Notes under the pieces: model-generated
The model's input: the letters and a program-made list of their open reading frames with translations, nothing else
The model's database searches: none
Told to the model about the DNA's origin: nothing
Source of the DNA: Nitrospinaceae bacterium
Lineage (GTDB): Bacteria > Nitrospinota > Nitrospinia > Nitrospinales > VA-1
Direction of reading: 5' to 3'
Assembly: GCA_021604505.1 (NCBI GenBank)
Contig: BQJC01000002.1
Coordinates: 496,001 to 560,000 of the forward strand
Length of the DNA stretch: 64,000 nt
Made by a program: the position numbers and the translations under genes
In this document: positions 1 through 64,000 of the stretch, piece by piece
How positions within the stretch are numbered: the stretch's first letter is position 1
Layout: the number at the start of each line of letters is the position of its first letter

Positions 1-2
1 AA

Positions 3-785
3 TCATCTCAAATGAGAAAAGCAAAGCCGGCAGACTTTTCACCGTTGCCAAGACCGGTGGAAAACAATCGTTTTTTCCCCAGAATTGCCGGGAAAGAGGC
101 GGGTTTTCGTAAAAGCCCTGCCGGTTTTGCTCCCTCACTGCCAAAACCCAAATCGGTTTCGCCATCCACGCTTTTACCTAATGAAGGTAAAGCCACAGCA
201 CGGGTTCACAATGATCGGAAAATTATTCCTGCTAATTTACCCAGTCCTGGAAGGGTTGCAGTGACCCACCCGCAGGATGCAGATCTAACAAGGACGGTAG
301 AGTTGAAAAGGGGAGTGCCGTCTCGTGCCCTGTTTTCTACCCCGGCACAAATACGTTCCGTATCGGCAAAAACAATCACTGGAGGAAACCCAAGGGCGGG
401 AATCGTCCAAAAAGGAGAGCGAATGGCAATGGCCGCATTTCCCGCACCTCGCCCTGTGCCGGACATTGTCGACCCAAAGGTATTGCAAGGTTATCTTTCA
501 ACATTGCAGAGGCTGATCGCGTCCGCCAAAAAATATCCAGAATCCGCACGTCAATCCGGGCAGGAGGGCAAAGTGACCGTTCAGTTTACGGTTATGAAAA
601 ATGGAAATGTGAAAAATATCAAATTGCTGTCAAAAACCAATTACCCCGACCTGGATGACGAAGCCATCAAAGCGGTGAAACGGGCGGCTCCGTTTTCGAA
701 TTTGCCTCGGGAAATTGACAAGCCTTTTTTAAAAATCGTTTTGCCGTTCAAGTTCCAGTTGAATGATAAACCAATAGTACGGTGA
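3..785 (+). CDS. TonB-family protein, C-terminal part (5' end outside window)
   Basis: The last ~90 residues form a TonB C-terminal domain: a YPESAR motif, a GKVTVQFTV strand, an LDDEAIKAVKRAAPF helix and a final strand. This fold passes proton-motive energy from the inner membrane to outer-membrane receptors. The upstream ~160 residues are rich in Pro, Lys and Arg, as expected of a periplasm-spanning linker. The first in-frame ATG is at 12, but no stop precedes it and no N-terminal membrane anchor is visible, so the gene almost certainly begins before the window. The next gene starts 11 bases downstream and may be co-transcribed. The TonB_C assignment is strong. Which receptor or system it serves cannot be told. 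Confidence 0.8.
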   Translation, partial: SSQMRKAKPADFSPLPRPVENNRFFPRIAGKEAGFRKSPAGFAPSLPKPKSVSPSTLLPNEGKATARVHNDRKIIPANLPSPGRVAVTHPQDADLTRTVELKRGVPSRALFSTPAQIRSVSAKTITGGNPRAGIVQKGERMAMAAFPAPRPVPDIVDPKVLQGYLSTLQRLIASAKKYPESARQSGQEGKVTVQFTVMKNGNVKNIKLLSKTNYPDLDDEAIKAVKRAAPFSNLPREIDKPFLKIVLPFKFQLNDKPIVR

Positions 786-796
786 GATAAAAAACA

Positions 797-1576
797 ATGA
801 CTAAACTGCGGAATTTAAAAATGACGATGGAAAAAAAAGCACACTTGAAAACCAATAAACTCATAGCCGGCCTGTTGGCTGTTTATTTACTATTTTCCGT
901 TGCACCGGGCTGGACCGAAGTCAACGAAATCGATTCTAATTTTGACGGAAAAATAGACCAGTGGCAGCATATCGCGGCCAATGGAGAAGTCGAAAAAATT
1001 GAACACGATTCCAACGCGGATGGGAAAGTGGATCAGGTGGATTATTACGGTAAAAATAAAAAAGTGATTCGGGTGGAGTTCGATAGGAACCACGATGGGA
1101 AAATGGATCATTTTCAGATTTACTCTGATGCAGGGAAGCTGGTCCGAGTGGAGAAGTCGAGCAAATTTAACGATTTGATCGATTGGAAGGAAGTTTATGG
1201 AGCCGATGAAAAACTGGTCAAGGTGGAAATCGATCAGGATCAGAATAAAAAGATGGATACCTGGCAGTTTTACGACGAACGGGAAAACTTAATCCGAGTG
1301 GAACGAGACACCGATGAAAACGGCAAGGTGGATCAGTGGAGCGTTTTTTCGTCCGGTGAAACCTTGGAGCATTCGGCGTTTGATACCTCAGGCGACGGAA
1401 AACCCGATCAGTGGCAATATTTCGATCCGTCCAAAAATCTGGTGAAAGTCGAGTACGACACCAACAAGGATGGCAAAGCCGACCGCTGGGAACATTTTGA
1501 CGGTTCCGGAAAACTGACGCGAGTGGAGCTCGATAGAAACTTCGACGGCAAAGTGGACATGACGCAAAAAAAATAA
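797..1576 (+). CDS. Secreted protein of tandem 25-residue Asp/Asn-rich calcium-loop repeats
   Basis: After an N-terminal hydrophobic signal segment ending near APGWTEV, the whole mature protein consists of eight full repeats and a partial ninth, each exactly 25 residues. Each begins with a loop of the form D-x-N-x-D-G-K-x-D-x-W, resembling an EF-hand or dockerin calcium loop, and ends with a strand such as KLVRVEF. The fourth copy (SSKFNDLID) has lost most of the acidic ligands. Three starts are possible: ATG 797, 821 or 827. The last gives the most compact signal peptide, but none has a strong ribosome site. It lies 11 bases after the TonB-family gene. Calcium binding and a cell-surface or periplasmic location are inferred. 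I do not recognise a named family. Confidence 0.75.
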   Translation: MTKLRNLKMTMEKKAHLKTNKLIAGLLAVYLLFSVAPGWTEVNEIDSNFDGKIDQWQHIAANGEVEKIEHDSNADGKVDQVDYYGKNKKVIRVEFDRNHDGKMDHFQIYSDAGKLVRVEKSSKFNDLIDWKEVYGADEKLVKVEIDQDQNKKMDTWQFYDERENLIRVERDTDENGKVDQWSVFSSGETLEHSAFDTSGDGKPDQWQYFDPSKNLVKVEYDTNKDGKADRWEHFDGSGKLTRVELDRNFDGKVDMTQKK

Positions 1577-1656
1577 GTTTCGTTATTTTAAAACGCCAGG
1601 CGCCATTAAAACTGCCAATGATGGGTGTCGTATAACCTGCATATTTTTTGGAACAA

Positions 1657-2889
1657 ATGAAGAAAATCAAATCCTTCCTGCTGTTGATCCTGATAACTCT
1701 AGCGCCTTCTTTTACCGCCGCACAAGAAAAAATTCCTGAGTCCATTCTTCTGCATGCCGCCCGTGTTTTTGATGGCGACAAATTCAGAACCCATACTTCC
1801 GTTTTGGTGATCGATGGGAAAATTGCAAAAATTGAAAACCGCAAATCGCTTGAGCCTCAAAACGCGAAGATCATCGATCTGGGCGATGCAACCTTATTGC
1901 CGGGGTTTATCGAACTGCACGCGCATCTCGCCTTTCAAAATATTCCCGCGGGCATTGTCCTGAGACATGGGATCACGACGATTCGGGATGTAGGGGGGGC
2001 TGTACACAAGCCCTACGGAGGCCAGGGGAGCTTGCGCGTGCTGACCTCCGGACCGATCATCACGGCGCCGAGCGGCTATCCCATCCCAAACCTGGGGTCG
2101 ACAAATATCGCGTTGCCTGTTTCCTCCGAAGAAGAAGCGCGGCAAGCGGTTCGAAACCTCATTAAAGGGGGAGCCGTCGTTATTAAAGTTGCCCTCGAGC
2201 CCGGCGGTGAAACGGGGGCGCCCTGGTCCAATTCGCATGGTCACGGTCATAATAATCATTCGAGTGAGAAGCATACGAATCACCACCACTCGTCTCCACA
2301 TAATAGTTTGCCCATGAAACCAGCATGGCCATTGTTGCCTGAAAATATTGTGAAAGCGATTGTGGATGAGGCACATAAAAATAACCGCAAGGTGACGGCG
2401 CACGTGGCCGAAAAAAGAGGCGTACAAATAGCGATCGATTCAGATGTTGACGAATGGGCTCACGTGCCCTGCGAAGTGATCCCGAAAGCGCTGTTAAAAA
2501 AAGCCGTGGCGCAGAAGGTAAAAATAGTCACAACATTCGATACCTTGTCAAAATGTTCGGGGGTGGCGGTTAACGCCGCCAGTTGGACATCGTTAGGCGG
2601 TGACTTTTTATATGGCGCTGAAATCGCTCATCCGGATATTCCCTGGGGAATTGATGCGCAGGAGCTTATCTACATGATGCAAATGGCGGGAATGGAATGG
2701 GTTGATGTTTTCCGTGCGGCGACGTCACATGCAGGCCGGCATCTCAATTGGCCGTTGTTGGGTACCCTGCAACCCGGTGCACCCGCTGATATGATTGCTG
2801 TCAAAGGCGATCCCGCACATAATTTAAAAATTCTCGAATACCCCGACCTGGTTATCTCAGGTGGAAAAATTGTAGTGAATCAATTTTGA
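1657..2889 (+). CDS. Exported amidohydrolase-superfamily metal-dependent hydrolase
   Basis: A 410-residue protein with a signal peptide (MKKIKSFLLLILITLAPSFTAAQ) followed by an amidohydrolase domain of the imidazolonepropionase-like type. Visible are an N-terminal beta-sandwich segment, the metal-binding HAH (H88, H90), a probable carboxylated Lys (K178), further His ligands (H249, H269) and the C-terminal strands around GTLQPGAPADMIAVKGDP. Residues 194-215 are an unusual His-rich insertion (about ten His), probably a metal-binding loop. Where relatives carry a Gly-Thr-Asp with the last metal-ligand Asp, this protein reads YGAE (E322). I place the start at ATG 1657, behind GGAA, rather than at in-frame TTG 1648. 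The substrate is unknown; peptidase-like or cyclic-amide hydrolysis are both possible for this family. Confidence 0.8.
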   Translation: MKKIKSFLLLILITLAPSFTAAQEKIPESILLHAARVFDGDKFRTHTSVLVIDGKIAKIENRKSLEPQNAKIIDLGDATLLPGFIELHAHLAFQNIPAGIVLRHGITTIRDVGGAVHKPYGGQGSLRVLTSGPIITAPSGYPIPNLGSTNIALPVSSEEEARQAVRNLIKGGAVVIKVALEPGGETGAPWSNSHGHGHNNHSSEKHTNHHHSSPHNSLPMKPAWPLLPENIVKAIVDEAHKNNRKVTAHVAEKRGVQIAIDSDVDEWAHVPCEVIPKALLKKAVAQKVKIVTTFDTLSKCSGVAVNAASWTSLGGDFLYGAEIAHPDIPWGIDAQELIYMMQMAGMEWVDVFRAATSHAGRHLNWPLLGTLQPGAPADMIAVKGDPAHNLKILEYPDLVISGGKIVVNQF

Positions 2890-2948
2890 AACCAGCGGCG
2901 GCTTATGCCTGCTTCCCTTTCTTTAAAAAAAACTGTTTAAAAACCCCT

Positions 2949-3953
2949 TTAAACTTTCAAAACCACCCGGTAACGCACCTGGTTGTCCCGCATTCGCTCG
3001 ATTCCCTTATTCACTTCTGCCAGTGGCAGGGTTTCCGTACAGGCTTTAATGTCGTTCCGGGCGGCAAAGTCCAGCATTTCCAGGATATCCGTTCGACTGC
3101 CGATCGGGTTTCCACAAATTGAGTTTTGACCGACGATGAGGCTGAAGGCAGAAACCTTAATCGGTTGCTCAGGCACGCCGACAAAGCAAAGTTTGCCGCC
3201 AGGGCGAAGGGCGTCGACATAACTTTCCCAATCCAGATCGGCAGACACCGTGGAAAGAATAAAGTCCTGAGTGCATGCGACCTTTTCCAGAGTTTGGGAG
3301 TCGTTGTCTAAAACGAAGTGGTGGGCTCCCAATCCCCTGGCTTCCGCTTCCTTTCCAGGAGTGGAGGAAAAGGCCGTCACTTCACAGCCCATCGCATAGG
3401 CGAATTGCAGAGCAAGATGACCCAGTCCGCCGACTCCAATAACGCCCACCTTCATTGACGGCCGCACCCCGTAATGCATCAAGGAGGAATAGACGGTCAC
3501 CCCACCGCACAACAGCGGGGCGGCGGTTTCAGAATCCAGTTCTTCGGGAATGGGAAACGCGAACCTTCCGTCTATGTGAATGGATTCGGCAAACCCGCCG
3601 TGATTTCCCACGCAGGTATCCTTAATTTGAGGACAAAGATTTTCAAATCCGCGCATGCAGTATTCGCATTGCAGGCAGGCCGACCGCTGCCAGCCGATTC
3701 CCACTCGTTGACCCTGGCTCAAGCCCCGCACATCAGATCCTACCGTTTTGATGGTGCCAACGATTTCATGTCCCGGCACCAATGGATAGTCGGTGATGCC
3801 CCAATCGTCGTCGATGAGGTGGATGTCGCTGTGGCAGATTCCACAATGGGAAATCCTCACCTCGACTTCATGGCGCTCAAGGGGTTTCGGGTCGTATTGA
3901 AAGGGTTCCAAGAGTTCTCTGGGACTTTTTGCAGCGTAACAGCGAATTGTCAT
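2949..3953 (-). CDS. Zinc-dependent NAD(P)H alcohol dehydrogenase (MDR superfamily, YahK/CAD-like)
   Basis: A 334-residue medium-chain dehydrogenase/reductase. The catalytic zinc site is visible as CGICHSDIH, then GHE, and the structural zinc site as four cysteines in CLQCEYCMRGFENLC. The Rossmann fold carries GVGGLGHLA. It should oxidise primary alcohols or reduce aldehydes with NADP(H), as YahK and cinnamyl-alcohol-type enzymes do. It converges on the amidohydrolase gene with a 59-base gap and diverges from the GT-C gene at 4234. The start is the ATG at 3953. The exact substrate cannot be read from sequence. Confidence 0.9.
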   Translation of the reverse strand: MTIRCYAAKSPRELLEPFQYDPKPLERHEVEVRISHCGICHSDIHLIDDDWGITDYPLVPGHEIVGTIKTVGSDVRGLSQGQRVGIGWQRSACLQCEYCMRGFENLCPQIKDTCVGNHGGFAESIHIDGRFAFPIPEELDSETAAPLLCGGVTVYSSLMHYGVRPSMKVGVIGVGGLGHLALQFAYAMGCEVTAFSSTPGKEAEARGLGAHHFVLDNDSQTLEKVACTQDFILSTVSADLDWESYVDALRPGGKLCFVGVPEQPIKVSAFSLIVGQNSICGNPIGSRTDILEMLDFAARNDIKACTETLPLAEVNKGIERMRDNQVRYRVVLKV

Positions 3954-4233
3954 TTGAAAGGTTCCTGGTTAGATTTTAGTTAACGTATCACATTCCTGGG
4001 ATGGATAGGCATAAGTTCGGAATATCACAAGAGATTTAAATTTTATGAAACCAAAATATTTATTGCTGACAATGGATTTCTGATTTTTAGAAATTCATTT
4101 CAAAAAAACGATTTAGACGGGTATCATGCATCGAAAAAATTTGCTCCAGGATTGCAATTAAACACCGTTTGCAGTCGGCCCATTTTCATACGAATATGAT
4201 TTTACTTCGGATATCCCTGGAAAAACAAAGTAT

Positions 4234-6456
4234 ATGATTTCAAAAAAATCAATTTTTCTGGTGGCCTCCTGGCTGACCCTGATCACCTTTCTTTCCTATT
4301 TATATTCCTACCCATTGGATATTTTTAGCAGGGGTGCGTATCCGGAGGTCCCCGACCTCAACCTCGCTTTATGGATTTTCGACTGGCAATTGGAACATTT
4401 ATCTTCGGGCCATTTCGGCGATTTGTTTGCCGGAAACATGTTCTATCCTTTAGATAATTCGGTGGTGTTTTCGATAACCATGCTTTCGACCGTGATTCTC
4501 AACGTTCCTCTTTTTTGGGTCACGGGTGACGCCGAGTTTTCTTTCAATGCGTCCCTCTTTTTTTCCTACGTTCTATGTGCGTTGGGAATGTTTTTACTGG
4601 CCCGCCGTTTGCGGTTGGATGTTCCAAGTGCTGTTGCGGCTTCATTGATATTTTCTTTCAGCGAATTCAGACTTTTTCTTTCAGGCCATCTCAGCTTGAT
4701 GACCATGCAATGGATGCCCTTCACCCTTCTTTTCATTCACAAATATATCGAGGAAGTAAAGAAGGCAAGTCTTTATTGGGCGGCTCTTTTTTATGTGTTG
4801 CAGATCACGGCCAGCGCGCATTATGCAATTTTTTTCTCATTCATGGTATTGGCCTTTTCTGTAGTGTTATTTCTACAACAGCAAATCAGGGAGCCCCAGA
4901 AGATTTTTTATGATGCGTTGGGCCCAGGGGCTATGGCGCTTGTTCTTGGAGCGGCCTGCTATTTTCCTTACTTGAAAGTCACCCAGAATTTTGGGTTTTT
5001 CAGACCGTTCAGTGAACAGATCCGGTATGGAGCCAACCTCGAAACCTACCTTTCCGCCGCTCATTCTTATTTTTTAGCTCCTCTCACTGCGAGATTCGGG
5101 CATATCGAAGGCTATGCGTCTCCTCGATACACCGCGGTTTTTCTTACACTGGCCGCCATTGTCCTAGTCCGAGTTCCGGCAAAGCGTTTACCTTTTATTC
5201 GCAAGTTGGACATAGCTCTCATGATCACGGCTGTTTTTTCTTTTTTCCTCTGGAAGAATCATCCGACATGGATCCCTATCGTCGTTGAAAATTTTCCAGT
5301 CACAAGAGGCTGGGATTCACTGGTCTGGCAGTTGATCAATCTCACTCCCATTACATGGCTCATTATCATCCGGATTTGCCTGACGCGTGTTTTCCGGGGA
5401 CTTTTCAGGGGGATGGTTCAAAAGAAAACTTTTTTTCTCTATTTTTCCTTTTCCCTGCTGGCGGCTGTTATTTCGCTGGGCCCGGTGATCAAAATCAATC
5501 AGTTTGAATTGGCCTTGAACCCGGTCACGACTTTTTTGTTTTTTACATTTCCGGGGTTTGATTCCATCCGTGCGATTTCAAGGTTTTCCGGATTGGTTCC
5601 TTTGGGGTTGGCGATTACTTCCGGCATCGGGCTCATGTTGATTGGAAAAAAATTGAGAATCGCTTATTCCAAAAATATTTTCTATTTTTTTGTATTCGCG
5701 ATTCTTTTATTGGAAACATTTCCTTCCAAAGGAGCGAACAAGCCTTTTAGGGCAGATAAAAAGGCCCCATTAGAATATATTTGGCTAAAAAACCAGCCAG
5801 GGGCGAGACCCGTTTTGGAGTGGCCGGTTCATTACCCTTTTGATTTGGAAGCCCTTTATGTGGGGAATTCAATAATTCATAAAAAACCATTGGTCAATGG
5901 GTATGGCAGTTTTCAATGGCGCGGGCACAAAAAATTGAGCAAAATGAAAGATTTATTTCACAAGGAAACGCTGTTATCTCTATACGCTTTCGGGGTGCGC
6001 TATTTGTTGGTTCACAGAACCAACGGAGAATTTCCTTCCTTGGCGACGGAGACGATAGGACAATTTCAAATCTCCAAAAAGTTTGACGATACCCTCATTT
6101 ATGAAAACAAAAGTGCGCAAACACAATTCCTCCCAGACGACTTTTGGAAAAAATTTATTCTCTCCATCGAACCAAAACAGGCATCTCGCTGTCAATTAGT
6201 GCTTTCCTTTCAATCGCCCGAAACGTATTTTGTCAGTAAAAAAAGAAAAGCCTTAAAAATTCGCCTGGAAGTGGGCGACAACCAACGTATCGTCGATAAA
6301 GAGTTGACGCTATACCCCGATTTATGGCGGGACGGGGATAGATATAAGATCCAGTTGAGCGAAACATCCTGTCGACCCAGGCAGATCTTTTTTTTGATTG
6401 ACGGTGAAAAGATCAAGGCAACGTTGGCCGCAGACAGAGAGCACTTGCTCGGTTGA
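4234..6456 (+). CDS. Large GT-C-like polytopic membrane protein
   Basis: 740 residues with about a dozen hydrophobic helices over the first ~500 residues and a soluble C-terminal region of ~240 residues, the layout of GT-C lipid-linked-sugar glycosyltransferases and YfhO-like proteins. The first loop has acidic residues (EVPDLNLALWIFDWQLE) where GT-C enzymes keep catalytic acids. The C-terminal part contains HYPFDLEALYVGNS, a segment seen in YfhO-type proteins. The gene is followed 65 bases later by another GT-C gene on the same strand, so the two may form an operon acting on surface polysaccharide or lipid glycosylation. No substrate can be assigned. ATG 4234 has only a distant GGA as ribosome site. 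Confidence 0.7.
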   Translation: MISKKSIFLVASWLTLITFLSYLYSYPLDIFSRGAYPEVPDLNLALWIFDWQLEHLSSGHFGDLFAGNMFYPLDNSVVFSITMLSTVILNVPLFWVTGDAEFSFNASLFFSYVLCALGMFLLARRLRLDVPSAVAASLIFSFSEFRLFLSGHLSLMTMQWMPFTLLFIHKYIEEVKKASLYWAALFYVLQITASAHYAIFFSFMVLAFSVVLFLQQQIREPQKIFYDALGPGAMALVLGAACYFPYLKVTQNFGFFRPFSEQIRYGANLETYLSAAHSYFLAPLTARFGHIEGYASPRYTAVFLTLAAIVLVRVPAKRLPFIRKLDIALMITAVFSFFLWKNHPTWIPIVVENFPVTRGWDSLVWQLINLTPITWLIIIRICLTRVFRGLFRGMVQKKTFFLYFSFSLLAAVISLGPVIKINQFELALNPVTTFLFFTFPGFDSIRAISRFSGLVPLGLAITSGIGLMLIGKKLRIAYSKNIFYFFVFAILLLETFPSKGANKPFRADKKAPLEYIWLKNQPGARPVLEWPVHYPFDLEALYVGNSIIHKKPLVNGYGSFQWRGHKKLSKMKDLFHKETLLSLYAFGVRYLLVHRTNGEFPSLATETIGQFQISKKFDDTLIYENKSAQTQFLPDDFWKKFILSIEPKQASRCQLVLSFQSPETYFVSKKRKALKIRLEVGDNQRIVDKELTLYPDLWRDGDRYKIQLSETSCRPRQIFFLIDGEKIKATLAADREHLLG

Positions 6457-6521
6457 TTCAATCCATGCCCTTCAAGGGATTGCGATTTAGGAAAAATTTC
6501 TAACACGGCTAAAAAAGATAT

Positions 6522-8057
6522 ATGAGGCGAATGGATCGTTTGGTCATGCATAAGAATTTTCATCTTTGGATGCTTCTTCCCATTGTAATTTTGTCCGCTT
6601 TCCTCAACACCTACAATTTAGATTTCCCGGTATTTTTTCACGCCGATGAACCTAAGAAGATTCAATTCGTTTTGTCCGGACAGCAGGATTTCCGTCACCC
6701 TCTGTTGATGTTGCAGACCGCAAGGTTAATCAACGAAGTTGCGGGTCTCAAGGATCCCGACCGTCTCATCGTACTTTGCCGAATGATTTCGGCGTTGTTG
6801 GGAGTCTTGACCGTCATCCTGATTTTTTTTATTGCCCGGCGGGGCCTCGGAAAAAATTTTGCCTTACTCTCGGCATTGGGGCTTGCGGTTTCTCCCATAT
6901 TCGTCATTCACGCCCACTATTTTAAAGAAGATCTCATCTTTACGGCATTCACTTTTTTATCCCTTCTTTGTTTTCTTAAATTATTAGAAGATCGGACGGT
7001 CACGGCAAACCTGTTGTGGGGCCTTTCCACCGGGCTTGCGCTGTCTGCGCAATACAAGGGGATATTTTTGGTTTTACTTTATTTGGGGTTTTCAAGAATG
7101 CTTCCGGAAATACACCGGCGCTGGTTTTATCGTAATTATCGAAATGGTTTGGCGGTCATGGCCCTGGTGTTCCTATTGGTGAACTATCCGCTTTTTTTTA
7201 ATTTTGGAAATTTTTTCACCGGATTAGCAGAGGAAACCCGGCATGTGATCGGGGGCCATAAGTTGATCGTTTATCCTTTCCAGCATGGGTTTGGGTTTCA
7301 TCTTGTCAACAGCCTCATTCCGGGAATATCGCTTATCGTGACCTTTCTGGCTCTGGGGGGGCTGACAATCACGGCTCGAAGCTGGAAAAAGGCGGATGTG
7401 GCAGACAAACTCTTGTTTGTTTACACAGTGGTTTTCTACTTCGTTCACGAGATCAGCCCGATGAAAACCTTTCCCGATTACATGCGCTACATGATTCCTA
7501 TCGTGCCGGCGCTGATCTACTTTGCCTGCAAAGCCATTTCTCAAATCAGTCAATGGGGCCGGGATAAGTCTATAAAAGCCGTGGTCCGTATTTTTTCCTG
7601 GACCCTCACAGTGGCGGTGGTTTGTATTCCCCTGTACGATACCTGGCGTCTCGATTCAAATTTACTCGACGACACCCGGATCAAGGCGAAACAATGGATA
7701 GACGACACGCAAAGGAAGGCATGGGGGGAACGGTATACCCTGGGAGGAGAAGTGACAAAGGATCTTCTCACTCAGGTAGATATTTCCGAGGCCAAGAAAG
7801 CTGGAGTGTCCTATCTGATCGCGAGCAGTTTCAATTATGAGCGTTTTTTAATAGGTTCAAATTGGTCCGGGCAAAATCCAATGGTCTATGAAACCCAGAA
7901 AAAATATATGCAGTTGTTTTCTTATCCCTACGTCGAGATCAGCCCCCTGCACAAATCATTCGCTTTCTCAAATCCCGTGATCCGTATCATCGATATACGC
8001 GACGCTAAAAAATCGCGGAGTCTGGAACAAAATCCAGTCCGGTCGGCATTGGAGTGA
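6522..8057 (+). CDS. GT39/ArnT-like glycosyltransferase (GT-C fold)
   Basis: 511 residues with many transmembrane helices and the hallmark acidic pair in the first periplasmic loop (FHADEPKK), typical of the PMT/ArnT family that moves sugars from polyprenyl-phosphate donors to lipid or protein acceptors. A second loop contains HAHYFKEDLIFT, again family-like. The C-terminal ~130 residues form a soluble domain. It follows the 740-residue GT-C gene by 65 bases on the same strand. In-frame ATGs at 6522, 6531 and 6546 are all possible starts. A GAGG lies only three bases before 6531, so the start is uncertain. Acceptor and donor are unknown. Confidence 0.75.
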   Translation: MRRMDRLVMHKNFHLWMLLPIVILSAFLNTYNLDFPVFFHADEPKKIQFVLSGQQDFRHPLLMLQTARLINEVAGLKDPDRLIVLCRMISALLGVLTVILIFFIARRGLGKNFALLSALGLAVSPIFVIHAHYFKEDLIFTAFTFLSLLCFLKLLEDRTVTANLLWGLSTGLALSAQYKGIFLVLLYLGFSRMLPEIHRRWFYRNYRNGLAVMALVFLLVNYPLFFNFGNFFTGLAEETRHVIGGHKLIVYPFQHGFGFHLVNSLIPGISLIVTFLALGGLTITARSWKKADVADKLLFVYTVVFYFVHEISPMKTFPDYMRYMIPIVPALIYFACKAISQISQWGRDKSIKAVVRIFSWTLTVAVVCIPLYDTWRLDSNLLDDTRIKAKQWIDDTQRKAWGERYTLGGEVTKDLLTQVDISEAKKAGVSYLIASSFNYERFLIGSNWSGQNPMVYETQKKYMQLFSYPYVEISPLHKSFAFSNPVIRIIDIRDAKKSRSLEQNPVRSALE

Positions 8058-8114
8058 GAACGGGAACAGGGAGGCGGGTTGCTTGTTTTTAACCATTCAC
8101 AATGATTGCGGAAA

Positions 8115-8849
8115 CTATTCAAACGGAGGCTGAGTTTTTCGACTCATGTCCTGATCCGTTAAATTCATCCGCCCTCTGATGAAGGGCAGTTTCCGGTCTG
8201 CAATGGCAATCGCCTGTTTGTCATTCGTTTCCTCACCCAGCTTGCGTGAAATTTCGATTTCCTCAATGGCCTTTTCCCAGTCCTTCATGCGTTCATAGAC
8301 ACTGGCCAGGTTCAGATGCGCCTGCATGTGATCGGGATTGATTGCGATCACCCGGCGGTAATGCTCTGCGGACTCGGGAAGTTTTTGGATGTACCAGTAT
8401 TCCAGGGCGATTTTGAACAGAAGCTCCGGGTCGTCCGGGTGCGATTTGGCAACCTTTTGATATTCCAAAATGGCGAGGTCGTTGCGGTTTGATTTGGAGT
8501 GAACCGAGCCCAATCCCAACCGCGCTCCTTTGTGAGAAGGTTCTAATTCCAGGGATTTATTATAAGCCTGAATGGCTTCGGGTCTTTGGTCCCACTCCTC
8601 ATAAACCAGTCCTTTACGGTAATGAGCGGCAACCCATTGGGGGTCGATTTCTAAGGCCCGGTCCAAAAGTTCGACCGCTTCCTGAAAGGCTCCGATCTCC
8701 TGTTTTTTAACGGCGTTTTCCATCAAGGCTCGCGGATCGGAAGAATCTTTGGAAACCGTTGAGGGGTCCGAGGGCCCATCTTCTCCGCACCCGGTGAGGA
8801 CCAGCAAAAGGCCGCAAATGATGAACAGGAATTTTGAACCTTTTAACAC
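8115..8849 (-). CDS. TPR-repeat lipoprotein
   Basis: The N-terminus is a lipoprotein signal (FLFIICGLLLVLTGC) with an LTGC lipobox, so the mature protein starts at Cys and is membrane-anchored. Residues ~45-200 are four to five TPR units (AVELLDRALEIDPQ, AIQAYNKSLELEPS, SAEHYRRVIAINPD), a scaffold for protein-protein contact. I choose GTG 8849 because GAGG lies six bases upstream; an in-frame TTG at 8861 has no such site. The gene converges on the GT-C gene (57-base gap). About 200 bases upstream lies a promoter-like element overlapping a copy of the element in front of the divergent tetR gene. The partner is unknown. Confidence 0.8.
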   Translation of the reverse strand: MLKGSKFLFIICGLLLVLTGCGEDGPSDPSTVSKDSSDPRALMENAVKKQEIGAFQEAVELLDRALEIDPQWVAAHYRKGLVYEEWDQRPEAIQAYNKSLELEPSHKGARLGLGSVHSKSNRNDLAILEYQKVAKSHPDDPELLFKIALEYWYIQKLPESAEHYRRVIAINPDHMQAHLNLASVYERMKDWEKAIEEIEISRKLGEETNDKQAIAIADRKLPFIRGRMNLTDQDMSRKTQPPFE

Positions 8850-9056
8850 TCTTGGCCTCAAGTTTAGACGAAACGATAAGACTATAGCGAGACCGGTAGG
8901 AATTCAAATCAAAAACTGATTTTATGAAAGGGCCGTTCTTCCCAAATGAGAAGCGCAAACCTCTATCACATTCCACTTTTTCCTAGTTTGATGAATGAGA
9001 TTTATCGAATCGTAAGTCCGATTCTGATAGATTCAATTTTCGTACCTCAGATAAAT

Positions 9057-9084
9057 TTTATACAAACTGGTTGGTGTAAAATAA
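9057..9084 (-). promoter_or_regulatory. Candidate TetR operator overlapping a leftward promoter
   Basis: Read on the minus strand this element has a weak -35 (TTATTT), a 16-base spacer containing ACCAACCAG, and a -10 (TATAAA). It aligns over its length with the element in front of tetR (9220-9247). It would drive transcription toward the TPR lipoprotein gene, leaving a leader of about 200 bases. Confidence 0.45.
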
Positions 9085-9215
9085 ATTAAGCGACCCTTCC
9101 TATTTCTTCTGTCAGTATAAAAAATTTCTCCATTAAAACTTATTTAAACCAACTTATTCAAAAAAAATGGTTTATTTCTATCAAAAACAAAAAGATTTTG
9201 TCGTGGTTCTGAGTT

Positions 9216-9247
9216 CTGGTTGATTTAAACCAACCAGTCTGTATATT
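9216..9247 (+). promoter_or_regulatory. tetR promoter with overlapping operator
   Basis: A -35 TTGATT (9220-9225) and a -10 TATATT (9242-9247) are separated by 16 bases. The spacer holds AAACCAACCAGTCTG, and CTGGTTG (9216-9222) is an inverted copy of CAACCAG (9231-9237), a dyad of the size TetR dimers bind. A partial copy (TTTAAACCAAC) lies near 9144-9154. Placement across the core promoter suggests autorepression. Confidence 0.5.
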
Positions 9248-9294
9248 GAGCGGGACATCAAATATTGATTCTGGTTAATTAAGAAAAGGTTCGT

Positions 9295-9918
9295 ATGCCG
9301 AAATCGGGAGTTCAGACGCGGGAAAACATTTTGGATCAGGCGGAAGCTCTCATTCTGAGCCACGGTTTTGCAGGCACATCCATCGACAAAGTGATCGAAA
9401 AGGCGGGCATCACCAAGGGAGCTTTTTTTTATCATTTTAAAAATAAAACCGATTTAGCGAAATCTTTAATCGAGCGGTTTCATAAAAAGGACATGGCCGT
9501 TCTCAGACCTTTCATGTTCCGGGCGGAACGGTTGAGCCACGATCCATTGCAGCAACTTTTGATATTCGTGGGGCTACTTTCCGAAAGGTTTGACAGAATG
9601 ACCGAGCCTTTCCCAGGTTGTCTGCATGCCGCGTATGTTTATCAAAGCCAGCAGTTCAATGAAGAAATCATGGGCGTTTGCACCAACGCGATGCTCGTCT
9701 GGCGTGACTTGTTTGGAGACAAGATCCGCGCCATTCTGGAAAAATACCAACCCAGCCAGCCTGTGGACGCGGACACGCTTGCCGATCTATTGATAGCCAT
9801 TCTGGAAGGTTCCATGCTGCTTTCAAAAACGCGAAATGATCCCAAAGTAATCGCCCCCGCGTTCAACCATTTCAGAAACTACCTCACGCTGTTGTTTTTG
9901 CAGGAACGGTCTATTTGA
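9295..9918 (+). CDS. TetR/AcrR-family transcriptional regulator
   Basis: 207 residues. Residues ~8-55 are a TetR N-terminal helix-turn-helix: TRENILDQAEALILSHGFAGTSIDKVIEKAGITKGAFFYHFKNK has the three-helix pattern with the GAFFYHFKNK recognition segment (described in pieces; positions 8-51). The C-terminal ligand domain contains FPGCLHAAYVYQ, typical of the NemR/AcrR-C-like subfamily where a Cys can sense electrophiles; C107-type reactivity is only a possibility here. The ATG at 9295 follows AAGAAAAGG. The promoter carries a dyad operator, repeated upstream of the divergent TPR lipoprotein gene, so autorepression and control of that gene are likely. The effector is unknown. Confidence 0.9.
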   Translation: MPKSGVQTRENILDQAEALILSHGFAGTSIDKVIEKAGITKGAFFYHFKNKTDLAKSLIERFHKKDMAVLRPFMFRAERLSHDPLQQLLIFVGLLSERFDRMTEPFPGCLHAAYVYQSQQFNEEIMGVCTNAMLVWRDLFGDKIRAILEKYQPSQPVDADTLADLLIAILEGSMLLSKTRNDPKVIAPAFNHFRNYLTLLFLQERSI

Positions 9919-9936
9919 CCGGGATCATTTTCCCCA

Positions 9937-10158
9937 TCAACCGCGTTCACGGGACAAAGTGACGATTGCCGCTTCCCGGGCCCAGAACAAAAGAAACCGG
10001 TGACTCTCGATCACCATAAATTCCAGTCCCCAGCCTTCCTCACCGTAATCGTTCAATGTATCTTCTAGTTTTTCAATTGGAAGTTTGCTTGCGCCCAGGA
10101 AAAGAGTTCCCCAGGCGCCTTCCTTGATCAACAAAACTTTAAACTCTTTTTTTGTCAT
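9937..10158 (-). CDS. DUF4177-like small protein
   Basis: A 73-residue protein with the pattern of DUF4177: a first strand (KEFKVLLI), a central LEDTLNDYGEEGWGLEFM helix-strand segment, and a final strand (RFLLFWAREAAIVTL). Such proteins are short, soluble and of unknown function. I place the start at ATG 10158, seven bases after a GGAG, in preference to upstream in-frame TTG 10173 or ATG 10170. It converges on tetR with an 18-base gap. Confidence 0.75.
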   Translation of the reverse strand: MTKKEFKVLLIKEGAWGTLFLGASKLPIEKLEDTLNDYGEEGWGLEFMVIESHRFLLFWAREAAIVTLSRERG

Positions 10159-10241
10159 TTTGATCTCCATCAAGAGTCAGGGTCATTCCCCGCTGGTTCA
10201 GTAAGGGTAAAGGAATCCGCCCCAAACGTCCTCAAAAAAAT

Positions 10242-10270
10242 TTGACAATCTGGGGGATTCCATGAAATCA
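10242..10270 (+). promoter_or_regulatory. Possible promoter for the leader upstream of the cold-shock gene
   Basis: A perfect -35 hexamer TTGACA lies at 10242-10247. Seventeen bases later the -10 position reads AAATCA, a poor match, so the call rests mainly on the -35 and on the structured RNA that follows. Confidence 0.25.
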
Positions 10271-10336
10271 TTGACCCTTAAACGGTGGGTTGATCTATGG
10301 CACGGCAGTTGGGAAAGAATGACATCGTGATTCAGG

Positions 10337-10398
10337 CAAGACAAAACTCAAATTACGTTTAGCCATCCTTCGGGTTGGCATTTTTTTTGTCTTGAGTT
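10337..10398 (+). terminator. Intrinsic terminator with UUCG loop inside a possible switching leader
   Basis: GCCATCC (10362-10368), TTCG loop and GGTTGGC (10373-10379) form a seven-pair hairpin with one mismatch, followed by A and eight T: a textbook intrinsic terminator. It is flanked by CAAGACA (10337-10343) and TGTCTTG (10388-10394), which are complementary. AACTCAA (10345-10351) and TTGAGTT (10392-10398) are also complementary, and share bases with the first pair, so the two outer stems exclude each other. It lies about 120 bases before the cold-shock gene. Confidence 0.6.
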
Positions 10399-10414
10399 GG
10401 CCCCCGGAGGATAA

Positions 10415-10442
10415 GGCCCTGGGACTTTCAGGGCTCTTTTTT
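10415..10442 (+). terminator. Second intrinsic terminator upstream of the cold-shock gene
   Basis: GCCCTG (10416-10421) and CAGGGC (10429-10434) pair around a seven-base loop and are followed by TCTTTTTT. Two terminators in tandem suggest either the end of an unannotated small RNA or attenuation of the cold-shock gene 70 bases downstream. Confidence 0.6.
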
Positions 10443-10513
10443 AGAAATGGGAAGGCTTTATGGGGTTTATGACATTGATAGAGCGGTTCCCTTTATAAAG
10501 GAGTCTTTCAGGC

Positions 10514-10714
10514 ATGACTAGCGGAACGGTGAAATGGTTCAGTGAAAGTAAAGGCTATGGTTTTATCGAGACGGAAGATGGCAACGATTGCTTTGTCCAT
10601 TTTTCCGAAATCCAGAGCGAGGGCTTCAAAACTTTAAGGGAGGGGCAGGCGGTGGAATTTGAGATCGTTGAAGGGCAGAAAGGTCCCCAGGCGACCAAAG
10701 TAATCCCAAAATAA
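10514..10714 (+). CDS. Cold-shock-domain protein (CspA family)
   Basis: 66 residues, the usual size for the family, covering one cold-shock OB-fold. RNP1 appears as KGYGFIE and RNP2 as CFVHFSEI. These bind single-stranded RNA or DNA and act as RNA chaperones. The start ATG 10514 has a good site (AAAGGAG, 10497-10503). A strong terminator follows at 10725-10764, so the gene is monocistronic. Upstream lie two terminator hairpins in a 340-base intergenic stretch, consistent with leader-based control as known for cspA mRNA, though this leader is not the enterobacterial one. Confidence 0.95.
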
Positions 10715-10724
10715 ACTTTAAAGG

Positions 10725-10764
10725 AATTCCCGGCAGGGGATAGGCTCTGCCGGGAATTTTTTTT
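10725..10764 (+). terminator. Strong intrinsic terminator of the cold-shock gene
   Basis: A perfect 12-base-pair stem, AATTCCCGGCAG (10725-10736) with CTGCCGGGAATT (10747-10758), a ten-base loop and a run of T. Confidence 0.9.
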
Positions 10765-10905
10765 CACTGCCCTTTCCCGTCCAGAGCGATTGCCTTTTTT
10801 CTCCATTTGCTCGCTCCATTCCACAATTGTTGCAAAACGGAAGCTTCTTTATTTTTAACTTAAAATGGTAAATTTTTGTCATTCAGGAAATTAAGGAAAG
10901 AATCC

Positions 10906-12561
10906 ATGCCTGGCTTAAAAGAGGTTTGTCGTTTGTTCCTGCTGGTGGCAGCGTTGGTCCAGTTTTCATCTTCAGCTTTTGCTAAAGCGGCACCATCCGC
11001 GGCTCCGCTGTTTGAGGGGATGGGCAATCAGCATTTTCCCATCACCACCGAAAACGAACGCGCCCAACGCTATTTCGATCAGGGGCTGGTGCTGTCCTAC
11101 GCCTTCAATCATGCCGAGGCGGGTCGGTCCTTCAAGGAAGCGGTCAGGCTCGATCCCGGTTGCGCCCTGTGTTATTGGGGTGTGGCTCTGGTTCTAGGTC
11201 CCAATCTCAATGCTCCTATGGAGGATCTCAACGTGCCGGAAGCCTATCGCGCCATTCAAACGGCGGTAAAGCTTTCAGATGGCGCCACGGAAAAAGAAAA
11301 AGCTCTGATTCAAGCTTTGTCAAAGCGCTATGCGCCGAAGGCGGTGAAAGACCGCAAGCCCTTAGATCGAGCCTATGCCGAAGCCATGCGCGAAGTAGCG
11401 AAACAATTCCCAGAAGATGCCACGGTTCTGGCGTTGACGGGGGAAGCGCTGATGGATGTGCATCCATGGGATTTCTGGACCAAAGAGAAGGAGCCCAAAC
11501 CATGGACCGGAGAAATCCTGGCCCTGCTGGAGTCGGCATTAAAAATCGATCCCAATCATCCGCTCAGCAACCATTTATACATTCACGCGGTGGAAGCCGC
11601 GTATCCCAGGCGAGCCGAGGCGGCGGCGGACCGGCTCCGCGATCTGGTCCCCGGAGCGGGGCACCTCGTGCACATGTCCTCTCATATTTACATCAATATT
11701 GGCCGTTACCGCGACGCTTCCATCGCCAATCATAAAGCCATCGAGGCGGACCAGGCCTATCTCAGGCAGGTGAAAGCGGAAGGTCTTTATCCCTTGGGTT
11801 ATGTGCCGCACAACTACCATTTTCTCTGGGAAACGGCAATGATGGAGGGCAAGAGCCGGGTTGCCATCGAGGCCGCGAAAGGAACCGCGGATAGCGTAGA
11901 TCGCAGCAAAATGTCGGACCCCGGATTCGGTGGCACCCTGCAACATTTTTATTCGATGCCCTTATACGCCCTGGCCAGGTTCGGCAAGTGGCAGGCGATT
12001 TTAAACGAGAAAGCCCCGCCGCCGGAATTTCAATACCCTACCGCGATCTGGCACTATGCTCGCGCCCTGGCATTCAACGCCGAGGGCCAAACCAGGGAAG
12101 CAGATTTAGAACTCAATAAATTTCAAGCCATCGCCAGCGACCCTCAGATGGCCGATTTTTCGATTTTTGGTCTCAACAACTTCAAAAGCTTGCTGGAAAT
12201 CGGCAACGAAGTATTGCAGGGTGAATTGGCCGTCAAACAGAAAAAGTATGAGAAAGCCATAAAGCACCTTGAGCAGGCAGTCAAGATTGAGGACGGGTTG
12301 ATTTACGCCGAGCCTTCGGATTGGTATTTCCCGCCACGCCAAGCCCTGGGCGCCGTGTTGCTGGAGGCGGGGCAAGCCGCCAAGGCCGAACAGGTGTATC
12401 TGGAAGATTTAAAAGAGAACCCGGACAACGGCTGGTCTTTACTGGGACTCAGTCAAAGCCTTGAGAAACAAGGCAAAAAAGATGCGGCGAGAGAGGCTGA
12501 GAAGCGCTTTAAAAAGGCCTGGGCCGGGGCGGATATTGTGATCCTAAGTTCGCGATTCTAG
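10906..12561 (+). CDS. Exported TPR protein with conserved Cys/His clusters
   Basis: 551 residues with a signal peptide (cleavage near SSSAFAKA) and TPR-like helical pairs at residues ~45-90 and ~410-545. The middle carries CALC (C86, C89), NHPLSNHLYIHAVE (H218, H223, H227), GAGHLVHMSSHIY (H253, H256, H260) and PHNYH (H302, H305). I recall a family of TPR proteins sharing these His segments but know no proven function; the clusters look like a metal or haem site. ATG 10906 follows AAGGAAAG; in-frame TTG 10876 is less likely and would lengthen the signal peptide. It stands alone behind the cold-shock terminator. Periplasmic location is inferred. Confidence 0.75.
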   Translation: MPGLKEVCRLFLLVAALVQFSSSAFAKAAPSAAPLFEGMGNQHFPITTENERAQRYFDQGLVLSYAFNHAEAGRSFKEAVRLDPGCALCYWGVALVLGPNLNAPMEDLNVPEAYRAIQTAVKLSDGATEKEKALIQALSKRYAPKAVKDRKPLDRAYAEAMREVAKQFPEDATVLALTGEALMDVHPWDFWTKEKEPKPWTGEILALLESALKIDPNHPLSNHLYIHAVEAAYPRRAEAAADRLRDLVPGAGHLVHMSSHIYINIGRYRDASIANHKAIEADQAYLRQVKAEGLYPLGYVPHNYHFLWETAMMEGKSRVAIEAAKGTADSVDRSKMSDPGFGGTLQHFYSMPLYALARFGKWQAILNEKAPPPEFQYPTAIWHYARALAFNAEGQTREADLELNKFQAIASDPQMADFSIFGLNNFKSLLEIGNEVLQGELAVKQKKYEKAIKHLEQAVKIEDGLIYAEPSDWYFPPRQALGAVLLEAGQAAKAEQVYLEDLKENPDNGWSLLGLSQSLEKQGKKDAAREAEKRFKKAWAGADIVILSSRF

Positions 12562-12655
12562 AAAACGACCCCGCCAATAAGGCTTTACCCGTTCGCAAGA
12601 CCTGTTGTATCATGCTTGGTCCCATTAATAGCTAAACCCGGTCAACGACAAATTG

Positions 12656-14584
12656 ATGAATCATTATGACGTACTAGTCATTGGCGGCGGTCACGCCGGA
12701 TGCGAGGCGGCTCTTGCCGCCGCACGCATGGGGTGCGCCACGATGCTGATCACCCTCGATGTGGACAAGGTCGCGCTTATGCCCTGCAACCCGGCCATCG
12801 GCGGCGTGGGCAAGGGCCACATCGTCCGCGAAATCGATGCCCTGGGCGGGGAGATGGCCAAAGTCATCGATAAGACCGGCATTCAATTCAGAGTCTTGAA
12901 CGCTTCCAAAGGGCCCGCCGTTCAGGGGTACCGGGCGCAGGCCGACAAGAACCTCTATAAAAACGAGATGCGCCGGGTGCTGGAAAATCAGACCGGACTG
13001 ACCATTTTGCAGGAAGAAGTGGATGAACTGCTGCTCGAAAACTGCACCGTCCGGGGGGTGAAAACCGTCGCAGGCACCGAGATCAACGCAAAAGCCGTGG
13101 TCATCACCACCGGTACCTTTTTAAACGGCAAAATGCACGTGGGCTTGAAAAGCCATGCCGCCGGGCGCGTGGGAGAAAAGCCGTCCACCAAACTTTCAGA
13201 ATCGTTTCTTTCAGCCGGCTTTCAGGTCGGCAGATTAAAAACCGGCACCCCTCCGCGTCTGTTGAGCGGCACCATTGATTTTAGCCGCTGCGTGATTCAG
13301 CCCGGCGACGCCCAACCCAAACCGTTTTCTTTTTCGACGCAATCCGTCGATCGCCAACAGGTCCCCTGTTACCTCACTTCTACCAATAAAAGCACTGCAA
13401 CAGTGATTCAGAAAAATCTGCACCTGTCCCCGCTATACAGCGGCGTCATCGACGGCGTGGGGCCGCGTTATTGTCCGTCTATCGAGGACAAAATCGTCAA
13501 ATTTCCCGATAAAGACACGCACAATATTTTTTTGGAGCCCGAAGGACTGGACACCGACTGGGTGTACCCCAACGGCATTTCCACCAGCCTCGCGGAAGAA
13601 GTGCAGTGGGAACTGGTGCGCACCATTCCCGGATTGGAAAAAGCCGAAATCGTCCGTCCCGGCTATGCGGTGGAGTACGACTTTGTGCCGCCGACGCAGT
13701 TGCTCCCGACACTGGAAACCAAATTGGTGGACGGGCTTTATCACGCCGGGCAGATCAACGGCACGTCAGGCTACGAGGAAGCTGCAGGGCAAGGCATCGT
13801 CGCCGGCATCAACGCGGCGCTCAAAGTGCAGAATCGAGAGCCGTTCATTCTGACGCGCATGGAAAGCTACATCGGCGTGCTGATCGACGACCTGGTGACC
13901 AAAGGAACCCAGGAACCCTACCGCATGTTCACATCGCGGGCCGAGTACCGCCTGATTTTAAGGCAGGACAACGCCGACGACCGCTTGATGCAACGCGGCT
14001 TTGAGTTGGGCTTGATATCTTTGGATGCGCTTGCAACCTGCAGGGAAAAATATGCCAGCGTCAAACGGGAGATCGAACGGCTGTCCGTCACCAACGTCGT
14101 TCCCAGTAAAGTCGATTTATACAAGTTAGCCGAAATAGGCATCTCGGATCTGAAACGGCCCACCACCTTGAGCGGGTTGCTGAAGAGGCCGGAAATCAGC
14201 TACGATCAGATCATCGCGGCTTTCAACGGCGCGTCGCTTCCCAAGCTGGTGGGTGAGCAGGTGGAAATCCAGGTCAAGTATGAAGGGTTCATCGCCCGGC
14301 AGCAGCAGATGGTCGAAAAACAGAGGAAGCTGGAAAATTACGCCATCCCAGAGGATTTTGATTACCAGGGCATTCCCGGTCTTTCCCGCGAAGTGGAGCA
14401 GAAGCTGAAAGAAATCCGCCCGGTGACTCTGGGGCAGGCGGCCCGCATTTCAGGCGTCACCCCCTCTTCCATCACCCTGTTGATGGTGCTTCTCGAACAG
14501 CGGTTTCGCACACAGGGAAAAAACGGCAACGGGAAACCCGTCAGAGAGCCCAAAAGGGCAGACGAGAAACTGACAGGCGTGTAG
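12656..14584 (+). CDS. mnmG: tRNA uridine-5-carboxymethylaminomethyl modification enzyme MnmG (GidA)
   Basis: 642 residues, the family length. The FAD-binding motif [19 protein letters not shown] is at the N-terminus. Family signatures [38 protein letters not shown] and the LKTGTPPRL segment follow, with [16 protein letters not shown] in the second FAD part and a helical C-terminal domain that contacts MnmE. With MnmE it installs the 5-carboxymethylaminomethyl group on wobble U34 of certain tRNAs. The start is ATG 12656, with TTG 12653 directly before it. The stop overlaps the start of a DUF4911 gene, implying translational coupling. Confidence 0.97.
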
Positions 14585-14799
14585 TGCACAACGATTCCGT
14601 CCAGTGGCGCTTGGAGGTGGACAAAGAGGACATCGCCTACATCGTCAGCATTTTTGAAGCCTACGAAAATTTCGCCATTGTGCGTACCATCGATCAATCC
14701 AAAGGCCTGATCGAACTGATGATCTCCCCCGATTATCTGGAAGAAACCCAAGAACTGCTCGATCACCTGGGTGAGGAAATTTCTTGCAGGAAGGTTTAG
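14584..14799 (+). CDS. DUF4911-like protein translationally coupled to mnmG
   Basis: 71 residues, rich in acidic residues, with a short ferredoxin-like strand-helix pattern: an opening strand (VQWRLEVDKEDIAYIVSIFEAYE, residues 7-29), then FAIVRTID, then LIELMISPDYLEETQELLDHL. It resembles DUF4911. The start is GTG 14584, whose G is the last base of the mnmG stop codon (TAGTG), so the two are made from one message. The function is unknown; the coupling suggests a link to tRNA modification or redox chemistry, an inference only. It converges on apt nine bases away. Confidence 0.75.
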   Translation: MHNDSVQWRLEVDKEDIAYIVSIFEAYENFAIVRTIDQSKGLIELMISPDYLEETQELLDHLGEEISCRKV

Positions 14800-14808
14800 T
14801 TTTTGCTT

Positions 14809-15327
14809 TTAAAAATGCATCATCGAAAAGACCGGCAGGTTTTTGATTTTTTCCCGGCCTTTTAAGAAGTCGAGTTCGATGAGAAAGGCTACTTCCACAA
14901 TCTCCACCTGAAAATTGGACTGGATCAGGTTCGCCGTGGCGGCGATCGTGCCGCCTGTGGCCAGCACATCATCTATGAGTACGATCCTTTGCCCCGGCTT
15001 AAAGGCGTCCTGATGGATTTCTACGGCGTCCGTTCCATATTCCAGGGAGTAAGCCTGCTCGTAGGTTTGGTACGGCAGTTTCCCGGGTTTTCGCACCAGA
15101 ACCGTTCCAGCTCCCAGGGCGTATGCCAGAGTGGCCGAAAAAATAAATCCCCGCGCTTCGATTCCAACCACCACATCGATTTTTTTATCCGCGTACCGGT
15201 CTCTCAAGATATCGATGGTTGTTTTCAAAGTATCGCCGTTCGCTAAAAGAGGCGTGATGTCCTTGAAGACGATGCCTTCTTTTGGGAAGTCGGGAATGTC
15301 GCGGATCGCTGATTTCAATCGTTCCAT
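14809..15327 (-). CDS. apt: Adenine phosphoribosyltransferase
   Basis: 172 residues, the typical length. The N-terminal signature IRDIPDFPKEGIVFKDITPLL, read here at residues 8-28 (in part), and the PRPP-binding loop IVLIDDVLATGGT mark the enzyme, along with GIEARGFIF and VRKPGKLP. It salvages adenine to AMP with PRPP in the cytoplasm. ATG 15327 has AAGGA nine bases upstream. It sits alone between mnmG (convergent) and the LysM/M23 gene on the same strand. Confidence 0.97.
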   Translation of the reverse strand: MERLKSAIRDIPDFPKEGIVFKDITPLLANGDTLKTTIDILRDRYADKKIDVVVGIEARGFIFSATLAYALGAGTVLVRKPGKLPYQTYEQAYSLEYGTDAVEIHQDAFKPGQRIVLIDDVLATGGTIAATANLIQSNFQVEIVEVAFLIELDFLKGREKIKNLPVFSMMHF

Positions 15328-15412
15328 ATTTTTTCATCCTTGATCGCGGTTAAAATTTTTTCAAATCTGAAGAAGTGATGGGTTGTACTACGGATGCTGA
15401 AAAAAGAAAAGG

Positions 15413-16153
15413 CTATCTTTTTGAAGGAAGATATTTCAAGGGGTTTCTGGGATGCGTGTCGTTACGCACTTCAAAGTGCAGATGCGGGCCGGTCGAACGT
15501 CCCGTCGTGCCGACGGAGGCGATTTTCTGGCCTCGCTTGACCCAGGTGTTTTTGCGCACCCAGTTTTTTGAGTTGTGCGCGTAAACGGTGGTCAGGTGAT
15601 GTTTGTGTTTGATGATGACCATCAGCCCGTAGCCGGTGGGTCCCCAATCGCTGAACACGACTTGCCCGTCCGCCGCGGCGTAGATGGGCGTTCCTCGGGA
15701 GGCTCCGATGTCGATTCCCTCATGGCGCCGGGTTCCGCGTTTGCCAAACGTGGAGGTCAGCGTTCCCTTGACCGGCCATTGTAGAAAGTTTTTAACCGGA
15801 GGACGTTTTTTGTGTCCGGATTCTTGGCGGGACCTTTTTTTGTTGTTACGGACGGTGCGTTGCGGTGGGTCGGTGGGAGGTACGTAGCGTACTCTATAGG
15901 CTCCGGGAACCCACAAACGCGTGCCAACGGGAACATTGGACGTGTCGCGTATTTTGTTGATTCGTATTAACGTCTGGACATTGATATCATAGACCTGGGC
16001 GATACGGTATAAGGTTTGTCCCGGTTGCACCAAATGATAGACTCCGCGCGACGAAGAAGGCGAATTAGAGAAAAGAAAGCCCTGGCAGCCATTGAGAAAA
16101 AAGATCGTGAGAACCAGGCCGGTTAATTTTACGAGCCCCTTTGGAAAGATCAT
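15413..16153 (-). CDS. LysM plus M23-peptidase lipoprotein (NlpD/EnvC-like)
   Basis: 246 residues: a lipoprotein signal with LNGC lipobox (C23), a LysM repeat (YHLVQPGQTLYRIAQVYDIN, residues ~40-85) that binds peptidoglycan, a basic linker, and a C-terminal M23 domain (residues ~120-240). The M23 motifs H-E-G-I-D-I (zinc His and Asp) and GPHLHFEVR (catalytic HxH) are intact, as is the HKHHLTTVYAHN segment. Intact ligands make active endopeptidase possible, unlike NlpD of E. coli, which is an activator of amidases. It should act in the periplasm in cell-wall turnover or division. No clear ribosome site precedes ATG 16153. Confidence 0.9.
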   Translation of the reverse strand: MIFPKGLVKLTGLVLTIFFLNGCQGFLFSNSPSSSRGVYHLVQPGQTLYRIAQVYDINVQTLIRINKIRDTSNVPVGTRLWVPGAYRVRYVPPTDPPQRTVRNNKKRSRQESGHKKRPPVKNFLQWPVKGTLTSTFGKRGTRRHEGIDIGASRGTPIYAAADGQVVFSDWGPTGYGLMVIIKHKHHLTTVYAHNSKNWVRKNTWVKRGQKIASVGTTGRSTGPHLHFEVRNDTHPRNPLKYLPSKR

Positions 16154-16336
16154 GTTCTAGCCGCGTCTATTGTCTCGCACCCCTTCGACAGCTCCAGGGC
16201 GTGAAGGAGTGGTGGAATTCCACATAACTCATTGAAAAATTTTAACATCGGGGTACATCCTGTCAAGCCTTATCGCCTGCGGGGTAGTTCTTTACAAGCC
16301 AAAGAGCATGAGGTATAAACGGGGTGCCGGTCTCCC

Positions 16337-16367
16337 AACAGGGGCTCGGGGTCTCTCCCTGTTAGTT
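16337..16367 (+). promoter_or_regulatory. Hairpin in the leader of the FG-GAP lipoprotein gene
   Basis: AACAGGG and CCCTGTT pair as a seven-base stem around a twelve-base loop about 30 bases before the gene start. There is no T run, so it is not a simple terminator. It may be an RNA structure or an operator dyad. Confidence 0.3.
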
Positions 16368-16398
16368 TCACAGGTTCCCCATTAATTATGGAAATCAG

Positions 16399-17535
16399 AT
16401 GTTTTTTTTAAGATTCGGTGTGTGGCTCCCGCTATTTGGTTTGCTTTCAGGGTGCGGTCCCAGCGCTGTGGCTCCGGACATCTTCGCTCTGCCAGTGACC
16501 TATAAAGTCGGGAAAAAGCCGGCGGCAGTGACCGCGCATGACATGAACAGCGATGGATATCACGATCTTCTGATCGCCAACTCAGGAGACGACACGTTAA
16601 GTTACCTTGAGGGACTGGGAGACGGCAAGTTTAAAGATCCGCAAACCATGAGCACCGGCCGCGAACCCTTCGCTCTGGATGTAGCGGATTTTAACGGTGA
16701 TGGCAGTCCCGACATCGCTCTCTGCAATTATGGCGATGGTGAGGTGGCGATTATTCTCGGGCAGAAAGACGGACTATTTAAACTCAAAGGCAAAGTGAAA
16801 GTCGGAAGACTGCCCATCGCCGTGGTTTCGGGGGACTTTAACAACGATGAGAAAGTTGATCTTGCAGTGACCCTCCGGTTTGACAAACTGATCATCCTGT
16901 TAGGCGTCGGGGACGGAACCTTCAAATTCGCCGAAGCCTACAAGGCTTCGGGAACACCAGCCAATCTGGTCGCCGGTGATTTCAATAAAGACAAGAATCT
17001 GGATATCGCTATCGCTTTCAATGCGGTGAAGGCCAATTTCATCCGGCTTTTTTACGGCAACGGCGACGGAACCTTTCAAAATCCCGAAAAAATTCGAGGC
17101 GGCCATCAGTCTTCATTCATTACCATGCACGATATGAACCGCGACGGAGAACTGGACCTGATCACCTCCAGCACCATGAAGGACAGCGTCACAATTTTTC
17201 TGGGGGACGGAAAGGGTTCTTTCCGGGCGGCGGGCGATTTTGCCGGCGAAAAAGGCCCCGAGCACCTTTTCCCCGGCGAGTTCACCGGCGATGCTGTTCC
17301 CGATCTCGTGGTGTGCAACCGGCGGGACAATTCCATTTCGATTCTGGAAGGAAAAGGCGATGGAACCTTCTTATTCCCGCATTTTAATTATCCCGTGGGC
17401 AGAAATCCCCGCGCCCTGACTGGAGCGGATTTTAATCAGGACGGTCTGACCGATCTTGCCGTCCTTTTGTACGACTCCCAGATTCTGGTGGTCCTGTTGC
17501 AGAAGATTGCCACCATCCAACCGTTAGAATCTTGA
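16399..17535 (+). CDS. FG-GAP/VCBS-repeat lipoprotein (beta-propeller)
   Basis: 378 residues with a lipoprotein signal and LSGC lipobox, then about seven repeats of ~47 residues, each with an aspartate-rich loop such as DFNGDGSPDIAL, DFNNDEKVDLAV or DFNQDGLTDLAV followed by a GDGTF turn. This is the FG-GAP/VCBS pattern that folds as an integrin-like seven-blade propeller and binds calcium. Lipid anchoring places it on a membrane surface. Possible roles are adhesion or assembly of surface complexes. The gene stands alone and converges on yacG with a four-base gap. Confidence 0.85.
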   Translation: MFFLRFGVWLPLFGLLSGCGPSAVAPDIFALPVTYKVGKKPAAVTAHDMNSDGYHDLLIANSGDDTLSYLEGLGDGKFKDPQTMSTGREPFALDVADFNGDGSPDIALCNYGDGEVAIILGQKDGLFKLKGKVKVGRLPIAVVSGDFNNDEKVDLAVTLRFDKLIILLGVGDGTFKFAEAYKASGTPANLVAGDFNKDKNLDIAIAFNAVKANFIRLFYGNGDGTFQNPEKIRGGHQSSFITMHDMNRDGELDLITSSTMKDSVTIFLGDGKGSFRAAGDFAGEKGPEHLFPGEFTGDAVPDLVVCNRRDNSISILEGKGDGTFLFPHFNYPVGRNPRALTGADFNQDGLTDLAVLLYDSQILVVLLQKIATIQPLES

Positions 17536-17539
17536 CCTT

Positions 17540-17764
17540 TCAATCGTTCTCGCCGCCAGCGGAGTTTTCAGGAAGGCGGGTGGAAGGATCGTGGATCACG
17601 TATTTTTCGTCCAGCCATTTACCAAGGTCGGCCCATTTGCAACGTTCCGAGCAAAAAGGCAAAAACGGGTTTTTTTTCGCCGCCGCGACCGGGTTTTTGC
17701 ATGTCGGGCATGGCATGAGTTTTGACGATTGATTGGCTTTATCGTTATTTTTTATCCCGCTCAT
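17540..17764 (-). CDS. yacG: YacG-like zinc-binding protein (DNA gyrase inhibitor family)
   Basis: 74 residues. The zinc-binding set CPTC then FCSERC and the following WADLGKWLDEKY segment are the YacG signature. In E. coli, YacG binds GyrB and inhibits DNA gyrase. The N-terminus is ~15 residues longer than the core. It converges on the FG-GAP gene. No clear ribosome site precedes ATG 17764, and a TATTAT box lies only about 15 bases upstream. Confidence 0.9.
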   Translation of the reverse strand: MSGIKNNDKANQSSKLMPCPTCKNPVAAAKKNPFLPFCSERCKWADLGKWLDEKYVIHDPSTRLPENSAGGEND

Positions 17765-17843
17765 TTTTGATTTTAACTATAATAGCAGACGGTTGTTAGA
17801 GGTTTCCATTCGGAGTTATTGCGCTTCATTTACTTCCCTTATA

Positions 17844-17863
17844 TCCGTTTCGTTGTAAACGGA
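17844..17863 (+). promoter_or_regulatory. Hairpin overlapping the ribosome site of the GspA-like gene
   Basis: TCCGTTT (17844-17850), a six-base loop and AAACGGA (17857-17863) form a perfect stem whose 3' arm contains part of the GGAAAA that would serve the TTG start at 17872. It may limit translation. Confidence 0.3.
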
Positions 17864-17871
17864 AAACCCGT

Positions 17872-19983
17872 TTGAAAAATACGATGATTATTGAAATTAA
17901 GCAACGTAATTATTACCAGGTGTTGGGGGTCAATCCGGATGCGTCGCAGAACGAAATCGACCACGCCTATAAAAGACTGATCAGCCGGTTCGATTCGGCG
18001 GGGTCGCGGCGATCGCCTAAGGTTCAGGCATCGCTTAAGGGAAAAATTGCGCTGCTGCAGGAAGCTTACGACACCCTTTCAAACCTGGAAAAACGCGATG
18101 AGCACGACCGTTTGATCGAGGAACAAGGAAAGAGCGCTTTGTCGCCGACGGCACTCACCGCTCCGGCATCTTTAAGGGATTGGGAAGTTTCAGCCGACAA
18201 TCGAAAGAACTCCGGCAATGTGTACCAGGATTATTTTGGTTTGTCGGAAAAACCCTTCGACCTGACTCCGGACCCCAAATACCTTTATTTAAGCCCCAAG
18301 CATAAAGAGGTGTTGGCTCATCTGGTCTATGGCATCCAGGAGAACAACGGTTTTCTTAAAATCGTTGGCGAAGTCGGAACCGGAAAGACCATGATTTGCA
18401 GAAGCTTCTTACGGGAATTGCACACCGACTTCAGTATCGCCTACATTTTTAATCCCGGAATCGACGAACTGGAGTTGTTGCAGACCATCAACGCCGAACT
18501 GGGACTGCCTTCTGAGAGCACCAGCAAGAAAAAACTTACAGACATCCTCAACCGTTTTTTGCTGGAGGAAAGGAAAAAAGGGCACCGGGTGGTGGTCATC
18601 ATCGATGAAGCCCAGGATCTGCTGCCCTCGGTTCTGGAACAACTCAGGCTTCTGTCGAATCTGGAAACCGAAACCGAAAAGCTGATTCAGATCGTGCTCA
18701 TCGGCCAACCGGAGTTGGAGAAAGTGCTGGCTCAGGAAGAACTTCGGCAGTTAAAGCAGCGTATCACGATTCAGTGGGAACTGCTTCCCCTGAATCTTGA
18801 AGAGACGCGCGGCTATATTCAGCATCGGTTAAACGTCGCTCTCGGCAAGGGAAAAGTGCAACTCACCCGTCCGGGGACCGATTTGATTTACAGATACTCC
18901 AAGGGCATCCCGCGGATGATCAACGTTCTGGCCGACCGGTCGCTGCTGATCGCGTACACCCAGAATACCAAGAAGATCAATTGTAAGATCATTCGCATGG
19001 CGGTTAAGGACATTGGCGGTCTCAAACCGGCGGCGGCTCCCATAGAAATATTTGGAAAGTTCGTGTTGCCGGTGGTTGCTTTGGCGGCCCTGGCATTTTT
19101 CATCATTCACGATTTTGCCCTGCCGGATTTAAAAACCAACCCAGCCAAGGGAAAAGACATTCCAAAAATCATTCAGGAAAATCCTATCGACCTGACCAAT
19201 CCCGGTCAGTTGCTTAAGGAGGATGAATTGGCAAAATTGCCGTCGATGGAGGCGTCTTCATCTTTGGAAAAACTGGATGTCATGCAAAAAATGGAGGTCG
19301 CTGCCCGACCGGAAAAAGCGTCTCACACGGGGCCCCTGGTTCTCACCCAGCCTGCAAAGCTGGTCACTTATCTTTCCAGCCTTTCCCTGGAAGAAAGCAA
19401 GCTGGAAGCGGCGAAGTGGATATTGGAAACCTGGGGTTTTGATCAATCGGGGGTTGAAATGGTGGATAACTGGGCTCTCGAAAACCTCGAGACGGAGTTC
19501 GAACTGTCGCAGTATGAATTGAACGGCAATTTCAAGCGCTTGACCAACCTCAATTACCCGGCCATTCTGGAGGTGGCGCTTCCCAATTCCCAGGGAACCA
19601 AATACCTGGCTTTGACCTCGGTGAAGGGCGAGCGCGGTGTTTTCGGTTCGGTCGATAAAATTGAAATGCCTTTAGAAACCATCAACCCGTTGTGGACCCG
19701 AAAAGCGATTATTATCTGGAAAGATTTTGAATCCCTGCCTGAAGCCGGTTTGGAAAATGGTTATGCGGGCAAGGAAGTGATCTGGTTGCAGAAAAACCTG
19801 CGTCTCCTGGGTTTCTTTATAGGCCGCGAAGCCGCGCGTTATGGAGGGCAAACGGAAAAAGCCGTGCGTAAATTTCAGCGCAAAAACAATATCAAAGACG
19901 ACGGCAAGTTTTCTACGGAAAGTAAAATGCTTCTATACAATCTGTTGGACATTTACAAAACTCCGAAGCTGATGGCGCCATGA
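17872..19983 (+). CDS. GspA/ExeA-like AAA ATPase with N-terminal J-like and C-terminal peptidoglycan-binding domains
   Basis: 703 residues. Residues ~13-80 resemble a DnaJ domain (YYQVLGVNPDASQNEIDHAYKRL) but the HPD tripeptide that stimulates DnaK is absent (RFDSAG at that place). Residues ~120-385 are an ExeA-type AAA+ ATPase with Walker A GEVGTGKT (166-173) and Walker B VVIIDEAQ. A membrane segment lies at ~396-414, then a periplasmic region with a degenerate C39-like segment and a C-terminal peptidoglycan-binding domain (~640-695, IWLQKNLRLLGFF). GspA-type proteins help insert the type II secretion secretin, or similar assemblies, through the cell wall. The TTG start has GGAAAA five bases upstream; ATG 17884 is an alternative. 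It overlaps the GspB-like gene by four bases. Confidence 0.85.
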   Translation: MKNTMIIEIKQRNYYQVLGVNPDASQNEIDHAYKRLISRFDSAGSRRSPKVQASLKGKIALLQEAYDTLSNLEKRDEHDRLIEEQGKSALSPTALTAPASLRDWEVSADNRKNSGNVYQDYFGLSEKPFDLTPDPKYLYLSPKHKEVLAHLVYGIQENNGFLKIVGEVGTGKTMICRSFLRELHTDFSIAYIFNPGIDELELLQTINAELGLPSESTSKKKLTDILNRFLLEERKKGHRVVVIIDEAQDLLPSVLEQLRLLSNLETETEKLIQIVLIGQPELEKVLAQEELRQLKQRITIQWELLPLNLEETRGYIQHRLNVALGKGKVQLTRPGTDLIYRYSKGIPRMINVLADRSLLIAYTQNTKKINCKIIRMAVKDIGGLKPAAAPIEIFGKFVLPVVALAALAFFIIHDFALPDLKTNPAKGKDIPKIIQENPIDLTNPGQLLKEDELAKLPSMEASSSLEKLDVMQKMEVAARPEKASHTGPLVLTQPAKLVTYLSSLSLEESKLEAAKWILETWGFDQSGVEMVDNWALENLETEFELSQYELNGNFKRLTNLNYPAILEVALPNSQGTKYLALTSVKGERGVFGSVDKIEMPLETINPLWTRKAIIIWKDFESLPEAGLENGYAGKEVIWLQKNLRLLGFFIGREAARYGGQTEKAVRKFQRKNNIKDDGKFSTESKMLLYNLLDIYKTPKLMAP

Positions 19984-20768
19984 GCACCATTCTCAACACG
20001 CTAAAGAAGCTGGAAGAAGAAAAAAGCGTCCTGGAAAAAAATATCGACCTCAAGGGATTGCTGTTGCAAGGCCAGGATTCTGCCTACCCGCAGGTGGAGC
20101 GGCAGGCGCCCAAAAAATGGGGAATTCTCGGGGGACTGATGGCAGGTGCGGTGTTGCTGGGAGTTGTGGTTTACTTTTTTTATTTATCAAAACCCGAGGC
20201 AACCCAACCGGAAAATTTTACTTTGCCCACTAAACCACAAGTGGCTCAGGAGAAGAAAAGACACTTGAAACCGGCGGCATCGAACCCTGGGATTCCGCTC
20301 GCCGGCATTCCGGAAACCGAGCCGGCGGCCATGGATGACCCCTGGAAGGATGAAGATTTTTTCGGTCCAGAGGACGCCCTGCCGCCAGAAGCCCTGCTTC
20401 CAATGGAGGAAATTCCCCGGACGGCAGCGGTGGAAGCTCCTGCCCTGGAAGGTTCCGAGGAAATCCGCGAGATCGAGAACCTGATTCAATCCGCGACCTC
20501 ATCCAGTGAGCTGGAAAAGCAAAATCTTGAGGAACCGGTTTCCAGATTGAGCGGCTTAAGACATGTGCCCGGAGTGAAACTCAAGGGAATTATTTTTTTC
20601 GGTTCTGGCAATCCCGCCAACCATGTTTTTGTCGCCACCGATGCGGAAAAAAACCGTAAACTGAAAGTGGGGGATACCGTTTTAAATGCCACCCTCGAAT
20701 CCATCGAAGCTAAGAAGGCCGTGTTTTCTTACGGCGGCCAATGGGTGGAAACCCTTATTGGCGACTGA
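19980..20768 (+). CDS. GspB/PulB-like general secretion accessory protein
   Basis: 262 residues. The N-terminus MSTILNTLKKLEEEK is the short cytoplasmic segment typical of GspB, followed by a membrane helix at ~47-68, a Pro/Glu-rich periplasmic stretch, and a C-terminal domain (residues ~195-260: GVKLKGIIFFGSG, LKVGDTVLNATLESIEAKKAVF) matching the GspB C-terminal fold. The start overlaps the GspA-like stop by four bases (ATGA), so the pair is translationally coupled, as known for GspA-GspB. No other type II secretion gene is present here, but a type IV pilus cluster lies at the right end. Confidence 0.85.
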   Translation: MSTILNTLKKLEEEKSVLEKNIDLKGLLLQGQDSAYPQVERQAPKKWGILGGLMAGAVLLGVVVYFFYLSKPEATQPENFTLPTKPQVAQEKKRHLKPAASNPGIPLAGIPETEPAAMDDPWKDEDFFGPEDALPPEALLPMEEIPRTAAVEAPALEGSEEIREIENLIQSATSSSELEKQNLEEPVSRLSGLRHVPGVKLKGIIFFGSGNPANHVFVATDAEKNRKLKVGDTVLNATLESIEAKKAVFSYGGQWVETLIGD

Positions 20769-20801
20769 CCGCGCTGTCCTGCCTTTCTGGATTGCTGCTT
20801 C

Positions 20802-22115
20802 TCAATTAGCGATGCAATTTTGAAATTGCATCAAACGCATCGGATTGCCGCGAATTTTCAACTTGCCAGATAAAACAGGCCATAACGGGGATGACTGGCG
20901 TCCGGCAATTTTGAGCCAGGTTTTGGTGTCTGCCAGTACCTTGAGGCCGGCGTTGCCTTCGTGCCCTTCCTGCACCGCGATTTTCCCACCGGCGACAGTT
21001 ACCGTGATTGTACGTTCCTCCTCACCTGTAAAAGTAAAATGGATGGCGAGAGTCAGATCCCTGGCTTTTTCGCGGTTGAAAGCTATTTTGATTCCGTTGA
21101 TAAAGCCTTCAAGCGACTGGGGTCGAAACGGAGTGCGAACGTAACGAATTTCCTTATTTGGATTTTTTTTCGCCACCTTTTCCGCGGTGGTTCCCGGTTT
21201 CACATAGACAGGCTCCGGCTGGTTTTTTAGAGGTTTTACAATCTCGGTCACATATGTTTTCTTGTCTTCCTGAAAAAAAGGCAGGACCTCCTCCCCTGCC
21301 GGGCACACCGCCATGCAATAAGCGGCTTTGTAATTAGAGCCAAAAGAAAGCGATTGCCAGATCGACAGGGTCTCGCTGTCCTTAAACTTTGAACGGTACT
21401 CTTGCACATTTTTAGAGTCGACTATTTCTTCCGTCCAATCCTGAAACCCGCCCATGAATTCGCGGTAGTTGTGATTGTAACAGGAAGAAAAATCAAACTC
21501 CCCGTTGGAATGAATGGCGCCGACCGGACAGGCTGACACGCAAAGGTTACAGGTCAGGCAGGGGTTATAGTCGAGCGGCTTGTCATAGCGGTCCATCTCT
21601 GCATCGATCAGGATTGACTCCAGAAGAATGAAATTTCCAAACTGAGGGTGTATGACGTTGCGGTTTTTCCCCATGCGTCCCATCCCAGCCTCTTCAGCCA
21701 TGCGTTTGTGGCTGACGTCCCAGATTTTGAGCGTTCCCCACCGGTTCATGTCCATCGGAAACCCGACGGTGGGCACGACCCCACGCACGCCGTGTTTGTT
21801 GAGACGCTTGACGATTCTGCGGGCGATTTGCGTGAGGTCTTCGATGGTTTTATGAAATTCGTCGTTGGCGACATAGCGCGCCGGGCTTTGAATGTTTTCC
21901 CGGTTCATGACCTGCACCAAAGAGATGACCGTGCGCGTGCGCCCAAAAACGTGCAGGATATCCTTGCGCTCCGAGTCGAGAGAGGGGCGGTCAATTTCGA
22001 TACACCCCATATCATCGGCCCCCTCCTCCCTACAAATGGCTCTCAACCAATCGGCGGATTGAACGGTTTTTGTTGCCACGGCCTTCTTTTCTTTAACCGT
22101 TTCTATAGTTTGCAT
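20802..22115 (-). CDS. Ferredoxin-type [4Fe-4S] protein (QueG/reductive-dehalogenase-like) fused to a SCP2-like domain
   Basis: 437 residues. The N-terminal ~170 residues resemble the cobalamin-binding part of epoxyqueuosine reductase and reductive dehalogenases. A four-cysteine cluster follows at C186-C189-C192-C196-P, and C212, C267, C271-P are candidates for a second, non-canonical cluster. Residues ~330-435 look like an SCP2 sterol/lipid-carrier domain (IHFTFTGEEERTITVTV). It may be a redox enzyme acting on a hydrophobic substrate, but no reaction is assigned. ATG 22115 has AGGAGA nine bases upstream, and a perfect 12-base palindrome lies at 22137-22148. The MarR gene lies 51 bases upstream on the same strand, so the two probably form a regulated unit. 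Confidence 0.75.
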   Translation of the reverse strand: MQTIETVKEKKAVATKTVQSADWLRAICREEGADDMGCIEIDRPSLDSERKDILHVFGRTRTVISLVQVMNRENIQSPARYVANDEFHKTIEDLTQIARRIVKRLNKHGVRGVVPTVGFPMDMNRWGTLKIWDVSHKRMAEEAGMGRMGKNRNVIHPQFGNFILLESILIDAEMDRYDKPLDYNPCLTCNLCVSACPVGAIHSNGEFDFSSCYNHNYREFMGGFQDWTEEIVDSKNVQEYRSKFKDSETLSIWQSLSFGSNYKAAYCMAVCPAGEEVLPFFQEDKKTYVTEIVKPLKNQPEPVYVKPGTTAEKVAKKNPNKEIRYVRTPFRPQSLEGFINGIKIAFNREKARDLTLAIHFTFTGEEERTITVTVAGGKIAVQEGHEGNAGLKVLADTKTWLKIAGRQSSPLWPVLSGKLKIRGNPMRLMQFQNCIAN

Positions 22116-22136
22116 AATTGAAAATCTCCTTATTTA

Positions 22137-22148
22137 GTGTATATACAC
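22137..22148. promoter_or_regulatory. Palindromic candidate MarR operator
   Basis: GTGTATATACAC is a perfect 12-base palindrome 21 bases upstream of the ferredoxin-SCP2 gene. The same sequence with one mismatch occurs in front of marR (22621-22632). Confidence 0.6.
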
Positions 22149-22165
22149 ATATTTTGATAAATTTT

Positions 22166-22615
22166 TTAAGTCGGACCAAGAAGCTTGATGGTTGAATCCA
22201 GATTTTTAAGCAGTTCCTTCCAGCGTTTGGGGGTCAGGCGTTCGATCACCTGCGCCTGTGCCCGGTTCCAGTAAGGGAGGGCTTTTTTAAGGGTTTTCTG
22301 TCCCTTGTCTGTCAGGGTCAAATTACGGGTGCGGCGGTCCTCCCCCGGAACAATTTTGACCAGCTTTTGAGTCTCCAGCGGTTTCAGGTTGCGGGTCAAG
22401 GTGGTTCGGTCCATGACCAGCGCCTGGGAAAGCTTGCGGACAGCCACCGGACCGAGGGAGGCCAACGCGGCTAAAAGCGTGAACTGTGTGGCTCGAAGTC
22501 CCGAGGGTTGCATCATCTCATCGAACAACTGAGTGACGGTGCGTGTGGCTTTTCTCAGGTTGAAACAGGTACATTCATGGACCGCATATTTCGGTTGTGA
22601 TTTTTTGTGGGTCAT
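22166..22615 (-). CDS. MarR-family transcriptional regulator
   Basis: 149 residues. The winged-helix core includes LRATQFTLLAALASLGPVAV and the wing LVKIVPGEDRRTRNLTLTDKG (residues ~38-115), flanked by dimer helices. The N-terminus CTCFNLRKATRTVTQLFDEM is found in the MarR subfamily with a Cys pair near the start. On the minus strand a promoter TTGACA-N16-TATACT precedes the ATG by only six bases, so transcription could start at or next to the start codon. A near-copy of the palindrome upstream of the ferredoxin gene overlaps that -10. Autorepression and control of the downstream Fe-S gene are inferred from this. Confidence 0.9.
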   Translation of the reverse strand: MTHKKSQPKYAVHECTCFNLRKATRTVTQLFDEMMQPSGLRATQFTLLAALASLGPVAVRKLSQALVMDRTTLTRNLKPLETQKLVKIVPGEDRRTRNLTLTDKGQKTLKKALPYWNRAQAQVIERLTPKRWKELLKNLDSTIKLLGPT

Positions 22616-22620
22616 AATAG

Positions 22621-22649
22621 GAGTATATACACATAAATTTTTCTGTCAA
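22621..22649 (-). promoter_or_regulatory. marR promoter with overlapping MarR-type operator; leaderless
   Basis: On the minus strand: -35 TTGACA (plus 22644-22649), 16-base spacer, -10 TATACT (plus 22622-22627), then six bases to the marR ATG. The palindrome (22621-22632) covers the -10 and differs from the perfect copy at 22137 in one base. No ribosome site fits in the six-base gap. Confidence 0.6.
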
Positions 22650-22700
22650 CCCCTCTTTTGAGGCAAACGCATGGTCCGGCCTCAGCCCTGAAGCCAAACT

Positions 22701-23168
22701 CTAGGGTTTGATGTACAGGTAACCTTGTTCCTGAAGGTCGGCGATACGCTTGACGGCAACAGGGTGTTCCGTGGGTATGAATCCATCGGCAAGAGCGTCC
22801 AGCCCTTTATTGAACAGTTTCATGGAAACCTGGCACATTTCCGGTTCCACCCCGCGGTCAATGACCGTTTTCAGTTTTTTGAGAAGTTTTGGGTCTACGT
22901 CCTCTTTGTCAAACAAGTTCAGAGCCGGCCCGTGGACGACCACTTTGACATCGATTTTATCCAGGCCGCCTTCGGCTTCGATGTGTTTATCGATGAGAGC
23001 CATGGCGTAAGTGGCGACAGCGACATCCGCTCCGTCGATGTGGTAAAGAACCTTGAGTTTTCCATCGGCGGTGCGGTGGCTTTTGGTGTCCGCATGGCTC
23101 ACCCCGGCGCTGGTCAGTGCCGCAATCAGAATAAAAACCGAAAGGAAACGCACAGTCAACTTGTTCAT
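22701..23168 (-). CDS. Periplasmic DsrE/DsrF-family protein
   Basis: 155 residues with a signal peptide (cleavage near VSHADTKS) and a DsrE-like domain: a first strand KVLYHIDGAD, a helix, a second strand DVKVVVHGPALNLF, and MCQVSMKLF containing the single Cys where DsrE-type proteins carry a sulfur-handling Cys. Such proteins handle sulfur transfer or related periplasmic redox chemistry. ATG 23168 follows a perfect AGGAGG. It lies 85 bases from marR, oriented the same way, but no shared promoter is evident. The exact role is unknown. Confidence 0.8.
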   Translation of the reverse strand: MNKLTVRFLSVFILIAALTSAGVSHADTKSHRTADGKLKVLYHIDGADVAVATYAMALIDKHIEAEGGLDKIDVKVVVHGPALNLFDKEDVDPKLLKKLKTVIDRGVEPEMCQVSMKLFNKGLDALADGFIPTEHPVAVKRIADLQEQGYLYIKP

Positions 23169-23237
23169 GATGTCCTCCTGTAGATTCTCATTGAAAGTGT
23201 CAAATCGGGCGCCAGCTCTTTGAGGATGCCAGATTTT

Positions 23238-23609
23238 TCAATCCTTCAACGCCGGTAAATCGTTGAAGGAAATTTTGGCTCCTGGATAACCACGATCCAG
23301 AAGGATATCGATCACTTGTTTGATGGCTTTAACATGGCGCTTCCTTGAATCCACGCCGTCAAAGTGCGGGTCTTCTTCTTCAATTGAAATCACACCGGGG
23401 GCAACGAAGTTGCAATAAAACGCCCCAAGAGGCCTGAGTGAGTTTTCGGAATCGTCGGCTGAGCCGGAGTTGACGACCATCATCGTCATATTGCAATCCG
23501 GGCTGGGATAAACCTCAAACAGGCCGCCGCTGTTTATCGTGTGTTCCCGGCAGTAGTCGATGACCCTTTCAACATCCTCAATAGAAACGGCTTTATAAAC
23601 TGCGTGCAT
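23238..23609 (-). CDS. Uncharacterised cytoplasmic protein
   Basis: 123 residues, not recognised. It looks like a compact alpha/beta domain: MHAVYKAVSIEDVERVIDYC, then strands LFEVYPSPDCNMTMMVV and GAFYCNFVAPGVISI, and a final helix HVKAIKQVIDILLDRGY. Three Cys are present but do not form a clear metal set. ATG 23609 has AGGAAAG upstream. The stop lies 70 bases from the DsrE gene start on the same strand, so a weak operon is possible. Confidence 0.6.
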   Translation of the reverse strand: MHAVYKAVSIEDVERVIDYCREHTINSGGLFEVYPSPDCNMTMMVVNSGSADDSENSLRPLGAFYCNFVAPGVISIEEEDPHFDGVDSRKRHVKAIKQVIDILLDRGYPGAKISFNDLPALKD

Positions 23610-23664
23610 CCTGCTTTCCTATGAGACAATTGGGTAATAAATAAGTTTAACAAAAGGTGGAACG

Positions 23665-24252
23665 ATGGCAAATCAAATTGAAAGTCTGATGGAAAGAATC
23701 AAGGATCTGGAGACCGAGCTGACTTTTGAACTGCAGAAAAAACAGGAAGAATTCTTTTATGAAGTCATCCGAAAGAAAGTTCGTTTTGAGAGGGAAGTCA
23801 GAAAACAGCACCGAGTTCTGGCTAAAAAAATCAACCAATACCTGCGGGAATCAGATGCGCTGACCATCATAACGGCTCCTGTGATCTGGTTTTGTCTGGT
23901 TCCGGGGGTTTTCCTGGATTTGGCGGTCAGCGGTTATCAGGCCATCTGCTTTCCCGTTTATGGAATTCCCAAGGTTCGGCGAAGCGATTATATCGTTCTC
24001 GACCGGCACTACCTGAGTTATCTGAATGGGATCGAAAAGGCCAATTGCATGTATTGCGGTTATTTTAACGGACTGATTTCCTACGTAAGGGAAGTGGTCG
24101 CAAGAACCGAGCAGTATTGGTGCCCCATCAAACACGCACGCAAACTGAAGACCGTTCATCAGCGTTACAAACACTTTTTGGACTACGGCGATGCCAAGGG
24201 CTACCGCGAAAATATTGAGGAGGTGCGAAGGGATTTTAAAGATTTAAAATGA
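23665..24252 (+). CDS. Conserved protein with coiled-coil N-terminus and Cys motif
   Basis: 195 residues. Residues 1-60 form a Glu/Lys-rich coiled coil (IESLMERIKDLETELTFELQ). A hydrophobic segment (ITAPVIWFCLVPGVFLDLAV, residues ~70-90) may be a membrane helix or a buried strand. The C-terminal part has NCMYCGYFNGLISYVREV and a later WCPIKHA, which could bind zinc or iron through C129/C132-type pairs. I do not recognise a named domain. The start at 23665 follows GGTGGAACG. It runs into the glyQ promoter region. Confidence 0.6.
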   Translation: MANQIESLMERIKDLETELTFELQKKQEEFFYEVIRKKVRFEREVRKQHRVLAKKINQYLRESDALTIITAPVIWFCLVPGVFLDLAVSGYQAICFPVYGIPKVRRSDYIVLDRHYLSYLNGIEKANCMYCGYFNGLISYVREVVARTEQYWCPIKHARKLKTVHQRYKHFLDYGDAKGYRENIEEVRRDFKDLK

Positions 24253-24321
24253 GCCGCTTAGGCCGGGCTTTTAAGCGACATCGCTTCTGATTCAATCATC
24301 AGGGTTTCTTTGTGATTGGGG

Positions 24322-24350
24322 TTGACTTGTAACGCGTTCCTCTGCTACAC
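24322..24350 (+). promoter_or_regulatory. Putative glyQ promoter
   Basis: TTGACT (24322-24327), 17-base spacer, then CTACAC (24345-24350), a weak -10. The glyQ ATG begins 10 bases later and no ribosome site is visible, so a very short or leaderless message is possible. Confidence 0.4.
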
Positions 24351-24360
24351 AGCATGCACT

Positions 24361-25230
24361 ATGAATTTTCAGGACGTCATCATCAATCTGCAACGGTTTT
24401 GGACCTCAAGGGGCTGTGCTCTCCATCAGCCTTATGATATTGAGGTGGGCGCGGGAACCTTCAACCCCAGCACGTTTTTTAGAGTGCTGGGTCCGGAGCC
24501 CTACAGTGCGGCTTATGTGGAGCCTTCCCGCCGGCCGACGGATGGCCGCTACGGAGAGAATCCCAACCGGCTTCAACACTATTACCAATTTCAGGTGATC
24601 GTGAAACCGTCTTCCGAGGATATTCAGGACGTGTACCTTGAAAGCCTCACCGCTTTGGGGATAAACCCGATGAAGCACGACATCCGCTTTGTGGAGGACG
24701 ACTGGGAATCCCCCACGCTGGGCGCCTGGGGGCTGGGATGGGAGGTGTGGCTGGACGGCATGGAGATCACCCAGTTCACTTATTTTCAACAGGTGGGGGG
24801 AATCGATCTGGCCCCGGTCACCGTGGAGTTGACCTATGGCCTGGAGAGAATTTCCATGTACCTGCAAAACATCGACAATGTCTACGACCTAAAGTGGAAC
24901 GACACCCTGAAATACGGAGACGTTCACCTTGAGACCGAAAAGCAGTTTTCCCGCTATAATTTTGAAGTCTCTGATAAAGAACGCATGTTTAAGTGGTTTG
25001 ACATGTATGAAGAGGAGGCTCGCCAGCTTCTGGAAAAAGAATTGGTTCTGCCTGCCTATGATTACACATTAAAATGCTCGCATGCGTTTAATCTGCTGGA
25101 TGCCCGCGGTGCCATAAGCGTGACGGAACGTACGGGTTTCATAGGCCGGGTCAGGAAGCTCGCCCGCTTATGTGCGGAAGGATATCTGGCGCAAAGAGAG
25201 GGGATGCAATTTCCCTTATTGAGGAATTAA
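24361..25230 (+). CDS. glyQ: Glycyl-tRNA synthetase alpha subunit
   Basis: 289 residues of the bacterial alpha2beta2 type: [13 protein letters not shown] at the start, [39 protein letters not shown] and [18 protein letters not shown] are family hallmarks. It forms the aminoacylation active site and charges tRNA-Gly together with the beta subunit. I start at ATG 24361; an upstream in-frame start at 24316 would add 15 residues unlike the family. The beta-subunit gene glyS lies 2.7 kb away rather than adjacent, separated by an opposite-strand STAND gene with which glyQ converges (12-base gap). Confidence 0.97.
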
Positions 25231-25242
25231 ACCGTTCTTGTT

Positions 25243-27690
25243 TTAAGAAGCCGGTTCTTCTTTTTTAGAGTCTGCTGAAGCGTCGGCGGTAATCTCGGTC
25301 TCGGTCCCATCCTTCCAGAGGTTCAATTGCGCCTCGATGACTTTCCGGATGTCCTGGTCCAGGCGTTTTATTTTCCGGTAAAGGACGAGAGCCTGTTCCG
25401 CGAATTGAATCGCTTCGGGGATTTTTTCCGCCAGTTTCATCGTCTGCGCCAGATTCCACAGCGTTTCGCCTTCTTTGGCTTTATCGCCTGTTTTCTGGAA
25501 GAGGACTAAACTTTTCTGGAAGGACGCCGTCGCTTCCCGGTGATTGCCCGATATTAAATAGCACTGTCCGATTTGCGCCATCATCAACGCCGCATTTTTT
25601 TGGTCCTTCAATTCTGTGGCAAGGCTCAGCGCCTGTTGGTAGTAAGACAGCGCTTTTTTAAATTTGCCGGCGCCTGTATGGGCTTCCCCTAATTTTTTGA
25701 GAATTGCGATCTCGCCTTTTTTGTCCTGGACTTTTTTGACCAGCGTCAAGCCTTCCTCGAAATACTCTATGGAGTGCTCGTGGTCTCCGATGGAAGAATA
25801 AATTTCTCCAAGATCTCCAAGGATCCGTCCCTGACGTTTAGCATCCTTTTGGTTCCGTACCAGGCCCAATTCTTCCTTGTAATATTCAATGGCCCGTTCG
25901 TTTTCGCCGACCTTAAAATAGACTTTGCCGAGATTTTCCAGAATCATTTCCTCGCCTGAGGTCTCCTCGGATTGACGCAGGAGCTTAAGCCCTTTTTCCA
26001 GAAATTCAATGGCGCGGTGAGGCCTGCCAAGCGCCATATGGGTCAGGCCCAGTTGTCCTGCAGCTTTCCTCTCCGTCGCACTGTCATTCGACTGCTGGGA
26101 ATGCTTCAATGCTTTCTCCAGGAAACCCAGAGCCTCGTCTGAATGATTTAATTTGTTGTGCTCCATCCCCAGAAGGAGAAGGTATTTACCTTCCGCTTCA
26201 GGTTCTTCCAGGCGTTTTGCGGATTTTAAGGCGGCATCGAACCAGATAATGCATTCAAGGGGAGATTGTCTTAGACTGAGTAGGTGAAAAGCGGCTTCCG
26301 TGTATGACAGACAAAGGTTATCCGCTTCCTGGTCTTGATCGCTGTTGGAAAGCGCCCACGCTTGCCCCTTTTTTATATTATCCCATTCCACATCGAAGAG
26401 ATTCAGACCCCGTTCCCTGTCTTTCCCGCCTTTGGAAAATAATTCACCGGCAGAAAGCACCACAGTCAAAAAATAAGTGGCAAATCGTTTTTCTGCCAGT
26501 GCTTTTTCCGATTCCTTCAACCGATGGTTCAAAAACCGGCGCACCTGATCGTGTAAATGGAACCGGTTGGTTTCGCTATGACTCGCCACCACACCCAGAG
26601 TGAGAAGTTTGACCAGATGTTCGCTATCCGGGTCTTCGCAAAGAAAAGCCTCGGCCTTGTCATCAAACGTGTCCGGAAACAGGACCAGCTTCCTAAGAAC
26701 GGCGGCGGCTTTTTCGGACAAGGACCGATAGCTGAAGGTCAAAACCACATCGACACCCTGTTTGGGATTTCCGCGGGCTTCAGATTTGAGTTTTTTGAAT
26801 TCTGCACCCAGATTTTCTACAAAACCTGCGGCATCCTGTTGCGGATTGGCGCCAACGTATTTCGCGGAAAGAAAAAGAGTGAGAGGGAAGTTGTCGCATA
26901 TTTTTCCGATTTCATTGACCCAGAAACCCGTCCGGGGAGAGGTTTTTAAAAGAAGCGCCTGGCCGTCTTTAGGGTCCAGGGCGTTCAGTTTCTTTGAAAT
27001 CATTTGGGGTAGATTAACCGCTTTGATCGACGTGACGATGAGAGCGCAATTTTTGGGAGGGACCAGATCGGTGAGGTTGAGTCCTCCCGGGACATTGTCC
27101 AAAAATAGTACGGACTTCCTGCGCTTTAAAAGGTTTCTGTAGAGCTGAGTCCTTTTCTGGTCCGTTTCAGGATATTTTTCCAGAGGGGCGAGTGAATGGA
27201 TGATGCGGATCATGACCTCCTCCGCACCAAGCGGTTTGACCGATGACCCCCGCATGTCGACGTAGATGGGTTCGTCGGGAAAGTCCGCTCTTAAGTTGTC
27301 CGCCATCACCAGCCCCAAAGTGGTTTTCCCCACCCCGCTGTTTCCCAGAAGGCCGATTAAAGCAGATCCTGTTTTAATTTTGGCCAAAACATCGCCGATG
27401 ATATGCTTTCGTCCTTGAAAATTTTCCGGTGTAGGAGGAATTTTTAACAGAGGAACGATGGGAAACCGTGATTTCAAGGTCGAATTCAGCGTTTCGCTAA
27501 ACGCATCTTTCTTTTTTAAAAATTCCGTGGAAGCGGACGATTCAGCGGCTTCCGGTTTTTTAGACGGGTTTTTCTCTCTAACCTGAGAATCGCTTTGAGA
27601 CCCGTTTTCCTCCGGTTTTCCCTTTTGGAGCAATAAAAAAACTCCCAGAAAAACAACGAGAACAATAAAAATGGCTAAGATTGTGGTCAT
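25243..27690 (-). CDS. Membrane-anchored STAND ATPase (NB-ARC-like) with TPR repeats
   Basis: 815 residues. An N-terminal membrane helix (residues 4-22) and a ~60-residue linker precede an NTPase domain with Walker A GNSGVGKTT (116-124) and Walker B SVLFLDNV (193-200), then a winged-helix-like region with an MHD-like HLHDQ. Residues ~490-790 are about seven TPR units (ALGFLEKALKHSQQSND, AIEYYKEELGLVRNQ). STAND proteins switch between closed and active states when the repeat domain binds a ligand. The anchor suggests membrane signalling rather than a cytosolic sensor. It sits between glyQ and glyS on the opposite strand, with no ribosome site visible at ATG 27690. No effector domain is present, so any defence or regulatory role is open. 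Confidence 0.8.
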   Translation of the reverse strand: MTTILAIFIVLVVFLGVFLLLQKGKPEENGSQSDSQVREKNPSKKPEAAESSASTEFLKKKDAFSETLNSTLKSRFPIVPLLKIPPTPENFQGRKHIIGDVLAKIKTGSALIGLLGNSGVGKTTLGLVMADNLRADFPDEPIYVDMRGSSVKPLGAEEVMIRIIHSLAPLEKYPETDQKRTQLYRNLLKRRKSVLFLDNVPGGLNLTDLVPPKNCALIVTSIKAVNLPQMISKKLNALDPKDGQALLLKTSPRTGFWVNEIGKICDNFPLTLFLSAKYVGANPQQDAAGFVENLGAEFKKLKSEARGNPKQGVDVVLTFSYRSLSEKAAAVLRKLVLFPDTFDDKAEAFLCEDPDSEHLVKLLTLGVVASHSETNRFHLHDQVRRFLNHRLKESEKALAEKRFATYFLTVVLSAGELFSKGGKDRERGLNLFDVEWDNIKKGQAWALSNSDQDQEADNLCLSYTEAAFHLLSLRQSPLECIIWFDAALKSAKRLEEPEAEGKYLLLLGMEHNKLNHSDEALGFLEKALKHSQQSNDSATERKAAGQLGLTHMALGRPHRAIEFLEKGLKLLRQSEETSGEEMILENLGKVYFKVGENERAIEYYKEELGLVRNQKDAKRQGRILGDLGEIYSSIGDHEHSIEYFEEGLTLVKKVQDKKGEIAILKKLGEAHTGAGKFKKALSYYQQALSLATELKDQKNAALMMAQIGQCYLISGNHREATASFQKSLVLFQKTGDKAKEGETLWNLAQTMKLAEKIPEAIQFAEQALVLYRKIKRLDQDIRKVIEAQLNLWKDGTETEITADASADSKKEEPAS

Positions 27691-27790
27691 AATAAAATTT
27701 TCTCACACCCCCAACAGGGTTGGTTCAGTCATGGGCAACGGAATGGAATTGAAAGTGAAGCAGGAAGAGATTCGACCCTTCCCCGGCTGG

Positions 27791-27819
27791 TTGACTTTTA
27801 AGGGCTTGTCTGATACATA
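27791..27819 (+). promoter_or_regulatory. Putative glyS promoter
   Basis: TTGACT (27791-27796), 17-base spacer, TACATA (27814-27819), about 110 bases before glyS. It gives glyS its own promoter apart from glyQ. Confidence 0.4.
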
Positions 27820-27928
27820 CCCTTCTTTTATATGATCTTATGTTAGGCTGGAAAGCGCAAGTCCCCGACCCTATAATATTTTTGCAGAACTCCCATTCCC
27901 GCTCCTGGCAACAGGTTGAGGCTTTTCC

Positions 27929-29995
27929 ATGGCAGAATTTTTTTTAGAAATCGGAACCGAAGAGATTCCGGCAGGTTACATCGAGCCCGCCCTGGAATAT
28001 ATGGTCCGGGAATTGAGCGGTTTTTTCGAAAAAAATCATATTGCGTCGAAAGATCCCAGGACTCTGGGCACCCCAAGGAGACTGGCAGTGGCGTTTGACC
28101 AGGTGAACCTCCGCCAGGAAGACGTTGTAGAAACGCATCTTGGTCCCAATGTGAAGGCCGCTTACGATGCCGTTGGAAAACCGACCAAAGCGGTACTGGG
28201 GTTTGCGCGCGGCAAGGGCGTGGAGGTTTCCGATCTCACCACTCAAACGACTGCCAAAGGTGAGGTGGTGTGCGCCCGCATCGAAAAGAAAGGTCAACCC
28301 ACTGAAAATCTTTTGAACGGCTTTCTTCCCCAGTGGATCGGGAATATTCATTTCCGCAAAAAAATGCGTTGGGGAAACAAAGAAATAGCCTTTGCCCGGC
28401 CCATTCACTGGATCACCGCCATTTTAGCGGAGAAACCTTTGGATTTTGAGTTTGGCGGCATCCCCTGTGGAGATATTTCCTACGGTCACCGGTTTCTAAA
28501 ACCCGATTCCTTCCCTGTCAGGAATCTTAAAACCTATCTGGATTCCTGCGAGAAGCACTTTGTGGCGGTTGACCCACAAGCCCGCAAAAAGCGCATCCAA
28601 GAGCAGACCCAAACCCTTGCTAAAAAGGCGGGAGGAGCGGTTGAGGATGATCCGGATCTGCTGCAGCAAGTGGCTTATCTTGTGGAGTACCCTGTGGGGA
28701 TTTTGGGAGATTTCGACCCGGAGTACCTCAAACTCCCCAAAGAGCTCCTGGTGATGACCATGAAGCATCACCAGAAGTATTTTCCCGTGAGCAGCGCGAA
28801 CGGGCAGCTATTGCCAAACTTCATCACCATCAGCAATATGACCGCAGGGGATGCGATCAAAAAAGGCAACGAACGGGTACTGAAAGCCCGTTTGGAGGAT
28901 GCTCGGTTTTTCTTTGAAGAGGACAGAAAAAGAAATTTAGAAGACTATGTCGAAGAGCTGAAAGGCGTGGTGTTTCAGAAAAATCTTGGGACCTCCTACG
29001 AAAAAATGCTGCGGTTTTCTGAATTGGCCAGGAGTCTGGCGAAAACCGTTTGCCCTGAAAAACAAAAGCAGGTAGAACGTGCCGCCCGGCTGTCGAAAGC
29101 CGATTTGGTCAGCCAAATGGTCTATGAGTTTCCTGAACTGCAGGGAATCATGGGCGGTTATTATGCCGCGAATGCGGGTGAGGCCGATGAAGTGGTCCAG
29201 GCGATCAAGGAACATTACCGTCCGGCGTTTGCCGGCGATCAGCTTCCGGAAACGGCTGTCGGGGCGGTGGTGGCCATCGGCGACAAGCTGGACACCATTT
29301 TAGGATGCATCGGGGTGGGTTTGATCCCCACCGGATCGGAAGATCCTTATGGCCTGCGCCGTCACGCCCTGGGAATCATTCAAATTGTCCTGGCGAATGG
29401 CTGGCAGTTTTCGTTCAACCAGCTGATTGACGCCGGAATCGATCAGCTCACGCAAAAAATCAAACTGAGCCCTGAGGAGATCCGCAAGCACACCACAGAC
29501 CTTTTTTCCCAACGATACAAGAGCCTGTTGACCGAGGAGGGGTATCCCTACGATGCAATTGATGCGATTTTATCCACCGGAATCGATTCCCTGGCGGATG
29601 TCAAACAGAAGGTCATCGCGTTTTCCAATCTAAAAAACCTGCCTCATTTTGAGCCCCTGGCCATTGCTTTTCGTAGAGTTGTGAGTATCTTGACCGAAGA
29701 GGCCAAGGGCGAAATTCAACCCGATCTTTTGACGGACCCGGCGGAAAAGGCGCTTTATGGTCAATACCTTGAAATTAAAGGCCCGGTTCAAAAATTTACC
29801 GCGGAAAAGAATTTTTCTCAAGCATTGCAAGAAATTGTTGAAATCAAGGGCGCCGTGGATGATTTTTTCGATCAGGTCATGGTGATGGTGAAGGAAGACG
29901 CGCTCAGAAAAAACAGACTCCATCTCCTGTATGGTATTTCCCGCCTGTTTGCCGATATAGCCGACTTCTCCAAGATCGTACTCAAAAAGGGTTGA
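27929..29995 (+). CDS. glyS: Glycyl-tRNA synthetase beta subunit
   Basis: 688 residues, the family length. The N-terminus MAEFFLEIGTEEIPAGYIEPAL (residues 1-22; first part typical) is diagnostic, followed by a B3/4-like editing-fold segment, the YFPV and ERVLKARLEDARFF motifs, an HD-type helical part and a C-terminal anticodon-binding DALR-like domain. With GlyQ it makes the heterotetrameric enzyme. It has its own apparent promoter and starts at ATG 27929. A short hairpin (30042-30053) followed by TTTGTTTT may end the message before ppdK. Confidence 0.97.
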   Translation: MAEFFLEIGTEEIPAGYIEPALEYMVRELSGFFEKNHIASKDPRTLGTPRRLAVAFDQVNLRQEDVVETHLGPNVKAAYDAVGKPTKAVLGFARGKGVEVSDLTTQTTAKGEVVCARIEKKGQPTENLLNGFLPQWIGNIHFRKKMRWGNKEIAFARPIHWITAILAEKPLDFEFGGIPCGDISYGHRFLKPDSFPVRNLKTYLDSCEKHFVAVDPQARKKRIQEQTQTLAKKAGGAVEDDPDLLQQVAYLVEYPVGILGDFDPEYLKLPKELLVMTMKHHQKYFPVSSANGQLLPNFITISNMTAGDAIKKGNERVLKARLEDARFFFEEDRKRNLEDYVEELKGVVFQKNLGTSYEKMLRFSELARSLAKTVCPEKQKQVERAARLSKADLVSQMVYEFPELQGIMGGYYAANAGEADEVVQAIKEHYRPAFAGDQLPETAVGAVVAIGDKLDTILGCIGVGLIPTGSEDPYGLRRHALGIIQIVLANGWQFSFNQLIDAGIDQLTQKIKLSPEEIRKHTTDLFSQRYKSLLTEEGYPYDAIDAILSTGIDSLADVKQKVIAFSNLKNLPHFEPLAIAFRRVVSILTEEAKGEIQPDLLTDPAEKALYGQYLEIKGPVQKFTAEKNFSQALQEIVEIKGAVDDFFDQVMVMVKEDALRKNRLHLLYGISRLFADIADFSKIVLKKG

Positions 29996-30041
29996 AAACC
30001 CCAGGGGGTTCCGTTAATCTCCAGGGCTTCATACGTTACGT

Positions 30042-30060
30042 GGGGATAGCCCCTTTGTTT
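30042..30060 (+). terminator. Weak terminator hairpin after glyS
   Basis: GGGG, ATAG loop, CCCC (30042-30053) followed by TTTGTTT. The stem is short, so termination may be partial. Confidence 0.4.
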
Positions 30061-30096
30061 TCAATTCACACACTTTATTCATTGTCGAATTAAAAA

Positions 30097-32724
30097 ATGG
30101 GAAAAAAATACGTTTATTCCTTCGGTGGAGGCCAGGCCGAAGGCAATGCCGAAATGAAAAATTTGCTCGGCGGCAAAGGGGCCAATCTTGCTGAAATGGC
30201 TTCTTTGGGCATTACGGTCCCTCCAGGGTTTACCGTTACCACTGAGGCCTGCAATCTTTACTTCGACAACGGTCATGAATTTGCCCAGGACTTGTGGGAA
30301 GAGGTGTTGACTCACCTGGAGAAACTGGAAAACACCATCGAAAAAAAATTTGGTGACCCGGCCAGTGTTCTTCTGGTTTCCGTGCGATCCGGAGCGCGGG
30401 TATCCATGCCGGGAATGATGGACACGGTGCTGAATCTTGGCTTGAACGAAGAAAACGTGCAGGGCCTTGGCCTCTTAACCTCCGATGAGCGCTTTGCGCT
30501 CGATTGCTACCGCCGGTTCATCGCCATGTTCGGCAATGTGGTTCTGGGTATCGACGGTGAAAATTTCGAGTCGATTCTCACTCGTAAAAAACAGTTGCGT
30601 AAAATCGAATACGACACCGACCTGACCCCGCAAAACCTGCGATCCATCATCAAACAATTTCGGGCGGTTGTAAAAAAAACAGTCAATGAAGAGTTCCCTG
30701 ACGATCCCATGGTTCAGCTGAAAAGAGCCATCGAAGCGGTGTTCAAGTCCTGGAACACGCCGCGTGCCAGAACTTACCGGAAATTGAACCATATCTCGAA
30801 TGATTGGGGGACGGCGGTCACCGTGCAGGCCATGGTATTTGGCAATATGGGGCCGGCCTCGGCAACGGGAGTGGCGTTCACCCGCAATCCCGCGACAGGA
30901 GAGAAGAAATTTTACGGGGAATATATGGTCAATGCCCAGGGGGAAGACGTGGTGGCCGGCATACGCACACCCAATCCCATCACGGAGCTGGAAAAGGAAA
31001 TGCCGGAGGCTTACGAGTCCCTTGCTACCGTCTACCAGAGACTGGAAAACCATTACCGGGACATGCAGGACCTGGAATTCACCATAGAAAATAATCAGCT
31101 GTATATGTTGCAGACGCGCGCTGGAAAGCGCACGGCTCCAGCGGCGATAAAAATTGCCATGGACATGATGCAGGAAGGGTTGATCAGCAAACATGAAGCC
31201 CTGGCGCGGATTCCCGCGGACCAGTTGGATCAGATTTTTCATCCCACGATTGACCCGAACGCTAAAATTGAGGTGTTGGCCAAAGGACTTGGCGCGTCTC
31301 CCGGCGCCGCCACCGGCAAGGTGGTATTTACCCCGGAGCATGCCCAGGAACTGGCCGAAAAAAAGGAACGGGTAGTTTTGGTGCGCATGGAGACCTCGCC
31401 TGAGGATATTCACGGAATGAGTGTGTCCCAGGGCATATTAACGGCTAAAGGCGGTATGACCTCGCACGCCGCTGTTGTGGCCCGGGCCATGGGAAAACCC
31501 TGTGTGTCGGGATGTTCCGATCTGGATGTGGATAGAAAGAAAAAGAGGTGTTTTATCAAAGGGGTCCCTATCAAGGAGTGTGACGCCATCACTTTGGACG
31601 GAACCACAGGCCGGATCATTCTCGGCTCCGTTCCGCTCATCCGGCCCCGTTTGACCACCAACATCACCCGCATGATGAGTTGGGCGGGAGAGGTCAAGTC
31701 TTTAAGCATCCGGGCCAATGCCGATACCCCTCACGACGCAACGGTGGCTCGCGATTTTGGCGCCCAGGGCATCGGTCTTTGCCGGACCGAACACATGTTT
31801 TTTGACGAGGGCCGAATTCTATTGGTCCGCAAAATGATCCTGGCGGAAGACCCGAAGAAACGCGAAGAAGCCCTGAAAAAACTGCTGCCTATTCAAAGGG
31901 GAGATTTCACCCAGATTTTCCAGGTGATGCAGGGATTGCCGGTGACCATCCGCCTGCTGGACCCGCCCCTGCACGAGTTTTTACCCGCCACTCCGAAGGA
32001 AATAAAAATTCTGGCCAAGGAATTGAAAGTGTCGCAATCGGCCTTGAACAAAAATATCCATGCCATGAAAGAAACCAACCCCATGCTGGGGCTCAGGGGG
32101 TGCCGGTTAGGGATTATGTTCCCTGAGATTTATAGAATGCAGGTCCGTGCCATTGTCGAAGCCGGTTGCAAACTGGTCAAAAAAGGCATGAAGGTTTTTC
32201 CCGAAATCATGGTTCCTCTCGTTGCCCACATCAACGAATTCAAAACCGTTCGAGAGATGATTGTTGAAGAGGCTGAAGATGTGATTGAAAAGGCTCAGGT
32301 GAAACTGCCCTATAAAATAGGGACCATGATCGAATTGCCGAGAGCCGCGGTCACCGCCGACGAAATTGCCAAAGAAGCCGATTTTTTCTCCTTTGGGACC
32401 AACGATCTGACGCAAACCGCTTTCGGGTTGAGCCGCGATGATGCCGGGAGCTTTCTATCCGCTTACCTTGACAAGGGAATTCTAACAAAAGACCCTTTTG
32501 TGACCATCGATCAGAGGGGAGTGGGGCCTCTGGTGAGAATTGCCGTTGAAAAGGGGAAAGCGGTCAATTCCGATTTGCACCTTGGAGTTTGCGGGGAGCA
32601 TGGTGGCGACCCTGCTTCCATCGAGTTTTTTCATAATCTGGGCCTCGATTACGTCAGTTGCTCGCCTTTCAGGGTTCCAACGGCGATTGTGTCAGCGGCC
32701 CAGGCGGCCATTAAGAATCTTTGA
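30097..32724 (+). CDS. ppdK: Pyruvate, phosphate dikinase
   Basis: 875 residues, the full family length. The ATP-grasp part (N-terminal ~340 residues, with GGKGANLAEM and SVRSGARVSMPGMMDTVLN), the phosphohistidine domain with GGMTSHAAVVARAMG (catalytic H457) and the PEP/pyruvate barrel with GVCGEHGGDP (catalytic C832) are all present; H455 and C831 are the equivalents in the Clostridium symbiosum enzyme. It interconverts pyruvate, ATP and Pi with PEP, AMP and PPi. It serves gluconeogenesis or a PPi-dependent glycolysis. It is followed by a 305-base gap and the epimerase gene on the same strand. Confidence 0.97.
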   Translation: MGKKYVYSFGGGQAEGNAEMKNLLGGKGANLAEMASLGITVPPGFTVTTEACNLYFDNGHEFAQDLWEEVLTHLEKLENTIEKKFGDPASVLLVSVRSGARVSMPGMMDTVLNLGLNEENVQGLGLLTSDERFALDCYRRFIAMFGNVVLGIDGENFESILTRKKQLRKIEYDTDLTPQNLRSIIKQFRAVVKKTVNEEFPDDPMVQLKRAIEAVFKSWNTPRARTYRKLNHISNDWGTAVTVQAMVFGNMGPASATGVAFTRNPATGEKKFYGEYMVNAQGEDVVAGIRTPNPITELEKEMPEAYESLATVYQRLENHYRDMQDLEFTIENNQLYMLQTRAGKRTAPAAIKIAMDMMQEGLISKHEALARIPADQLDQIFHPTIDPNAKIEVLAKGLGASPGAATGKVVFTPEHAQELAEKKERVVLVRMETSPEDIHGMSVSQGILTAKGGMTSHAAVVARAMGKPCVSGCSDLDVDRKKKRCFIKGVPIKECDAITLDGTTGRIILGSVPLIRPRLTTNITRMMSWAGEVKSLSIRANADTPHDATVARDFGAQGIGLCRTEHMFFDEGRILLVRKMILAEDPKKREEALKKLLPIQRGDFTQIFQVMQGLPVTIRLLDPPLHEFLPATPKEIKILAKELKVSQSALNKNIHAMKETNPMLGLRGCRLGIMFPEIYRMQVRAIVEAGCKLVKKGMKVFPEIMVPLVAHINEFKTVREMIVEEAEDVIEKAQVKLPYKIGTMIELPRAAVTADEIAKEADFFSFGTNDLTQTAFGLSRDDAGSFLSAYLDKGILTKDPFVTIDQRGVGPLVRIAVEKGKAVNSDLHLGVCGEHGGDPASIEFFHNLGLDYVSCSPFRVPTAIVSAAQAAIKNL

Positions 32725-33029
32725 CCGTCAAAGCCCGTCCAGTGACCTGCAACTGCATCGATTTCGTCATCCCTAAATCCAAATTTTGTTGTGTTCTTTA
32801 AATGAGCAAAAAGAGTGTTGACTTCATTGATGGCAGTTTTCATAATGTCGGATTCTATAATTTAATTGAATTCAAACCTCTACGGCAATCGTTTGAGTCG
32901 ATGTTGTGATCATCGCCGGTTTGGTGGGTTTTTGTAGAATTCCCGGCGGCGGCGAAACGATGTTTTCGGAGGTGGAATTTCGGCTGAGTTGGGCCTTTAG
33001 GTCCATCCGAAAAATAATTGGAGGGTTCG
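32725..33029. other. Intergenic stretch between ppdK and the epimerase gene
   Basis: 305 bases with no gene I can support. A short minus-strand reading frame crosses the ppdK end but has no ribosome site or recognisable domain. No strong promoter or terminator was seen. Confidence 0.5.
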
Positions 33030-33962
33030 ATGAATATTGCACTGACAGGGATCACCGGATTGGTCGGCTCCCATTTGATAAAACAATTATCGGCGGCAGG
33101 GGAAGGAACTTACAACGTCAAAGCCCTGATTCGCGAAAACAGCATCGTCGATCATTTGAAGCCCTATGAAGACGTCGACTACATCATCGGCGGGCTGGAG
33201 GATAAGGAGTCTCTCGCTAAATTAGTTGAGGACGCCGAGGTGGTGATCCATCTCGCGCATTTTCCAGGACCCGTGCAAACGGCGGACGAATTGGTCCAGG
33301 TCAACGTCAACGGAACGTTTGATCTTTTAGAGGCGGCCAAAAAAGCAAAAGTGAAGCAGTTTGTTTTCATGAGCGCCTGTGCTGTGTTCGGGGAAGTCCT
33401 GCCTGCGGTGGATGAGACCCATCCCATGGATGAGGCCCATCCGGTCAGGCCGAGCAGTCTGTATGGAGCGATCAAATCCTCAATTGAATCGTTTTGTTTC
33501 AGCTATTTCAAGGGACGGGCCTTTGATGTGACGATTCTGCGCCCGGTGACCGTGTATGGCGTCAGGCCGCAGATCGACAAGTCCGAATGGTTTCAGACCG
33601 TCGATTACCTGGCCACCAACTACAATGTCGATCTCAAGGGAAGCACGAAATATGTTTCCGTGGATGCGGTCTGCCAGGGGGTTGAAAAAGTTCTGGGCAA
33701 TAAAGAGACGGCGGGAAAAATTTATCATCTGGTGGATGGGCATATTCAAAATCTGGACCTGGGGCAAATGATCGTCGATACCATCGATTCGTTTGGCGAG
33801 GTGGAAGGAATCATGGGTGAGAAGGGAGTGCCCATGTCCAATGAAGCGGCCAAATCGTTGGGTATCGAATTCAAAGGCCAGGAAGGGATCAAGGAATATG
33901 TCAAACTGCTTTTTGAATTACAGTCGAAATACGGTGGAGAACGGTCCATCCAAAACTGGTAA
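33030..33962 (+). CDS. NAD-dependent epimerase/dehydratase family protein
   Basis: 310 residues of the extended short-chain dehydrogenase type: NAD-binding GITGLVGSH at the N-terminus, MSACAVFGE with the catalytic Ser region, and the catalytic YxxxK in SLYGAIKS. It resembles nucleotide-sugar epimerases, but the substrate is not determined. ATG 33030 has GGAGGG upstream and is preferred over in-frame TTG 33018. The next gene follows 17 bases later, so it likely shares an operon with the split TPP decarboxylase. Confidence 0.85.
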   Translation: MNIALTGITGLVGSHLIKQLSAAGEGTYNVKALIRENSIVDHLKPYEDVDYIIGGLEDKESLAKLVEDAEVVIHLAHFPGPVQTADELVQVNVNGTFDLLEAAKKAKVKQFVFMSACAVFGEVLPAVDETHPMDEAHPVRPSSLYGAIKSSIESFCFSYFKGRAFDVTILRPVTVYGVRPQIDKSEWFQTVDYLATNYNVDLKGSTKYVSVDAVCQGVEKVLGNKETAGKIYHLVDGHIQNLDLGQMIVDTIDSFGEVEGIMGEKGVPMSNEAAKSLGIEFKGQEGIKEYVKLLFELQSKYGGERSIQNW

Positions 33963-33979
33963 AAAGAAACCAGGCGCTT

Positions 33980-34477
33980 ATGCTCACATCTGAGATTTTT
34001 ATCGGAAACTTGATGGGCCGCGGGTTTAGATTTTTTACCGGCGTTCCCTGCTCGCTGCTTTCCGGTTTGATCACCTGCCTCGAGAAAACTCCGGAGGCAT
34101 CGTATATTCCTGCTGTGCGGGAAGACGCGGCGGTCGGGCTGTGCGCCGGCGCATATATGGCCGGGTCGCTTCCGGTGCTTTTAATGCAGAATTCGGGGCT
34201 CGGTTACAGCTTGAACGCCTTCACTTCCTTGAACTTGATTTACAGAATTCCCACTCTGGTGATCATGAGCTGGCGTGGATGCGGTGGCAAAGATGCGCCC
34301 GAGCACATCATCATGGGTGAGATCAATGAAGACCTTTTGAAAACTTCCGGGATGGAATACGCCATCATCACCCCTGAAAATCATGAGGAGATTCTTGAAA
34401 AAGCCATGCAGAAAATAAAGGAAGAACTTCCGTTCACGATTCTGGTCAAGAAAGGGATTTTTGGTGAAGGGCACTGA
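33980..34477 (+). CDS. TPP-dependent decarboxylase, alpha (PYR-domain) subunit: sulfopyruvate/phosphonopyruvate type
   Basis: 165 residues matching the N-terminal PYR domain of phosphonopyruvate or sulfopyruvate decarboxylases (ComD-like): FFTGVPCSLLSGLI, the AVREDAAVGLCAGAYMAG segment with the conserved Glu, and MQNSGLGYSLNAFTSL. It should form an active site only with the beta subunit encoded by the overlapping gene. ATG 33980 has AGG five bases upstream. It follows the epimerase gene by 17 bases. No PEP mutase or other phosphonate or coenzyme M gene is seen here, so the 2-keto acid substrate is uncertain. Confidence 0.85.
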   Translation: MLTSEIFIGNLMGRGFRFFTGVPCSLLSGLITCLEKTPEASYIPAVREDAAVGLCAGAYMAGSLPVLLMQNSGLGYSLNAFTSLNLIYRIPTLVIMSWRGCGGKDAPEHIIMGEINEDLLKTSGMEYAIITPENHEEILEKAMQKIKEELPFTILVKKGIFGEGH

Positions 34478-35021
34478 AGCGTTTGAGGTAATCCTGCCTT
34501 TATTGAAGGACGAACCCATCGTCCATGCCAATGGGTTTATCTGCCGGGAATCCTTTAAAACAAAGGACCGGGAAGGAAATTTTTATATGATCGGATCGAT
34601 GGGGCTGGCCTCATCCATTGGCTTGGGCGTGGCGTTGTGCCGTCCGGACAAAAAGGTCATCATTTTTGACGGCGACGGAAACGTATTGATGTCGATGGGC
34701 ACCTTGGCGATGATCGCCGCGACGGCACCAAAAAACCTGGTGCACATCGTTTTCGATAATCAGGTGTACGAGTCGACGGGAAGCCAGCGGTCTTTGTCGA
34801 AAGAAGTGCCCTTAGAGGAGGTGGCCAGAAGTACAGGTTACCCCATGGCCATGAAGGTCACTGAAAAAGAAGATTTAAAGCCTGCCGTTGAAAAATTGAT
34901 GGCCAGCGAGGGGCCGGGATTTCTGCTGGTCAAGGTGGACCCCGATTTTGATCCCCAAACGGGTCGGGTCACCCACACGCCGGAGGAAATCAAGGCCCGG
35001 TTCATGAAAGCTATCCGCTGA
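34464..35021 (+). CDS. TPP-dependent decarboxylase, beta (TPP-binding) subunit
   Basis: 185 residues carrying the TPP-binding motif GDGNVLMSMGTLAMIAATAP then FDNQVYESTGSQ, as in ComE and the C-terminal half of phosphonopyruvate decarboxylase. It overlaps the alpha subunit gene by 14 bases. I choose GTG 34464, six bases after AAAGGGA, over TTG 34461. The two subunits together decarboxylate a 2-oxo acid to an aldehyde; whether this is sulfopyruvate, phosphonopyruvate or another keto acid cannot be read from the sequence. Confidence 0.85.
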   Translation: MKGTEAFEVILPLLKDEPIVHANGFICRESFKTKDREGNFYMIGSMGLASSIGLGVALCRPDKKVIIFDGDGNVLMSMGTLAMIAATAPKNLVHIVFDNQVYESTGSQRSLSKEVPLEEVARSTGYPMAMKVTEKEDLKPAVEKLMASEGPGFLLVKVDPDFDPQTGRVTHTPEEIKARFMKAIR

Positions 35022-35074
35022 TCCGCTGAGATTTTACAAAGTAAAAATTTCAATTGACGGCAGGGGTGGTTCCC

Positions 35075-35320
35075 TCAGACGGTAACGTTTACTTTTCCGC
35101 CGGTATTGCTTTCAGCGTTTGGAAGGGGCGCCGCTTCATTGCCGGATTCCGAGGTCGGGTTTGCAGGGGGGACCGGGCTGGTTTGTGATTCAAGCGATAC
35201 TGAGGATTTTGATTCTGCCGCTCCCGCAGTCTGTTTGCTGCCTTCCCCTTCGCTTTTTACAGTTTCAGCAGTAGAAGTTTTTGGGGCGGTGGAAGCATTT
35301 CCGAGGCCTGATAGTTCCAT
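35075..35320 (-). CDS. Small low-complexity Ser/Pro/Glu-rich protein
   Basis: 81 residues dominated by Ser, Thr, Glu, Pro and Ala, probably disordered. AAGGAG precedes ATG 35320, supporting translation. It lies 19 bases after the FlaG-like gene on the same strand and shares its Ser/Pro/Ala-rich composition. No function is recognised. Confidence 0.5.
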   Translation of the reverse strand: MELSGLGNASTAPKTSTAETVKSEGEGSKQTAGAAESKSSVSLESQTSPVPPANPTSESGNEAAPLPNAESNTGGKVNVTV

Positions 35321-35339
35321 TTAATTTCTCCTTAGGTTA

Positions 35340-35747
35340 TTAGATCAAATCTTCAGTAGGCTTGCTTTCAGGAGAAATATCCTCAATGCCGTCGCGAATG
35401 GCGTTTTTCAATTGGACTTCCTCTTCTGAAGGGATTTGTTTGACGACTTCCCGGGTTTTATTGTCGACTATTTTTAATACGACGTCATTGCTTTCAGTCA
35501 CCTGGAGTTTTCGGCTTTTATCAACGTTGATATCGGTCGTGGCATTTTTTGCGCCCGGCGCGGAACGGGCTTCGGGTGCCGAGCTTTCCAGGGCTTCTTT
35601 AGCGGCAGGCGACAAGGACACGGTGTCATCAGGAGCCGACTTCACCTCCACCTGAGGGGCGGGAGGGCCTGATTTTCCTGAAGATTCCCGTGGCTTGGCG
35701 GCCCGGATATCGGATCCTTTTGCGGGATTGATCGCTTCGCTGTCCAT
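35340..35747 (-). CDS. FlaG-like protein
   Basis: Starting at ATG 35747 the protein has 135 residues. A long Ser/Ala/Pro-rich N-terminal stretch leads into a C-terminal FlaG-type domain: NDVVLKIVDNKTREVVKQIPSEEE. FlaG homologues are flagellar or related structural or export factors. An upstream in-frame TTG at 35801 would add 18 residues; neither start has a strong ribosome site. No other flagellar gene is in the window. It is followed 19 bases later by the small disordered protein. Moderate confidence. Confidence 0.6.
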   Translation of the reverse strand: MDSEAINPAKGSDIRAAKPRESSGKSGPPAPQVEVKSAPDDTVSLSPAAKEALESSAPEARSAPGAKNATTDINVDKSRKLQVTESNDVVLKIVDNKTREVVKQIPSEEEVQLKNAIRDGIEDISPESKPTEDLI

Positions 35748-35820
35748 AATTATTTCGTCCAAAAACTGGGTTAATGGAGAAAAATCGCTTTCTTCTTCCA
35801 ATTAACCATTGTTAAACCGT

Positions 35821-35851
35821 CAGTTGTAAAAGTATTTAAACAACTGTTTTT
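35821..35851 (+). terminator. Hairpin with T run upstream of the FlaG-like gene
   Basis: CAGTTGT (35821-35827) and ACAACTG (35840-35846) form a seven-base stem followed by TTTTT on the plus strand. No plus-strand gene ends here; it may be a leader structure or an isolated terminator. The surrounding 35748-36134 stretch is AT-rich and otherwise shows no gene. Confidence 0.3.
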
Positions 35852-36134
35852 AAAGGGGTAATATAATAATTCATTCCCCTGAAAATAACCATGCTAATCT
35901 CCTTAGCGGCGCAAATTGGAAAAACTTTAGAAATAAATCAGTAAATGGCCTCAGGGCTTTAAAAGGCGGGAAAGGGATTCAAATTTCATTAGTTTAGGTG
36001 AGGATAATATTTGAACGGCTCTCTTGCAGAAGGTATGATAGGCGGTTTAAAAATAGCCGGTTGCCGTATTTTCGTGGAATAAATCTCCTTGGAAGAATCG
36101 TTGTTGCAATCACTGATGTGCGAAGGAATTTAGG

Positions 36135-37946
36135 GTGAAAACATCAAAATCAAATATGAAAGATTTTGGCAAAATTTTAAAATACGCGCGTCCTTATAAA
36201 AAGAGCATCCTTTTTGCTTTTCTTTGCCTGCTTCTGACCTCGGTGATCAATCTCATTTTGCCGTTGGTTGTCCGCAATATGATCAACACGGTCATTGTTC
36301 TTAAAGACAGCGGAATTTTGAACGGCCTCACCCGCGATTTAATCCTCATTATCCTGTTTCAGGCGGCCTTTGCCGTGACCCACAACTATATCTTCGGATT
36401 TGTAGGTCACCGGATGACCACCGATTTTCGCATTGAGTTTTTTTCTCATATCCAATCGCTTTCTTTAAGGTTTTTCCACTCCCGCCGGGTCGGAGAAATT
36501 TTATCGCGCATGAGCAGTGACATCACCGTCATTCAAAATGCGCTGGTTTCCATTCCTGTCGCGGTTTTCCGCCAGACCATCACGCTGCTTGGCGGGCTGG
36601 CGATCATTTTTTATTTGAACTGGAAACTGACCGGGCTGATTCTTTTGGTGTTACCGCCGCTCATGCTGTTTGCCCGGATTTTTGGCAAGCGCCTCCGGGT
36701 GTTCTCGGAAAAAGTGCAGGACAAGCTGGCGAAAGCCACCGTGGTCCTTGAAGAAGGGGTTTCATCCATCAAGGTGGTGAAATCTTTCGCCAGAGAAGCC
36801 TACGAGCAAAAACGATTTGAAAACGAGATCGAAACCGCTTTTGAGGAATCGGTTCGCAAGGTAAAGATTTCCTCATTTTTCGGTCCTTTCATCCTGGGTC
36901 TCACCTTTCTGGTTTCCGCCCTGTTGATCTGGTATGGCGGCAATCAAGTCATGCAGGGAGCGACCACACCGGGCGAATTGGCGGCGTTTTTTCTCTACGC
37001 GCTTATCATTGCCGGTCCCATCGGAACGTTTGTGCGAATTTACACACAGATTCAGGAAGCCCTGGGCGCGGTCAGGCGCGTCTACGAAATTCTGGACACC
37101 CAGCCGATCATCCAGAGTCCCGAAAACCCGGTGGCGTTTTCAACGATCGAAGGAAAAATTCAATACGAAAACGTCACCTTCGGTTACCGGCCAGAGGCTC
37201 CGGTTCTTAAAAATGTGAGTTTTGAGATTCAGCCCGGCGAAACCGTCGCGCTGGTGGGGCCGACGGGTGCCGGAAAGTCGACCCTCATTCAATTGTTGCA
37301 CCGCTTTTTCGACCCCGATCAGGGGTGCATCAAACTCGATGGCCACGACATCCGTCAGTTGGAATTGAAAAATTTTCTCGAGCAGATCGCTTTGGTTCCG
37401 CAGGAGACGCTGTTGTTTGGCGGTTCGATCCGCGAAAATATTTTGTATGGCAAACTCGACGCCAGCGACGAAGAGTTGGTGAACGCGGCAAAATCAGCGA
37501 ACGCGCACGAGTTCATTTTGAAACAGGAAAAAGGTTACGACACGCTGGTCGGGGAAAAGGGCATCAAACTCTCCGGCGGCGAAAGACAAAGAATTGCCAT
37601 TGCCAGGGCGCTTTTGAAAAATCCAAAAATTCTGGTGCTGGACGAGGCCACTTCAGCTCTCGACAACCGCTCGGAATCTTTGATTCAGGAAGCGATGGAG
37701 CGGCTGATGGCCGACCGGACCACGTTGGTCATTGCTCATCGGCTGAGCACGGTTCGCAATGTGGACAAGATCATCGTTCTGGATAAAGGCCGGGTGGTGG
37801 AAGTCGGCAAACACAATGAATTGATGGAAAACGAAAGCCTTTACTACGACCTTTACACCATGAAAATGCTGGAGGTCAAGTCCGCAGCCGCAGAAGATCC
37901 TCAGGACAATTCCGGTTTGGGCCGTGCTCCACAAAAGGTGATTTAA
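36135..37946 (+). CDS. MsbA-like ABC exporter (fused permease-ATPase)
   Basis: 603 residues, the half-transporter length. Six membrane helices occupy residues ~20-310, followed by the ATPase with Walker A GPTGAGKST (375-383), ABC signature LSGGERQRIAIARALL (~479-494) and Walker B ILVLDEATSALD, then HRLSTV. It would act as a homodimer exporting lipid A or another lipid or hydrophobic compound. I accept GTG 36135 (AAGGA eight bases upstream); ATG 36156 is an alternative. It stands 132 bases before the GH57 gene, with no shared leader evident. The substrate is not determined. Confidence 0.9.
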   Translation: MKTSKSNMKDFGKILKYARPYKKSILFAFLCLLLTSVINLILPLVVRNMINTVIVLKDSGILNGLTRDLILIILFQAAFAVTHNYIFGFVGHRMTTDFRIEFFSHIQSLSLRFFHSRRVGEILSRMSSDITVIQNALVSIPVAVFRQTITLLGGLAIIFYLNWKLTGLILLVLPPLMLFARIFGKRLRVFSEKVQDKLAKATVVLEEGVSSIKVVKSFAREAYEQKRFENEIETAFEESVRKVKISSFFGPFILGLTFLVSALLIWYGGNQVMQGATTPGELAAFFLYALIIAGPIGTFVRIYTQIQEALGAVRRVYEILDTQPIIQSPENPVAFSTIEGKIQYENVTFGYRPEAPVLKNVSFEIQPGETVALVGPTGAGKSTLIQLLHRFFDPDQGCIKLDGHDIRQLELKNFLEQIALVPQETLLFGGSIRENILYGKLDASDEELVNAAKSANAHEFILKQEKGYDTLVGEKGIKLSGGERQRIAIARALLKNPKILVLDEATSALDNRSESLIQEAMERLMADRTTLVIAHRLSTVRNVDKIIVLDKGRVVEVGKHNELMENESLYYDLYTMKMLEVKSAAAEDPQDNSGLGRAPQKVI

Positions 37947-38078
37947 TCATTCGCCTCAAATGGCTTAATTTAAAATCGGAAATTATCCATCTCAATCATT
38001 CTTTAAGAGCGAATAAAAAATTTTTCCTAAAGCAAAATGGTGTCCTGTCATGAGCGCCTTTTTGCCGCCTATAATGCT

Positions 38079-40211
38079 ATGAGCAGAATCAATTTCATGT
38101 TTGCGGTCCACAATCACCAGCCGGTGGGTAATTTCGGGCATGTTTTCGAAGATGTGTTTAAAGTTTGTTACCAGCCGTATTTCGAGGTCCTCAGGAAGTT
38201 TCCCCAAATCAAGACCGCCGTGCATTTTTCCGGTCCGCTTCTAGAGTGGATAAAACAGTATCGGACCGATTATTTAAAAATGGTGCGTGAGTTGGTGGCC
38301 GAGGGCCGGGTAGAAATCATGAGTGGAGGATTTTACGAGCCGTTATTGTCGACCTTGCCCGAAGAGGATGCCATCGGACAGATTCGCATGATGAACCAGT
38401 TCATCGAAGCGGAATTCGGTTGCGTTCCCCGTGGCTTGTGGCTTGCGGAACGCATCTGGGCTCAGGACCTGCCAAGAATCATCGCCAGCGCCGGGATTCA
38501 GTACACGGTCGTCGACGACACGCACTTTTATTATTCCGGCCTGGAAGAGCATCAGATGCAGGGGTATTACATCACGGAGCGGCTGGGGAATCCTTTGTTT
38601 GTCTTTCCCATAAGTAAAGCCCTGCGCTACGCCATTCCCTTCAAAATGCCCGAAGAGACCCTGTCTGCTCTCAGACGGGCCAAAGACGAATTGCGATTTA
38701 AGGGAATGACTTATGCCGATGATGGAGAGAAATTTGGCAGTTGGCCGGATACCTATCAATGGGTATACAAGGAAAAATGGCTGGAAAAGTTTTTTTCCGC
38801 GCTTTGCGACAACGCCGATTGGGTCGAAACCGTCACTTTCAGCGAATACATCGATCAGCACTCCCCAACCGGGCGCATATACCTGCCCATGGCTTCCTAC
38901 GATGAGATGATGGAATGGTCCCTGCCGACCCACGCCGTCTGGAAGTTCAAACATTTAAAAGAGGAACTGCAATCAAAGGATGTCGCCGAGGAACGCTATA
39001 AGCTGTTTTTGCGGGGCGGGCAATGGGACAATTTTCTGACCAAATATGAAGAGAGCAATCTCTTGCACAAAAAGATGCTGTACGTCAGCCGCAAAGTGAA
39101 TGCCCTGTCCCCAAAAGACAAAGAATCCAGCGGCGCTCTCAGCGAGCTTTACCGGGGGCAGTGCAATTGCGCGCAGTGGCATGGCCTGTTTGGCGGGTTG
39201 TATCTCAATTACCTGCGGCATGCTCTGTACAATCATCTGATCGCCGCCGAAAATCTCGCCGATGAAAAGACTGGTCATGATTTTTCCGTTGAGACTCTGG
39301 ACTTCAACCTGGATGGCAAAGATGAAATTCTGATTAGAAATAAAAAAATGAACGCTTGTCTGGCTCCCGGCTATGGCGGGGCTTTGCTGGAACTCGACTA
39401 CCGTCCCGTCTGTTTTAATTTGAGCAATGTTCTGAGAAGGCGAGAGGAAATTTACCACAAAACCATTCAAGAGGCGGCGCATTCCGAGGGCGGGGGCGGT
39501 GAACAGCCGCAGTCCATTCACGATCGCATCAAATTCAAGGAACAGGATTTAGAGAGCAAGCTGTTTTTTGACCGCTGGGAACGGTATTCCTTTCTGGATC
39601 ATTTTCTCGGTTCGGACACCACGCTGGAAACTTTCAAACAGTGCCGCTTCGAGGAACAGGGAGACTTTGCAGGCCAGGCGTATACACAGGAAACTTCCGC
39701 GCAACGGAAGCGCGATTTCTCCGTGATGCTCAAGAGAACAGGAACGCTGAACCGGCAGGGCCATTCCTGTCGAGTCACCATTGAAAAAGAGTATATCTTT
39801 TCCCGTACGGAACCTGAAGTGCAGGTGCAATACAAAATCATCAATGAAAACGAGATTCCTCTTTCGTTGTGGTGGGGTGTGGAGTTCAACTTCACCCTTC
39901 TGGCGGGAGATGCCGAAGACCGTTACTACGTTTGTCCCGGCCAGACGCTGGATGCCCATCGCTTGAACAGCGAAGGCGTTCTTAATGATGTCGCGACTTT
40001 CGGCATGCGCGATGACTGGCACAAGTTTCAATTGTCCCTTTCCTTTTCACCCAAAATTTCCCTGTGGCGTTTTCCTGTAGAAACCATTTCGCAATCGGAA
40101 GACGGGTTTGAACGCACCTACCAGGGTTCCTGCCTCCTGGCCCACCGCAAACTGGATTTACCTCCCGGCCAATCCGTCGAACAAAATTTCGTCCTTAATA
40201 TTTCTCAATAA
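38079..40211 (+). CDS. GH57 4-alpha-glucanotransferase
   Basis: 710 residues with a GH57 catalytic domain at the N-terminus: the HNHQP motif at residues 11-15, the nucleophile Glu in LWLAERIW (E124) and the acid in TYADDGEKFG (D214), which match the two catalytic residues (E123, D214) of the Thermococcus litoralis enzyme. The C-terminal ~380 residues correspond to the DUF1925/DUF1926 beta domains of this subfamily. It transfers maltooligosaccharide units between alpha-1,4-glucans. I prefer ATG 38079 on homology; an in-frame ATG at 38037 adds 14 unlikely residues. It probably works in glycogen or maltodextrin metabolism. Confidence 0.85.
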   Translation: MSRINFMFAVHNHQPVGNFGHVFEDVFKVCYQPYFEVLRKFPQIKTAVHFSGPLLEWIKQYRTDYLKMVRELVAEGRVEIMSGGFYEPLLSTLPEEDAIGQIRMMNQFIEAEFGCVPRGLWLAERIWAQDLPRIIASAGIQYTVVDDTHFYYSGLEEHQMQGYYITERLGNPLFVFPISKALRYAIPFKMPEETLSALRRAKDELRFKGMTYADDGEKFGSWPDTYQWVYKEKWLEKFFSALCDNADWVETVTFSEYIDQHSPTGRIYLPMASYDEMMEWSLPTHAVWKFKHLKEELQSKDVAEERYKLFLRGGQWDNFLTKYEESNLLHKKMLYVSRKVNALSPKDKESSGALSELYRGQCNCAQWHGLFGGLYLNYLRHALYNHLIAAENLADEKTGHDFSVETLDFNLDGKDEILIRNKKMNACLAPGYGGALLELDYRPVCFNLSNVLRRREEIYHKTIQEAAHSEGGGGEQPQSIHDRIKFKEQDLESKLFFDRWERYSFLDHFLGSDTTLETFKQCRFEEQGDFAGQAYTQETSAQRKRDFSVMLKRTGTLNRQGHSCRVTIEKEYIFSRTEPEVQVQYKIINENEIPLSLWWGVEFNFTLLAGDAEDRYYVCPGQTLDAHRLNSEGVLNDVATFGMRDDWHKFQLSLSFSPKISLWRFPVETISQSEDGFERTYQGSCLLAHRKLDLPPGQSVEQNFVLNISQ

Positions 40212-40412
40212 ATTTGTTATTTTTTCGTTAATTGATTTGCGGCATTCAGAATTAGCAGGAAATCTGCAAATACAAGATGAAAACCAGGCCATTTTCAGGT
40301 AATTTTATTAGCACCAAATGGAGTTGAGGGGCACACCTTTTGCGTTTTTTGAACCAAAGAGGGACTTTAGCTCCGCCCAATCTAGCGGCATCCCCTTAGT
40401 TGGGTCAAAACC

Positions 40413-43364
40413 ATGATTCTCAAGGACGAACTTTTCAAGGCTTCCACGAGGGTTTCTCCCGTCGGGGTTTTTCGAACCGATCCGAACGGCTTGTGTCATT
40501 TTGTCAATGCCGGCTGGAGTGAAATCACCGGCTTGAGTTTCGAGGAGGCTCAGGGAGATGGATGGACCCGGGGCCTTCATCCGGAAGATCAGGACCGCGT
40601 GGCTAAAGCGTGGAGTGAAGCCGCAGACAAAGGGCTTCCGTTCAGATGCGAGTATCGTTTTCAACGTGCAGATGGGAAAATCACATGGGTTTTGGGCCAG
40701 GCCGAGGCACAGCGGGACTCTTTAGGAGATGTTTCCGGTTTTATCGGAACGATCAGCGATTTGACGGAAACGAAGCGGACCGAAGAGCGCCTCAAATCCT
40801 CCCACCTTTTATTGAGCGCCATCCAGAACGTTCAAACTCACTACATTGCCAATCGCGGCAAAAAATTAATTTTTGATGAATTTTTGGGCGAAGTCCTTAA
40901 ATTAACACAAAGTGAATTTGGGTTTATTGGTGAAATCTTCCATACTTCCGAAGGCAAACCCTACCTCAAAACACACACCATCACCAATATCGCCTGGAAT
41001 GTCGAAACTCAAAAACTTTACGACAAGGACTCCGACATCGGCATGGAGTTTCACAATCTGGAAACCCTTTTTGGGGCGGTCATTGTCACCGGCAAGCCGG
41101 TCATTGCAAATGATGCGGCAAAAGATCCAAGAAGTGGCGGACTTCCAACCGGCCATCCCACTTTAAATGCCTTTTTGGGTTTGCCATTTTTCAATGGCGA
41201 AAAAATGACCGGTATGGTGGGTCTGGCCAACCGTCCCGGCGGGTATGATGAAGAAATGATGGATTTTCTCCAACCTTTCCTATCCACTTGCTCCAAACTT
41301 CTATTGGCCAGTAAAAATGAAGATCGCCGGAAACATGCAGAGAAAGCCTTAAAGGAGAGTCAAAAGAAATATAAATTAATTAACGAACAGATGCGCTTGA
41401 TTCTAGAGGGCACCTCAGCCTTTTCTGGCGAGAAATTTTTGCAATCTCTGGTGCGCCAGCTTGCCCGCGCACTCAAGGTTCGTTATGCATTGGTCGGTGA
41501 GTTAACCGGGGACAGGAAGGAAAAGATTCACACCCTGGCCTTGTGGAGCGATGGGAAGTTTGAAAAAAATCTAGAGTATGCAAAGGCCAATACCCCCTGT
41601 GCAAAAGTTTTGGAAGGAAGGTTTTTCTGTTTTCCAAAGGACGTTAAAAAAATCTTTCCTAAAGACAAGTATCTCGTTGAAAGGGGAGTAGAAAGTTATA
41701 TGGGAATTCCCCTGTTTGATAGTTTTGGCCAGCTGATAGGGATTTTAAACGTGTTTCATGACAGACCTTTAGTAGGATCGTTCAATGGCCAAATGATTCT
41801 TTCCACGTTTGCGGCCCGGGCGCAAATGGAAATTCAAAGGCAAAAAGCGGAGGATGCGCTGAAAGAGAGTGAACAAAGATTCAAAGATGTTTTGGACAAC
41901 GCAACCTCCGTTGTTTATATCAAAGACCTTGAGGGTCGTTACCTGCAGGTCAATCGCCAGTATGAAAAATTAATGCATTTGGACAAAAACCAGATCGTAG
42001 GCAAAATCGATCACGATATTTTTCCAAAAGAGGTGGCCGATGCCTTTACGGCCAACGATCGCAAAGTGATTGTGGCTGAAAAACCCATTGAGGTGGAAGA
42101 GGAGATCCAATGGGAGGATGGCCTGCACACCTATATATCAATCAAGTTCCCCCTGAAAGACTTCCAGGGAAATATTTATGCGGTTTGCGGGATCAGTACG
42201 GATATCACAAAAAGAAAGCAGGCTCAAGCGCGGGTAGAGGGGCAAAACAAAATTCTACAACTCATGGCGACAGGACACCCTTTGCAAAAAACTCTGGAAA
42301 GGTTGGCTGTTCTGGTTGAGGAGCAAATTCCTGAGACATTTTGCAGCATTCTATTAATGGATGATCTGGGGCAACGCCTTTTAGCCGGCGCTTCTCCGAA
42401 TCTCCCAAAGGCTTACAGCGAAGCCATTGATGGAGTGGTCATCGGACCGTCTGCGGGGTGTTGTGGCAGGGCGGCCTATTTTAAAGAGCTGGTCATCACA
42501 GAAGATATTGCGGTGGATCCCAATTGGAAAGCTTTCAAAAAAATTCCACTGCGGCATGGTTTAAAGGCTTGCTGGAGTTTTCCGGTTCTGGGTTCCGGGG
42601 AAAAAGTCTTGGGCACATTTTGTATTTATTATAAGGTAATACGCAGGCCGTCTCAGAGGGATCTGGACCTGTCAAAATTATTCGCCCATCTTGCAGGGCT
42701 TGCCATAGAACGCCAACAAACCGAGGAGCAAATTCAAAGGTCCCTCGAAGAAAAGGAATTGCTTTTGAAGGAAATTCACCACCGGACCAAGAACAATATG
42801 CAGATTGTTTCAAGTTTGTTATGGTTACAATCTAAGGATATTCAGGATGGGCAATCCCGGGAGATGTTTCGGGACTGCTCGAACAGAGTTCTGTCGATGG
42901 CCCTGGTTCACGAAAAGATGTATGAATCGCCTAACTTTTTGGGAGTCGATTATAAAAAATACCTTGTTTCACTGGTCGGTGAACTGCTTGCATCGCACGG
43001 ATTGCAACCGGATCAGGTTAAGTTCACGGTTGAAACCAATGACCTCTCTTTAGATTTGAAATCAGGTATTCCTTGCGGTTTGTTGATTCAAGAGTTGGTT
43101 TCCAATTCCCTTAAACATGCGTTTCCAGACGGCAAAAAGGGCGAGATTCAAATTTCACTTCGCCCTCTTAACAAAAAGAAAATTGAATTGGTGGTGAGCG
43201 ATTCGGGTGTTGGGTTCCCGGAAGGATTTGATCTGCATAATTCAAAATCCCTGGGTTTGCAGTTGGTCACCATGCTGGTAGAGAAACAGCTGGGGGGGAC
43301 CATAGAGTTCAATCGGAACGGTCGATCCGAGTTTAAACTTGTTTTTGAGAAAGGAAAACCATGA
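40413..43364 (+). CDS. Multi-PAS/GAF sensor histidine kinase (HisKA_2 type)
   Basis: 983 residues without an obvious membrane segment, so a cytoplasmic sensor. In order: PAS (~10-125), GAF (~140-300), a second GAF (~330-480), PAS (~490-610), a third GAF (~620-770), then a HisKA_2 dimerisation domain with KEIHHRTKNNMQIVSSLLWLQS (H789/H790) and an ATPase domain with NSLKHAFPDGKKGEI and SDSGVGFPEGF. Three GAF domains could bind small ligands such as cyclic nucleotides, haem or redox cofactors; no specific pocket can be claimed. The stop overlaps the response-regulator start by four bases, giving a coupled pair. Confidence 0.85.
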   Translation: MILKDELFKASTRVSPVGVFRTDPNGLCHFVNAGWSEITGLSFEEAQGDGWTRGLHPEDQDRVAKAWSEAADKGLPFRCEYRFQRADGKITWVLGQAEAQRDSLGDVSGFIGTISDLTETKRTEERLKSSHLLLSAIQNVQTHYIANRGKKLIFDEFLGEVLKLTQSEFGFIGEIFHTSEGKPYLKTHTITNIAWNVETQKLYDKDSDIGMEFHNLETLFGAVIVTGKPVIANDAAKDPRSGGLPTGHPTLNAFLGLPFFNGEKMTGMVGLANRPGGYDEEMMDFLQPFLSTCSKLLLASKNEDRRKHAEKALKESQKKYKLINEQMRLILEGTSAFSGEKFLQSLVRQLARALKVRYALVGELTGDRKEKIHTLALWSDGKFEKNLEYAKANTPCAKVLEGRFFCFPKDVKKIFPKDKYLVERGVESYMGIPLFDSFGQLIGILNVFHDRPLVGSFNGQMILSTFAARAQMEIQRQKAEDALKESEQRFKDVLDNATSVVYIKDLEGRYLQVNRQYEKLMHLDKNQIVGKIDHDIFPKEVADAFTANDRKVIVAEKPIEVEEEIQWEDGLHTYISIKFPLKDFQGNIYAVCGISTDITKRKQAQARVEGQNKILQLMATGHPLQKTLERLAVLVEEQIPETFCSILLMDDLGQRLLAGASPNLPKAYSEAIDGVVIGPSAGCCGRAAYFKELVITEDIAVDPNWKAFKKIPLRHGLKACWSFPVLGSGEKVLGTFCIYYKVIRRPSQRDLDLSKLFAHLAGLAIERQQTEEQIQRSLEEKELLLKEIHHRTKNNMQIVSSLLWLQSKDIQDGQSREMFRDCSNRVLSMALVHEKMYESPNFLGVDYKKYLVSLVGELLASHGLQPDQVKFTVETNDLSLDLKSGIPCGLLIQELVSNSLKHAFPDGKKGEIQISLRPLNKKKIELVVSDSGVGFPEGFDLHNSKSLGLQLVTMLVEKQLGGTIEFNRNGRSEFKLVFEKGKP

Positions 43365-44380
43365 GATTCGCCCAAAACAAAATTCTTGTGGTGGAAGATG
43401 AAAGTATTGTCGCCGCTCATATTGCAGAGAGCCTTAAACATTCGGGATATAAAGTCACTGACACGGTTTCCTATGGAGAGCAAGCGGTCGAATCGGTCAT
43501 GCAAAACCGCCCGGACTTGGTATTGATGGATGTTGTCTTGGTTGGACCTATGGACGGCATTGAAGCAGGAGAGGTTATCTATTCCAATTTTGATATCCCC
43601 ATTATTTTTCTGACCGCCTATTCGGATAAAAAAACCCTTGCCAGAGCCAAAAAGATTGGCCCTTTCGGTTACCTGGTGAAACCTTTTAAAGAAACCGATT
43701 TGCACAGCGGTATCCAGATGGCTTTGGAAAAACATCGGCAGGAAAAGGGGTTGAAGGAAAGGGAAAGGTGGTTGTCTTCTTCCCTGCAAAATCTTGCGGA
43801 GCCGGTGATCGCCACCGACAAGAAGGCCCGCGTCACTTTTTTTAACCGGGCGGCTCAGTCCCTGACCGGCTTAGAGGAAAGAATCGTTCTGGGAGTTCCC
43901 GTTAATGAAATTTTGGGCTGGAGTAAGAATGCAGAAACGGATGAGAATCCATTTGTCACGGTTCTAAAGACCGGAAAATCCCGTTTTTTTTGCGATGCTT
44001 TGATTAAGGGAAAAGGAGGTTTGGAGCGAGTGAATGTCCGTGTGACCCAGGTTCTCGATGATATGGGGCTGACTTTGGGCACCGTTGGGGTGTTCAAAAA
44101 AATCGAGGCGTCGATTCCGTTGGAAGGAGAAGAAAAGGCCGTCAAGGCTGAAAGCGGTGATCTGGAAATTGCTCAAGGGGCCAAAAACACCTTGAGGCTT
44201 TGTCCCTGGTGCGAAAAAATACTCAATGAAAAAAACAATCAATGGGAACCTGCCGAGGCGTTTTTAGCGGAACACAATCCTGAAGTCGAGGTTTCCCACT
44301 GTGTGTGTAAGGAGTGTGCAAAAAGTTTGGGTTTATTCGATCCGGAGAAAATTTCAGAAAACGATGATATGTTGATTTGA
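43361..44380 (+). CDS. Response regulator with PAS domain and C-terminal cysteine cluster
   Basis: 339 residues. The receiver (~7-125) has an acidic pocket (E12, D13), the phosphoacceptor D57 in PDLVLMDVVL and a conserved Lys in YLVKPF. A PAS domain spans ~140-245. At the C-terminus C281-x2-C284 and C314-x-C316-x2-C319 form a compact zinc-ribbon-like set. No DNA-binding helix-turn-helix is evident, so output may be protein binding. It overlaps the kinase gene by four bases (ATGA), and is the likely phosphorylation partner. Confidence 0.85.
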   Translation: MRFAQNKILVVEDESIVAAHIAESLKHSGYKVTDTVSYGEQAVESVMQNRPDLVLMDVVLVGPMDGIEAGEVIYSNFDIPIIFLTAYSDKKTLARAKKIGPFGYLVKPFKETDLHSGIQMALEKHRQEKGLKERERWLSSSLQNLAEPVIATDKKARVTFFNRAAQSLTGLEERIVLGVPVNEILGWSKNAETDENPFVTVLKTGKSRFFCDALIKGKGGLERVNVRVTQVLDDMGLTLGTVGVFKKIEASIPLEGEEKAVKAESGDLEIAQGAKNTLRLCPWCEKILNEKNNQWEPAEAFLAEHNPEVEVSHCVCKECAKSLGLFDPEKISENDDMLI

Positions 44381-44437
44381 ATTTTGACGAGACAACCGTT
44401 GCCGGAAAAAAAGCAACTTAAGATCTAGGATTTTTCT

Positions 44438-44851
44438 CTACCCAGGGTCCGCGCCCATGATAAATCCTAAAAGGTGTGCCCTTTTTTCGGGGTCCCCCTG
44501 GTGGTAGATACGCACCAGCTTTTCGATCAGCTCCCTTAAACTTTGATCCTTTCCGTAGACCTCAGCTTCTTCATATGCCATAGGTGCTTTCACTTCTTCA
44601 TTGGGAATGGTTCCCTTTTTCATGGGGCCCTTCCCAGTGAGAAGCCAGATGATATTGATATTGGTGCTTTGATAAATTTTAGCGATGGTATCGGCGGAGG
44701 GCAGGGATTTGTTATTTTCGATATCCGACAGTGACCCTTGGGAAATACGGATCAACTTGGCCAGTTCGTAAGATTTCATGGGGACGGACTTTCTCCATTG
44801 CCGGAGCCGGTCCCCTAGAAAATTCGTCGTGCCTGAAGTTTTTTCTTGCAT
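44438..44851 (-). CDS. XRE-family transcriptional regulator
   Basis: 137 residues. The helix-turn-helix spans ~12-70: LGDRLRQWRKSVPMKSYELA, SQGSLSDIENNKSLPSADTI and the AKIYQSTNINIIWLLTGKG segment, the last typical of a subgroup of phage-like repressors. The C-terminal ~60 residues are a dimer or effector part. It converges on the response-regulator gene and its 600-base upstream region leads into the sigma-54 activator gene. The start codon has a weak GGAAAT. The target is unknown. Confidence 0.85.
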   Translation of the reverse strand: MQEKTSGTTNFLGDRLRQWRKSVPMKSYELAKLIRISQGSLSDIENNKSLPSADTIAKIYQSTNINIIWLLTGKGPMKKGTIPNEEVKAPMAYEEAEVYGKDQSLRELIEKLVRIYHQGDPEKRAHLLGFIMGADPG

Positions 44852-45453
44852 ATTTCCGAAATCCGAATTAATATGGTAATAAGGCCGATTCTATGTCTGA
44901 CTGCGATTCAGAAAAAATAAAATTTTTTTGGAAGATCGATAAAAATCTTTCACCAACCATTATACCACCAAATAAGAATTATCTCCTGAATTTCCTGCCA
45001 CAATAAAGAAATATTCTGCGCATAATTGTCTCTCCTCACGCCCCCCTTCGCCCCGGAATTTCAGAATAACCCATTGGCAAAATTAGCGTTTATCTATTCC
45101 CTCCGGTTTTTTATAAATTTTCATTAGATAAAAAATCTTTATGATCATTCGTTCTCCACTTTAGAAAAAGCTAAAAATTCAGGTGTGGTTACCTGTAATC
45201 TTTATTTCCGAGGACGGAGGTTTCGAATTTTTTAGGTAAGTTTTGAAAAATAACAGAAAAAAAATATTCGGATATAAGGATATTTAATTTGGATAACGTG
45301 AAATTTTTCTTGCTTTTATTCGGTTAACGGATTTATAGTGTGAAGCGTTGGGTTTTAAGCCGTTAATTTTTTTGTGGTTAGTCGATTTGCTCGGTGGGAG
45401 GGAAAGGCGAACGATTTTTCTCAGATGCTGATTTTCGCTTTCAGGAGGCGTTC
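44852..45453. other. AT-rich intergenic region between the XRE and sigma-54 activator genes
   Basis: About 600 bases with no supportable gene. A TTGCTT (45310-45315), 18-base spacer and TATAGT (45334-45339) form a plausible plus-strand promoter. A GTTAAC dyad sits in its spacer. No terminator-like hairpin was evident. Confidence 0.4.
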
Positions 45454-46920
45454 ATGGCTTTTGCAAGAAGAAAAAGTGATTTTGAAAAATTCATGCCCTT
45501 GGCGAGGAGAAGCACTGACTGGAATGAAAGTGTTGTTTTCATGGGTCCTGAAAGGTCCTGGGCCCGGTCTATCAGGAGTGCTCTTCAGGCCAGCGGAATC
45601 AACGTTCATGTATGCGGTGATGTGGATTCGGCACTGAATCTATTATCCGCCCAATGGAACGGAGTTCTCGTGACTCAATTTGATGTGCCTGCCATAGGAG
45701 GACTGGGATTGCTTGAAAAGGTTAAAAGTATCGACCAGGAACTACCGGTGTTGATGATCATGGACCAAGGCGATATTCCCCAGGTGGTGAGCGCGATGCG
45801 TTTGGGTGCGCACGATATTATTCAAAAACCTTTTGCCCAGCTTGAATTTAAAAAAAGTATCCACAGTGCCCTGGAAAAGCGCAGTCTGGTTTTGGAAAAC
45901 CGCGGGCTTCGGTCAGAAATTGCCTTAAGGGAGAAATCGGGTTCTTTCATTATCGGTCAATCAAGCGTCATGGGGCGTCTTTGCGAAACCATCGCGGGTG
46001 TGGCGGAGGTAGACGCCGACGTTCTCCTGGCGGGTGAAACAGGGACCGGCAAAGAATTGGTCGCACGCTGTTTGCATGAACAAAGCGGAAGAAGGTACGG
46101 CAAATTCGTTGCCATTAATTGCTGCGCAATTCCTGAGGAGATCCTGGAAAGCGAACTTTTTGGACACGAACCGGGAGCCTTCACCGGGGCCAACCGCCGC
46201 CGGATCGGCAAGTTTGAGTACGCGGAAGGGGGCACCATTTATCTGGATGAAATTGACAGCATGCCATTGCACCTTCAAGGCAAACTCCTTAGAGTTCTTC
46301 AGGAAAGGACCGTCGAAAGGCTGGGTTCCAATCAACACACCCCTATAGATATCCGCGTGATCGCTTCCACAAAAATGGATCTAAAAAAGGCCAGCGATTT
46401 AGGAAAATTTCGTGAGGATCTGTATTACCGGCTCAATGTGATCCGCATTCCGCTTCCTCCGCTTCGCGAACATCGGGAGGATATCCCATTGTTGTTTCAG
46501 TATTTTGTTCTGCAAGCATGCACAAAATTCGAGCGGTCGGTGCCTTTGATCAACAGTGAAGTATTGCAGGATATTTTGAAACGGGATTGGCCGGGAAATG
46601 TTCGCGAACTAAAAAATGCGGCTGAAAGATTCGCGCTTGGCTATGGTCTGGATTCTGTTTTTCCGGAAGCCGCATGCGGGTTTATTATTTCCCAGGGGAA
46701 AACCAGTAACGGTAAGCGCACCCTGGTCGAGCAAATGAACGCGTTCGAAAAAACCTTGATCGTTCAGGAACTGGCCAGAACCAGCGGTGATGTTAAGGCA
46801 ACGTATCTGACCCTGGGATTGCCCAGAAAAACCCTTTACGACAAAATGAAAAAATACTCATTAAAAAGAAAGGACTTTCTTGAACCTGTGTCGACCAACA
46901 GGGGGGTTCAAAGTATTTAA
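45454..46920 (+). CDS. Sigma-54-dependent activator (NtrC family) with degenerate receiver
   Basis: 488 residues from ATG 45454, which follows AGGAGGCGTTC; an upstream in-frame ATG at 45394 lacks this site. The N-terminal receiver-like domain has lost the acidic pocket and the phosphoacceptor: Q75 stands where Asp is expected (a nearby D77 does not align), though K125 remains. The AAA+ domain is intact: Walker A GETGTGKE (194-201), GAFTGA (241-246) and GTIYLDEIDSMP. The C-terminal ~45 residues form a Fis-like helix-turn-helix. It should therefore activate sigma-54 promoters without ordinary aspartate phosphorylation, perhaps through ligand, partner or expression control. It precedes the chemoreceptor gene. 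Confidence 0.9.
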   Translation: MAFARRKSDFEKFMPLARRSTDWNESVVFMGPERSWARSIRSALQASGINVHVCGDVDSALNLLSAQWNGVLVTQFDVPAIGGLGLLEKVKSIDQELPVLMIMDQGDIPQVVSAMRLGAHDIIQKPFAQLEFKKSIHSALEKRSLVLENRGLRSEIALREKSGSFIIGQSSVMGRLCETIAGVAEVDADVLLAGETGTGKELVARCLHEQSGRRYGKFVAINCCAIPEEILESELFGHEPGAFTGANRRRIGKFEYAEGGTIYLDEIDSMPLHLQGKLLRVLQERTVERLGSNQHTPIDIRVIASTKMDLKKASDLGKFREDLYYRLNVIRIPLPPLREHREDIPLLFQYFVLQACTKFERSVPLINSEVLQDILKRDWPGNVRELKNAAERFALGYGLDSVFPEAACGFIISQGKTSNGKRTLVEQMNAFEKTLIVQELARTSGDVKATYLTLGLPRKTLYDKMKKYSLKRKDFLEPVSTNRGVQSI

Positions 46921-46927
46921 GCGCGAG

Positions 46928-46954
46928 TTTGAATTGGATCGGTTCAAATTTTTT
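46928..46954 (+). terminator. Weak terminator after the sigma-54 activator gene
   Basis: TTTGAA (46928-46933) and TTCAAA (46943-46948) pair around a nine-base loop, followed by T5 or more. AT-rich stem, so strength is doubtful. Confidence 0.4.
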
Positions 46955-47056
46955 ACATTAACATGTCTTGAAATATTATAAACCTGGGCCCGATGAGATT
47001 CACGCACAAAGGGTCAAAGATAGAAAATCTATAAATTCGACAGAGAAGGGGAACTC

Positions 47057-50000
47057 ATGAGTAAAAAAAATTCCGATTGGGAAGATGAAACATCCCAGAC
47101 CGCTACCTTGGAGCCGCCAGCGATTCCGTCCGAACCCGATTTACCCCGATCCCAGGAGGAATTTTTTTCGAATCTACCCTCTTCTCCGGATTTAAGCCCT
47201 CAAAAAATTTCCACCTTCCCACCCAATGGCATTGGAAACAAATGGCGCAACCTGAGTTTAAAATGGAAGCAGGTCGTACTTTTTCTCATATCCGGCCTGG
47301 TTCCCCTGCTGATCGTTATGATGCTCATCAATTATTCCTTTCAGAAGATAAAAAATATCAATGCCAGTAATTTGCAAGGCATTGCGGAATCAATTGCCGA
47401 CAAAATCGACCGCAATCTTTTTGAACGATATGGGGATGTGCAGGCTTTTGGCCTGAATTCAGTGATTCAAAACCGCGATCACTGGTACAAGCCACGAAGT
47501 CCCATTGTTTCGGCGATGAACAATTATGTAGATTCTTACGATATTTATTTTTTGACCCTGCTGGTGGATCTGGATGGTCGGGTGATTGCGGTCAATTCAA
47601 AGGATCAGAACCGCAATGAAGTTCTGATCGGCGATTTGTATCAAAAAAATTTCAAGGAGTCTTCATGGTTTCAGGAGGTTCTCAAAAAAAAGTTTTATAC
47701 CAGCCAGAAGGGAAATGTCGGCGGGGACAGTGCTCTCACCGGGACGGTGATCGTCCCTCTCCACCTGAGTGAGGTGGTGAAAAAAGTATACCCTGGAGAA
47801 GATGGTTTGACTTTGGGGTTTGCCGCTCCAGTGACCGATTCCTCGGGAGAGGTCATTGCGGTTTGGCAAAACTACGCCCGGTTCACTCTTGTGGAAGATA
47901 TTTTTGTGACCACTTATAAGAATCTGAAAATTAAAGGTTATGATGATACGGAATTGACCCTTTTAGACGGCGAAGGCCGGGTGATCGTTGATTATGACCC
48001 ATCATATGGAAGAGGAACCAGTACAAAGGTTGTGCGGGATACCGATGTGATTTTAAAATTGAACCTGGTTGAAAAAGGGGTTTCCGCGGCGGTCACCTCG
48101 GCCAGAGAAAAGAAATCGGGATTTGAATACGCCACGAATGCGCGTAAAAAAATTGTTCAGGCGGCGGGTTTCGCCCATTTGCAAGGCGCCCTCGGGTTTC
48201 CCGGGATGGATTGGTCGGTGCTCGTTCGTATGCCAAATGCAGTTGTGAATGCTTCTATCATTTCCATTGAAAGGCAATTATTTATTGTCGCCGGGGTGTG
48301 TCTCGCGCTGATCGTTGTCTACGGATTCTTTGTGGCCCGTTCCATGACGCGTCCCATCCTTGCACTCACTCAGGGTTTGGAAGAGTTCGCCTCCGGAAAC
48401 CTGCGTAATATGCGAGAAATAGCGGTGCGATCCAGGGATGAAATTGGCAGACTGGGAGATTCTTTCAATAGTTTGTTTTCCGGCGTTAAAAGTTTCCTCA
48501 AAAATGCAGACGGCTTGCTACAGGGCAACATCCCCAAGTCCAATGCATTTGGATTGCAGGGCGAGTTCGAACTGAATCTTAAAAAAATGTTGGGTCAGGC
48601 GCGAGAAAAGAAAAAAGTCGATGGCGAAATGGCACGCGTGAATTCCATGATGGAAAATGCGCCGAGCAACATCATTTTTGCGGATAAGGAGTTGAACATT
48701 CGTTACGTGAATCCGTCCTCGCTGAAGACCCTGGGTCCGCTGGAGCAATACCTGCCAATCAAGGTGAATGAGTTTCTGGGGCAATCGATCGATATTTTTC
48801 ACAAAAATCCGGCTCACCAGCGCAAAATATTGTCGAACCCAAAAAATCTGCCGCATAGGGCCAACATACAACTGGGGCCGGAAATTCTCGATCTTCTCGT
48901 GAGCGCCATCTATGACGAGGAAAACAATTATCTGGGCCCCATGGTGACCTGGGAGGTGATCACGCAAAAATTGAAAACCGAAACGGAAATGGCACGCGTG
49001 AATTCCATGATGGAAAATTCACCGCTCAACGTGATGTGCACGGACCCGGATCTGAACATCCAATATATGAATCCCGCATCCACCCGGACGCTTGAAACCC
49101 TGCAACAACATCTGCCGGTGCAGGTGAAAACCATGCTCGGTCAGTCGATCGATGTGTTTCACAAAAATCCGGCTCACCAGAGAAAAATTTTGTCCGATCC
49201 AAAAAACCTGCCCCACAAAGCTGAAATTCAGGTGGGACCGGAAATGCTCGATTTATTGGTGAGTGCGATCTACGACCAAAACAATAATTACCTGGGACCG
49301 ATGTTGACCTGGGAGGTGATCACTGAAAAACGCAACAACGAAAAAGCCGCGCAGGATTCTCAGGAACGGGAACGGCAACAAGCTCAGGAATTACAAGAGA
49401 AGGTCGACGGCATGCTGGTGGTGGTGAACGCCGCAGCTCAGGGAGATCTGACCCAGGATATCTCCGTGAGCGGAGAAGACGCCATCGGGCAAATGGGCGA
49501 AGGGCTGTCAAAATTTCTGTTGGACCTCAGAGGAAGTATTGGGGAAATCGGAAAAACCTCACAGACTCTGGGCTCCTCATCCGAGGAGCTGACTGCCACC
49601 AGCGAGCAGATGGGCGCGAATGCCGAAGAGACCTCCGCCCAGGCGAAGGTGGTGAACGCCGCGGCGGATGAAGTCAGCCGCAACATTCAAACCGTCGCCA
49701 CGGCGGCAGAGGAGATGGGAGCCAGCATCAAGGAAATCGCACAAAACGCCAATGAAGCCGCGAAAGTCGGCGCTTCCGCAGTGCAAGTGACCGAAGAAAC
49801 CAACCAGACCGTCGGTAAGCTGGGCCAAAGCAGTGCCGAAATCGGCGAAGTTGTCAAAGTCATCACTTCGATTGCAGAGCAAACCAATCTTCTGGCTTTG
49901 AACGCCACGATAGAAGCGGCGCGCGCCGGAGAGGCGGGCAAAGGCTTTGCCGTCGTCGCCAATGAGGTCAAAGAGTTGGCCAATCAGACTTCAAAGGCAA

Positions 50001-50335
50001 CCGATGATATCAGCCAGAAGATTCAGGCCATCCAGGGCGATACCGAAAACGCCGTCCGGGCGATCGGTGAAATCACCCAGGTCATTAATAAAATTAATGA
50101 TTACCAGGGGACGATCGCCAGCGCCGTGGAAGAGCAAACCGCAACGACCGGCGAGATCAGCCGCAACGTGACCGATGCGGCGAGAGGCAGCACGGAAATC
50201 GCAAACAACATCAGCGGCGTGGCTACCGCCGCGGAAAGCACGACACAGGGAGCGGTCGAAACCAAAACCGCCGCCACTGAGCTGTCCACCATGGCGGCGG
50301 ACATGCAAAAATTGATCGGAAAATTTAAGATTTGA
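47057..50335 (+). CDS. Methyl-accepting chemotaxis protein with Cache sensor and duplicated PAS modules
   Basis: 1092 residues: a disordered N-terminus, membrane helix 1 (~72-94), a periplasmic Cache-like sensor (~95-400), membrane helix 2 (~410-430), HAMP (~430-485), two PAS-like modules at 525-644 and 645-764 that are near copies of each other, a short HAMP-like segment and the cytoplasmic signalling hairpin with its conserved tip (SIAEQTNLLALNATIEAARAGE). It senses extracellular ligands and controls a CheA-type pathway. The Cache ligand is unknown. AAGGGG precedes ATG 47057. It follows the sigma-54 activator by 136 bases. Confidence 0.9.
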   Translation: MSKKNSDWEDETSQTATLEPPAIPSEPDLPRSQEEFFSNLPSSPDLSPQKISTFPPNGIGNKWRNLSLKWKQVVLFLISGLVPLLIVMMLINYSFQKIKNINASNLQGIAESIADKIDRNLFERYGDVQAFGLNSVIQNRDHWYKPRSPIVSAMNNYVDSYDIYFLTLLVDLDGRVIAVNSKDQNRNEVLIGDLYQKNFKESSWFQEVLKKKFYTSQKGNVGGDSALTGTVIVPLHLSEVVKKVYPGEDGLTLGFAAPVTDSSGEVIAVWQNYARFTLVEDIFVTTYKNLKIKGYDDTELTLLDGEGRVIVDYDPSYGRGTSTKVVRDTDVILKLNLVEKGVSAAVTSAREKKSGFEYATNARKKIVQAAGFAHLQGALGFPGMDWSVLVRMPNAVVNASIISIERQLFIVAGVCLALIVVYGFFVARSMTRPILALTQGLEEFASGNLRNMREIAVRSRDEIGRLGDSFNSLFSGVKSFLKNADGLLQGNIPKSNAFGLQGEFELNLKKMLGQAREKKKVDGEMARVNSMMENAPSNIIFADKELNIRYVNPSSLKTLGPLEQYLPIKVNEFLGQSIDIFHKNPAHQRKILSNPKNLPHRANIQLGPEILDLLVSAIYDEENNYLGPMVTWEVITQKLKTETEMARVNSMMENSPLNVMCTDPDLNIQYMNPASTRTLETLQQHLPVQVKTMLGQSIDVFHKNPAHQRKILSDPKNLPHKAEIQVGPEMLDLLVSAIYDQNNNYLGPMLTWEVITEKRNNEKAAQDSQERERQQAQELQEKVDGMLVVVNAAAQGDLTQDISVSGEDAIGQMGEGLSKFLLDLRGSIGEIGKTSQTLGSSSEELTATSEQMGANAEETSAQAKVVNAAADEVSRNIQTVATAAEEMGASIKEIAQNANEAAKVGASAVQVTEETNQTVGKLGQSSAEIGEVVKVITSIAEQTNLLALNATIEAARAGEAGKGFAVVANEVKELANQTSKATDDISQKIQAIQGDTENAVRAIGEITQVINKINDYQGTIASAVEEQTATTGEISRNVTDAARGSTEIANNISGVATAAESTTQGAVETKTAATELSTMAADMQKLIGKFKI
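48626..49345 (+). repeat. 360-base intragenic tandem duplication in the chemoreceptor gene
   Basis: Two copies of a 360-base unit begin at 48626 and 48986. The first ~32 bases of each are identical and the encoded modules stay very close to each other (MARVNSMMEN start, FHKNPAHQRKIL centre, LGPM end). Confidence 0.75.
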
Positions 50336-50359
50336 TCATTAGGAAAAGCCACTCCGCAA

Positions 50360-50384
50360 CGCACCGGGCCTTTGGTCCGGTGCG
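50360..50384. terminator. Strong hairpin between convergent genes
   Basis: CGCACCGGGCC (50360-50370), TTT loop and GGTCCGGTGCG (50374-50384) pair with one wobble. It lies between the convergent chemoreceptor and GT-C genes and may end both transcripts, though no long T run follows. Confidence 0.6.
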
Positions 50385-50421
50385 GCCCCTTTAAAAACTT
50401 TGCTGAATTCTCTTTCGATAT

Positions 50422-52077
50422 TCATTCTTGCCTTTTAGGAAGCAAAATTTGAAACAGACCGATCATTTCGTCGAACTGGTAATTTTCAACCAGGAAATCG
50501 TAAAGTTGCGGCGCATAGTTTGCGAGTCTTCTTTCTTCTTTCCCATCGATGGGAATATCCACAAAAATAACCATCCGTGGCGGATTTTTTGACAATTGCT
50601 CGACCATTCCCTTTTCTTCGTCCGCCGTCAGCATACCCGGCAGGATCCAGTCGTAGCGGGTCGGGTTGATCCGGTCGGTGAGGAAATAGAACACCGGGTT
50701 GAGGGGCAGGGCCAGAATGGGATCTCCCTTGTCGCTATAAATTTCGATGCGGTCCACCACTTCTTCCAGCCATTTAGCTTCCGACGGATGCGTGTAAACC
50801 CGAAGCCGGTCCAGTGAAATTAATTGCGTTTCATGTTTTTTAGCTCCGATACTGCCGGCATAAAACCCATGATGAACATTCATCTCGTAAATAAATAGAA
50901 ACGGAAGAGCCACGGCAAGCACATTAACCGGAAGTTTTTGCAATAAAGCAGCCACTTGCGAGGAGGGTTCTAACGGGCGCACCAGGGAAAGAAATTTTTT
51001 GTGCCCCAGATAAAGGAGGTAGCAGAAAAGAATATAAAAAGGAGGAAGCGTTCTTAAGAGGTTATCGAAACCCGCCCGCCAGATGACAAGGCCGAACACG
51101 CAAACCCCGAAAGACAGGATGATCAAAAGAGCCATGTCGGTTGTGGAGGTGTCCTGTTTTGTCCTCAGGAATCGAAGCAGAAGGATGATTCCCACCGCCC
51201 CATAGACCCAGAGCGGCAGGTAAAAAAGCAGGCGCTCAAACATCTTGTGTGGTCCGAGCTGATCGTAAAGCGTCCCGAATGGAAATAATTTCGGAAAGGG
51301 GTTGCCCCAGACGTTATGCGCGTCCACCACCAGTTTAAATACCTTGCTAAAAAAATTGTTTTGCAAAAAATACCAGAGGGTCGAGGAAAACGCCACAGCC
51401 AGAAAAACAGCGGACATCCAGAAAATTAGACTCGGCTTTTGGGATTGGGAAGATTCACCGGTTTTTTTTAGATAGAATTTTTCCTTTCTCTGAAAGGCAA
51501 TAACGCCGATGAGGGGCACGGCGATGACCAGAGCGATCAAGGCGATTTCAAATTTAAAATAACCCGCCAGCAGAACCGATCCCCCCAGAAGTAAGAAATC
51601 CACGCTTCTTTTTTTTTCGAGGACGTTGAGCAGGCAGTAAAGAGTCAACAGCGTGAAGAAAGGAAAGAACCGGTTGTAGTACATCGAAGGCGCGGACAAC
51701 ATACAAAGAGCCGCGAGAAAAGCGAAGCCCTGCGGCATGATTCTTCTGGCCATCGCATAGACCATGAAAATCATTCCCGGCGTCAGCAGGATCACGCTCA
51801 GGCGCAGACTTTGAATGTCGACTCCAAATAGTTTGAAAAACAGTGCGCCGTAAAGATAACGCCCCGGAAGGTATCCATTAGGATTAAAATCCTCCAGCGC
51901 CTTTTGCCCGTTTAAAGTTCTCAAGGTGCCATTGGCGAACCCGCCTTCGTCCCAGATATTGAACCCGTATTGCGAGAAGGAATAAAAATACCCGGTCAGC
52001 GCCAAATACAATAGAACCGATAACAGAGGTTGGAAACGAGCGAGGAGAGATTCAAAAGAGCGTTGTTCTTTTTCCAT
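50422..52077 (-). CDS. GT-C-type polytopic glycosyltransferase-like protein
   Basis: 551 residues with about twelve membrane helices. The first loop carries NIWDEGGFANGT, the acidic pair expected in GT-C catalytic sites. A C-terminal soluble segment of ~130 residues follows. It most resembles the PMT/ArnT-like superfamily but no subfamily is clear. It shares the general plan of the proteins at 4234 and 6522 without close similarity visible by eye. It lies 12 bases from nagZ on the same strand, so a short operon is possible. Confidence 0.7.
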   Translation of the reverse strand: MEKEQRSFESLLARFQPLLSVLLYLALTGYFYSFSQYGFNIWDEGGFANGTLRTLNGQKALEDFNPNGYLPGRYLYGALFFKLFGVDIQSLRLSVILLTPGMIFMVYAMARRIMPQGFAFLAALCMLSAPSMYYNRFFPFFTLLTLYCLLNVLEKKRSVDFLLLGGSVLLAGYFKFEIALIALVIAVPLIGVIAFQRKEKFYLKKTGESSQSQKPSLIFWMSAVFLAVAFSSTLWYFLQNNFFSKVFKLVVDAHNVWGNPFPKLFPFGTLYDQLGPHKMFERLLFYLPLWVYGAVGIILLLRFLRTKQDTSTTDMALLIILSFGVCVFGLVIWRAGFDNLLRTLPPFYILFCYLLYLGHKKFLSLVRPLEPSSQVAALLQKLPVNVLAVALPFLFIYEMNVHHGFYAGSIGAKKHETQLISLDRLRVYTHPSEAKWLEEVVDRIEIYSDKGDPILALPLNPVFYFLTDRINPTRYDWILPGMLTADEEKGMVEQLSKNPPRMVIFVDIPIDGKEERRLANYAPQLYDFLVENYQFDEMIGLFQILLPKRQE

Positions 52078-52089
52078 GAGAGCAAATTT

Positions 52090-53193
52090 TTATGTCGCCA
52101 GGTAGGATTGCATCTCCTCCACCAAGGGTTGATGTGCCTGTGCAAGAGATGCCAAGTCGCAAAGGCCGGACTCGGGGGCAGGCATTCGGCCTTTTACCTC
52201 TAAAATTCTTCGTACGGAATCTTCGATCACGGCGCGAGGAATAGTTCCGGCGATGGCGTCCTGTTCCATCTGTTTGACCAGAGCCTTGACTTTCTCCGTA
52301 TCGTGGCAGATCAAAAAAAGATCCACTCCTGCATTTGTACCGAGGGCAGGATACGACGCAAACGGAATGTGGTCCTCCACCGCCTTCATTTCCAGGTCGT
52401 CGGAGATAATCAGTCCCTGGAATCCAAGTTTCTTGCGCAGTAAATTTTTCAGGATGGGAACGGAAAAAGTTGCCGGGTATTTTTCATCCCAGGCCTTGTA
52501 GATCACGTGGGCCGTCATGATCACCTCCAATCCATTTTGAATCGCGGCAGAAAAAGGCGCCAATTCGACGTTCTCCAGAGTTATTGAATCGCGGTCCACG
52601 GACGGAAGCGTGAGATGCGAATCCTGCGACGTGTCCCCGTGGCCTGGAAAATGTTTTCCCACCGCCAGTACACCGGCTTCCTTAAAGCCCTTGAGGAACG
52701 CGACGCCCAGTTTTCCAGCCCACTCCGGTGCGTTGCTAAAAGCCCGTGTTCCAATGATGGGGTTGTCTGGGTTGGTGTTGACATCCAAAATCGGAGCGTA
52801 GTCCATGTTGATTCCGACGGCGCGCATTTCCCGGCCCAGGGCGAGACCAAAACGTTGAGCCAACGTTTCCGAGCGGGCGTTTCCAAGGCAACAGGGCGTG
52901 GGAAACCGGGTGAATGGAGATTGCAGGCGGGAGACGCGGCCTCCCTCTTGGTCCACGGAAATGAACAACGGCGCGAACGGCGGCGAGGAGAGGGCGAGTT
53001 TCTGGAGATCGCCGATCAATCGCGTCAACTGCTCAGGGTTTTTGAAATTGCGCTCAAATAGAATCAAACCGCCGATGTGATGGTTGACGATGAGATCCTC
53101 TGTCTGAGAATTGAGTGCGGTTCCCTCAAATCCGGAGACCATCATTTGCCCGATTTGTTCTCTTAATGCAGACGGCATTTTCAACAGTTGCAC
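52090..53193 (-). CDS. nagZ: Beta-N-acetylhexosaminidase (GH3)
   Basis: 367 residues of the GH3 barrel. The motif KHFPGHGDTSQDSH (the catalytic acid/base loop) and the DDLEMKA stretch with the nucleophile Asp are present, along with SVDQEGGRVSRL. NagZ releases N-acetylglucosamine from cytoplasmic muropeptides in cell-wall recycling. The start may be GTG 53193 or ATG 53178, the latter lacking a good ribosome site; the former has GGGAG very close. It lies upstream of the GT-C gene on the same strand and diverges from fabF. Confidence 0.9.
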   Translation of the reverse strand: MQLLKMPSALREQIGQMMVSGFEGTALNSQTEDLIVNHHIGGLILFERNFKNPEQLTRLIGDLQKLALSSPPFAPLFISVDQEGGRVSRLQSPFTRFPTPCCLGNARSETLAQRFGLALGREMRAVGINMDYAPILDVNTNPDNPIIGTRAFSNAPEWAGKLGVAFLKGFKEAGVLAVGKHFPGHGDTSQDSHLTLPSVDRDSITLENVELAPFSAAIQNGLEVIMTAHVIYKAWDEKYPATFSVPILKNLLRKKLGFQGLIISDDLEMKAVEDHIPFASYPALGTNAGVDLFLICHDTEKVKALVKQMEQDAIAGTIPRAVIEDSVRRILEVKGRMPAPESGLCDLASLAQAHQPLVEEMQSYLAT

Positions 53194-53434
53194 TCTCCCA
53201 AAAACCGATCCAGACCTTTGTATCCGGAACAGCGTATAATGAATGGCGGGTTTAACAGAAGGGAGTTTCGAAGGGTTGTCTCAGACACTATTCTTACGAG
53301 GCGGCCCTTGAACACCAATGGCGTAAGGAATCATAAAATGCGACGACTTACCCATTTGGACAGCATTGCCCGGCGTTGCGTCCTTATGTTAACATAACTC
53401 TTTCGGGCTTAAATAATAGGGTTTCAATCGAAAT

Positions 53435-54688
53435 ATGATGCGACGCGTTGTTATTACCGGTTTAGGGGCCGTAAGCCCCAACGGTATGGGAATAAAAAAT
53501 TTCTGGGAAAATACCTGTAAGGGAATCAGCGGCATCGATCGTATTTCCAGTTTCGATCCCGAAGGTCTGGCTTGCCAGGTTGCCGGCGAAGTCAAGGGGC
53601 TGGACCCTTCAAAATATTTTTCGAAAGCCGATCTGAAAAAACTGCCGCGGTCCGTTCCGCTGGCGGTGGCCGCTTCTACAGAAGCTTTGGAAAATGCAGG
53701 CATCGATTTAACGTCCTTTCGCCAAGAAGATTTTGAAAGCATGGGGGTGCTGATCGGCAGCGGCGGGTCGGGTTTTGATTTTTCGGAAAAGCAATTCGAG
53801 ATTTATTTTTCCGACCAGAAACATAAAATCAGTCCCTACGCCATTTCCAACTCCCTGGTGGGCATGCTTTCCAGCGAAATCTCCATGTATTTCGGGTTCC
53901 AGGGCCGCAGTCATGTGATTTCCAATGGTTGCACCAGTTCCACCGACGCCATCGGTTATGCCTTCAACGCCATCCGTTTTGGTCAGGAGGACTGGTTTCT
54001 TGCTGGCGGTGTGGAAGCCTGCGTTACCCCGGCGATGATGTGCGGCTTTGAACGGATGAAGGCCAATCCCGTGAATTTTAATGGAGAGCCTTCCAGAGCA
54101 TCCAGGCCCTTCAATATCGACCGGGAAGGGTTTGTTTTGGCGGAAGGAGGTTGGATGGTCATCCTCGAGGATATGGCGCACGCCAAAAAACGGGGGGCGG
54201 GGATTCTGGCGGAAGTCCTGGGGTATGGCACCACCTGCGACGCGTATCATCGGGTGGCGATCATGCCCGATGGCAGGCAATCGACTCGTGCGCTCAATCT
54301 CGCCATGAAAGATGCCGGAGTGAACAAAGATGAAGTGGGGTACATCAATTTTCACGGCACCTCGACCGTTCTCAATGACAGGATCGAAACCCTGGCCGTG
54401 AAGCAGGCGTTCAACAGTCATGCGATGAAAATTCCTTCCAGCTCGACCAAGTCCATGATCGGGCATCCCCAGGGAGCCTCAGGAGCCATGGGAGTCACCG
54501 TTTCTGTGCTTTCCCTTAAGAACGGATTCCTGACACCCACGATCAATATGGAAAACCCCGACCCGGAATGCGATATGGATTATATATCCAACGAGGGCAA
54601 GGAAAATTCTGTTAATATTGCTATCAGCAACTGCATTTCTTTTGGCTCAAAAAACTCGGCGTTAGTGCTCAAGAAATTCTCGGGATAG
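53435..54688 (+). CDS. fabF: Beta-ketoacyl-ACP synthase II-type protein (FabF)
   Basis: 417 residues with the thiolase fold. The Cys-His-His triad is complete: C166 in SNGCTSSTDAIG, H307 in NFHGTST and H344 in MIGHPQG. It elongates acyl-ACP in fatty-acid synthesis. It stands outside a fab cluster (next to a lipoprotein gene on the same strand), so it could be a second ketosynthase for a special fatty acid; the family alone does not prove it is the sole FabF. ATG 53435 and ATG 53438 are equally possible and no ribosome site is visible. Confidence 0.9.
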   Translation: MMRRVVITGLGAVSPNGMGIKNFWENTCKGISGIDRISSFDPEGLACQVAGEVKGLDPSKYFSKADLKKLPRSVPLAVAASTEALENAGIDLTSFRQEDFESMGVLIGSGGSGFDFSEKQFEIYFSDQKHKISPYAISNSLVGMLSSEISMYFGFQGRSHVISNGCTSSTDAIGYAFNAIRFGQEDWFLAGGVEACVTPAMMCGFERMKANPVNFNGEPSRASRPFNIDREGFVLAEGGWMVILEDMAHAKKRGAGILAEVLGYGTTCDAYHRVAIMPDGRQSTRALNLAMKDAGVNKDEVGYINFHGTSTVLNDRIETLAVKQAFNSHAMKIPSSSTKSMIGHPQGASGAMGVTVSVLSLKNGFLTPTINMENPDPECDMDYISNEGKENSVNIAISNCISFGSKNSALVLKKFSG

Positions 54689-54697
54689 GAATCAGCC

Positions 54698-55297
54698 ATG
54701 AAAAGACAAGCGGCATCGGTGACCGGCAACGGTTTTAAAATTTGTTTGGGTTTGGCGGCGGTTTTCCTGCTTGCGGCCTGCGGCAAACTGGTGGGCGTGG
54801 ATGTCACCGTCGTGGATCAGAAGACCGCTTTGGAAAACCAGATCTTGGGAAGTTTCGAGGAATTGGGAAATGACATGCTGCTTCTCGCCTCCGTCCGTTC
54901 GGTGGACGAGGAAGGCAAACTGGTGACCGTTGCTGAAATTCCACCCGGCAAAAAAGCAGCCATCCGCGCCATGCAACGGCAGGAGTTCAACCGCGATGAC
55001 ATTCAGATGTTCAAACAAACCGGCGTTGCGGGAGAGGGAAATGCGGGCCTGCTGATATTTTTTGAAAATGAAAAAACACTTAAAGATCCGCAGTTCAAGA
55101 ATTTTGTCCAGGCGATTATAAAGGAAGAAAACGAAGACCGCCTGACTATTCTCAACAGAACCATTGCCACCAATGAGGCATTTTCCGAAGGGGATCTCCC
55201 CAAGGTGCAGAGGATCTTTGCCAGCCTCAACCGCGACAGCGCCCAGCCGGGTGAAAAAATTCAACAGGAAAATGGCGGTTGGACCGTTAAGAAATAA
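54698..55297 (+). CDS. Lipoprotein, DUF1318-like
   Basis: 199 residues with a lipoprotein signal and lipobox LLAAC near residue 27. The mature part begins VDVTVVDQKTALENQILGSF and contains RAMQRQEFNRDDIQMFKQTG, a pattern I associate with the DUF1318/YdbL-type lipoproteins; this identification is tentative. It lies nine bases after fabF on the same strand, so co-transcription is likely. A terminator follows at 55297-55339. The role is unknown. Confidence 0.6.
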   Translation: MKRQAASVTGNGFKICLGLAAVFLLAACGKLVGVDVTVVDQKTALENQILGSFEELGNDMLLLASVRSVDEEGKLVTVAEIPPGKKAAIRAMQRQEFNRDDIQMFKQTGVAGEGNAGLLIFFENEKTLKDPQFKNFVQAIIKEENEDRLTILNRTIATNEAFSEGDLPKVQRIFASLNRDSAQPGEKIQQENGGWTVKK

Positions 55298-55339
55298 AAC
55301 GGATGGATCCAGCAAAGGGCGCATCCGTTTAATTTTTTC
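55297..55339 (+). terminator. Intrinsic terminator of the fabF-lipoprotein unit
   Basis: AAACGGATG (55297-55305) and CATCCGTTT (55322-55330) pair with a 16-base loop, followed by AATTTTTT. Confidence 0.75.
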
Positions 55340-55408
55340 TCTTCTTGGAAAAAGAGTGCTTTTTGTCAGGGTAAAGATAGAAAAATATCTTTATCCAATC
55401 GTCGTGGG

Positions 55409-55660
55409 CTAGCGGTAAGGCATCTGATTGCCTGAAAGCTGATTGACGATGTCCTGCTCAAACAGATTTTCCTGGTGGACAAACGCTTCGAATTCCCTGG
55501 GACTTTTGAATTCAAATTTCCTGGGTTCTTTCTGTCCGCAAATTTCTTCGTCCTGCTCGACGGTCAAAATATTTTTTTCGATGCTTTTGATCACAAATTT
55601 TTTCCGGGTTTTCAGTTTTTCAAAAATTTCCTGATAAACCGGCTCTAGATTTAGCGCCAT
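55409..55660 (-). CDS. Small uncharacterised protein
   Basis: 83 residues, acidic and helical, with no recognised domain: EPVYQEIFEKLKTRKKFVI, then KSIEKNILTVEQDEEI, then EFEAFVHQENLFEQDIV. ATG 55660 has AGGAGAAGGATC, a good ribosome site, which supports translation. It converges on the terminator of the fabF unit. The function is unknown. Confidence 0.55.
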   Translation of the reverse strand: MALNLEPVYQEIFEKLKTRKKFVIKSIEKNILTVEQDEEICGQKEPRKFEFKSPREFEAFVHQENLFEQDIVNQLSGNQMPYR

Positions 55661-56011
55661 GATCCTTCTCCTACTATGTCAAAGGGCTCTCAAACAGCAG
55701 CCCGCAGGGTTGATGGTGTTGAAACAATGATAGCGTTCTCAAAAATTAAAATCAATCATTTTGCAGGAGAAAGGGAAAGGGGGAAATAATTCAAAAAAAA
55801 TTACCACAAGATAGAAACTGTGCTAACATACGCCGCTAATTTGGGAGTTCCGAAATGCTGATTCGCCTGCGAATTTCCCAAAGGACCCGGTCAGGATCCA
55901 TCGCTCAAAATGGGTTCTTCTGAAACCTCATAACCATTAGTAACTCCTGCCAGAGCGCTTTCTTAAGAATCACCCGTTAGAAACGCGCTTTCGCCTTTCA
56001 CTCCAGCTTTT
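55661..56011. other. Intergenic stretch before the 482-residue unknown gene
   Basis: About 350 bases with no supportable gene. It is AT-rich near the left end. No clear promoter, hairpin or repeat was seen. Confidence 0.4.
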
Positions 56012-57460
56012 ATGCCAAGAAAACCAACTCTGAAGACTTTGATCGACAATTTTATCCAGGAATCCCAATCACCCTTCACTGTGGAAGATTTTGCCCGAGA
56101 GGTGGAGGAGCGGTGGCGAAAAAAAATGTCCAAGACTTCGTTGAATCATCTAAAGCGCAAGCTTTCGGACCATCAATACATCATCGGGACGGACTCTGAT
56201 GATTATGTCCCCTATGCCGCGGTTCTGGAAAAAATCCAGCACATCCCCCTGCTGATTCATCTGGGGAAATTTGAGATCACCCGGAAAATTTTTATTCCAG
56301 GTCACCGGATGATTCCGTTTGTGTCCAGTGAACATATGGAGACGGACTTGACGTTCCTGGACCCGGACGGCGTGGAAATCCCCAAGCTTAAAAAGAATTT
56401 TTATATCGAAGAGGTCATTCACTTTTATCAATATTCGGCGGAGCGCCATTTTCCGGACGATATCAATGTCAATGAATGGATGCCGGGAAAAAGCCTGGTG
56501 ATGACCACGGTGTGGGATACGCAGAAATTGTTTTCCACCTTCAAATGCAAACCGGGGGACGGACTTCTCGTCAAGCTGGTGGATTTCAGCAAGGGCGTGT
56601 TTCAAATTCATCCCGTTTCCAAAGCCGGGGTGAAATCAAAACAATTTAAAATCCGCTTTCTCAACGTGGCTTTGGAGACCCTGCTGGAGCGTTTTTACGA
56701 AGGCCGTGAGTTTGTCGCTTCCTCTCTGGAAAAACAGATTTTGCGGGCCTTCTTTTCACTGGACCAGGAGTTTCTGGATGTGCCTGCCTTTTCGTTGACG
56801 GATTTTCTGGAGTCTCTCAAAGAATTGAGCGTTGTCAGTTGCGAAGGCGGCAAGGTGCAGTTGGTTCCAAAATGGAAATCGGAATCCATGGGGTCTGTTA
56901 AGGAAGAAACTCGAAAAGTCCCCAAGGGAGAAAATGGATCGCTTGAGGAAATTTTTCAGGATCTGGGGCTGGCTTTTCACGAATGGGAATTTATTTCCAT
57001 CCTATACACGGTCATGGCGTCCGACAAGTTCAAGATCGAATCCGTATTTGATCTTCTGTTCGGCGGACAGGGAAAACTGTTTCTCGATAAGAAACAGCAC
57101 GACGCGTTCTACCAGCGTTTGCGAAAACTCCTGCATCGCATCTGCAAAGATCTCAAGCAACCTGAGTCCAGCCTGATTCGGGATTTGCGGGATAAAAGCG
57201 TGGGGGTGAAACTCAGCCTGATCGGGATGCTGCGGTTTCTGGAAGAAAATGAAGTGGGTCTGGAAGACCTGCCTGCGGAGACGCTCAACCAGATCATTGA
57301 CCTGGACTATTTTTGTACCGAAACGCTCAGGCGGTTTGCCGACCGGGAAAACCCTGCGGAGTTGAAATTCGTGCGCGATGTGCGAATGGCGCTGAAAATC
57401 ATTCTTCCGCATGTGGATCAACTGGAAGACGAGGTGTATTACCGGCTGGGAATTTATTAA
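56012..57460 (+). CDS. Uncharacterised 482-residue protein with possible N-terminal winged helix
   Basis: Not recognised. The first ~70 residues (TVEDFAREVEERWRKKMSKT, KRKLSDHQYIIGTDSDDYVP) look like a small winged-helix-type domain. The middle is mixed alpha/beta, with KIFIPGHRMIPFVSSEHM and GDGLLVKLVDFSKGVFQI. The C-terminus is helical, ending LEDEVYYRLGIY. It has no membrane segment. It stands alone, converging on miaB 75 bases away. A short hairpin CCAGCG-TAT-CGCTGG follows the stop (57461-57475). Confidence 0.65.
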   Translation: MPRKPTLKTLIDNFIQESQSPFTVEDFAREVEERWRKKMSKTSLNHLKRKLSDHQYIIGTDSDDYVPYAAVLEKIQHIPLLIHLGKFEITRKIFIPGHRMIPFVSSEHMETDLTFLDPDGVEIPKLKKNFYIEEVIHFYQYSAERHFPDDINVNEWMPGKSLVMTTVWDTQKLFSTFKCKPGDGLLVKLVDFSKGVFQIHPVSKAGVKSKQFKIRFLNVALETLLERFYEGREFVASSLEKQILRAFFSLDQEFLDVPAFSLTDFLESLKELSVVSCEGGKVQLVPKWKSESMGSVKEETRKVPKGENGSLEEIFQDLGLAFHEWEFISILYTVMASDKFKIESVFDLLFGGQGKLFLDKKQHDAFYQRLRKLLHRICKDLKQPESSLIRDLRDKSVGVKLSLIGMLRFLEENEVGLEDLPAETLNQIIDLDYFCTETLRRFADRENPAELKFVRDVRMALKIILPHVDQLEDEVYYRLGIY

Positions 57461-57475
57461 CCAGCGTATCGCTGG
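57461..57475. other. Six-base hairpin between convergent genes
   Basis: CCAGCG, TAT, CGCTGG directly after a stop codon between the unknown gene and miaB. No T run, so termination is unproven. Confidence 0.3.
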
Positions 57476-57535
57476 ACCCGGTGTTAACGTTCGGTGGGTT
57501 TATGGTAGATTAAATCTTTCTTCAAACAGAATTTT

Positions 57536-58930
57536 TTATACTGACATTTTTTCTCTGGGATTCGTGGGCAAGCTCGCCCTCCGCGTAGGAGCCAGCGGCA
57601 CGCGGGTTGCGTGCCCTTTGAGCGCGTGACCGGAAGCTTCTTCCACCTTGACGTTCACAAAATCTCCCGCCTGCAGGTTCTCATGGCCGGAAAAATTGAC
57701 CCTCCAGAATTGCGGGTTCCTGCCTTTAAAAAGCCCCTTATTTCGTTCCGACCGGTTTTCGATCAACACTTCTACCTCTTTCCCAATATATTTCTCCCCT
57801 TGCACCTGGCTCAGGTGGTTCTGGCATTCAATGGTTCGTTGCAGACGCTCTTTTTTTACGGGTTCAGGAACGTTGTCGTCCAGACTGGCCGCAGGCGTCC
57901 CCGGACGCGGGCTGTAGCAAAACATGAAACTGCTGCTGAAACCGACCCGTTCCATGAATCGTAAAGTGTCCTCAAATTCGGAGTCCGTTTCTCCCGGATA
58001 ACCGACAATGATGTCTGACGAAAGTTCGATGTCGGGCACTTCCGCTTTCAGCGCATCGGCCAGGGCCAGGTATTCCGCGACCGTGTTCCCCCTTCGCATT
58101 TCCTTTAAAACACGGTCATTGCCGCTTTGCGCCGGCAGGTGCAGGTGATTCACCAGAATATCAAGCTCCCGGTAAGCCTGAATCAGTTCCGGGGTGAAAT
58201 CCTTAGGATAGCTGGTGGTGAAGCGGAGTCTTTGAACGCCGGGAATTTCTGCGATTCCATACAACAGTTCGTGAAACGCCACCGGAGTTGCCAATCCGCG
58301 TTTCCCGTAAGCGTTGACATTTTGTCCCAGCAGGATGATTTCTTTCGCTCCCCGATCGACCAGCTGCCGCACTTCATTATAGATTTCCCTGGCTTCACGG
58401 GATTTTTCCCGGCCTCGTGTGTAGGGCACAACGCAGAAGCTGCAAAACTTATCACATCCCTTGATGATGTTGACAAAGGCGCTCGGCGGAGAACTTTTCG
58501 GGTTGAGTCCGGAAACTTCCGGAATGGAATAATTTTTCTCGCTATCAAAGTTATTCCAAATAAAAGATTTTTGTGTGTCCAAGGCTCGGTCGACGGCCCG
58601 TGGAATGTCTTCGATATGATCCGGCCCTAAAATGAAATCCAGAAAAGGGATGCGTTTTAACAACCGGTCCCCGTCTTGCTGGGCCATGCATCCGGTGAGA
58701 CCCATGACGAGATCGGGGTTGGATCGTTTCAACGATTTCATGCCGCCGAACAGGGAAAATATTTTCTGTTCGGCTTTTTCCCGGATAGAACAGGTATTGA
58801 CCAGAATCAGATCCGCGTCCTCCTTGTGCGGTGTCCGGGCATACCCCGAATGAAAGAGCAAAAGCTCCATCCGGTCCGAATCCGCCACATTCATCTGGCA
58901 GCCAAAAGTATCCATATAAACCTGTTTCAT
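57536..58930 (-). CDS. miaB: tRNA-2-methylthio-N6-dimethylallyladenosine synthase
   Basis: 464 residues. The N-terminal UPF0004 domain has three Cys (FGCQMN, NTCSIRE and TGCMAQ), followed by the radical-SAM cluster GCDKFCSFC with CxxxCxxC spacing and a C-terminal TRAM domain. It inserts a methylthio group on A37 of tRNAs that carry isopentenyl-A. The start is ATG 58930. It converges on the 482-residue gene and lies upstream of a 410-base region leading to the XRE gene. Confidence 0.97.
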   Translation of the reverse strand: MKQVYMDTFGCQMNVADSDRMELLLFHSGYARTPHKEDADLILVNTCSIREKAEQKIFSLFGGMKSLKRSNPDLVMGLTGCMAQQDGDRLLKRIPFLDFILGPDHIEDIPRAVDRALDTQKSFIWNNFDSEKNYSIPEVSGLNPKSSPPSAFVNIIKGCDKFCSFCVVPYTRGREKSREAREIYNEVRQLVDRGAKEIILLGQNVNAYGKRGLATPVAFHELLYGIAEIPGVQRLRFTTSYPKDFTPELIQAYRELDILVNHLHLPAQSGNDRVLKEMRRGNTVAEYLALADALKAEVPDIELSSDIIVGYPGETDSEFEDTLRFMERVGFSSSFMFCYSPRPGTPAASLDDNVPEPVKKERLQRTIECQNHLSQVQGEKYIGKEVEVLIENRSERNKGLFKGRNPQFWRVNFSGHENLQAGDFVNVKVEEASGHALKGHATRVPLAPTRRASLPTNPREKMSV

Positions 58931-59238
58931 AAGGACAAAATGTAAACGAAACCAGGTTTTGTTGCAACCAGGTTTTCAATCATCGGCGAAAATCGCGAAA
59001 TGATTTCGATTTTTGCTCCGTCCCCGTAACACATCACAGCAAATTCCGTCATTTTCGACAGGGATTTCGATTTCATCGTGTGTGGATTTGTGCACACGAC
59101 CAGGAGGGAATGTTGGCAGGGCAGGTTACCGGCCCCAAATTCAGCCAGTCAATTGGGAGGTAGAGTAAATAAATTTGTATAAATTAGATTAAATTTGTTA
59201 AAATAGATTTTATTTTTCAATAACATATGAAACCTTTG

Positions 59239-59267
59239 TTGACTGAACTATAAACTTGGCCTATTAT
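59239..59267 (+). promoter_or_regulatory. Promoter of the small XRE gene
   Basis: TTGACT (59239-59244), exactly 17 bases, TATTAT (59262-59267), giving a leader of about 70 bases before ATG 59344. Confidence 0.6.
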
Positions 59268-59308
59268 CGATGCATTCAAAACAAATCCATAACTTAGGGG
59301 TTTTTTCC

Positions 59309-59325
59309 CAGCCAGATTTTGGCTG
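59309..59325 (+). promoter_or_regulatory. Hairpin in the XRE leader, just upstream of the ribosome site
   Basis: CAGCCA (59309-59314) and TGGCTG (59320-59325) pair around a five-base loop, five bases before GGGAGG. It may influence translation. The rest of the 59-kb intergenic region (58931-59238) holds another short hairpin (TCGTGTG with CACACGA near 59080-59100) and a direct repeat ACCAGGTTTT near 58951, but no gene. Confidence 0.3.
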
Positions 59326-59343
59326 ACAGGGAGGCGTTGTGTC

Positions 59344-59598
59344 ATGGCTAAGTCTAATAGTATTAAGCAAATAAGAGAGTCTCAGATGATGAGCAAAGCG
59401 GAGCTTGCGCGTAAGGCAAATGTGACGGTTCAGACCATTGACCGCATTGAAAAGGGGAACGAGTGCCGGCTGGATACCAAGCGCAAAATCATACTGGCTT
59501 TGGGGTACAACCTTTCAGAGCGCACCCGCCTGTTCGCTGAACCGGGCGGAAAGAAGGCAATAGGGAAGTCCAAACCTTCAAAAGGCAAGGCGGGTTAG
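59344..59598 (+). CDS. Small XRE-family regulator upstream of the pil cluster
   Basis: 84 residues. The helix-turn-helix covers residues ~6-60: IKQIRESQMMSKAELARKAN, then VTVQTIDRIEKGNECRLDTK. A short basic tail follows. GGGAGG lies ten bases before ATG 59344. It has its own promoter. It is 283 bases before pilM, so it may regulate the pilus genes or be autoregulated; no operator was identified. Confidence in the domain is high, in the target low. Confidence 0.85.
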   Translation: MAKSNSIKQIRESQMMSKAELARKANVTVQTIDRIEKGNECRLDTKRKIILALGYNLSERTRLFAEPGGKKAIGKSKPSKGKAG

Positions 59599-59775
59599 GG
59601 GTTTAAGAGCTAACAAAAGAGTTCAGTGGCACAAAAACATCTGTCCCAGGAGAAAACCGTTTGTGTCCAATAATAGAGACAGATGGTGAAAAATGTAGTC
59701 ATTGTTTAACGGAGGATAGCGCTTCTTTTATTTTTAAAGCCTTTAAAAACAATAATTAATGATTTATCGCCGGTT

Positions 59776-59791
59776 TGGTATAGTGTTTGCT
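59776..59791 (+). promoter_or_regulatory. Possible sigma-54 promoter upstream of pilM
   Basis: TGGTATAGTGTTTGCT has GG and GC 12 bases apart, matching the -24/-12 pattern of sigma-54 promoters with mismatches in the outer positions. It is about 90 bases before pilM. An 8-base inverted repeat (CATCTGTC with GACAGATG, about 33 bases apart, near 59637-59686) lies upstream. The sigma-54 activator at 45454 is a conceivable partner but that link is speculative. Confidence 0.3.
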
Positions 59792-59881
59792 CATTTGACT
59801 TTAACCCATTAAATAAATGGAAGATATCCTGACCGATCCACTTTCTGAATCCAGAATGATCCGAAAATAACAGGAATAGGC

Positions 59882-60955
59882 ATGTTTCTAACAGAAAAAA
59901 CTCCATTGGTAGCAATCGATATTGGCACCCATTCCGTCAAGATGGCGCAAATGGCCGGGTCGCGAAACAAGTTCGAATTGCTCAATTTCTCCATGATGCC
60001 GCTGAAGGAGGATTGCATTGTCGACGGAGTGATCAAACAGCCCGACGAGGTTGTGGATACGCTGACAAAAATGATCAAGGCGGAAAATATAAACACCAAA
60101 TATGCTGTGGCTTCCATCGCTGGAGAAGCCGTCATCGTAAAAAAAATTCGCGTCCCCAGGATGTCTGCGGAAGAGCTTGCAGAAAATATTGAAAATGAAG
60201 CTGAGCAATACATCCCCTTTGACATTGACGACGTCAGTATTGATTTCCAATTGTTGAACGCGGGCACCCTTTCTGCCATGGAGGATCAAGACCAGGAAAC
60301 CATGGAGATTCTTTTAGTGGCCGTTCAGAAAGACTATATCGAAAGCCTGACAGACGTTCTATATGACGCAGGGTTGAAACCGGCCATTATTGACCTTGAT
60401 GTGTTTGCCATGGCAAATGCCTGTGAACTGGGGGTCAATTTGCACAATAAGGGAGTGATTGCCGTCATTGACCTGGGAGAATCGTTCACCCACCTTCATA
60501 TTATGCAGGATGGTCTCACTTCTTATACCCGGGATATCCCCTTGGGAGGCGGTCATTGCACCAAAAAACTCATGTCCAAATTCGACCTGGCCCAGAAAGA
60601 GACGGTGAAGCTTAAATTGGGGAAAATACCTGACGGCATAGAGAACGATGATGTGGTGCAAGTCATCGTTCAATCGCTCGAGAAAATTATCGACGAGGTG
60701 CAAAAATCGTTTCAGTTTTTCAACACCACATCCAACAGCGAGGTGGATCGGGTGTATTTAACCGGTGGCGGTGCTTTACTCAGCGGCGCGGACAGTTTGT
60801 TTGCCCATCATTTGAGTGTCCCCGTAGAAATATTGAACCCGATGAATGGAATCAAGGTCAATAAGAGAAAATTTGACCAGGCAACGGTCGATGCATTGGG
60901 TCCATTATCCACAGTGGCCCTCGGATTAGCGGCCAGAAGGTTTGATTACCAATGA
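59882..60955 (+). CDS. pilM: Type IV pilus assembly ATPase-like protein PilM
   Basis: 357 residues with the actin-like fold of PilM: VAIDIGTHSVKMAQM is the phosphate-1 loop, AVIDLGESFTHLHI the second phosphate region and YLTGGGALLSGADSL the adenosine loop. PilM binds the short cytoplasmic tail of PilN and organises the inner-membrane pilus alignment complex. ATG 59882 begins the cluster, and its stop overlaps pilN by four bases (ATGA). It is the first of the run pilM-N-O-P-Q. Confidence 0.95.
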   Translation: MFLTEKTPLVAIDIGTHSVKMAQMAGSRNKFELLNFSMMPLKEDCIVDGVIKQPDEVVDTLTKMIKAENINTKYAVASIAGEAVIVKKIRVPRMSAEELAENIENEAEQYIPFDIDDVSIDFQLLNAGTLSAMEDQDQETMEILLVAVQKDYIESLTDVLYDAGLKPAIIDLDVFAMANACELGVNLHNKGVIAVIDLGESFTHLHIMQDGLTSYTRDIPLGGGHCTKKLMSKFDLAQKETVKLKLGKIPDGIENDDVVQVIVQSLEKIIDEVQKSFQFFNTTSNSEVDRVYLTGGGALLSGADSLFAHHLSVPVEILNPMNGIKVNKRKFDQATVDALGPLSTVALGLAARRFDYQ

Positions 60956-61626
60956 TAAAAATAAATTTATTCGATTACCGGGAAGAATTAAAAAGAGCAT
61001 CGATTCAGAAGCAGGTTTTAAAATCCGCCTCCATCGTGGTCACGGCTCTGTTCATGATCCTTTTCAGCTGGCTCATAGAAAAAAGCCGAATCAGTACGGT
61101 CGACATGGAAGTCAGGGACCTGGAACAGCAGGTGAATGCTCTCCAGGGGACAGTGAATATGGTCAAGGGCATGCAGGCCAAGCAAAAAAGAGTTGGCAAA
61201 ATTCTTGTGGGAATAGAAAGCCTGCGAGCAGAACAAATGCCGGCAACGCAGATTCTTTTTGATGTCAACAAGGGGGTTCCTGAGGCAATCTGGCTGACGC
61301 ACATTGTGCAACAGACGGAAGCGGAGCTTGTGGCCAAGAAGGTGCCAACCATTTTATTTAAAATTCCCTCACCTGCAGGGCAGCAGAAAAAGAATAAAAA
61401 CCGACGCAACCAGAAACCAAAAGCCGCTAAGGAATTTATTCAAATCATTGGCCATGCGTTGGAAGATCAGGCAGTTGCCCGTTTTGTCGAAAAGCTGGAA
61501 GAGGTGCCCTACTTTAAAACGGTGTTTCTGTTTAAAACTGAGCAGATCAAAATCGGTCAAACGCCAGTGCGTAAATTTACTATTTACTGCTATTTGCCCG
61601 AAAATCCCGATAAAACGGTGACCTGA
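60952..61626 (+). CDS. pilN: Type IV pilus assembly protein PilN
   Basis: 224 residues. The N-terminal INLFDYRE is the tail that binds PilM, followed by a single membrane helix (~25-45) and a periplasmic coiled-coil plus globular part. PilN pairs with PilO to form the inner-membrane platform. Its start overlaps pilM by four bases and its stop precedes pilO by five bases, so the genes are coupled. Confidence 0.9.
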   Translation: MIKINLFDYREELKRASIQKQVLKSASIVVTALFMILFSWLIEKSRISTVDMEVRDLEQQVNALQGTVNMVKGMQAKQKRVGKILVGIESLRAEQMPATQILFDVNKGVPEAIWLTHIVQQTEAELVAKKVPTILFKIPSPAGQQKKNKNRRNQKPKAAKEFIQIIGHALEDQAVARFVEKLEEVPYFKTVFLFKTEQIKIGQTPVRKFTIYCYLPENPDKTVT

Positions 61627-61631
61627 AAATT

Positions 61632-62309
61632 ATGATTGAAAAATTACTGGAACATTTACCTTATGATTTGTTGGAGAGAGTCAAGTTTTCGCACCTCCTT
61701 TTGGGGAGCGCCGGTGTCGGCGTATTGCTGTTTTCAGCGTATTTTTTCACCCTTTATCAGACCACCCACGAAGAGTTAGTCCGGTTGCAGAAAAAAAGGA
61801 CTCAAACAGCGCAAAAACTCGAAAACTATAAAAAACTGGTCGCCCAAAAAGACATCATTGCAAAAAATCTGGCCCGTTCAGCCGGAACGCTTGAGGCCAT
61901 GAAACAACAGTTGCCGCGCGAAGATGAAATGCCGGGCCTGTTAAAAGAGGTCGCCAGTTTTGGAGGGGACCGGGGCGCATTTGAAGTCACGCAGTTTCAA
62001 CTTCAGGAAGGCGGGGTTGAAGATTTTTATAAAAAAATCCCCGTTGCCCTGCAAATGCGCGGTTCGTTTTGGGACACCCTGGACTTTATGGATAAAATGC
62101 AAAACCGCCTGCAACTGGTTAATTTTTCCGATTTGCAAATGACGGTTGAAAACTCCCCTTCGGGAAACAGTAATGCGGAGTCTTCAGGTCAAAACCGTTC
62201 CGGCGGTAATCTGCGGACCCATTTGGTTGCCAACACCTATGCGTATATCGATGGGGCGGAAAACAAAGCGGGACAGGGTTCGGCTAAATCAGCCAAAAAA
62301 ACCAAGTAA
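61632..62309 (+). CDS. pilO: Type IV pilus assembly protein PilO
   Basis: 225 residues with an N-terminal membrane helix (~18-40), a coiled coil (~45-95) and a periplasmic domain with PVALQMRGSFWDTLDFMDKMQ, typical of PilO. It forms the PilN-PilO heterodimer. The C-terminal stretch is rich in Ser, Gly and Lys. It lies 19 bases before the PilP-like gene. Confidence 0.9.
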   Translation: MIEKLLEHLPYDLLERVKFSHLLLGSAGVGVLLFSAYFFTLYQTTHEELVRLQKKRTQTAQKLENYKKLVAQKDIIAKNLARSAGTLEAMKQQLPREDEMPGLLKEVASFGGDRGAFEVTQFQLQEGGVEDFYKKIPVALQMRGSFWDTLDFMDKMQNRLQLVNFSDLQMTVENSPSGNSNAESSGQNRSGGNLRTHLVANTYAYIDGAENKAGQGSAKSAKKTK

Positions 62310-62328
62310 AAATGCAGGAGGTTTCTGA

Positions 62329-63843
62329 ATGAGGTTGGGTTTCATAGGCAAATTCGCAAACGTATTTTTAAATCCGGTGCTGGTGGCTTTAATATCTGGT
62401 GTCATCGCATTTGGCGTCATGTCACCGGTTTTTGCTTTCGCCTCTTCTGACAAAGGAAAAAGCTTCCAGAAGGATCGAAGGAAGTCCCTGGACCGGGTGA
62501 TTCATTTGGCCGGCATCGACCAAGCAGCCAATAAAATAGATTCCATGTTATTTGGGCAACGATTCGACCAGTCAGGATTGCCTTCGGAACAATTTATTTT
62601 ATTACAGAACGTAATGAGCCGGGTTTTTGATGCAGAGGCCTGGTTAAAATCCATCCGCAATCGCATGTTGGCCAACTATAAACCCCATTATACCGGCGCC
62701 GTTTTGAAATGGTATGAATCCCCCCTGGGGAAAAAAGTGGTCCGTGCAGAAATTCAGGATTTAGCTCAGGGAATGACGAAAGAAAAAGAGGCGTTTATAG
62801 GGCAGCTCAAAATTTTTCCTCCTCAAGAAGACAGGTTGGAAATGGCAGAGCGGTTTGAAGAGGCGATTGGAATCACCAATTACACCATGGACACGGTCCT
62901 GATGTTTGTCAAGGTATTGATTCCCTTTAACGGTCAGTTTCAAGGAAAATCCCCACGAACGATCAGCAACAATCTCCGCGAAGATCTGCAAGATTCGATG
63001 AGGGAGCAAATCCTGCAATCGATCTTATATAAATTCCGCCATTTGTCGGATAAAGAATTTTCGAAATACGTCAACTTTGTAACCTCTCAGGCTGGAAGGT
63101 GGTTTTTCAGATCCTATTTTCGTGGGTCCAGAGATGCAATGGGGCAAACGACCCTTAAACTGGAAAAATTACTCGACAGAATTGTTCGGGAGATGGAATC
63201 AGGAGATGGAGAATCTGAACTGTTAAAGGAAATTGCACCTCCCGGCCAGCGATTTATTTTTGTGAGGAAGCGCGATCCGTTTGTTCCCCTGGTGGATCCC
63301 AAAGAGGGTTTTATCCAGGTGGCTGAAAAGGACGATACGGAAATTGAATTCACGAAATTTTCTGATGAGCTGAAAAGGCTCCCACCGATTCCATTGGAAG
63401 TTTATAGAACCATCCAAAAGACGGACCCCAAGCTTTTCACACAGTTGGAATATTATGGAGGGTTCTTCAAGCAGGAAACAAAATTAGCTTCCTTACCCGA
63501 GGGGGAATATGTTGAGGCGGTCCATAAATATAAAGATCTCCTGGAAAAGGCCAACGATGCGAAACCCAGCCTTATTTTGACGCCTATCCAGACGAACTAT
63601 GAATCTCTAAAGCTGGTTGGCGTTATATGGAAAAACAAAGCCATCACCGCGTTGATCGAAACGGGAGACAATAAAGGGCATTCTGTTAACGAAGGTGACT
63701 TGTTGGGGCCAAACTTTGGAGTGGTTGAGTCGATCGATCAAAACAAAATGTCCATTTTGGAGCGATCCCGGGATTACCAAGGGAATATATTGTCGCAAAA
63801 AAAGGAACTCGAATTTATTCAAGAATCCCCGGAGGAGGGATGA
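62329..63843 (+). CDS. PilP-like pilus protein fused to DUF2059-like domains
   Basis: 504 residues. After a signal-like N-terminus (residues ~1-42), residues ~70-290 contain two DUF2059-like units: YKPHYTGAVLKWYESPLGKKV and HLSDKEFSKYVNFVTSQAGR. The C-terminal ~190 residues resemble PilP: RDPFVPL (~315), a proline-rich link, then LVGVIWKNKAITALIETGDNK and VNEGDLLGPNFGVVESID. Ordinary PilP is a ~180-residue lipoprotein with no DUF2059 part and a lipobox; I see no lipobox here. Its place between pilO and a secretin-like gene supports a PilP role linking PilN-PilO to PilQ. ATG 62329 follows AGGAGG. Confidence 0.8.
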   Translation: MRLGFIGKFANVFLNPVLVALISGVIAFGVMSPVFAFASSDKGKSFQKDRRKSLDRVIHLAGIDQAANKIDSMLFGQRFDQSGLPSEQFILLQNVMSRVFDAEAWLKSIRNRMLANYKPHYTGAVLKWYESPLGKKVVRAEIQDLAQGMTKEKEAFIGQLKIFPPQEDRLEMAERFEEAIGITNYTMDTVLMFVKVLIPFNGQFQGKSPRTISNNLREDLQDSMREQILQSILYKFRHLSDKEFSKYVNFVTSQAGRWFFRSYFRGSRDAMGQTTLKLEKLLDRIVREMESGDGESELLKEIAPPGQRFIFVRKRDPFVPLVDPKEGFIQVAEKDDTEIEFTKFSDELKRLPPIPLEVYRTIQKTDPKLFTQLEYYGGFFKQETKLASLPEGEYVEAVHKYKDLLEKANDAKPSLILTPIQTNYESLKLVGVIWKNKAITALIETGDNKGHSVNEGDLLGPNFGVVESIDQNKMSILERSRDYQGNILSQKKELEFIQESPEEG

Positions 63844-63849
63844 GGAGAT

Positions 63850-64000
63850 ATGGTGATCAATAAATTATATCGAACACACTGGATTATTTTTACCCTTGCT
63901 GTATTGGTTCTTACCCGAACCGCCCCTCCGGCCTTTGGCTTGACAGGTGTGAAGGCGGGTGCGTCGAACAGCCAGAGCCAGCCTGCATCATCGGAAAAGA
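63850..64000 (+). CDS. pilQ: Probable PilQ secretin, N-terminal fragment (cut by window edge)
   Basis: The first 50 codons from ATG 63850 give MVINKLYRTHWIIFTLAVLV, a signal peptide ending near PPAFG, then a Ser/Gln-rich start of the mature protein. A very strong ribosome site (GAGGGATGAGGAG) precedes it. The identity as PilQ rests on the gene order pilM-N-O-P-Q, not on any secretin domain, which would lie beyond the window. Confidence 0.55.
   Translation, partial: MVINKLYRTHWIIFTLAVLVLTRTAPPAFGLTGVKAGASNSQSQPASSEK

Follow-up and report, generated by a model that had tools for sequence, protein, structure and literature searches.

A predicted GspA-type ATPase with an HPD-less J-like domain is fixed in one lineage of Nitrospinota

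A gene of a Nitrospinaceae bacterium appears to encode a GspA variant that carries a type IV J-like domain at its N-terminus, i.e., one that keeps the J fold without the HPD motif, and, as judged from the genomes compared, this variant (here called J-GspA) is fixed in a single lineage. The gene lies in a stretch of 64,000 nucleotides (contig BQJC01000002.1, positions 496,001 to 560,000), here called the window, and it overlaps a downstream GspB-like gene (Table 1). Our preferred reading, to which we give a probability of about 0.5, is that the two products would form a GspA-GspB complex for the assembly of a secretin, more likely PilQ, and that the J-fold domain would act as a cytosolic docking module that does not activate DnaK.

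Table 1. Location of the J-GspA gene, its predicted domains and the related genes within the window
Feature	Coordinates	Strand	Details
J-GspA gene	17872..19983	+	703 aa from TTG 17872; probable start ATG 17884, 699 aa
J-like domain	17908..18108	+	Residues 13-79; PF00226 above cut-off, AF2, Foldseek
DSA at the HPD position	17992..18000	+	D41-S42-A43; sequence and alignments
Linker	18109..18219	+	Residues 80-116; model confidence low
GspA/ExeA-type AAA ATPase	18220..19023	+	Residues 117-384; 48% identity to Aeromonas ExeA
Walker A, GEVGTGKT	18367..18390	+	Sequence
Walker B, VVIIDE	18589..18609	+	Sequence; D245 and E246 invariant in one homologue comparison
Single hydrophobic transmembrane segment	19060..19110	+	Residues 397-413; sequence inspection
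Periplasmic GspA_C39-like region	19426..19719	+	Residues 519-616; weak, PF21327 E 0.018, below cut-off
PG_binding_1 peptidoglycan-binding domain	19768..19917	+	Residues 633-682
GspB-like gene	19980..20768	+	262 aa; 4-bp overlap with J-GspA
C-terminal GspB-like periplasmic domain	20562..20765	+	Weak PF16537 match; best match of PDB profile search 4wfw
pilM-pilN-pilO-pilP, proposed client machine	59882..63843	+	pilQ next, beyond the window (contig C2:560546-561796)

The original prediction of a GspA architecture held. Pfam recovered an AAA ATPase (AAA_22, PF13401, residues 157-286, E 1.8e-28) and a peptidoglycan-binding end (PF01471, E 1.2e-11, 45 bits against a cut-off of 23), and inspection of the sequence a transmembrane segment, modeled by AlphaFold2 as a helix (390-412). 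The Walker A motif was invariant in one comparison of homologues and varies slightly among distant relatives. The alignment to Aeromonas ExeA pairs its first residue with residue 117 of J-GspA and the periplasmic part follows in matching order (the GspA_C39-like region aligns with the C-terminal part of ExeA at E 5e-4), so that the 116 extra residues, which carry the J-like domain, appear to have been added purely at the N-terminus of a GspA that is complete in other respects. Translation probably starts at the ATG (M5) rather than at the TTG, since in two orthologues (L022 and L024) the frame does not open until the residues immediately ahead of the equivalent of M5. The AlphaFold model of the full-length protein was poor (mean pLDDT 45) and the packing of the J part against the ATPase could not be read from it. 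Two other identities were discarded, an XrtA/PEP-CTERM ATPase (TIGR03015, 284.6 bits, below the curated cut-off of 324.5) and a chance match or frame artifact, since dozens of genomes have the fusion unbroken by any stop between its parts.

The J-like features that had been noticed at the N-terminus correspond to a J fold by profile and by structural model. Against a cut-off of 27.8 bits, PF00226 scored 38.1 on the full protein (residues 13-79) and 42.0 on its N-terminal piece alone, and it was also matched by 16 of 16 diverse homologues at E≤0.1 (best 1e-12). When residues 1-117 were modeled with AlphaFold, the J segment had pLDDT values of 71-90 and the helix order of J domains, including the helical hairpin (helices 26-44 and 49-70). 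Practically every one of the 50 best PDB matches of this model in Foldseek was a J domain or a protein that contains one (top match 2dn9, rmsd 2.0 Å), and a profile built from 16 relatives of J-GspA matched solved J domains at E 3e-20. The HPD motif, by contrast, is absent. It was found in none of the 55 readable copies of J-GspA, where the triplet reads DSS (24), DSA (7, the window's version), DHP (7), DKP (3) or something else (14), and in all ten other J-domain loci found in the same genome. Position 33 in the E. coli DnaJ numbering, the His of HPD, is Asp in 48 of the 55 copies. J proteins without HPD are classed as type IV, and J-GspA falls within the definition of the class, a recognizable J domain in which HPD has been replaced nonconservatively (PMC13254874).

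Of the 64 genomes of the order, 57 carry the fusion, as do the two genomes of a sister family (f6). Searches of the remaining families in the class (f5, f7, f8 and f9) did not recover it; where these have an ExeA, it lacks the J part. Nothing J-like preceded the ATPase in the ca. 30 ExeA examples inspected from other genomes, sister families included, so the N-terminus is as unusual as predicted. Nor was there any J-ExeA fusion among the matches listed from ca. 770 genomes of other phyla, in which the best 4-5 candidates per genome were scored in two surveys; a similar fusion would outscore the ATPase-only matches listed, and a much diverged one could be missed. In those matches listed from other phyla whose start lies well within the J part, the frame is interrupted by stops. 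Among the ExeA matches listed from plasmid records, all begin at a query residue of at least 96 and none extends into the J part. One record in PLSDB, an Aeromonas caviae “plasmid” (NZ_AP026896.1), carries exeA and exeB, and its size (4.94 Mb) suggests a mislabeled chromosome. We found no paper on a DnaJ-GspA fusion either. Taken as a whole, the comparison indicates that the fusion is fixed in one clade, and it was not encountered as a common architecture elsewhere. Of the two outcomes named beforehand as refuting the original prediction, a model with no J fold and a common known architecture, neither was thus observed in the model and the genomes covered.

As predicted, the gene downstream is coupled to J-GspA, and its product is GspB-like in the C-terminal part. 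It directly follows J-GspA in most genomes, often with the identical 4-bp overlap, and its products start with MSTIL.TLKKLE and have a putative N-terminal transmembrane segment (hydrophobic residues 48-69 in the window's protein). PF16537, the T2SSB profile, matches 13 of 17 members of the family at E≤0.1 (best 4.8e-5), and the family profile finds a GspB structure (4wfw, E 0.024) as its best match in PDB. Direct comparison with Aeromonas ExeB by BLAST and hhalign gave nothing significant, and the window's protein alone scores 15 bits, under the Pfam cut-off of 28.4, for which reason “GspB-like” is the appropriate name for this predicted product. In one genus (g16), no GspB-like gene was found beside J-GspA; there, the neighbors of J-GspA are those seen in the window, in inverted arrangement (L061, L062, L064, L066 and L067). 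Just upstream of J-GspA in the window (16399-17535) there is a putative lipoprotein made of FG-GAP repeats, conserved near J-GspA in many relatives and, in genus g16, inverted and placed on the other side. A small divergent frame on the minus strand (17540-17764) has a CxxC...CSERC zinc-ribbon pattern, and its product presumably resembles YacG.

Which secretin would be served by this pair of proteins has to be judged from co-occurrence and gene location. The genome encodes three. No T2SS genes adjoin J-GspA, as had been noted, and a T2SS with GspD is present elsewhere (contig C1, near 1.06 Mb), while the pilus cluster seen near the right end of the window is pilM-pilN-pilO-pilP, which together with pilQ lies ca. 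42-47 kb downstream of J-GspA. The third secretin (L082, G000:C3:498405-500008) adjoins its own ExeA paralogue, the second of the genome, which begins at the ATPase and has no J domain. Clusters similar to this third one, possibly MSHA-like, occur in many relatives together with a PilM-like protein of ca. 590 aa, which blurs PilM as a second marker of the pilus. In one relative (L097, G025:C31:27591-28763), a frame of 418 aa runs from PilM (family model 5-279) directly into the C-terminal secretin part of PilQ, as if pilNOP had been deleted, by misassembly or in reality.

Within the order, the presence of J-GspA follows that of PilQ, found in 45 and missing in 12 of the 57 genomes with J-GspA, against 1 and 6 of the seven without it (Fisher p=0.0014); this test, like all those of co-occurrence given here, is weakened by gaps in the MAGs and by shared ancestry. 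The same comparison for GspD (38 and 19 against 3 and 4) was not significant (p=0.24), nor was the head-to-head contrast between PilQ and GspD in the genomes with exactly one of the two (p=0.13). Thirteen genomes with J-GspA have PilQ and no GspD that we could find (three of them 94-98% complete), and six have GspD with no PilQ detected, all of them 57-87% complete. Single genomes depart from the pattern: one (95% complete) has J-GspA with neither secretin detected, and another (94% complete) has PilQ and GspD with no J-GspA. Location points in the same direction as co-occurrence. J-GspA and pilQ are on the same strand in all 12 genomes with both genes on one contig, and 27-92 kb apart in 11 of them, against 0.2-1.9 Mb between J-GspA and gspD in three genomes that consist of a single contig. 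Sister family f7 has a J-less ExeA located ca. 4 kb from gspD, which suggests that in the J-bearing clade ExeA has moved away from the T2SS locus. The pilus link of the original prediction thus draws moderate support from co-occurrence and linkage, the direct contrast being weak; PilQ is favored over GspD as the client, not proven, given the p value of 0.13.

The alternative that fares best is that of a conventional GspAB for the T2SS, which would assemble GspD from a separate locus, the J-like part being a lineage ornament or adaptor. We regard it as rather unlikely. ExeA is the closest characterized relative of the ATPase, the same genome encodes a T2SS with GspD, two thirds or so of the J-GspA genomes (38 of 57) have GspD, and in Aeromonas exeAB forms an operon of its own, distinct from the main exe one (work cited in PMC4098917). 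However, 19 of the genomes with J-GspA yielded no GspD, among them G029 (98% complete, 30 contigs) and G019 (97%), and two genomes (G022, 94% complete, and G051) have GspD and yet neither J-GspA nor PilQ.

Under our preferred reading of a PilQ-directed complex with a docking domain, the two genes would give rise to an inner-membrane GspA-GspB complex that places the secretin ring of the outer membrane through the peptidoglycan, the client being more likely the PilQ of type IV pili than the GspD of the T2SS. On the model of ExeAB, GspA would grip the peptidoglycan with its periplasmic end and GspB would bridge to the secretin, with the cytosolic AAA ATPase driving or gating the assembly. The J-fold domain would be a cytosolic dock that brings in a partner, e.g., a motor or platform protein of the pilus, another J protein or a neighboring ATPase subunit. 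The sequences and the J-segment model show the domain anatomy, the loss of HPD, its conservation and fixation across the clade, and the pairing with the GspB-like gene; we infer the secretin-assembly role from homology, PilQ as the client from co-occurrence and linkage, and the docking role from a fold that is kept with a changed DnaK interface. ExeA binds peptidoglycan, multimerizes with ExeB and requires its cytosolic ATPase, and ExeB contacts the N0/N1 domains of the secretin (PMC4098917). In Pseudomonas, an ExeA-like ATPase beside pilMNOPQ supports normal pilus number and twitching, but PilQ multimers were unchanged in the mutant without it (PMC6321873), which counts against our reading, as does the genus (g16) in which no GspB-like gene adjoins J-GspA. 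A chaperone-derived contact at the base of the pilus is plausible by analogy, since a DnaK1-DnaJ3 system interacts with the pilus motors of cyanobacteria (PMC9239167).

With regard to the J-like domain itself, the prediction that it cannot stimulate DnaK in the normal way is supported as an inference. Substitutions in HPD have been reported to abolish Hsp70 stimulation (PMC13254874), and at residue 22 of helix II, where canonical members have a basic residue, 45 of the 55 copies have D, E or N. Another possibility would be a regulator similar to Pam16, in which the domain forms a pair with one of the canonical J proteins, restraining or positioning DnaK where the pilus or secretin has its base. 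Pam16 also has Asp in place of the His of HPD (DKE/DKS, PMC13254874), like most J-GspA copies, and the cyanobacterial chaperone system mentioned above could be invoked in its favor. Nevertheless, the 60 PDB sequences that score best against the J-like profile do not include Pam16, so that having Asp in common can be no more than convergence, and no canonical J gene adjoins J-GspA among the J loci found in the genome; we consider such a regulator improbable. For the same reason of the profile search, the domain was rejected as an orthologue of Pam16.

Still less credible is a domain that recruits or stimulates Hsp70 without HPD and supplies DnaK with secretin monomers or an assembly factor. It is true that Hsc70 is stimulated by a J analogue that was designed de novo and has no HPD (discussed in PMC13254874), and that K62 and R63 are retained in 51 and 54 of 56 copies, respectively. 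But in natural J proteins even the conservative changes H to Q and D to N abolish stimulation (PMC13254874), and the basic character of residue 22 is mostly lost. Finally, a functionless J domain decaying after an accidental fusion would account for the missing catalytic motif and for the J part evolving faster than the rest (its median dN/dS is 0.085, that of the ATPase 0.029 and that of the periplasmic part 0.048), but a value of ca. 0.09 indicates purifying selection, the J part is retained in the full-length copies of the clade, Asp recurs at position 33 and the core residues are nearly invariant (Y7 and L10 in 55/55, A16 in 54/55, A53 and L57 in 56/56, Y/F54 almost without exception), which makes this reading hardly tenable. 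With the fold kept and the Hsp70 surface rewritten, a changed function seems a better fit than decay.

Whether J domains without HPD are accidents or the product of selection has been called enigmatic (PMC13254874). J-GspA makes this question testable, since HPD is consistently lost across more than 50 related genomes, purifying selection appears to maintain the fold and the outline of the host machine is known. It may be, and we propose it tentatively, that throughout the lineage a J domain has become a fixed cytosolic adaptor of the motor that assembles the type IV pilus secretin across the peptidoglycan, independent of Hsp70 (or restraining it, in the manner of Pam16), and that selection, not accident, removed HPD. 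If true, such an adaptor would be a clade-wide case of selected HPD loss. The Nitrospinota are abundant marine nitrite oxidizers, and the fusion suggests that their pilus or secretin assembly takes a cytosolic input missing from the Aeromonas and Vibrio models.

Among known systems, the closest is GspA/ExeA with GspB/ExeB of Aeromonas and Vibrio, which shares the AAA ATPase (48% identical), the predicted single transmembrane segment, a weakly similar periplasmic region with a peptidoglycan-binding domain and an overlapping GspB-type gene. However, ExeA begins at the ATPase whereas J-GspA has the J-like domain and a linker ahead of it, the GspB-like gene is only remotely similar and the J-GspA locus is not tied to T2SS genes. 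The ATPase of XrtA/PEP-CTERM systems belongs to the same superfamily, but J-GspA has a peptidoglycan-binding end and a GspB-like partner. The type IV J proteins Pam16 and DNAJB13 also retain the J fold with HPD replaced and form part of a larger machine, and Pam16, which binds a canonical J protein (PMC13254874), illustrates one use of such a domain. In J-GspA, in contrast, the domain is fused to a bacterial envelope ATPase and has no specific sequence kinship with Pam16. Finally, PA5037/PA14_66580 is encoded directly upstream of pilMNOP and has no J domain described (PMC6321873), while J-GspA is located 42-47 kb from pilMNOPQ; the resemblance to this protein and to MshM lies in an ExeA-type ATPase that is proposed to act on a pilus machine.

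Follow-up and report, generated by a model that had tools for sequence, protein, structure and literature searches.

The window analyzed here, a 64,000-nucleotide stretch of a Nitrospinaceae bacterium genome (GenBank assembly GCA_021604505.1, contig BQJC01000002.1, positions 496,001 to 560,000 of the forward strand), carries on its minus strand a small gene, marR (22166..22615), whose 149-aa product is assigned by its open reading frame, family profile and fold model to the MarR family of winged-helix proteins and which is predicted to be leaderless. Its promoter, read from the sequence, combines the -35 element TTGACA (22644..22649, minus strand) with the -10 element TATACT (22622..22627, minus strand), the latter lying within a putative operator, O1 (22621..22632, minus strand), that was delineated by pattern search and conservation. 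O1 reads GAGTATATACAC on the plus strand and GTGTATATACTC in the marR sense, and differs from the palindrome GTGTATATACAC by a single mismatch, which improves the -10. The perfect palindrome, found by pattern search at 22137..22148 (minus strand), forms a second putative operator, O2, 17 nt past the marR stop codon. The sequence-only reading had described a palindrome that is perfect before the Fe-S gene and carries one mismatch over the marR -10, and this is exactly what is found at 22137-22148 and 22621-22632. In front of O2 lies a degenerate A6T3 tract (22159..22167, minus strand), at the site where 32 of 50 O2-bearing loci have a run of at least six T residues.

The putative target gene (20802..22115, minus strand) is located downstream of marR on the same strand, across a gap of 50 nt, so that the two genes are not divergent; it is preceded by a Shine-Dalgarno sequence of its own, AAGGAG (22126..22131, minus strand). 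It encodes a 437-aa protein with 4Fe-4S motifs like those of QueG and reductive dehalogenases and a C-terminal SCP2 domain. Its scores against the NCBIfam models for QueG and reductive dehalogenase (61.3 and 42.2 bits) do not reach the respective cut-offs of 200 and 160.35, and judged by these profiles the protein is related to both families but belongs to neither. Directly upstream of marR, 85 nt from its ATG, is a DsrE-family gene with a signal-like N-terminus (22701-23168, minus strand). On the plus strand, positions 17872-20768 hold an ORF with a DnaJ-like start, an AAA ATPase domain and a peptidoglycan-binding-like end, followed by a GspB-like ORF; the two presumably resemble the ExeA/GspA-GspB proteins.

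The marR product scores above the gathering cut-offs of both Pfam entries PF12802 (33.3 bits, cut-off 27) and PF01047 (24.8 bits, cut-off 24.6). An assignment to the NCBIfam BagL/FevM family was rejected, the score of 48 bits being below the cut-off of 230. The closest solved structure by sequence is MosR (4fx0, E value 7e-33), and the best fold match of the protein model (pLDDT 87) is DNA-bound MosR (4fx4), with 34% identity in the fold alignment. The stretch RTTLTRNL in the recognition helix is identical in MosR (Rv1049 of Mycobacterium tuberculosis, PDB entries 4fx0 and 4fx4) and in the marR protein. The only cysteines of the latter, Cys15 and Cys17, form the Cys-x-Cys arrangement at the start of helix 1 that is typical of MosR and align there with MosR Cys10 and Cys12, which form a redox disulphide according to the cited account (PMC5823404). 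The same account gives Cys22/Cys127 as the OhrR pair; a two-Cys OhrR mechanism was rejected for the marR protein, whose helix 5 has no partner cysteine around residue 127. In the alignment of 16 orthologues (of the 18 relatives from the order, L015 and L019 were left out as divergent), Cys15 is found in all 16 sequences and Cys17 in 13; its replacement in the other three means that disulphide sensing cannot be universal. The likeness to MosR lies at the level of protein sequence and fold, and the targets differ, a secreted oxidoreductase in the case of MosR and an Fe-S/SCP2 protein here. The marR protein resembles the redox-sensing MosR, and this homology makes a redox response plausible.

At up to two mismatches, the palindrome is found twice in the window versus 0.30 expected, a count of two being reached in 4 of 100 shuffles. 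The entire genome (3.64 Mb) contains it at only three places with up to one mismatch: O1, O2 and a third one (G000:C2:634556) inside an ORF. Exact copies are present, one each, in 6 of 60 genomes (this one included), and all 6 adjoin a marR homologue; the reversed control pattern is present in 2 of the 60. By these counts, the O1/O2 pair is not due to chance, and the regulator looks to be acting locally. A wider regulon was considered and rejected, as the genome holds just two intergenic sites at up to one mismatch. No match for GTGTATATACAC was found in the literature searched.

Within the order, 17 of 64 genomes encode relatives of the marR protein (E value up to 1e-15). When one named genome per species was scanned, 245 relatives turned up and the 80 best were retained; by their record titles, these span Nitrospinota, cyanobacteria, proteobacteria, Nitrospirota, Dadabacteria and others. 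Together with four further relatives they make up the discovery set of 84 loci, 42 of them below 75% protein identity (the dereplicated set). The second sample consisted of 59 loci from other genomes, the best-scoring among the matches listed, which were reduced to 51 by removal of 8 duplicates; L110 to L115, already in the first set, were excluded by hand. A search of the cyanobacterial phylum matched 2 of 292 genomes and added a single locus, a duplicate. With up to two mismatches allowed, O1 is present in 36, O2 in 34 and both in 32 of the 42 dereplicated loci. The chance of an O2-type site in a stretch of the same size is 0.3% under a Markov model and 1.4% in other stretches of the same loci. 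O1 is absent from 20 and O2 from 35 of the 51 best-scoring loci that make up the second sample. The idea that O1 is the weaker site was rejected as not robust, since the pairs for and against it number 11 and 9 among the dereplicated loci (p 0.82) and 31 and 14 (p 0.016) in the 70 usable of the 84 loci. One locus, L093, has O2 but no O1 next to a bacterial-type marR on a contig labelled Thaumarchaeota, probably a binning error.

The sequence-only reading had also proposed that the promoter puts the start of transcription at or beside the marR ATG and that the regulator is translated without a leader. The TTGACA-N16-TATACT promoter matches 11 of 12 consensus bases, and only six bases separate its -10 from the ATG at 22615, so that the +1 is predicted, from geometry and conservation, to fall on the A of that ATG (22615, minus strand). 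It is the only sigma70-like site found in positions 20750-23250; shuffles of this region give 1.5, so the count is not above chance and the weight of the promoter comes from its place and conservation. Between the upstream stop codon and the conserved CTCFNLRK motif of helix 1 there is no other in-frame ATG, GTG or TTG, and the AUG start in the window is not preceded by a Shine-Dalgarno sequence. A sigma70 promoter with a 17-nt spacer is expected to start RNA ~29 nt past the -35, and loci in which 28 to 33 nt separate the end of the -35 from the ATG are therefore leaderless by geometry. This was found in 23 of the 37 dereplicated loci with O1 (at up to three mismatches, of 42), 9 of them exactly at 29 (one of the 23, L073, at a distance of 33, has no real -35); 13 have a distance of at least 46, one lacks an ATG, and none falls at 34-45. 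In the full set of 84 loci, 78 have O1 (L015, where O1 was not parsed, is counted as lacking it), with the distance at 27-33 in 59, at least 46 in 18, one without an ATG and none in between. The loci L038 (Chlorogloeopsis fritschii PCC 6912) and L055 (Calothrix sp. PCC 7103), for instance, show distances of 30 and 29 nt, and both have T7 in front of O2. Within the leaderless group the gap between operator and ATG ranges from 3 to 10 nt while the distance from -35 to ATG stays near 29, which ties the ATG to the promoter, not to the operator. Shine-Dalgarno-like 4-mers precede none of the 23 leaderless genes, 6 of the 13 leadered ones and 38 of the 43 scorable target genes (of 50), and a -35 at 28-32 was found for 13 of 236 control ORFs versus 22 of 42 marR genes.

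The second sample behaves similarly where it can be scored: 31 of the 51 loci have O1, and the distance count was confined to 17 of these, whose -35 has at most one mismatch; 13 show 29-33 nt and 4 show 59-97. The other 14 O1 loci have no good -35, and their distances of 19-86 are unreliable; 4 of these, if their values of 37-43 are taken as they stand, fall between both groups. On a protein tree of 93 sequences (34 scored leaderless and 15 leadered), at least 11 changes between the two states are needed, the tree being poorly resolved (11 of 90 inner branches starred). The geometry that predicts a start of transcription at the ATG is conserved in those 23 of 37 loci, and conservation across relatives likewise speaks for leaderless translation of the regulator. 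Leaderless transcription of marR as a self-repressor appears well supported. It is known that the repressor genes cI of lambda and tetR of Tn1721 are leaderless, with transcripts starting at the AUG; in contrast to these cases, the marR geometry and its operator have been conserved jointly in several phyla. No leaderless MarR autorepressor was found in the literature, among the matches listed.

O2 differs from O1 in its surroundings. A -35 within one mismatch accompanies O2 in 1 of 34 loci of the discovery set (shuffles give 1.7) and in 0 of 16 of the second sample, compared with 33 of 36 at O1, and sigma70-like sites near O2 number 5 in 50 loci versus 6.4 expected, those near O1 22 in 35 versus 4.8 expected. 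The change of TATACA to TATACT or a similar, better -10 is seen in 13 of 32 copies of O1 and in 0 of 32 copies of O2. The place of O2 is nearly fixed, with 15-24 nt between the stop codon of marR and the operator in 38 of the 50 loci. The new element, as it emerges from these comparisons, would be O2 itself, an operator with no recognizable promoter, at a near-fixed distance past a stop codon and with a T-tract in most loci.

Runs of at least six T residues precede O2 in 21 of 34 discovery loci and 11 of 16 loci of the second sample (32 of 50 together); where O2 is missing, such a run was seen in 0 of 8 and 2 of 35 cases in these two sets, and it follows 7 of 253 control stop codons; in the second sample, the association of tract and O2 has a Fisher p of 5.6e-6. 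Over the 50 loci, bases -17 to -11 before O2 are 75% T and 15% A. The tract is centred ~14 nt before O2, and 18 of the 37 runs of at least five T residues leave exactly 10 nt to the operator. Where O2 is located 25 nt or more past the stop codon, such a run is kept in only 3 of 10 loci. In the window (A6T3), L002 and L090, A-runs followed by T3 are found instead of the T run. No excess of hairpins over shuffled sequence was detected upstream of the tract (mean z -0.10, n=37), and 7 of 37 tracts abut a predicted stem of at least four pairs. On well-supported branches of the tree, the contrasts in O2 come to only 3 independent ones, a number that does not suffice for a test of its association with T. 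Among the matches listed in the literature, none describes a U- or T-tract paired with a bacterial repressor. In L030 (at the same place as L003), whose marR is 79% identical to that of the window, T8 stays after the stop codon and O2 is gone.

The proteins encoded behind O2 vary. Of 66 such proteins, 28 belong to the Fe-S/SCP2 cluster of the window and 7 are singletons; the other clusters, named from reading their sequences, comprise 10 (small membrane proteins), 6 and 4 (transport-like), 4 (SDR-like), 3 (NmrA-like), 2 and 2 members. This distribution suggests that the target is an exchangeable stress-response gene.

These features could be combined in a self-contained repressor-target cassette with self-repression at O1, a leaderless marR, a roadblock to read-through at O2 and release by a signal, a scheme that we consider somewhat probable as a whole. 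The MarR-family protein would bind O1 over its own -10 and limit its own transcription, and the marR transcript, with its 5' end at the AUG or a few bases from it, would be translated without a leader. The target gene, with its own Shine-Dalgarno sequence, would be reached mainly by polymerase reading on from the marR promoter, and repressor bound at O2 behind the marR stop codon would halt that polymerase. Going by known roadblocks, polymerase is expected to stall ~14-15 bp before the site, and this point falls in the T-tract; in most O2-bearing relatives the stalled polymerase would sit on this hairpin-less tract, which could aid release of the RNA. Both genes would be turned on when a signal frees the repressor; plausible candidates are oxidation or an electrophile that, as in MosR, targets the N-terminal Cys pair. 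The earlier proposal that the regulator represses itself and its neighbour stands in its first part, which fits the paired operators and their conservation; control of the neighbour through O2 probably works otherwise than by the repression envisaged there, as O2 overlaps no recognizable promoter.

A promoter at O2 of the usual kind was rejected for want of a -35 and of any excess of promoter-like sites. It could still be argued that O2 overlaps a real but non-consensus target promoter, one that is weak, lacks a -35 or has the T-tract instead, and that the repressor blocks initiation there: the palindrome offers a suitably placed TATACA/TACACT, and the tract occupies the place that a -35 would take, its position being weakly correlated with how far the -35 is spaced at O1 (n=22; Spearman 0.42, p 0.05; Pearson 0.28, p 0.22). 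However, 49 of 50 O2 loci lack a -35 within one mismatch and sigma70-like sites are not in excess, the A-to-T change that would improve a -10 occurs at O1 and never at O2, and a promoter would have no need to keep so constant a spacing to the stop codon ahead of it, all of which makes such a promoter rather unlikely. An ordinary intrinsic terminator of marR, with the tract as its U-tract and O2 as an operator that happens to be nearby, would account for T6-T8 right past the stop codon and for the few tracts that abut a stem, but the RNA ahead of the tract shows no better folding than shuffled controls and the tract goes with O2; with no hairpin excess, this was rejected as a general explanation and is very improbable. 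As for the start of marR, the main transcript in the cell could come from upstream, for example from the codirectional gene 22701-23168, with the promoter at the ATG being a minor one. The missing Shine-Dalgarno sequence, the 11 of 12 consensus bases and the leaderless geometry kept in 23 of 37 loci make a leadered marR improbable; the 14 unscorable loci of the second sample and a promoter count not above chance lend it slightly more weight.

O2 is best explained, we infer, by a plain roadblock that controls read-through. A further step, which we regard as doubtful, would be that the repressor makes its own terminator: when bound at O2, it would hold polymerase over the U-tract that, without a hairpin, immediately follows the stop codon of marR, as a bacterial counterpart of the roadblock and T-rich terminator of RNA polymerase I. 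If so, the marR mRNA would extend from the AUG to a few U residues past the stop codon, with neither a 5' nor a 3' untranslated region, its 3' end would exist only while the repressor is bound, and a terminator made of a roadblock and a T-tract would have been kept across several phyla, joined to exchangeable targets. In the Pol I terminator (Reb1/Nsi1/TTF1), as outlined in the cited source, the T-rich stretch precedes the roadblock site by ~15 bp (PMC12366685), comparable to the ~14 nt seen here, although the polymerase is different and the likeness is an analogy only; that terminator is also said there to need a hairpin, whereas the marR tract shows none.

Roadblocks by bacterial repressors have precedents. 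A roadblock function is reported for GbsR, a MarR-type protein of B. subtilis (PMC7396694), C.Kpn2I and LacI bound downstream of the start stop elongating polymerase (PMC6237814, PMC4132739), and transcripts of trpR are terminated by YtgR at an operator located between this gene and trpBA (PMC6504234). The cited passages on GbsR, C.Kpn2I, YtgR and LacI describe neither a conserved T-tract paired with the operator nor a leaderless regulator gene. One of these sources names the sequence upstream of the roadblock as a likely factor beyond those that it tested (PMC4132739), and the layout of O2 and T-tract could serve to test whether upstream sequence sets the chance of termination at a roadblock. 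Similarly, a near-fixed distance from promoter to AUG over several phyla, combined with a sliding operator, allows one to test whether leaderless translation is under selection.

Several loci depart from the common pattern. In L045 (at the same place as L008), the leaderless ATG is kept and followed by CAA TAG, and a second ATG behind GGGAG provides the usable start, which looks like a switch from the leaderless to the leadered state caught midway. In two Nostoc loci, L042 and L054, the leadered start is preceded by an ATG that occupies the leaderless position in another frame and would open a short ORF overlapping marR. Such vestigial ATGs at the leaderless place of leadered genes (L042, L045, L054 and L085) may be due to chance. 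The more distant homologues L116 (TTGnATATACAA) and L167 (ATGCATATACAT) have differing palindromes at both sites, as if operator and recognition helix had changed together. The T-tract is kept before both changed palindromes, as T8 in L116 (TTGTATATACAA) and as T7 in L167, whose palindrome has three mismatches and was scored as lacking O2.
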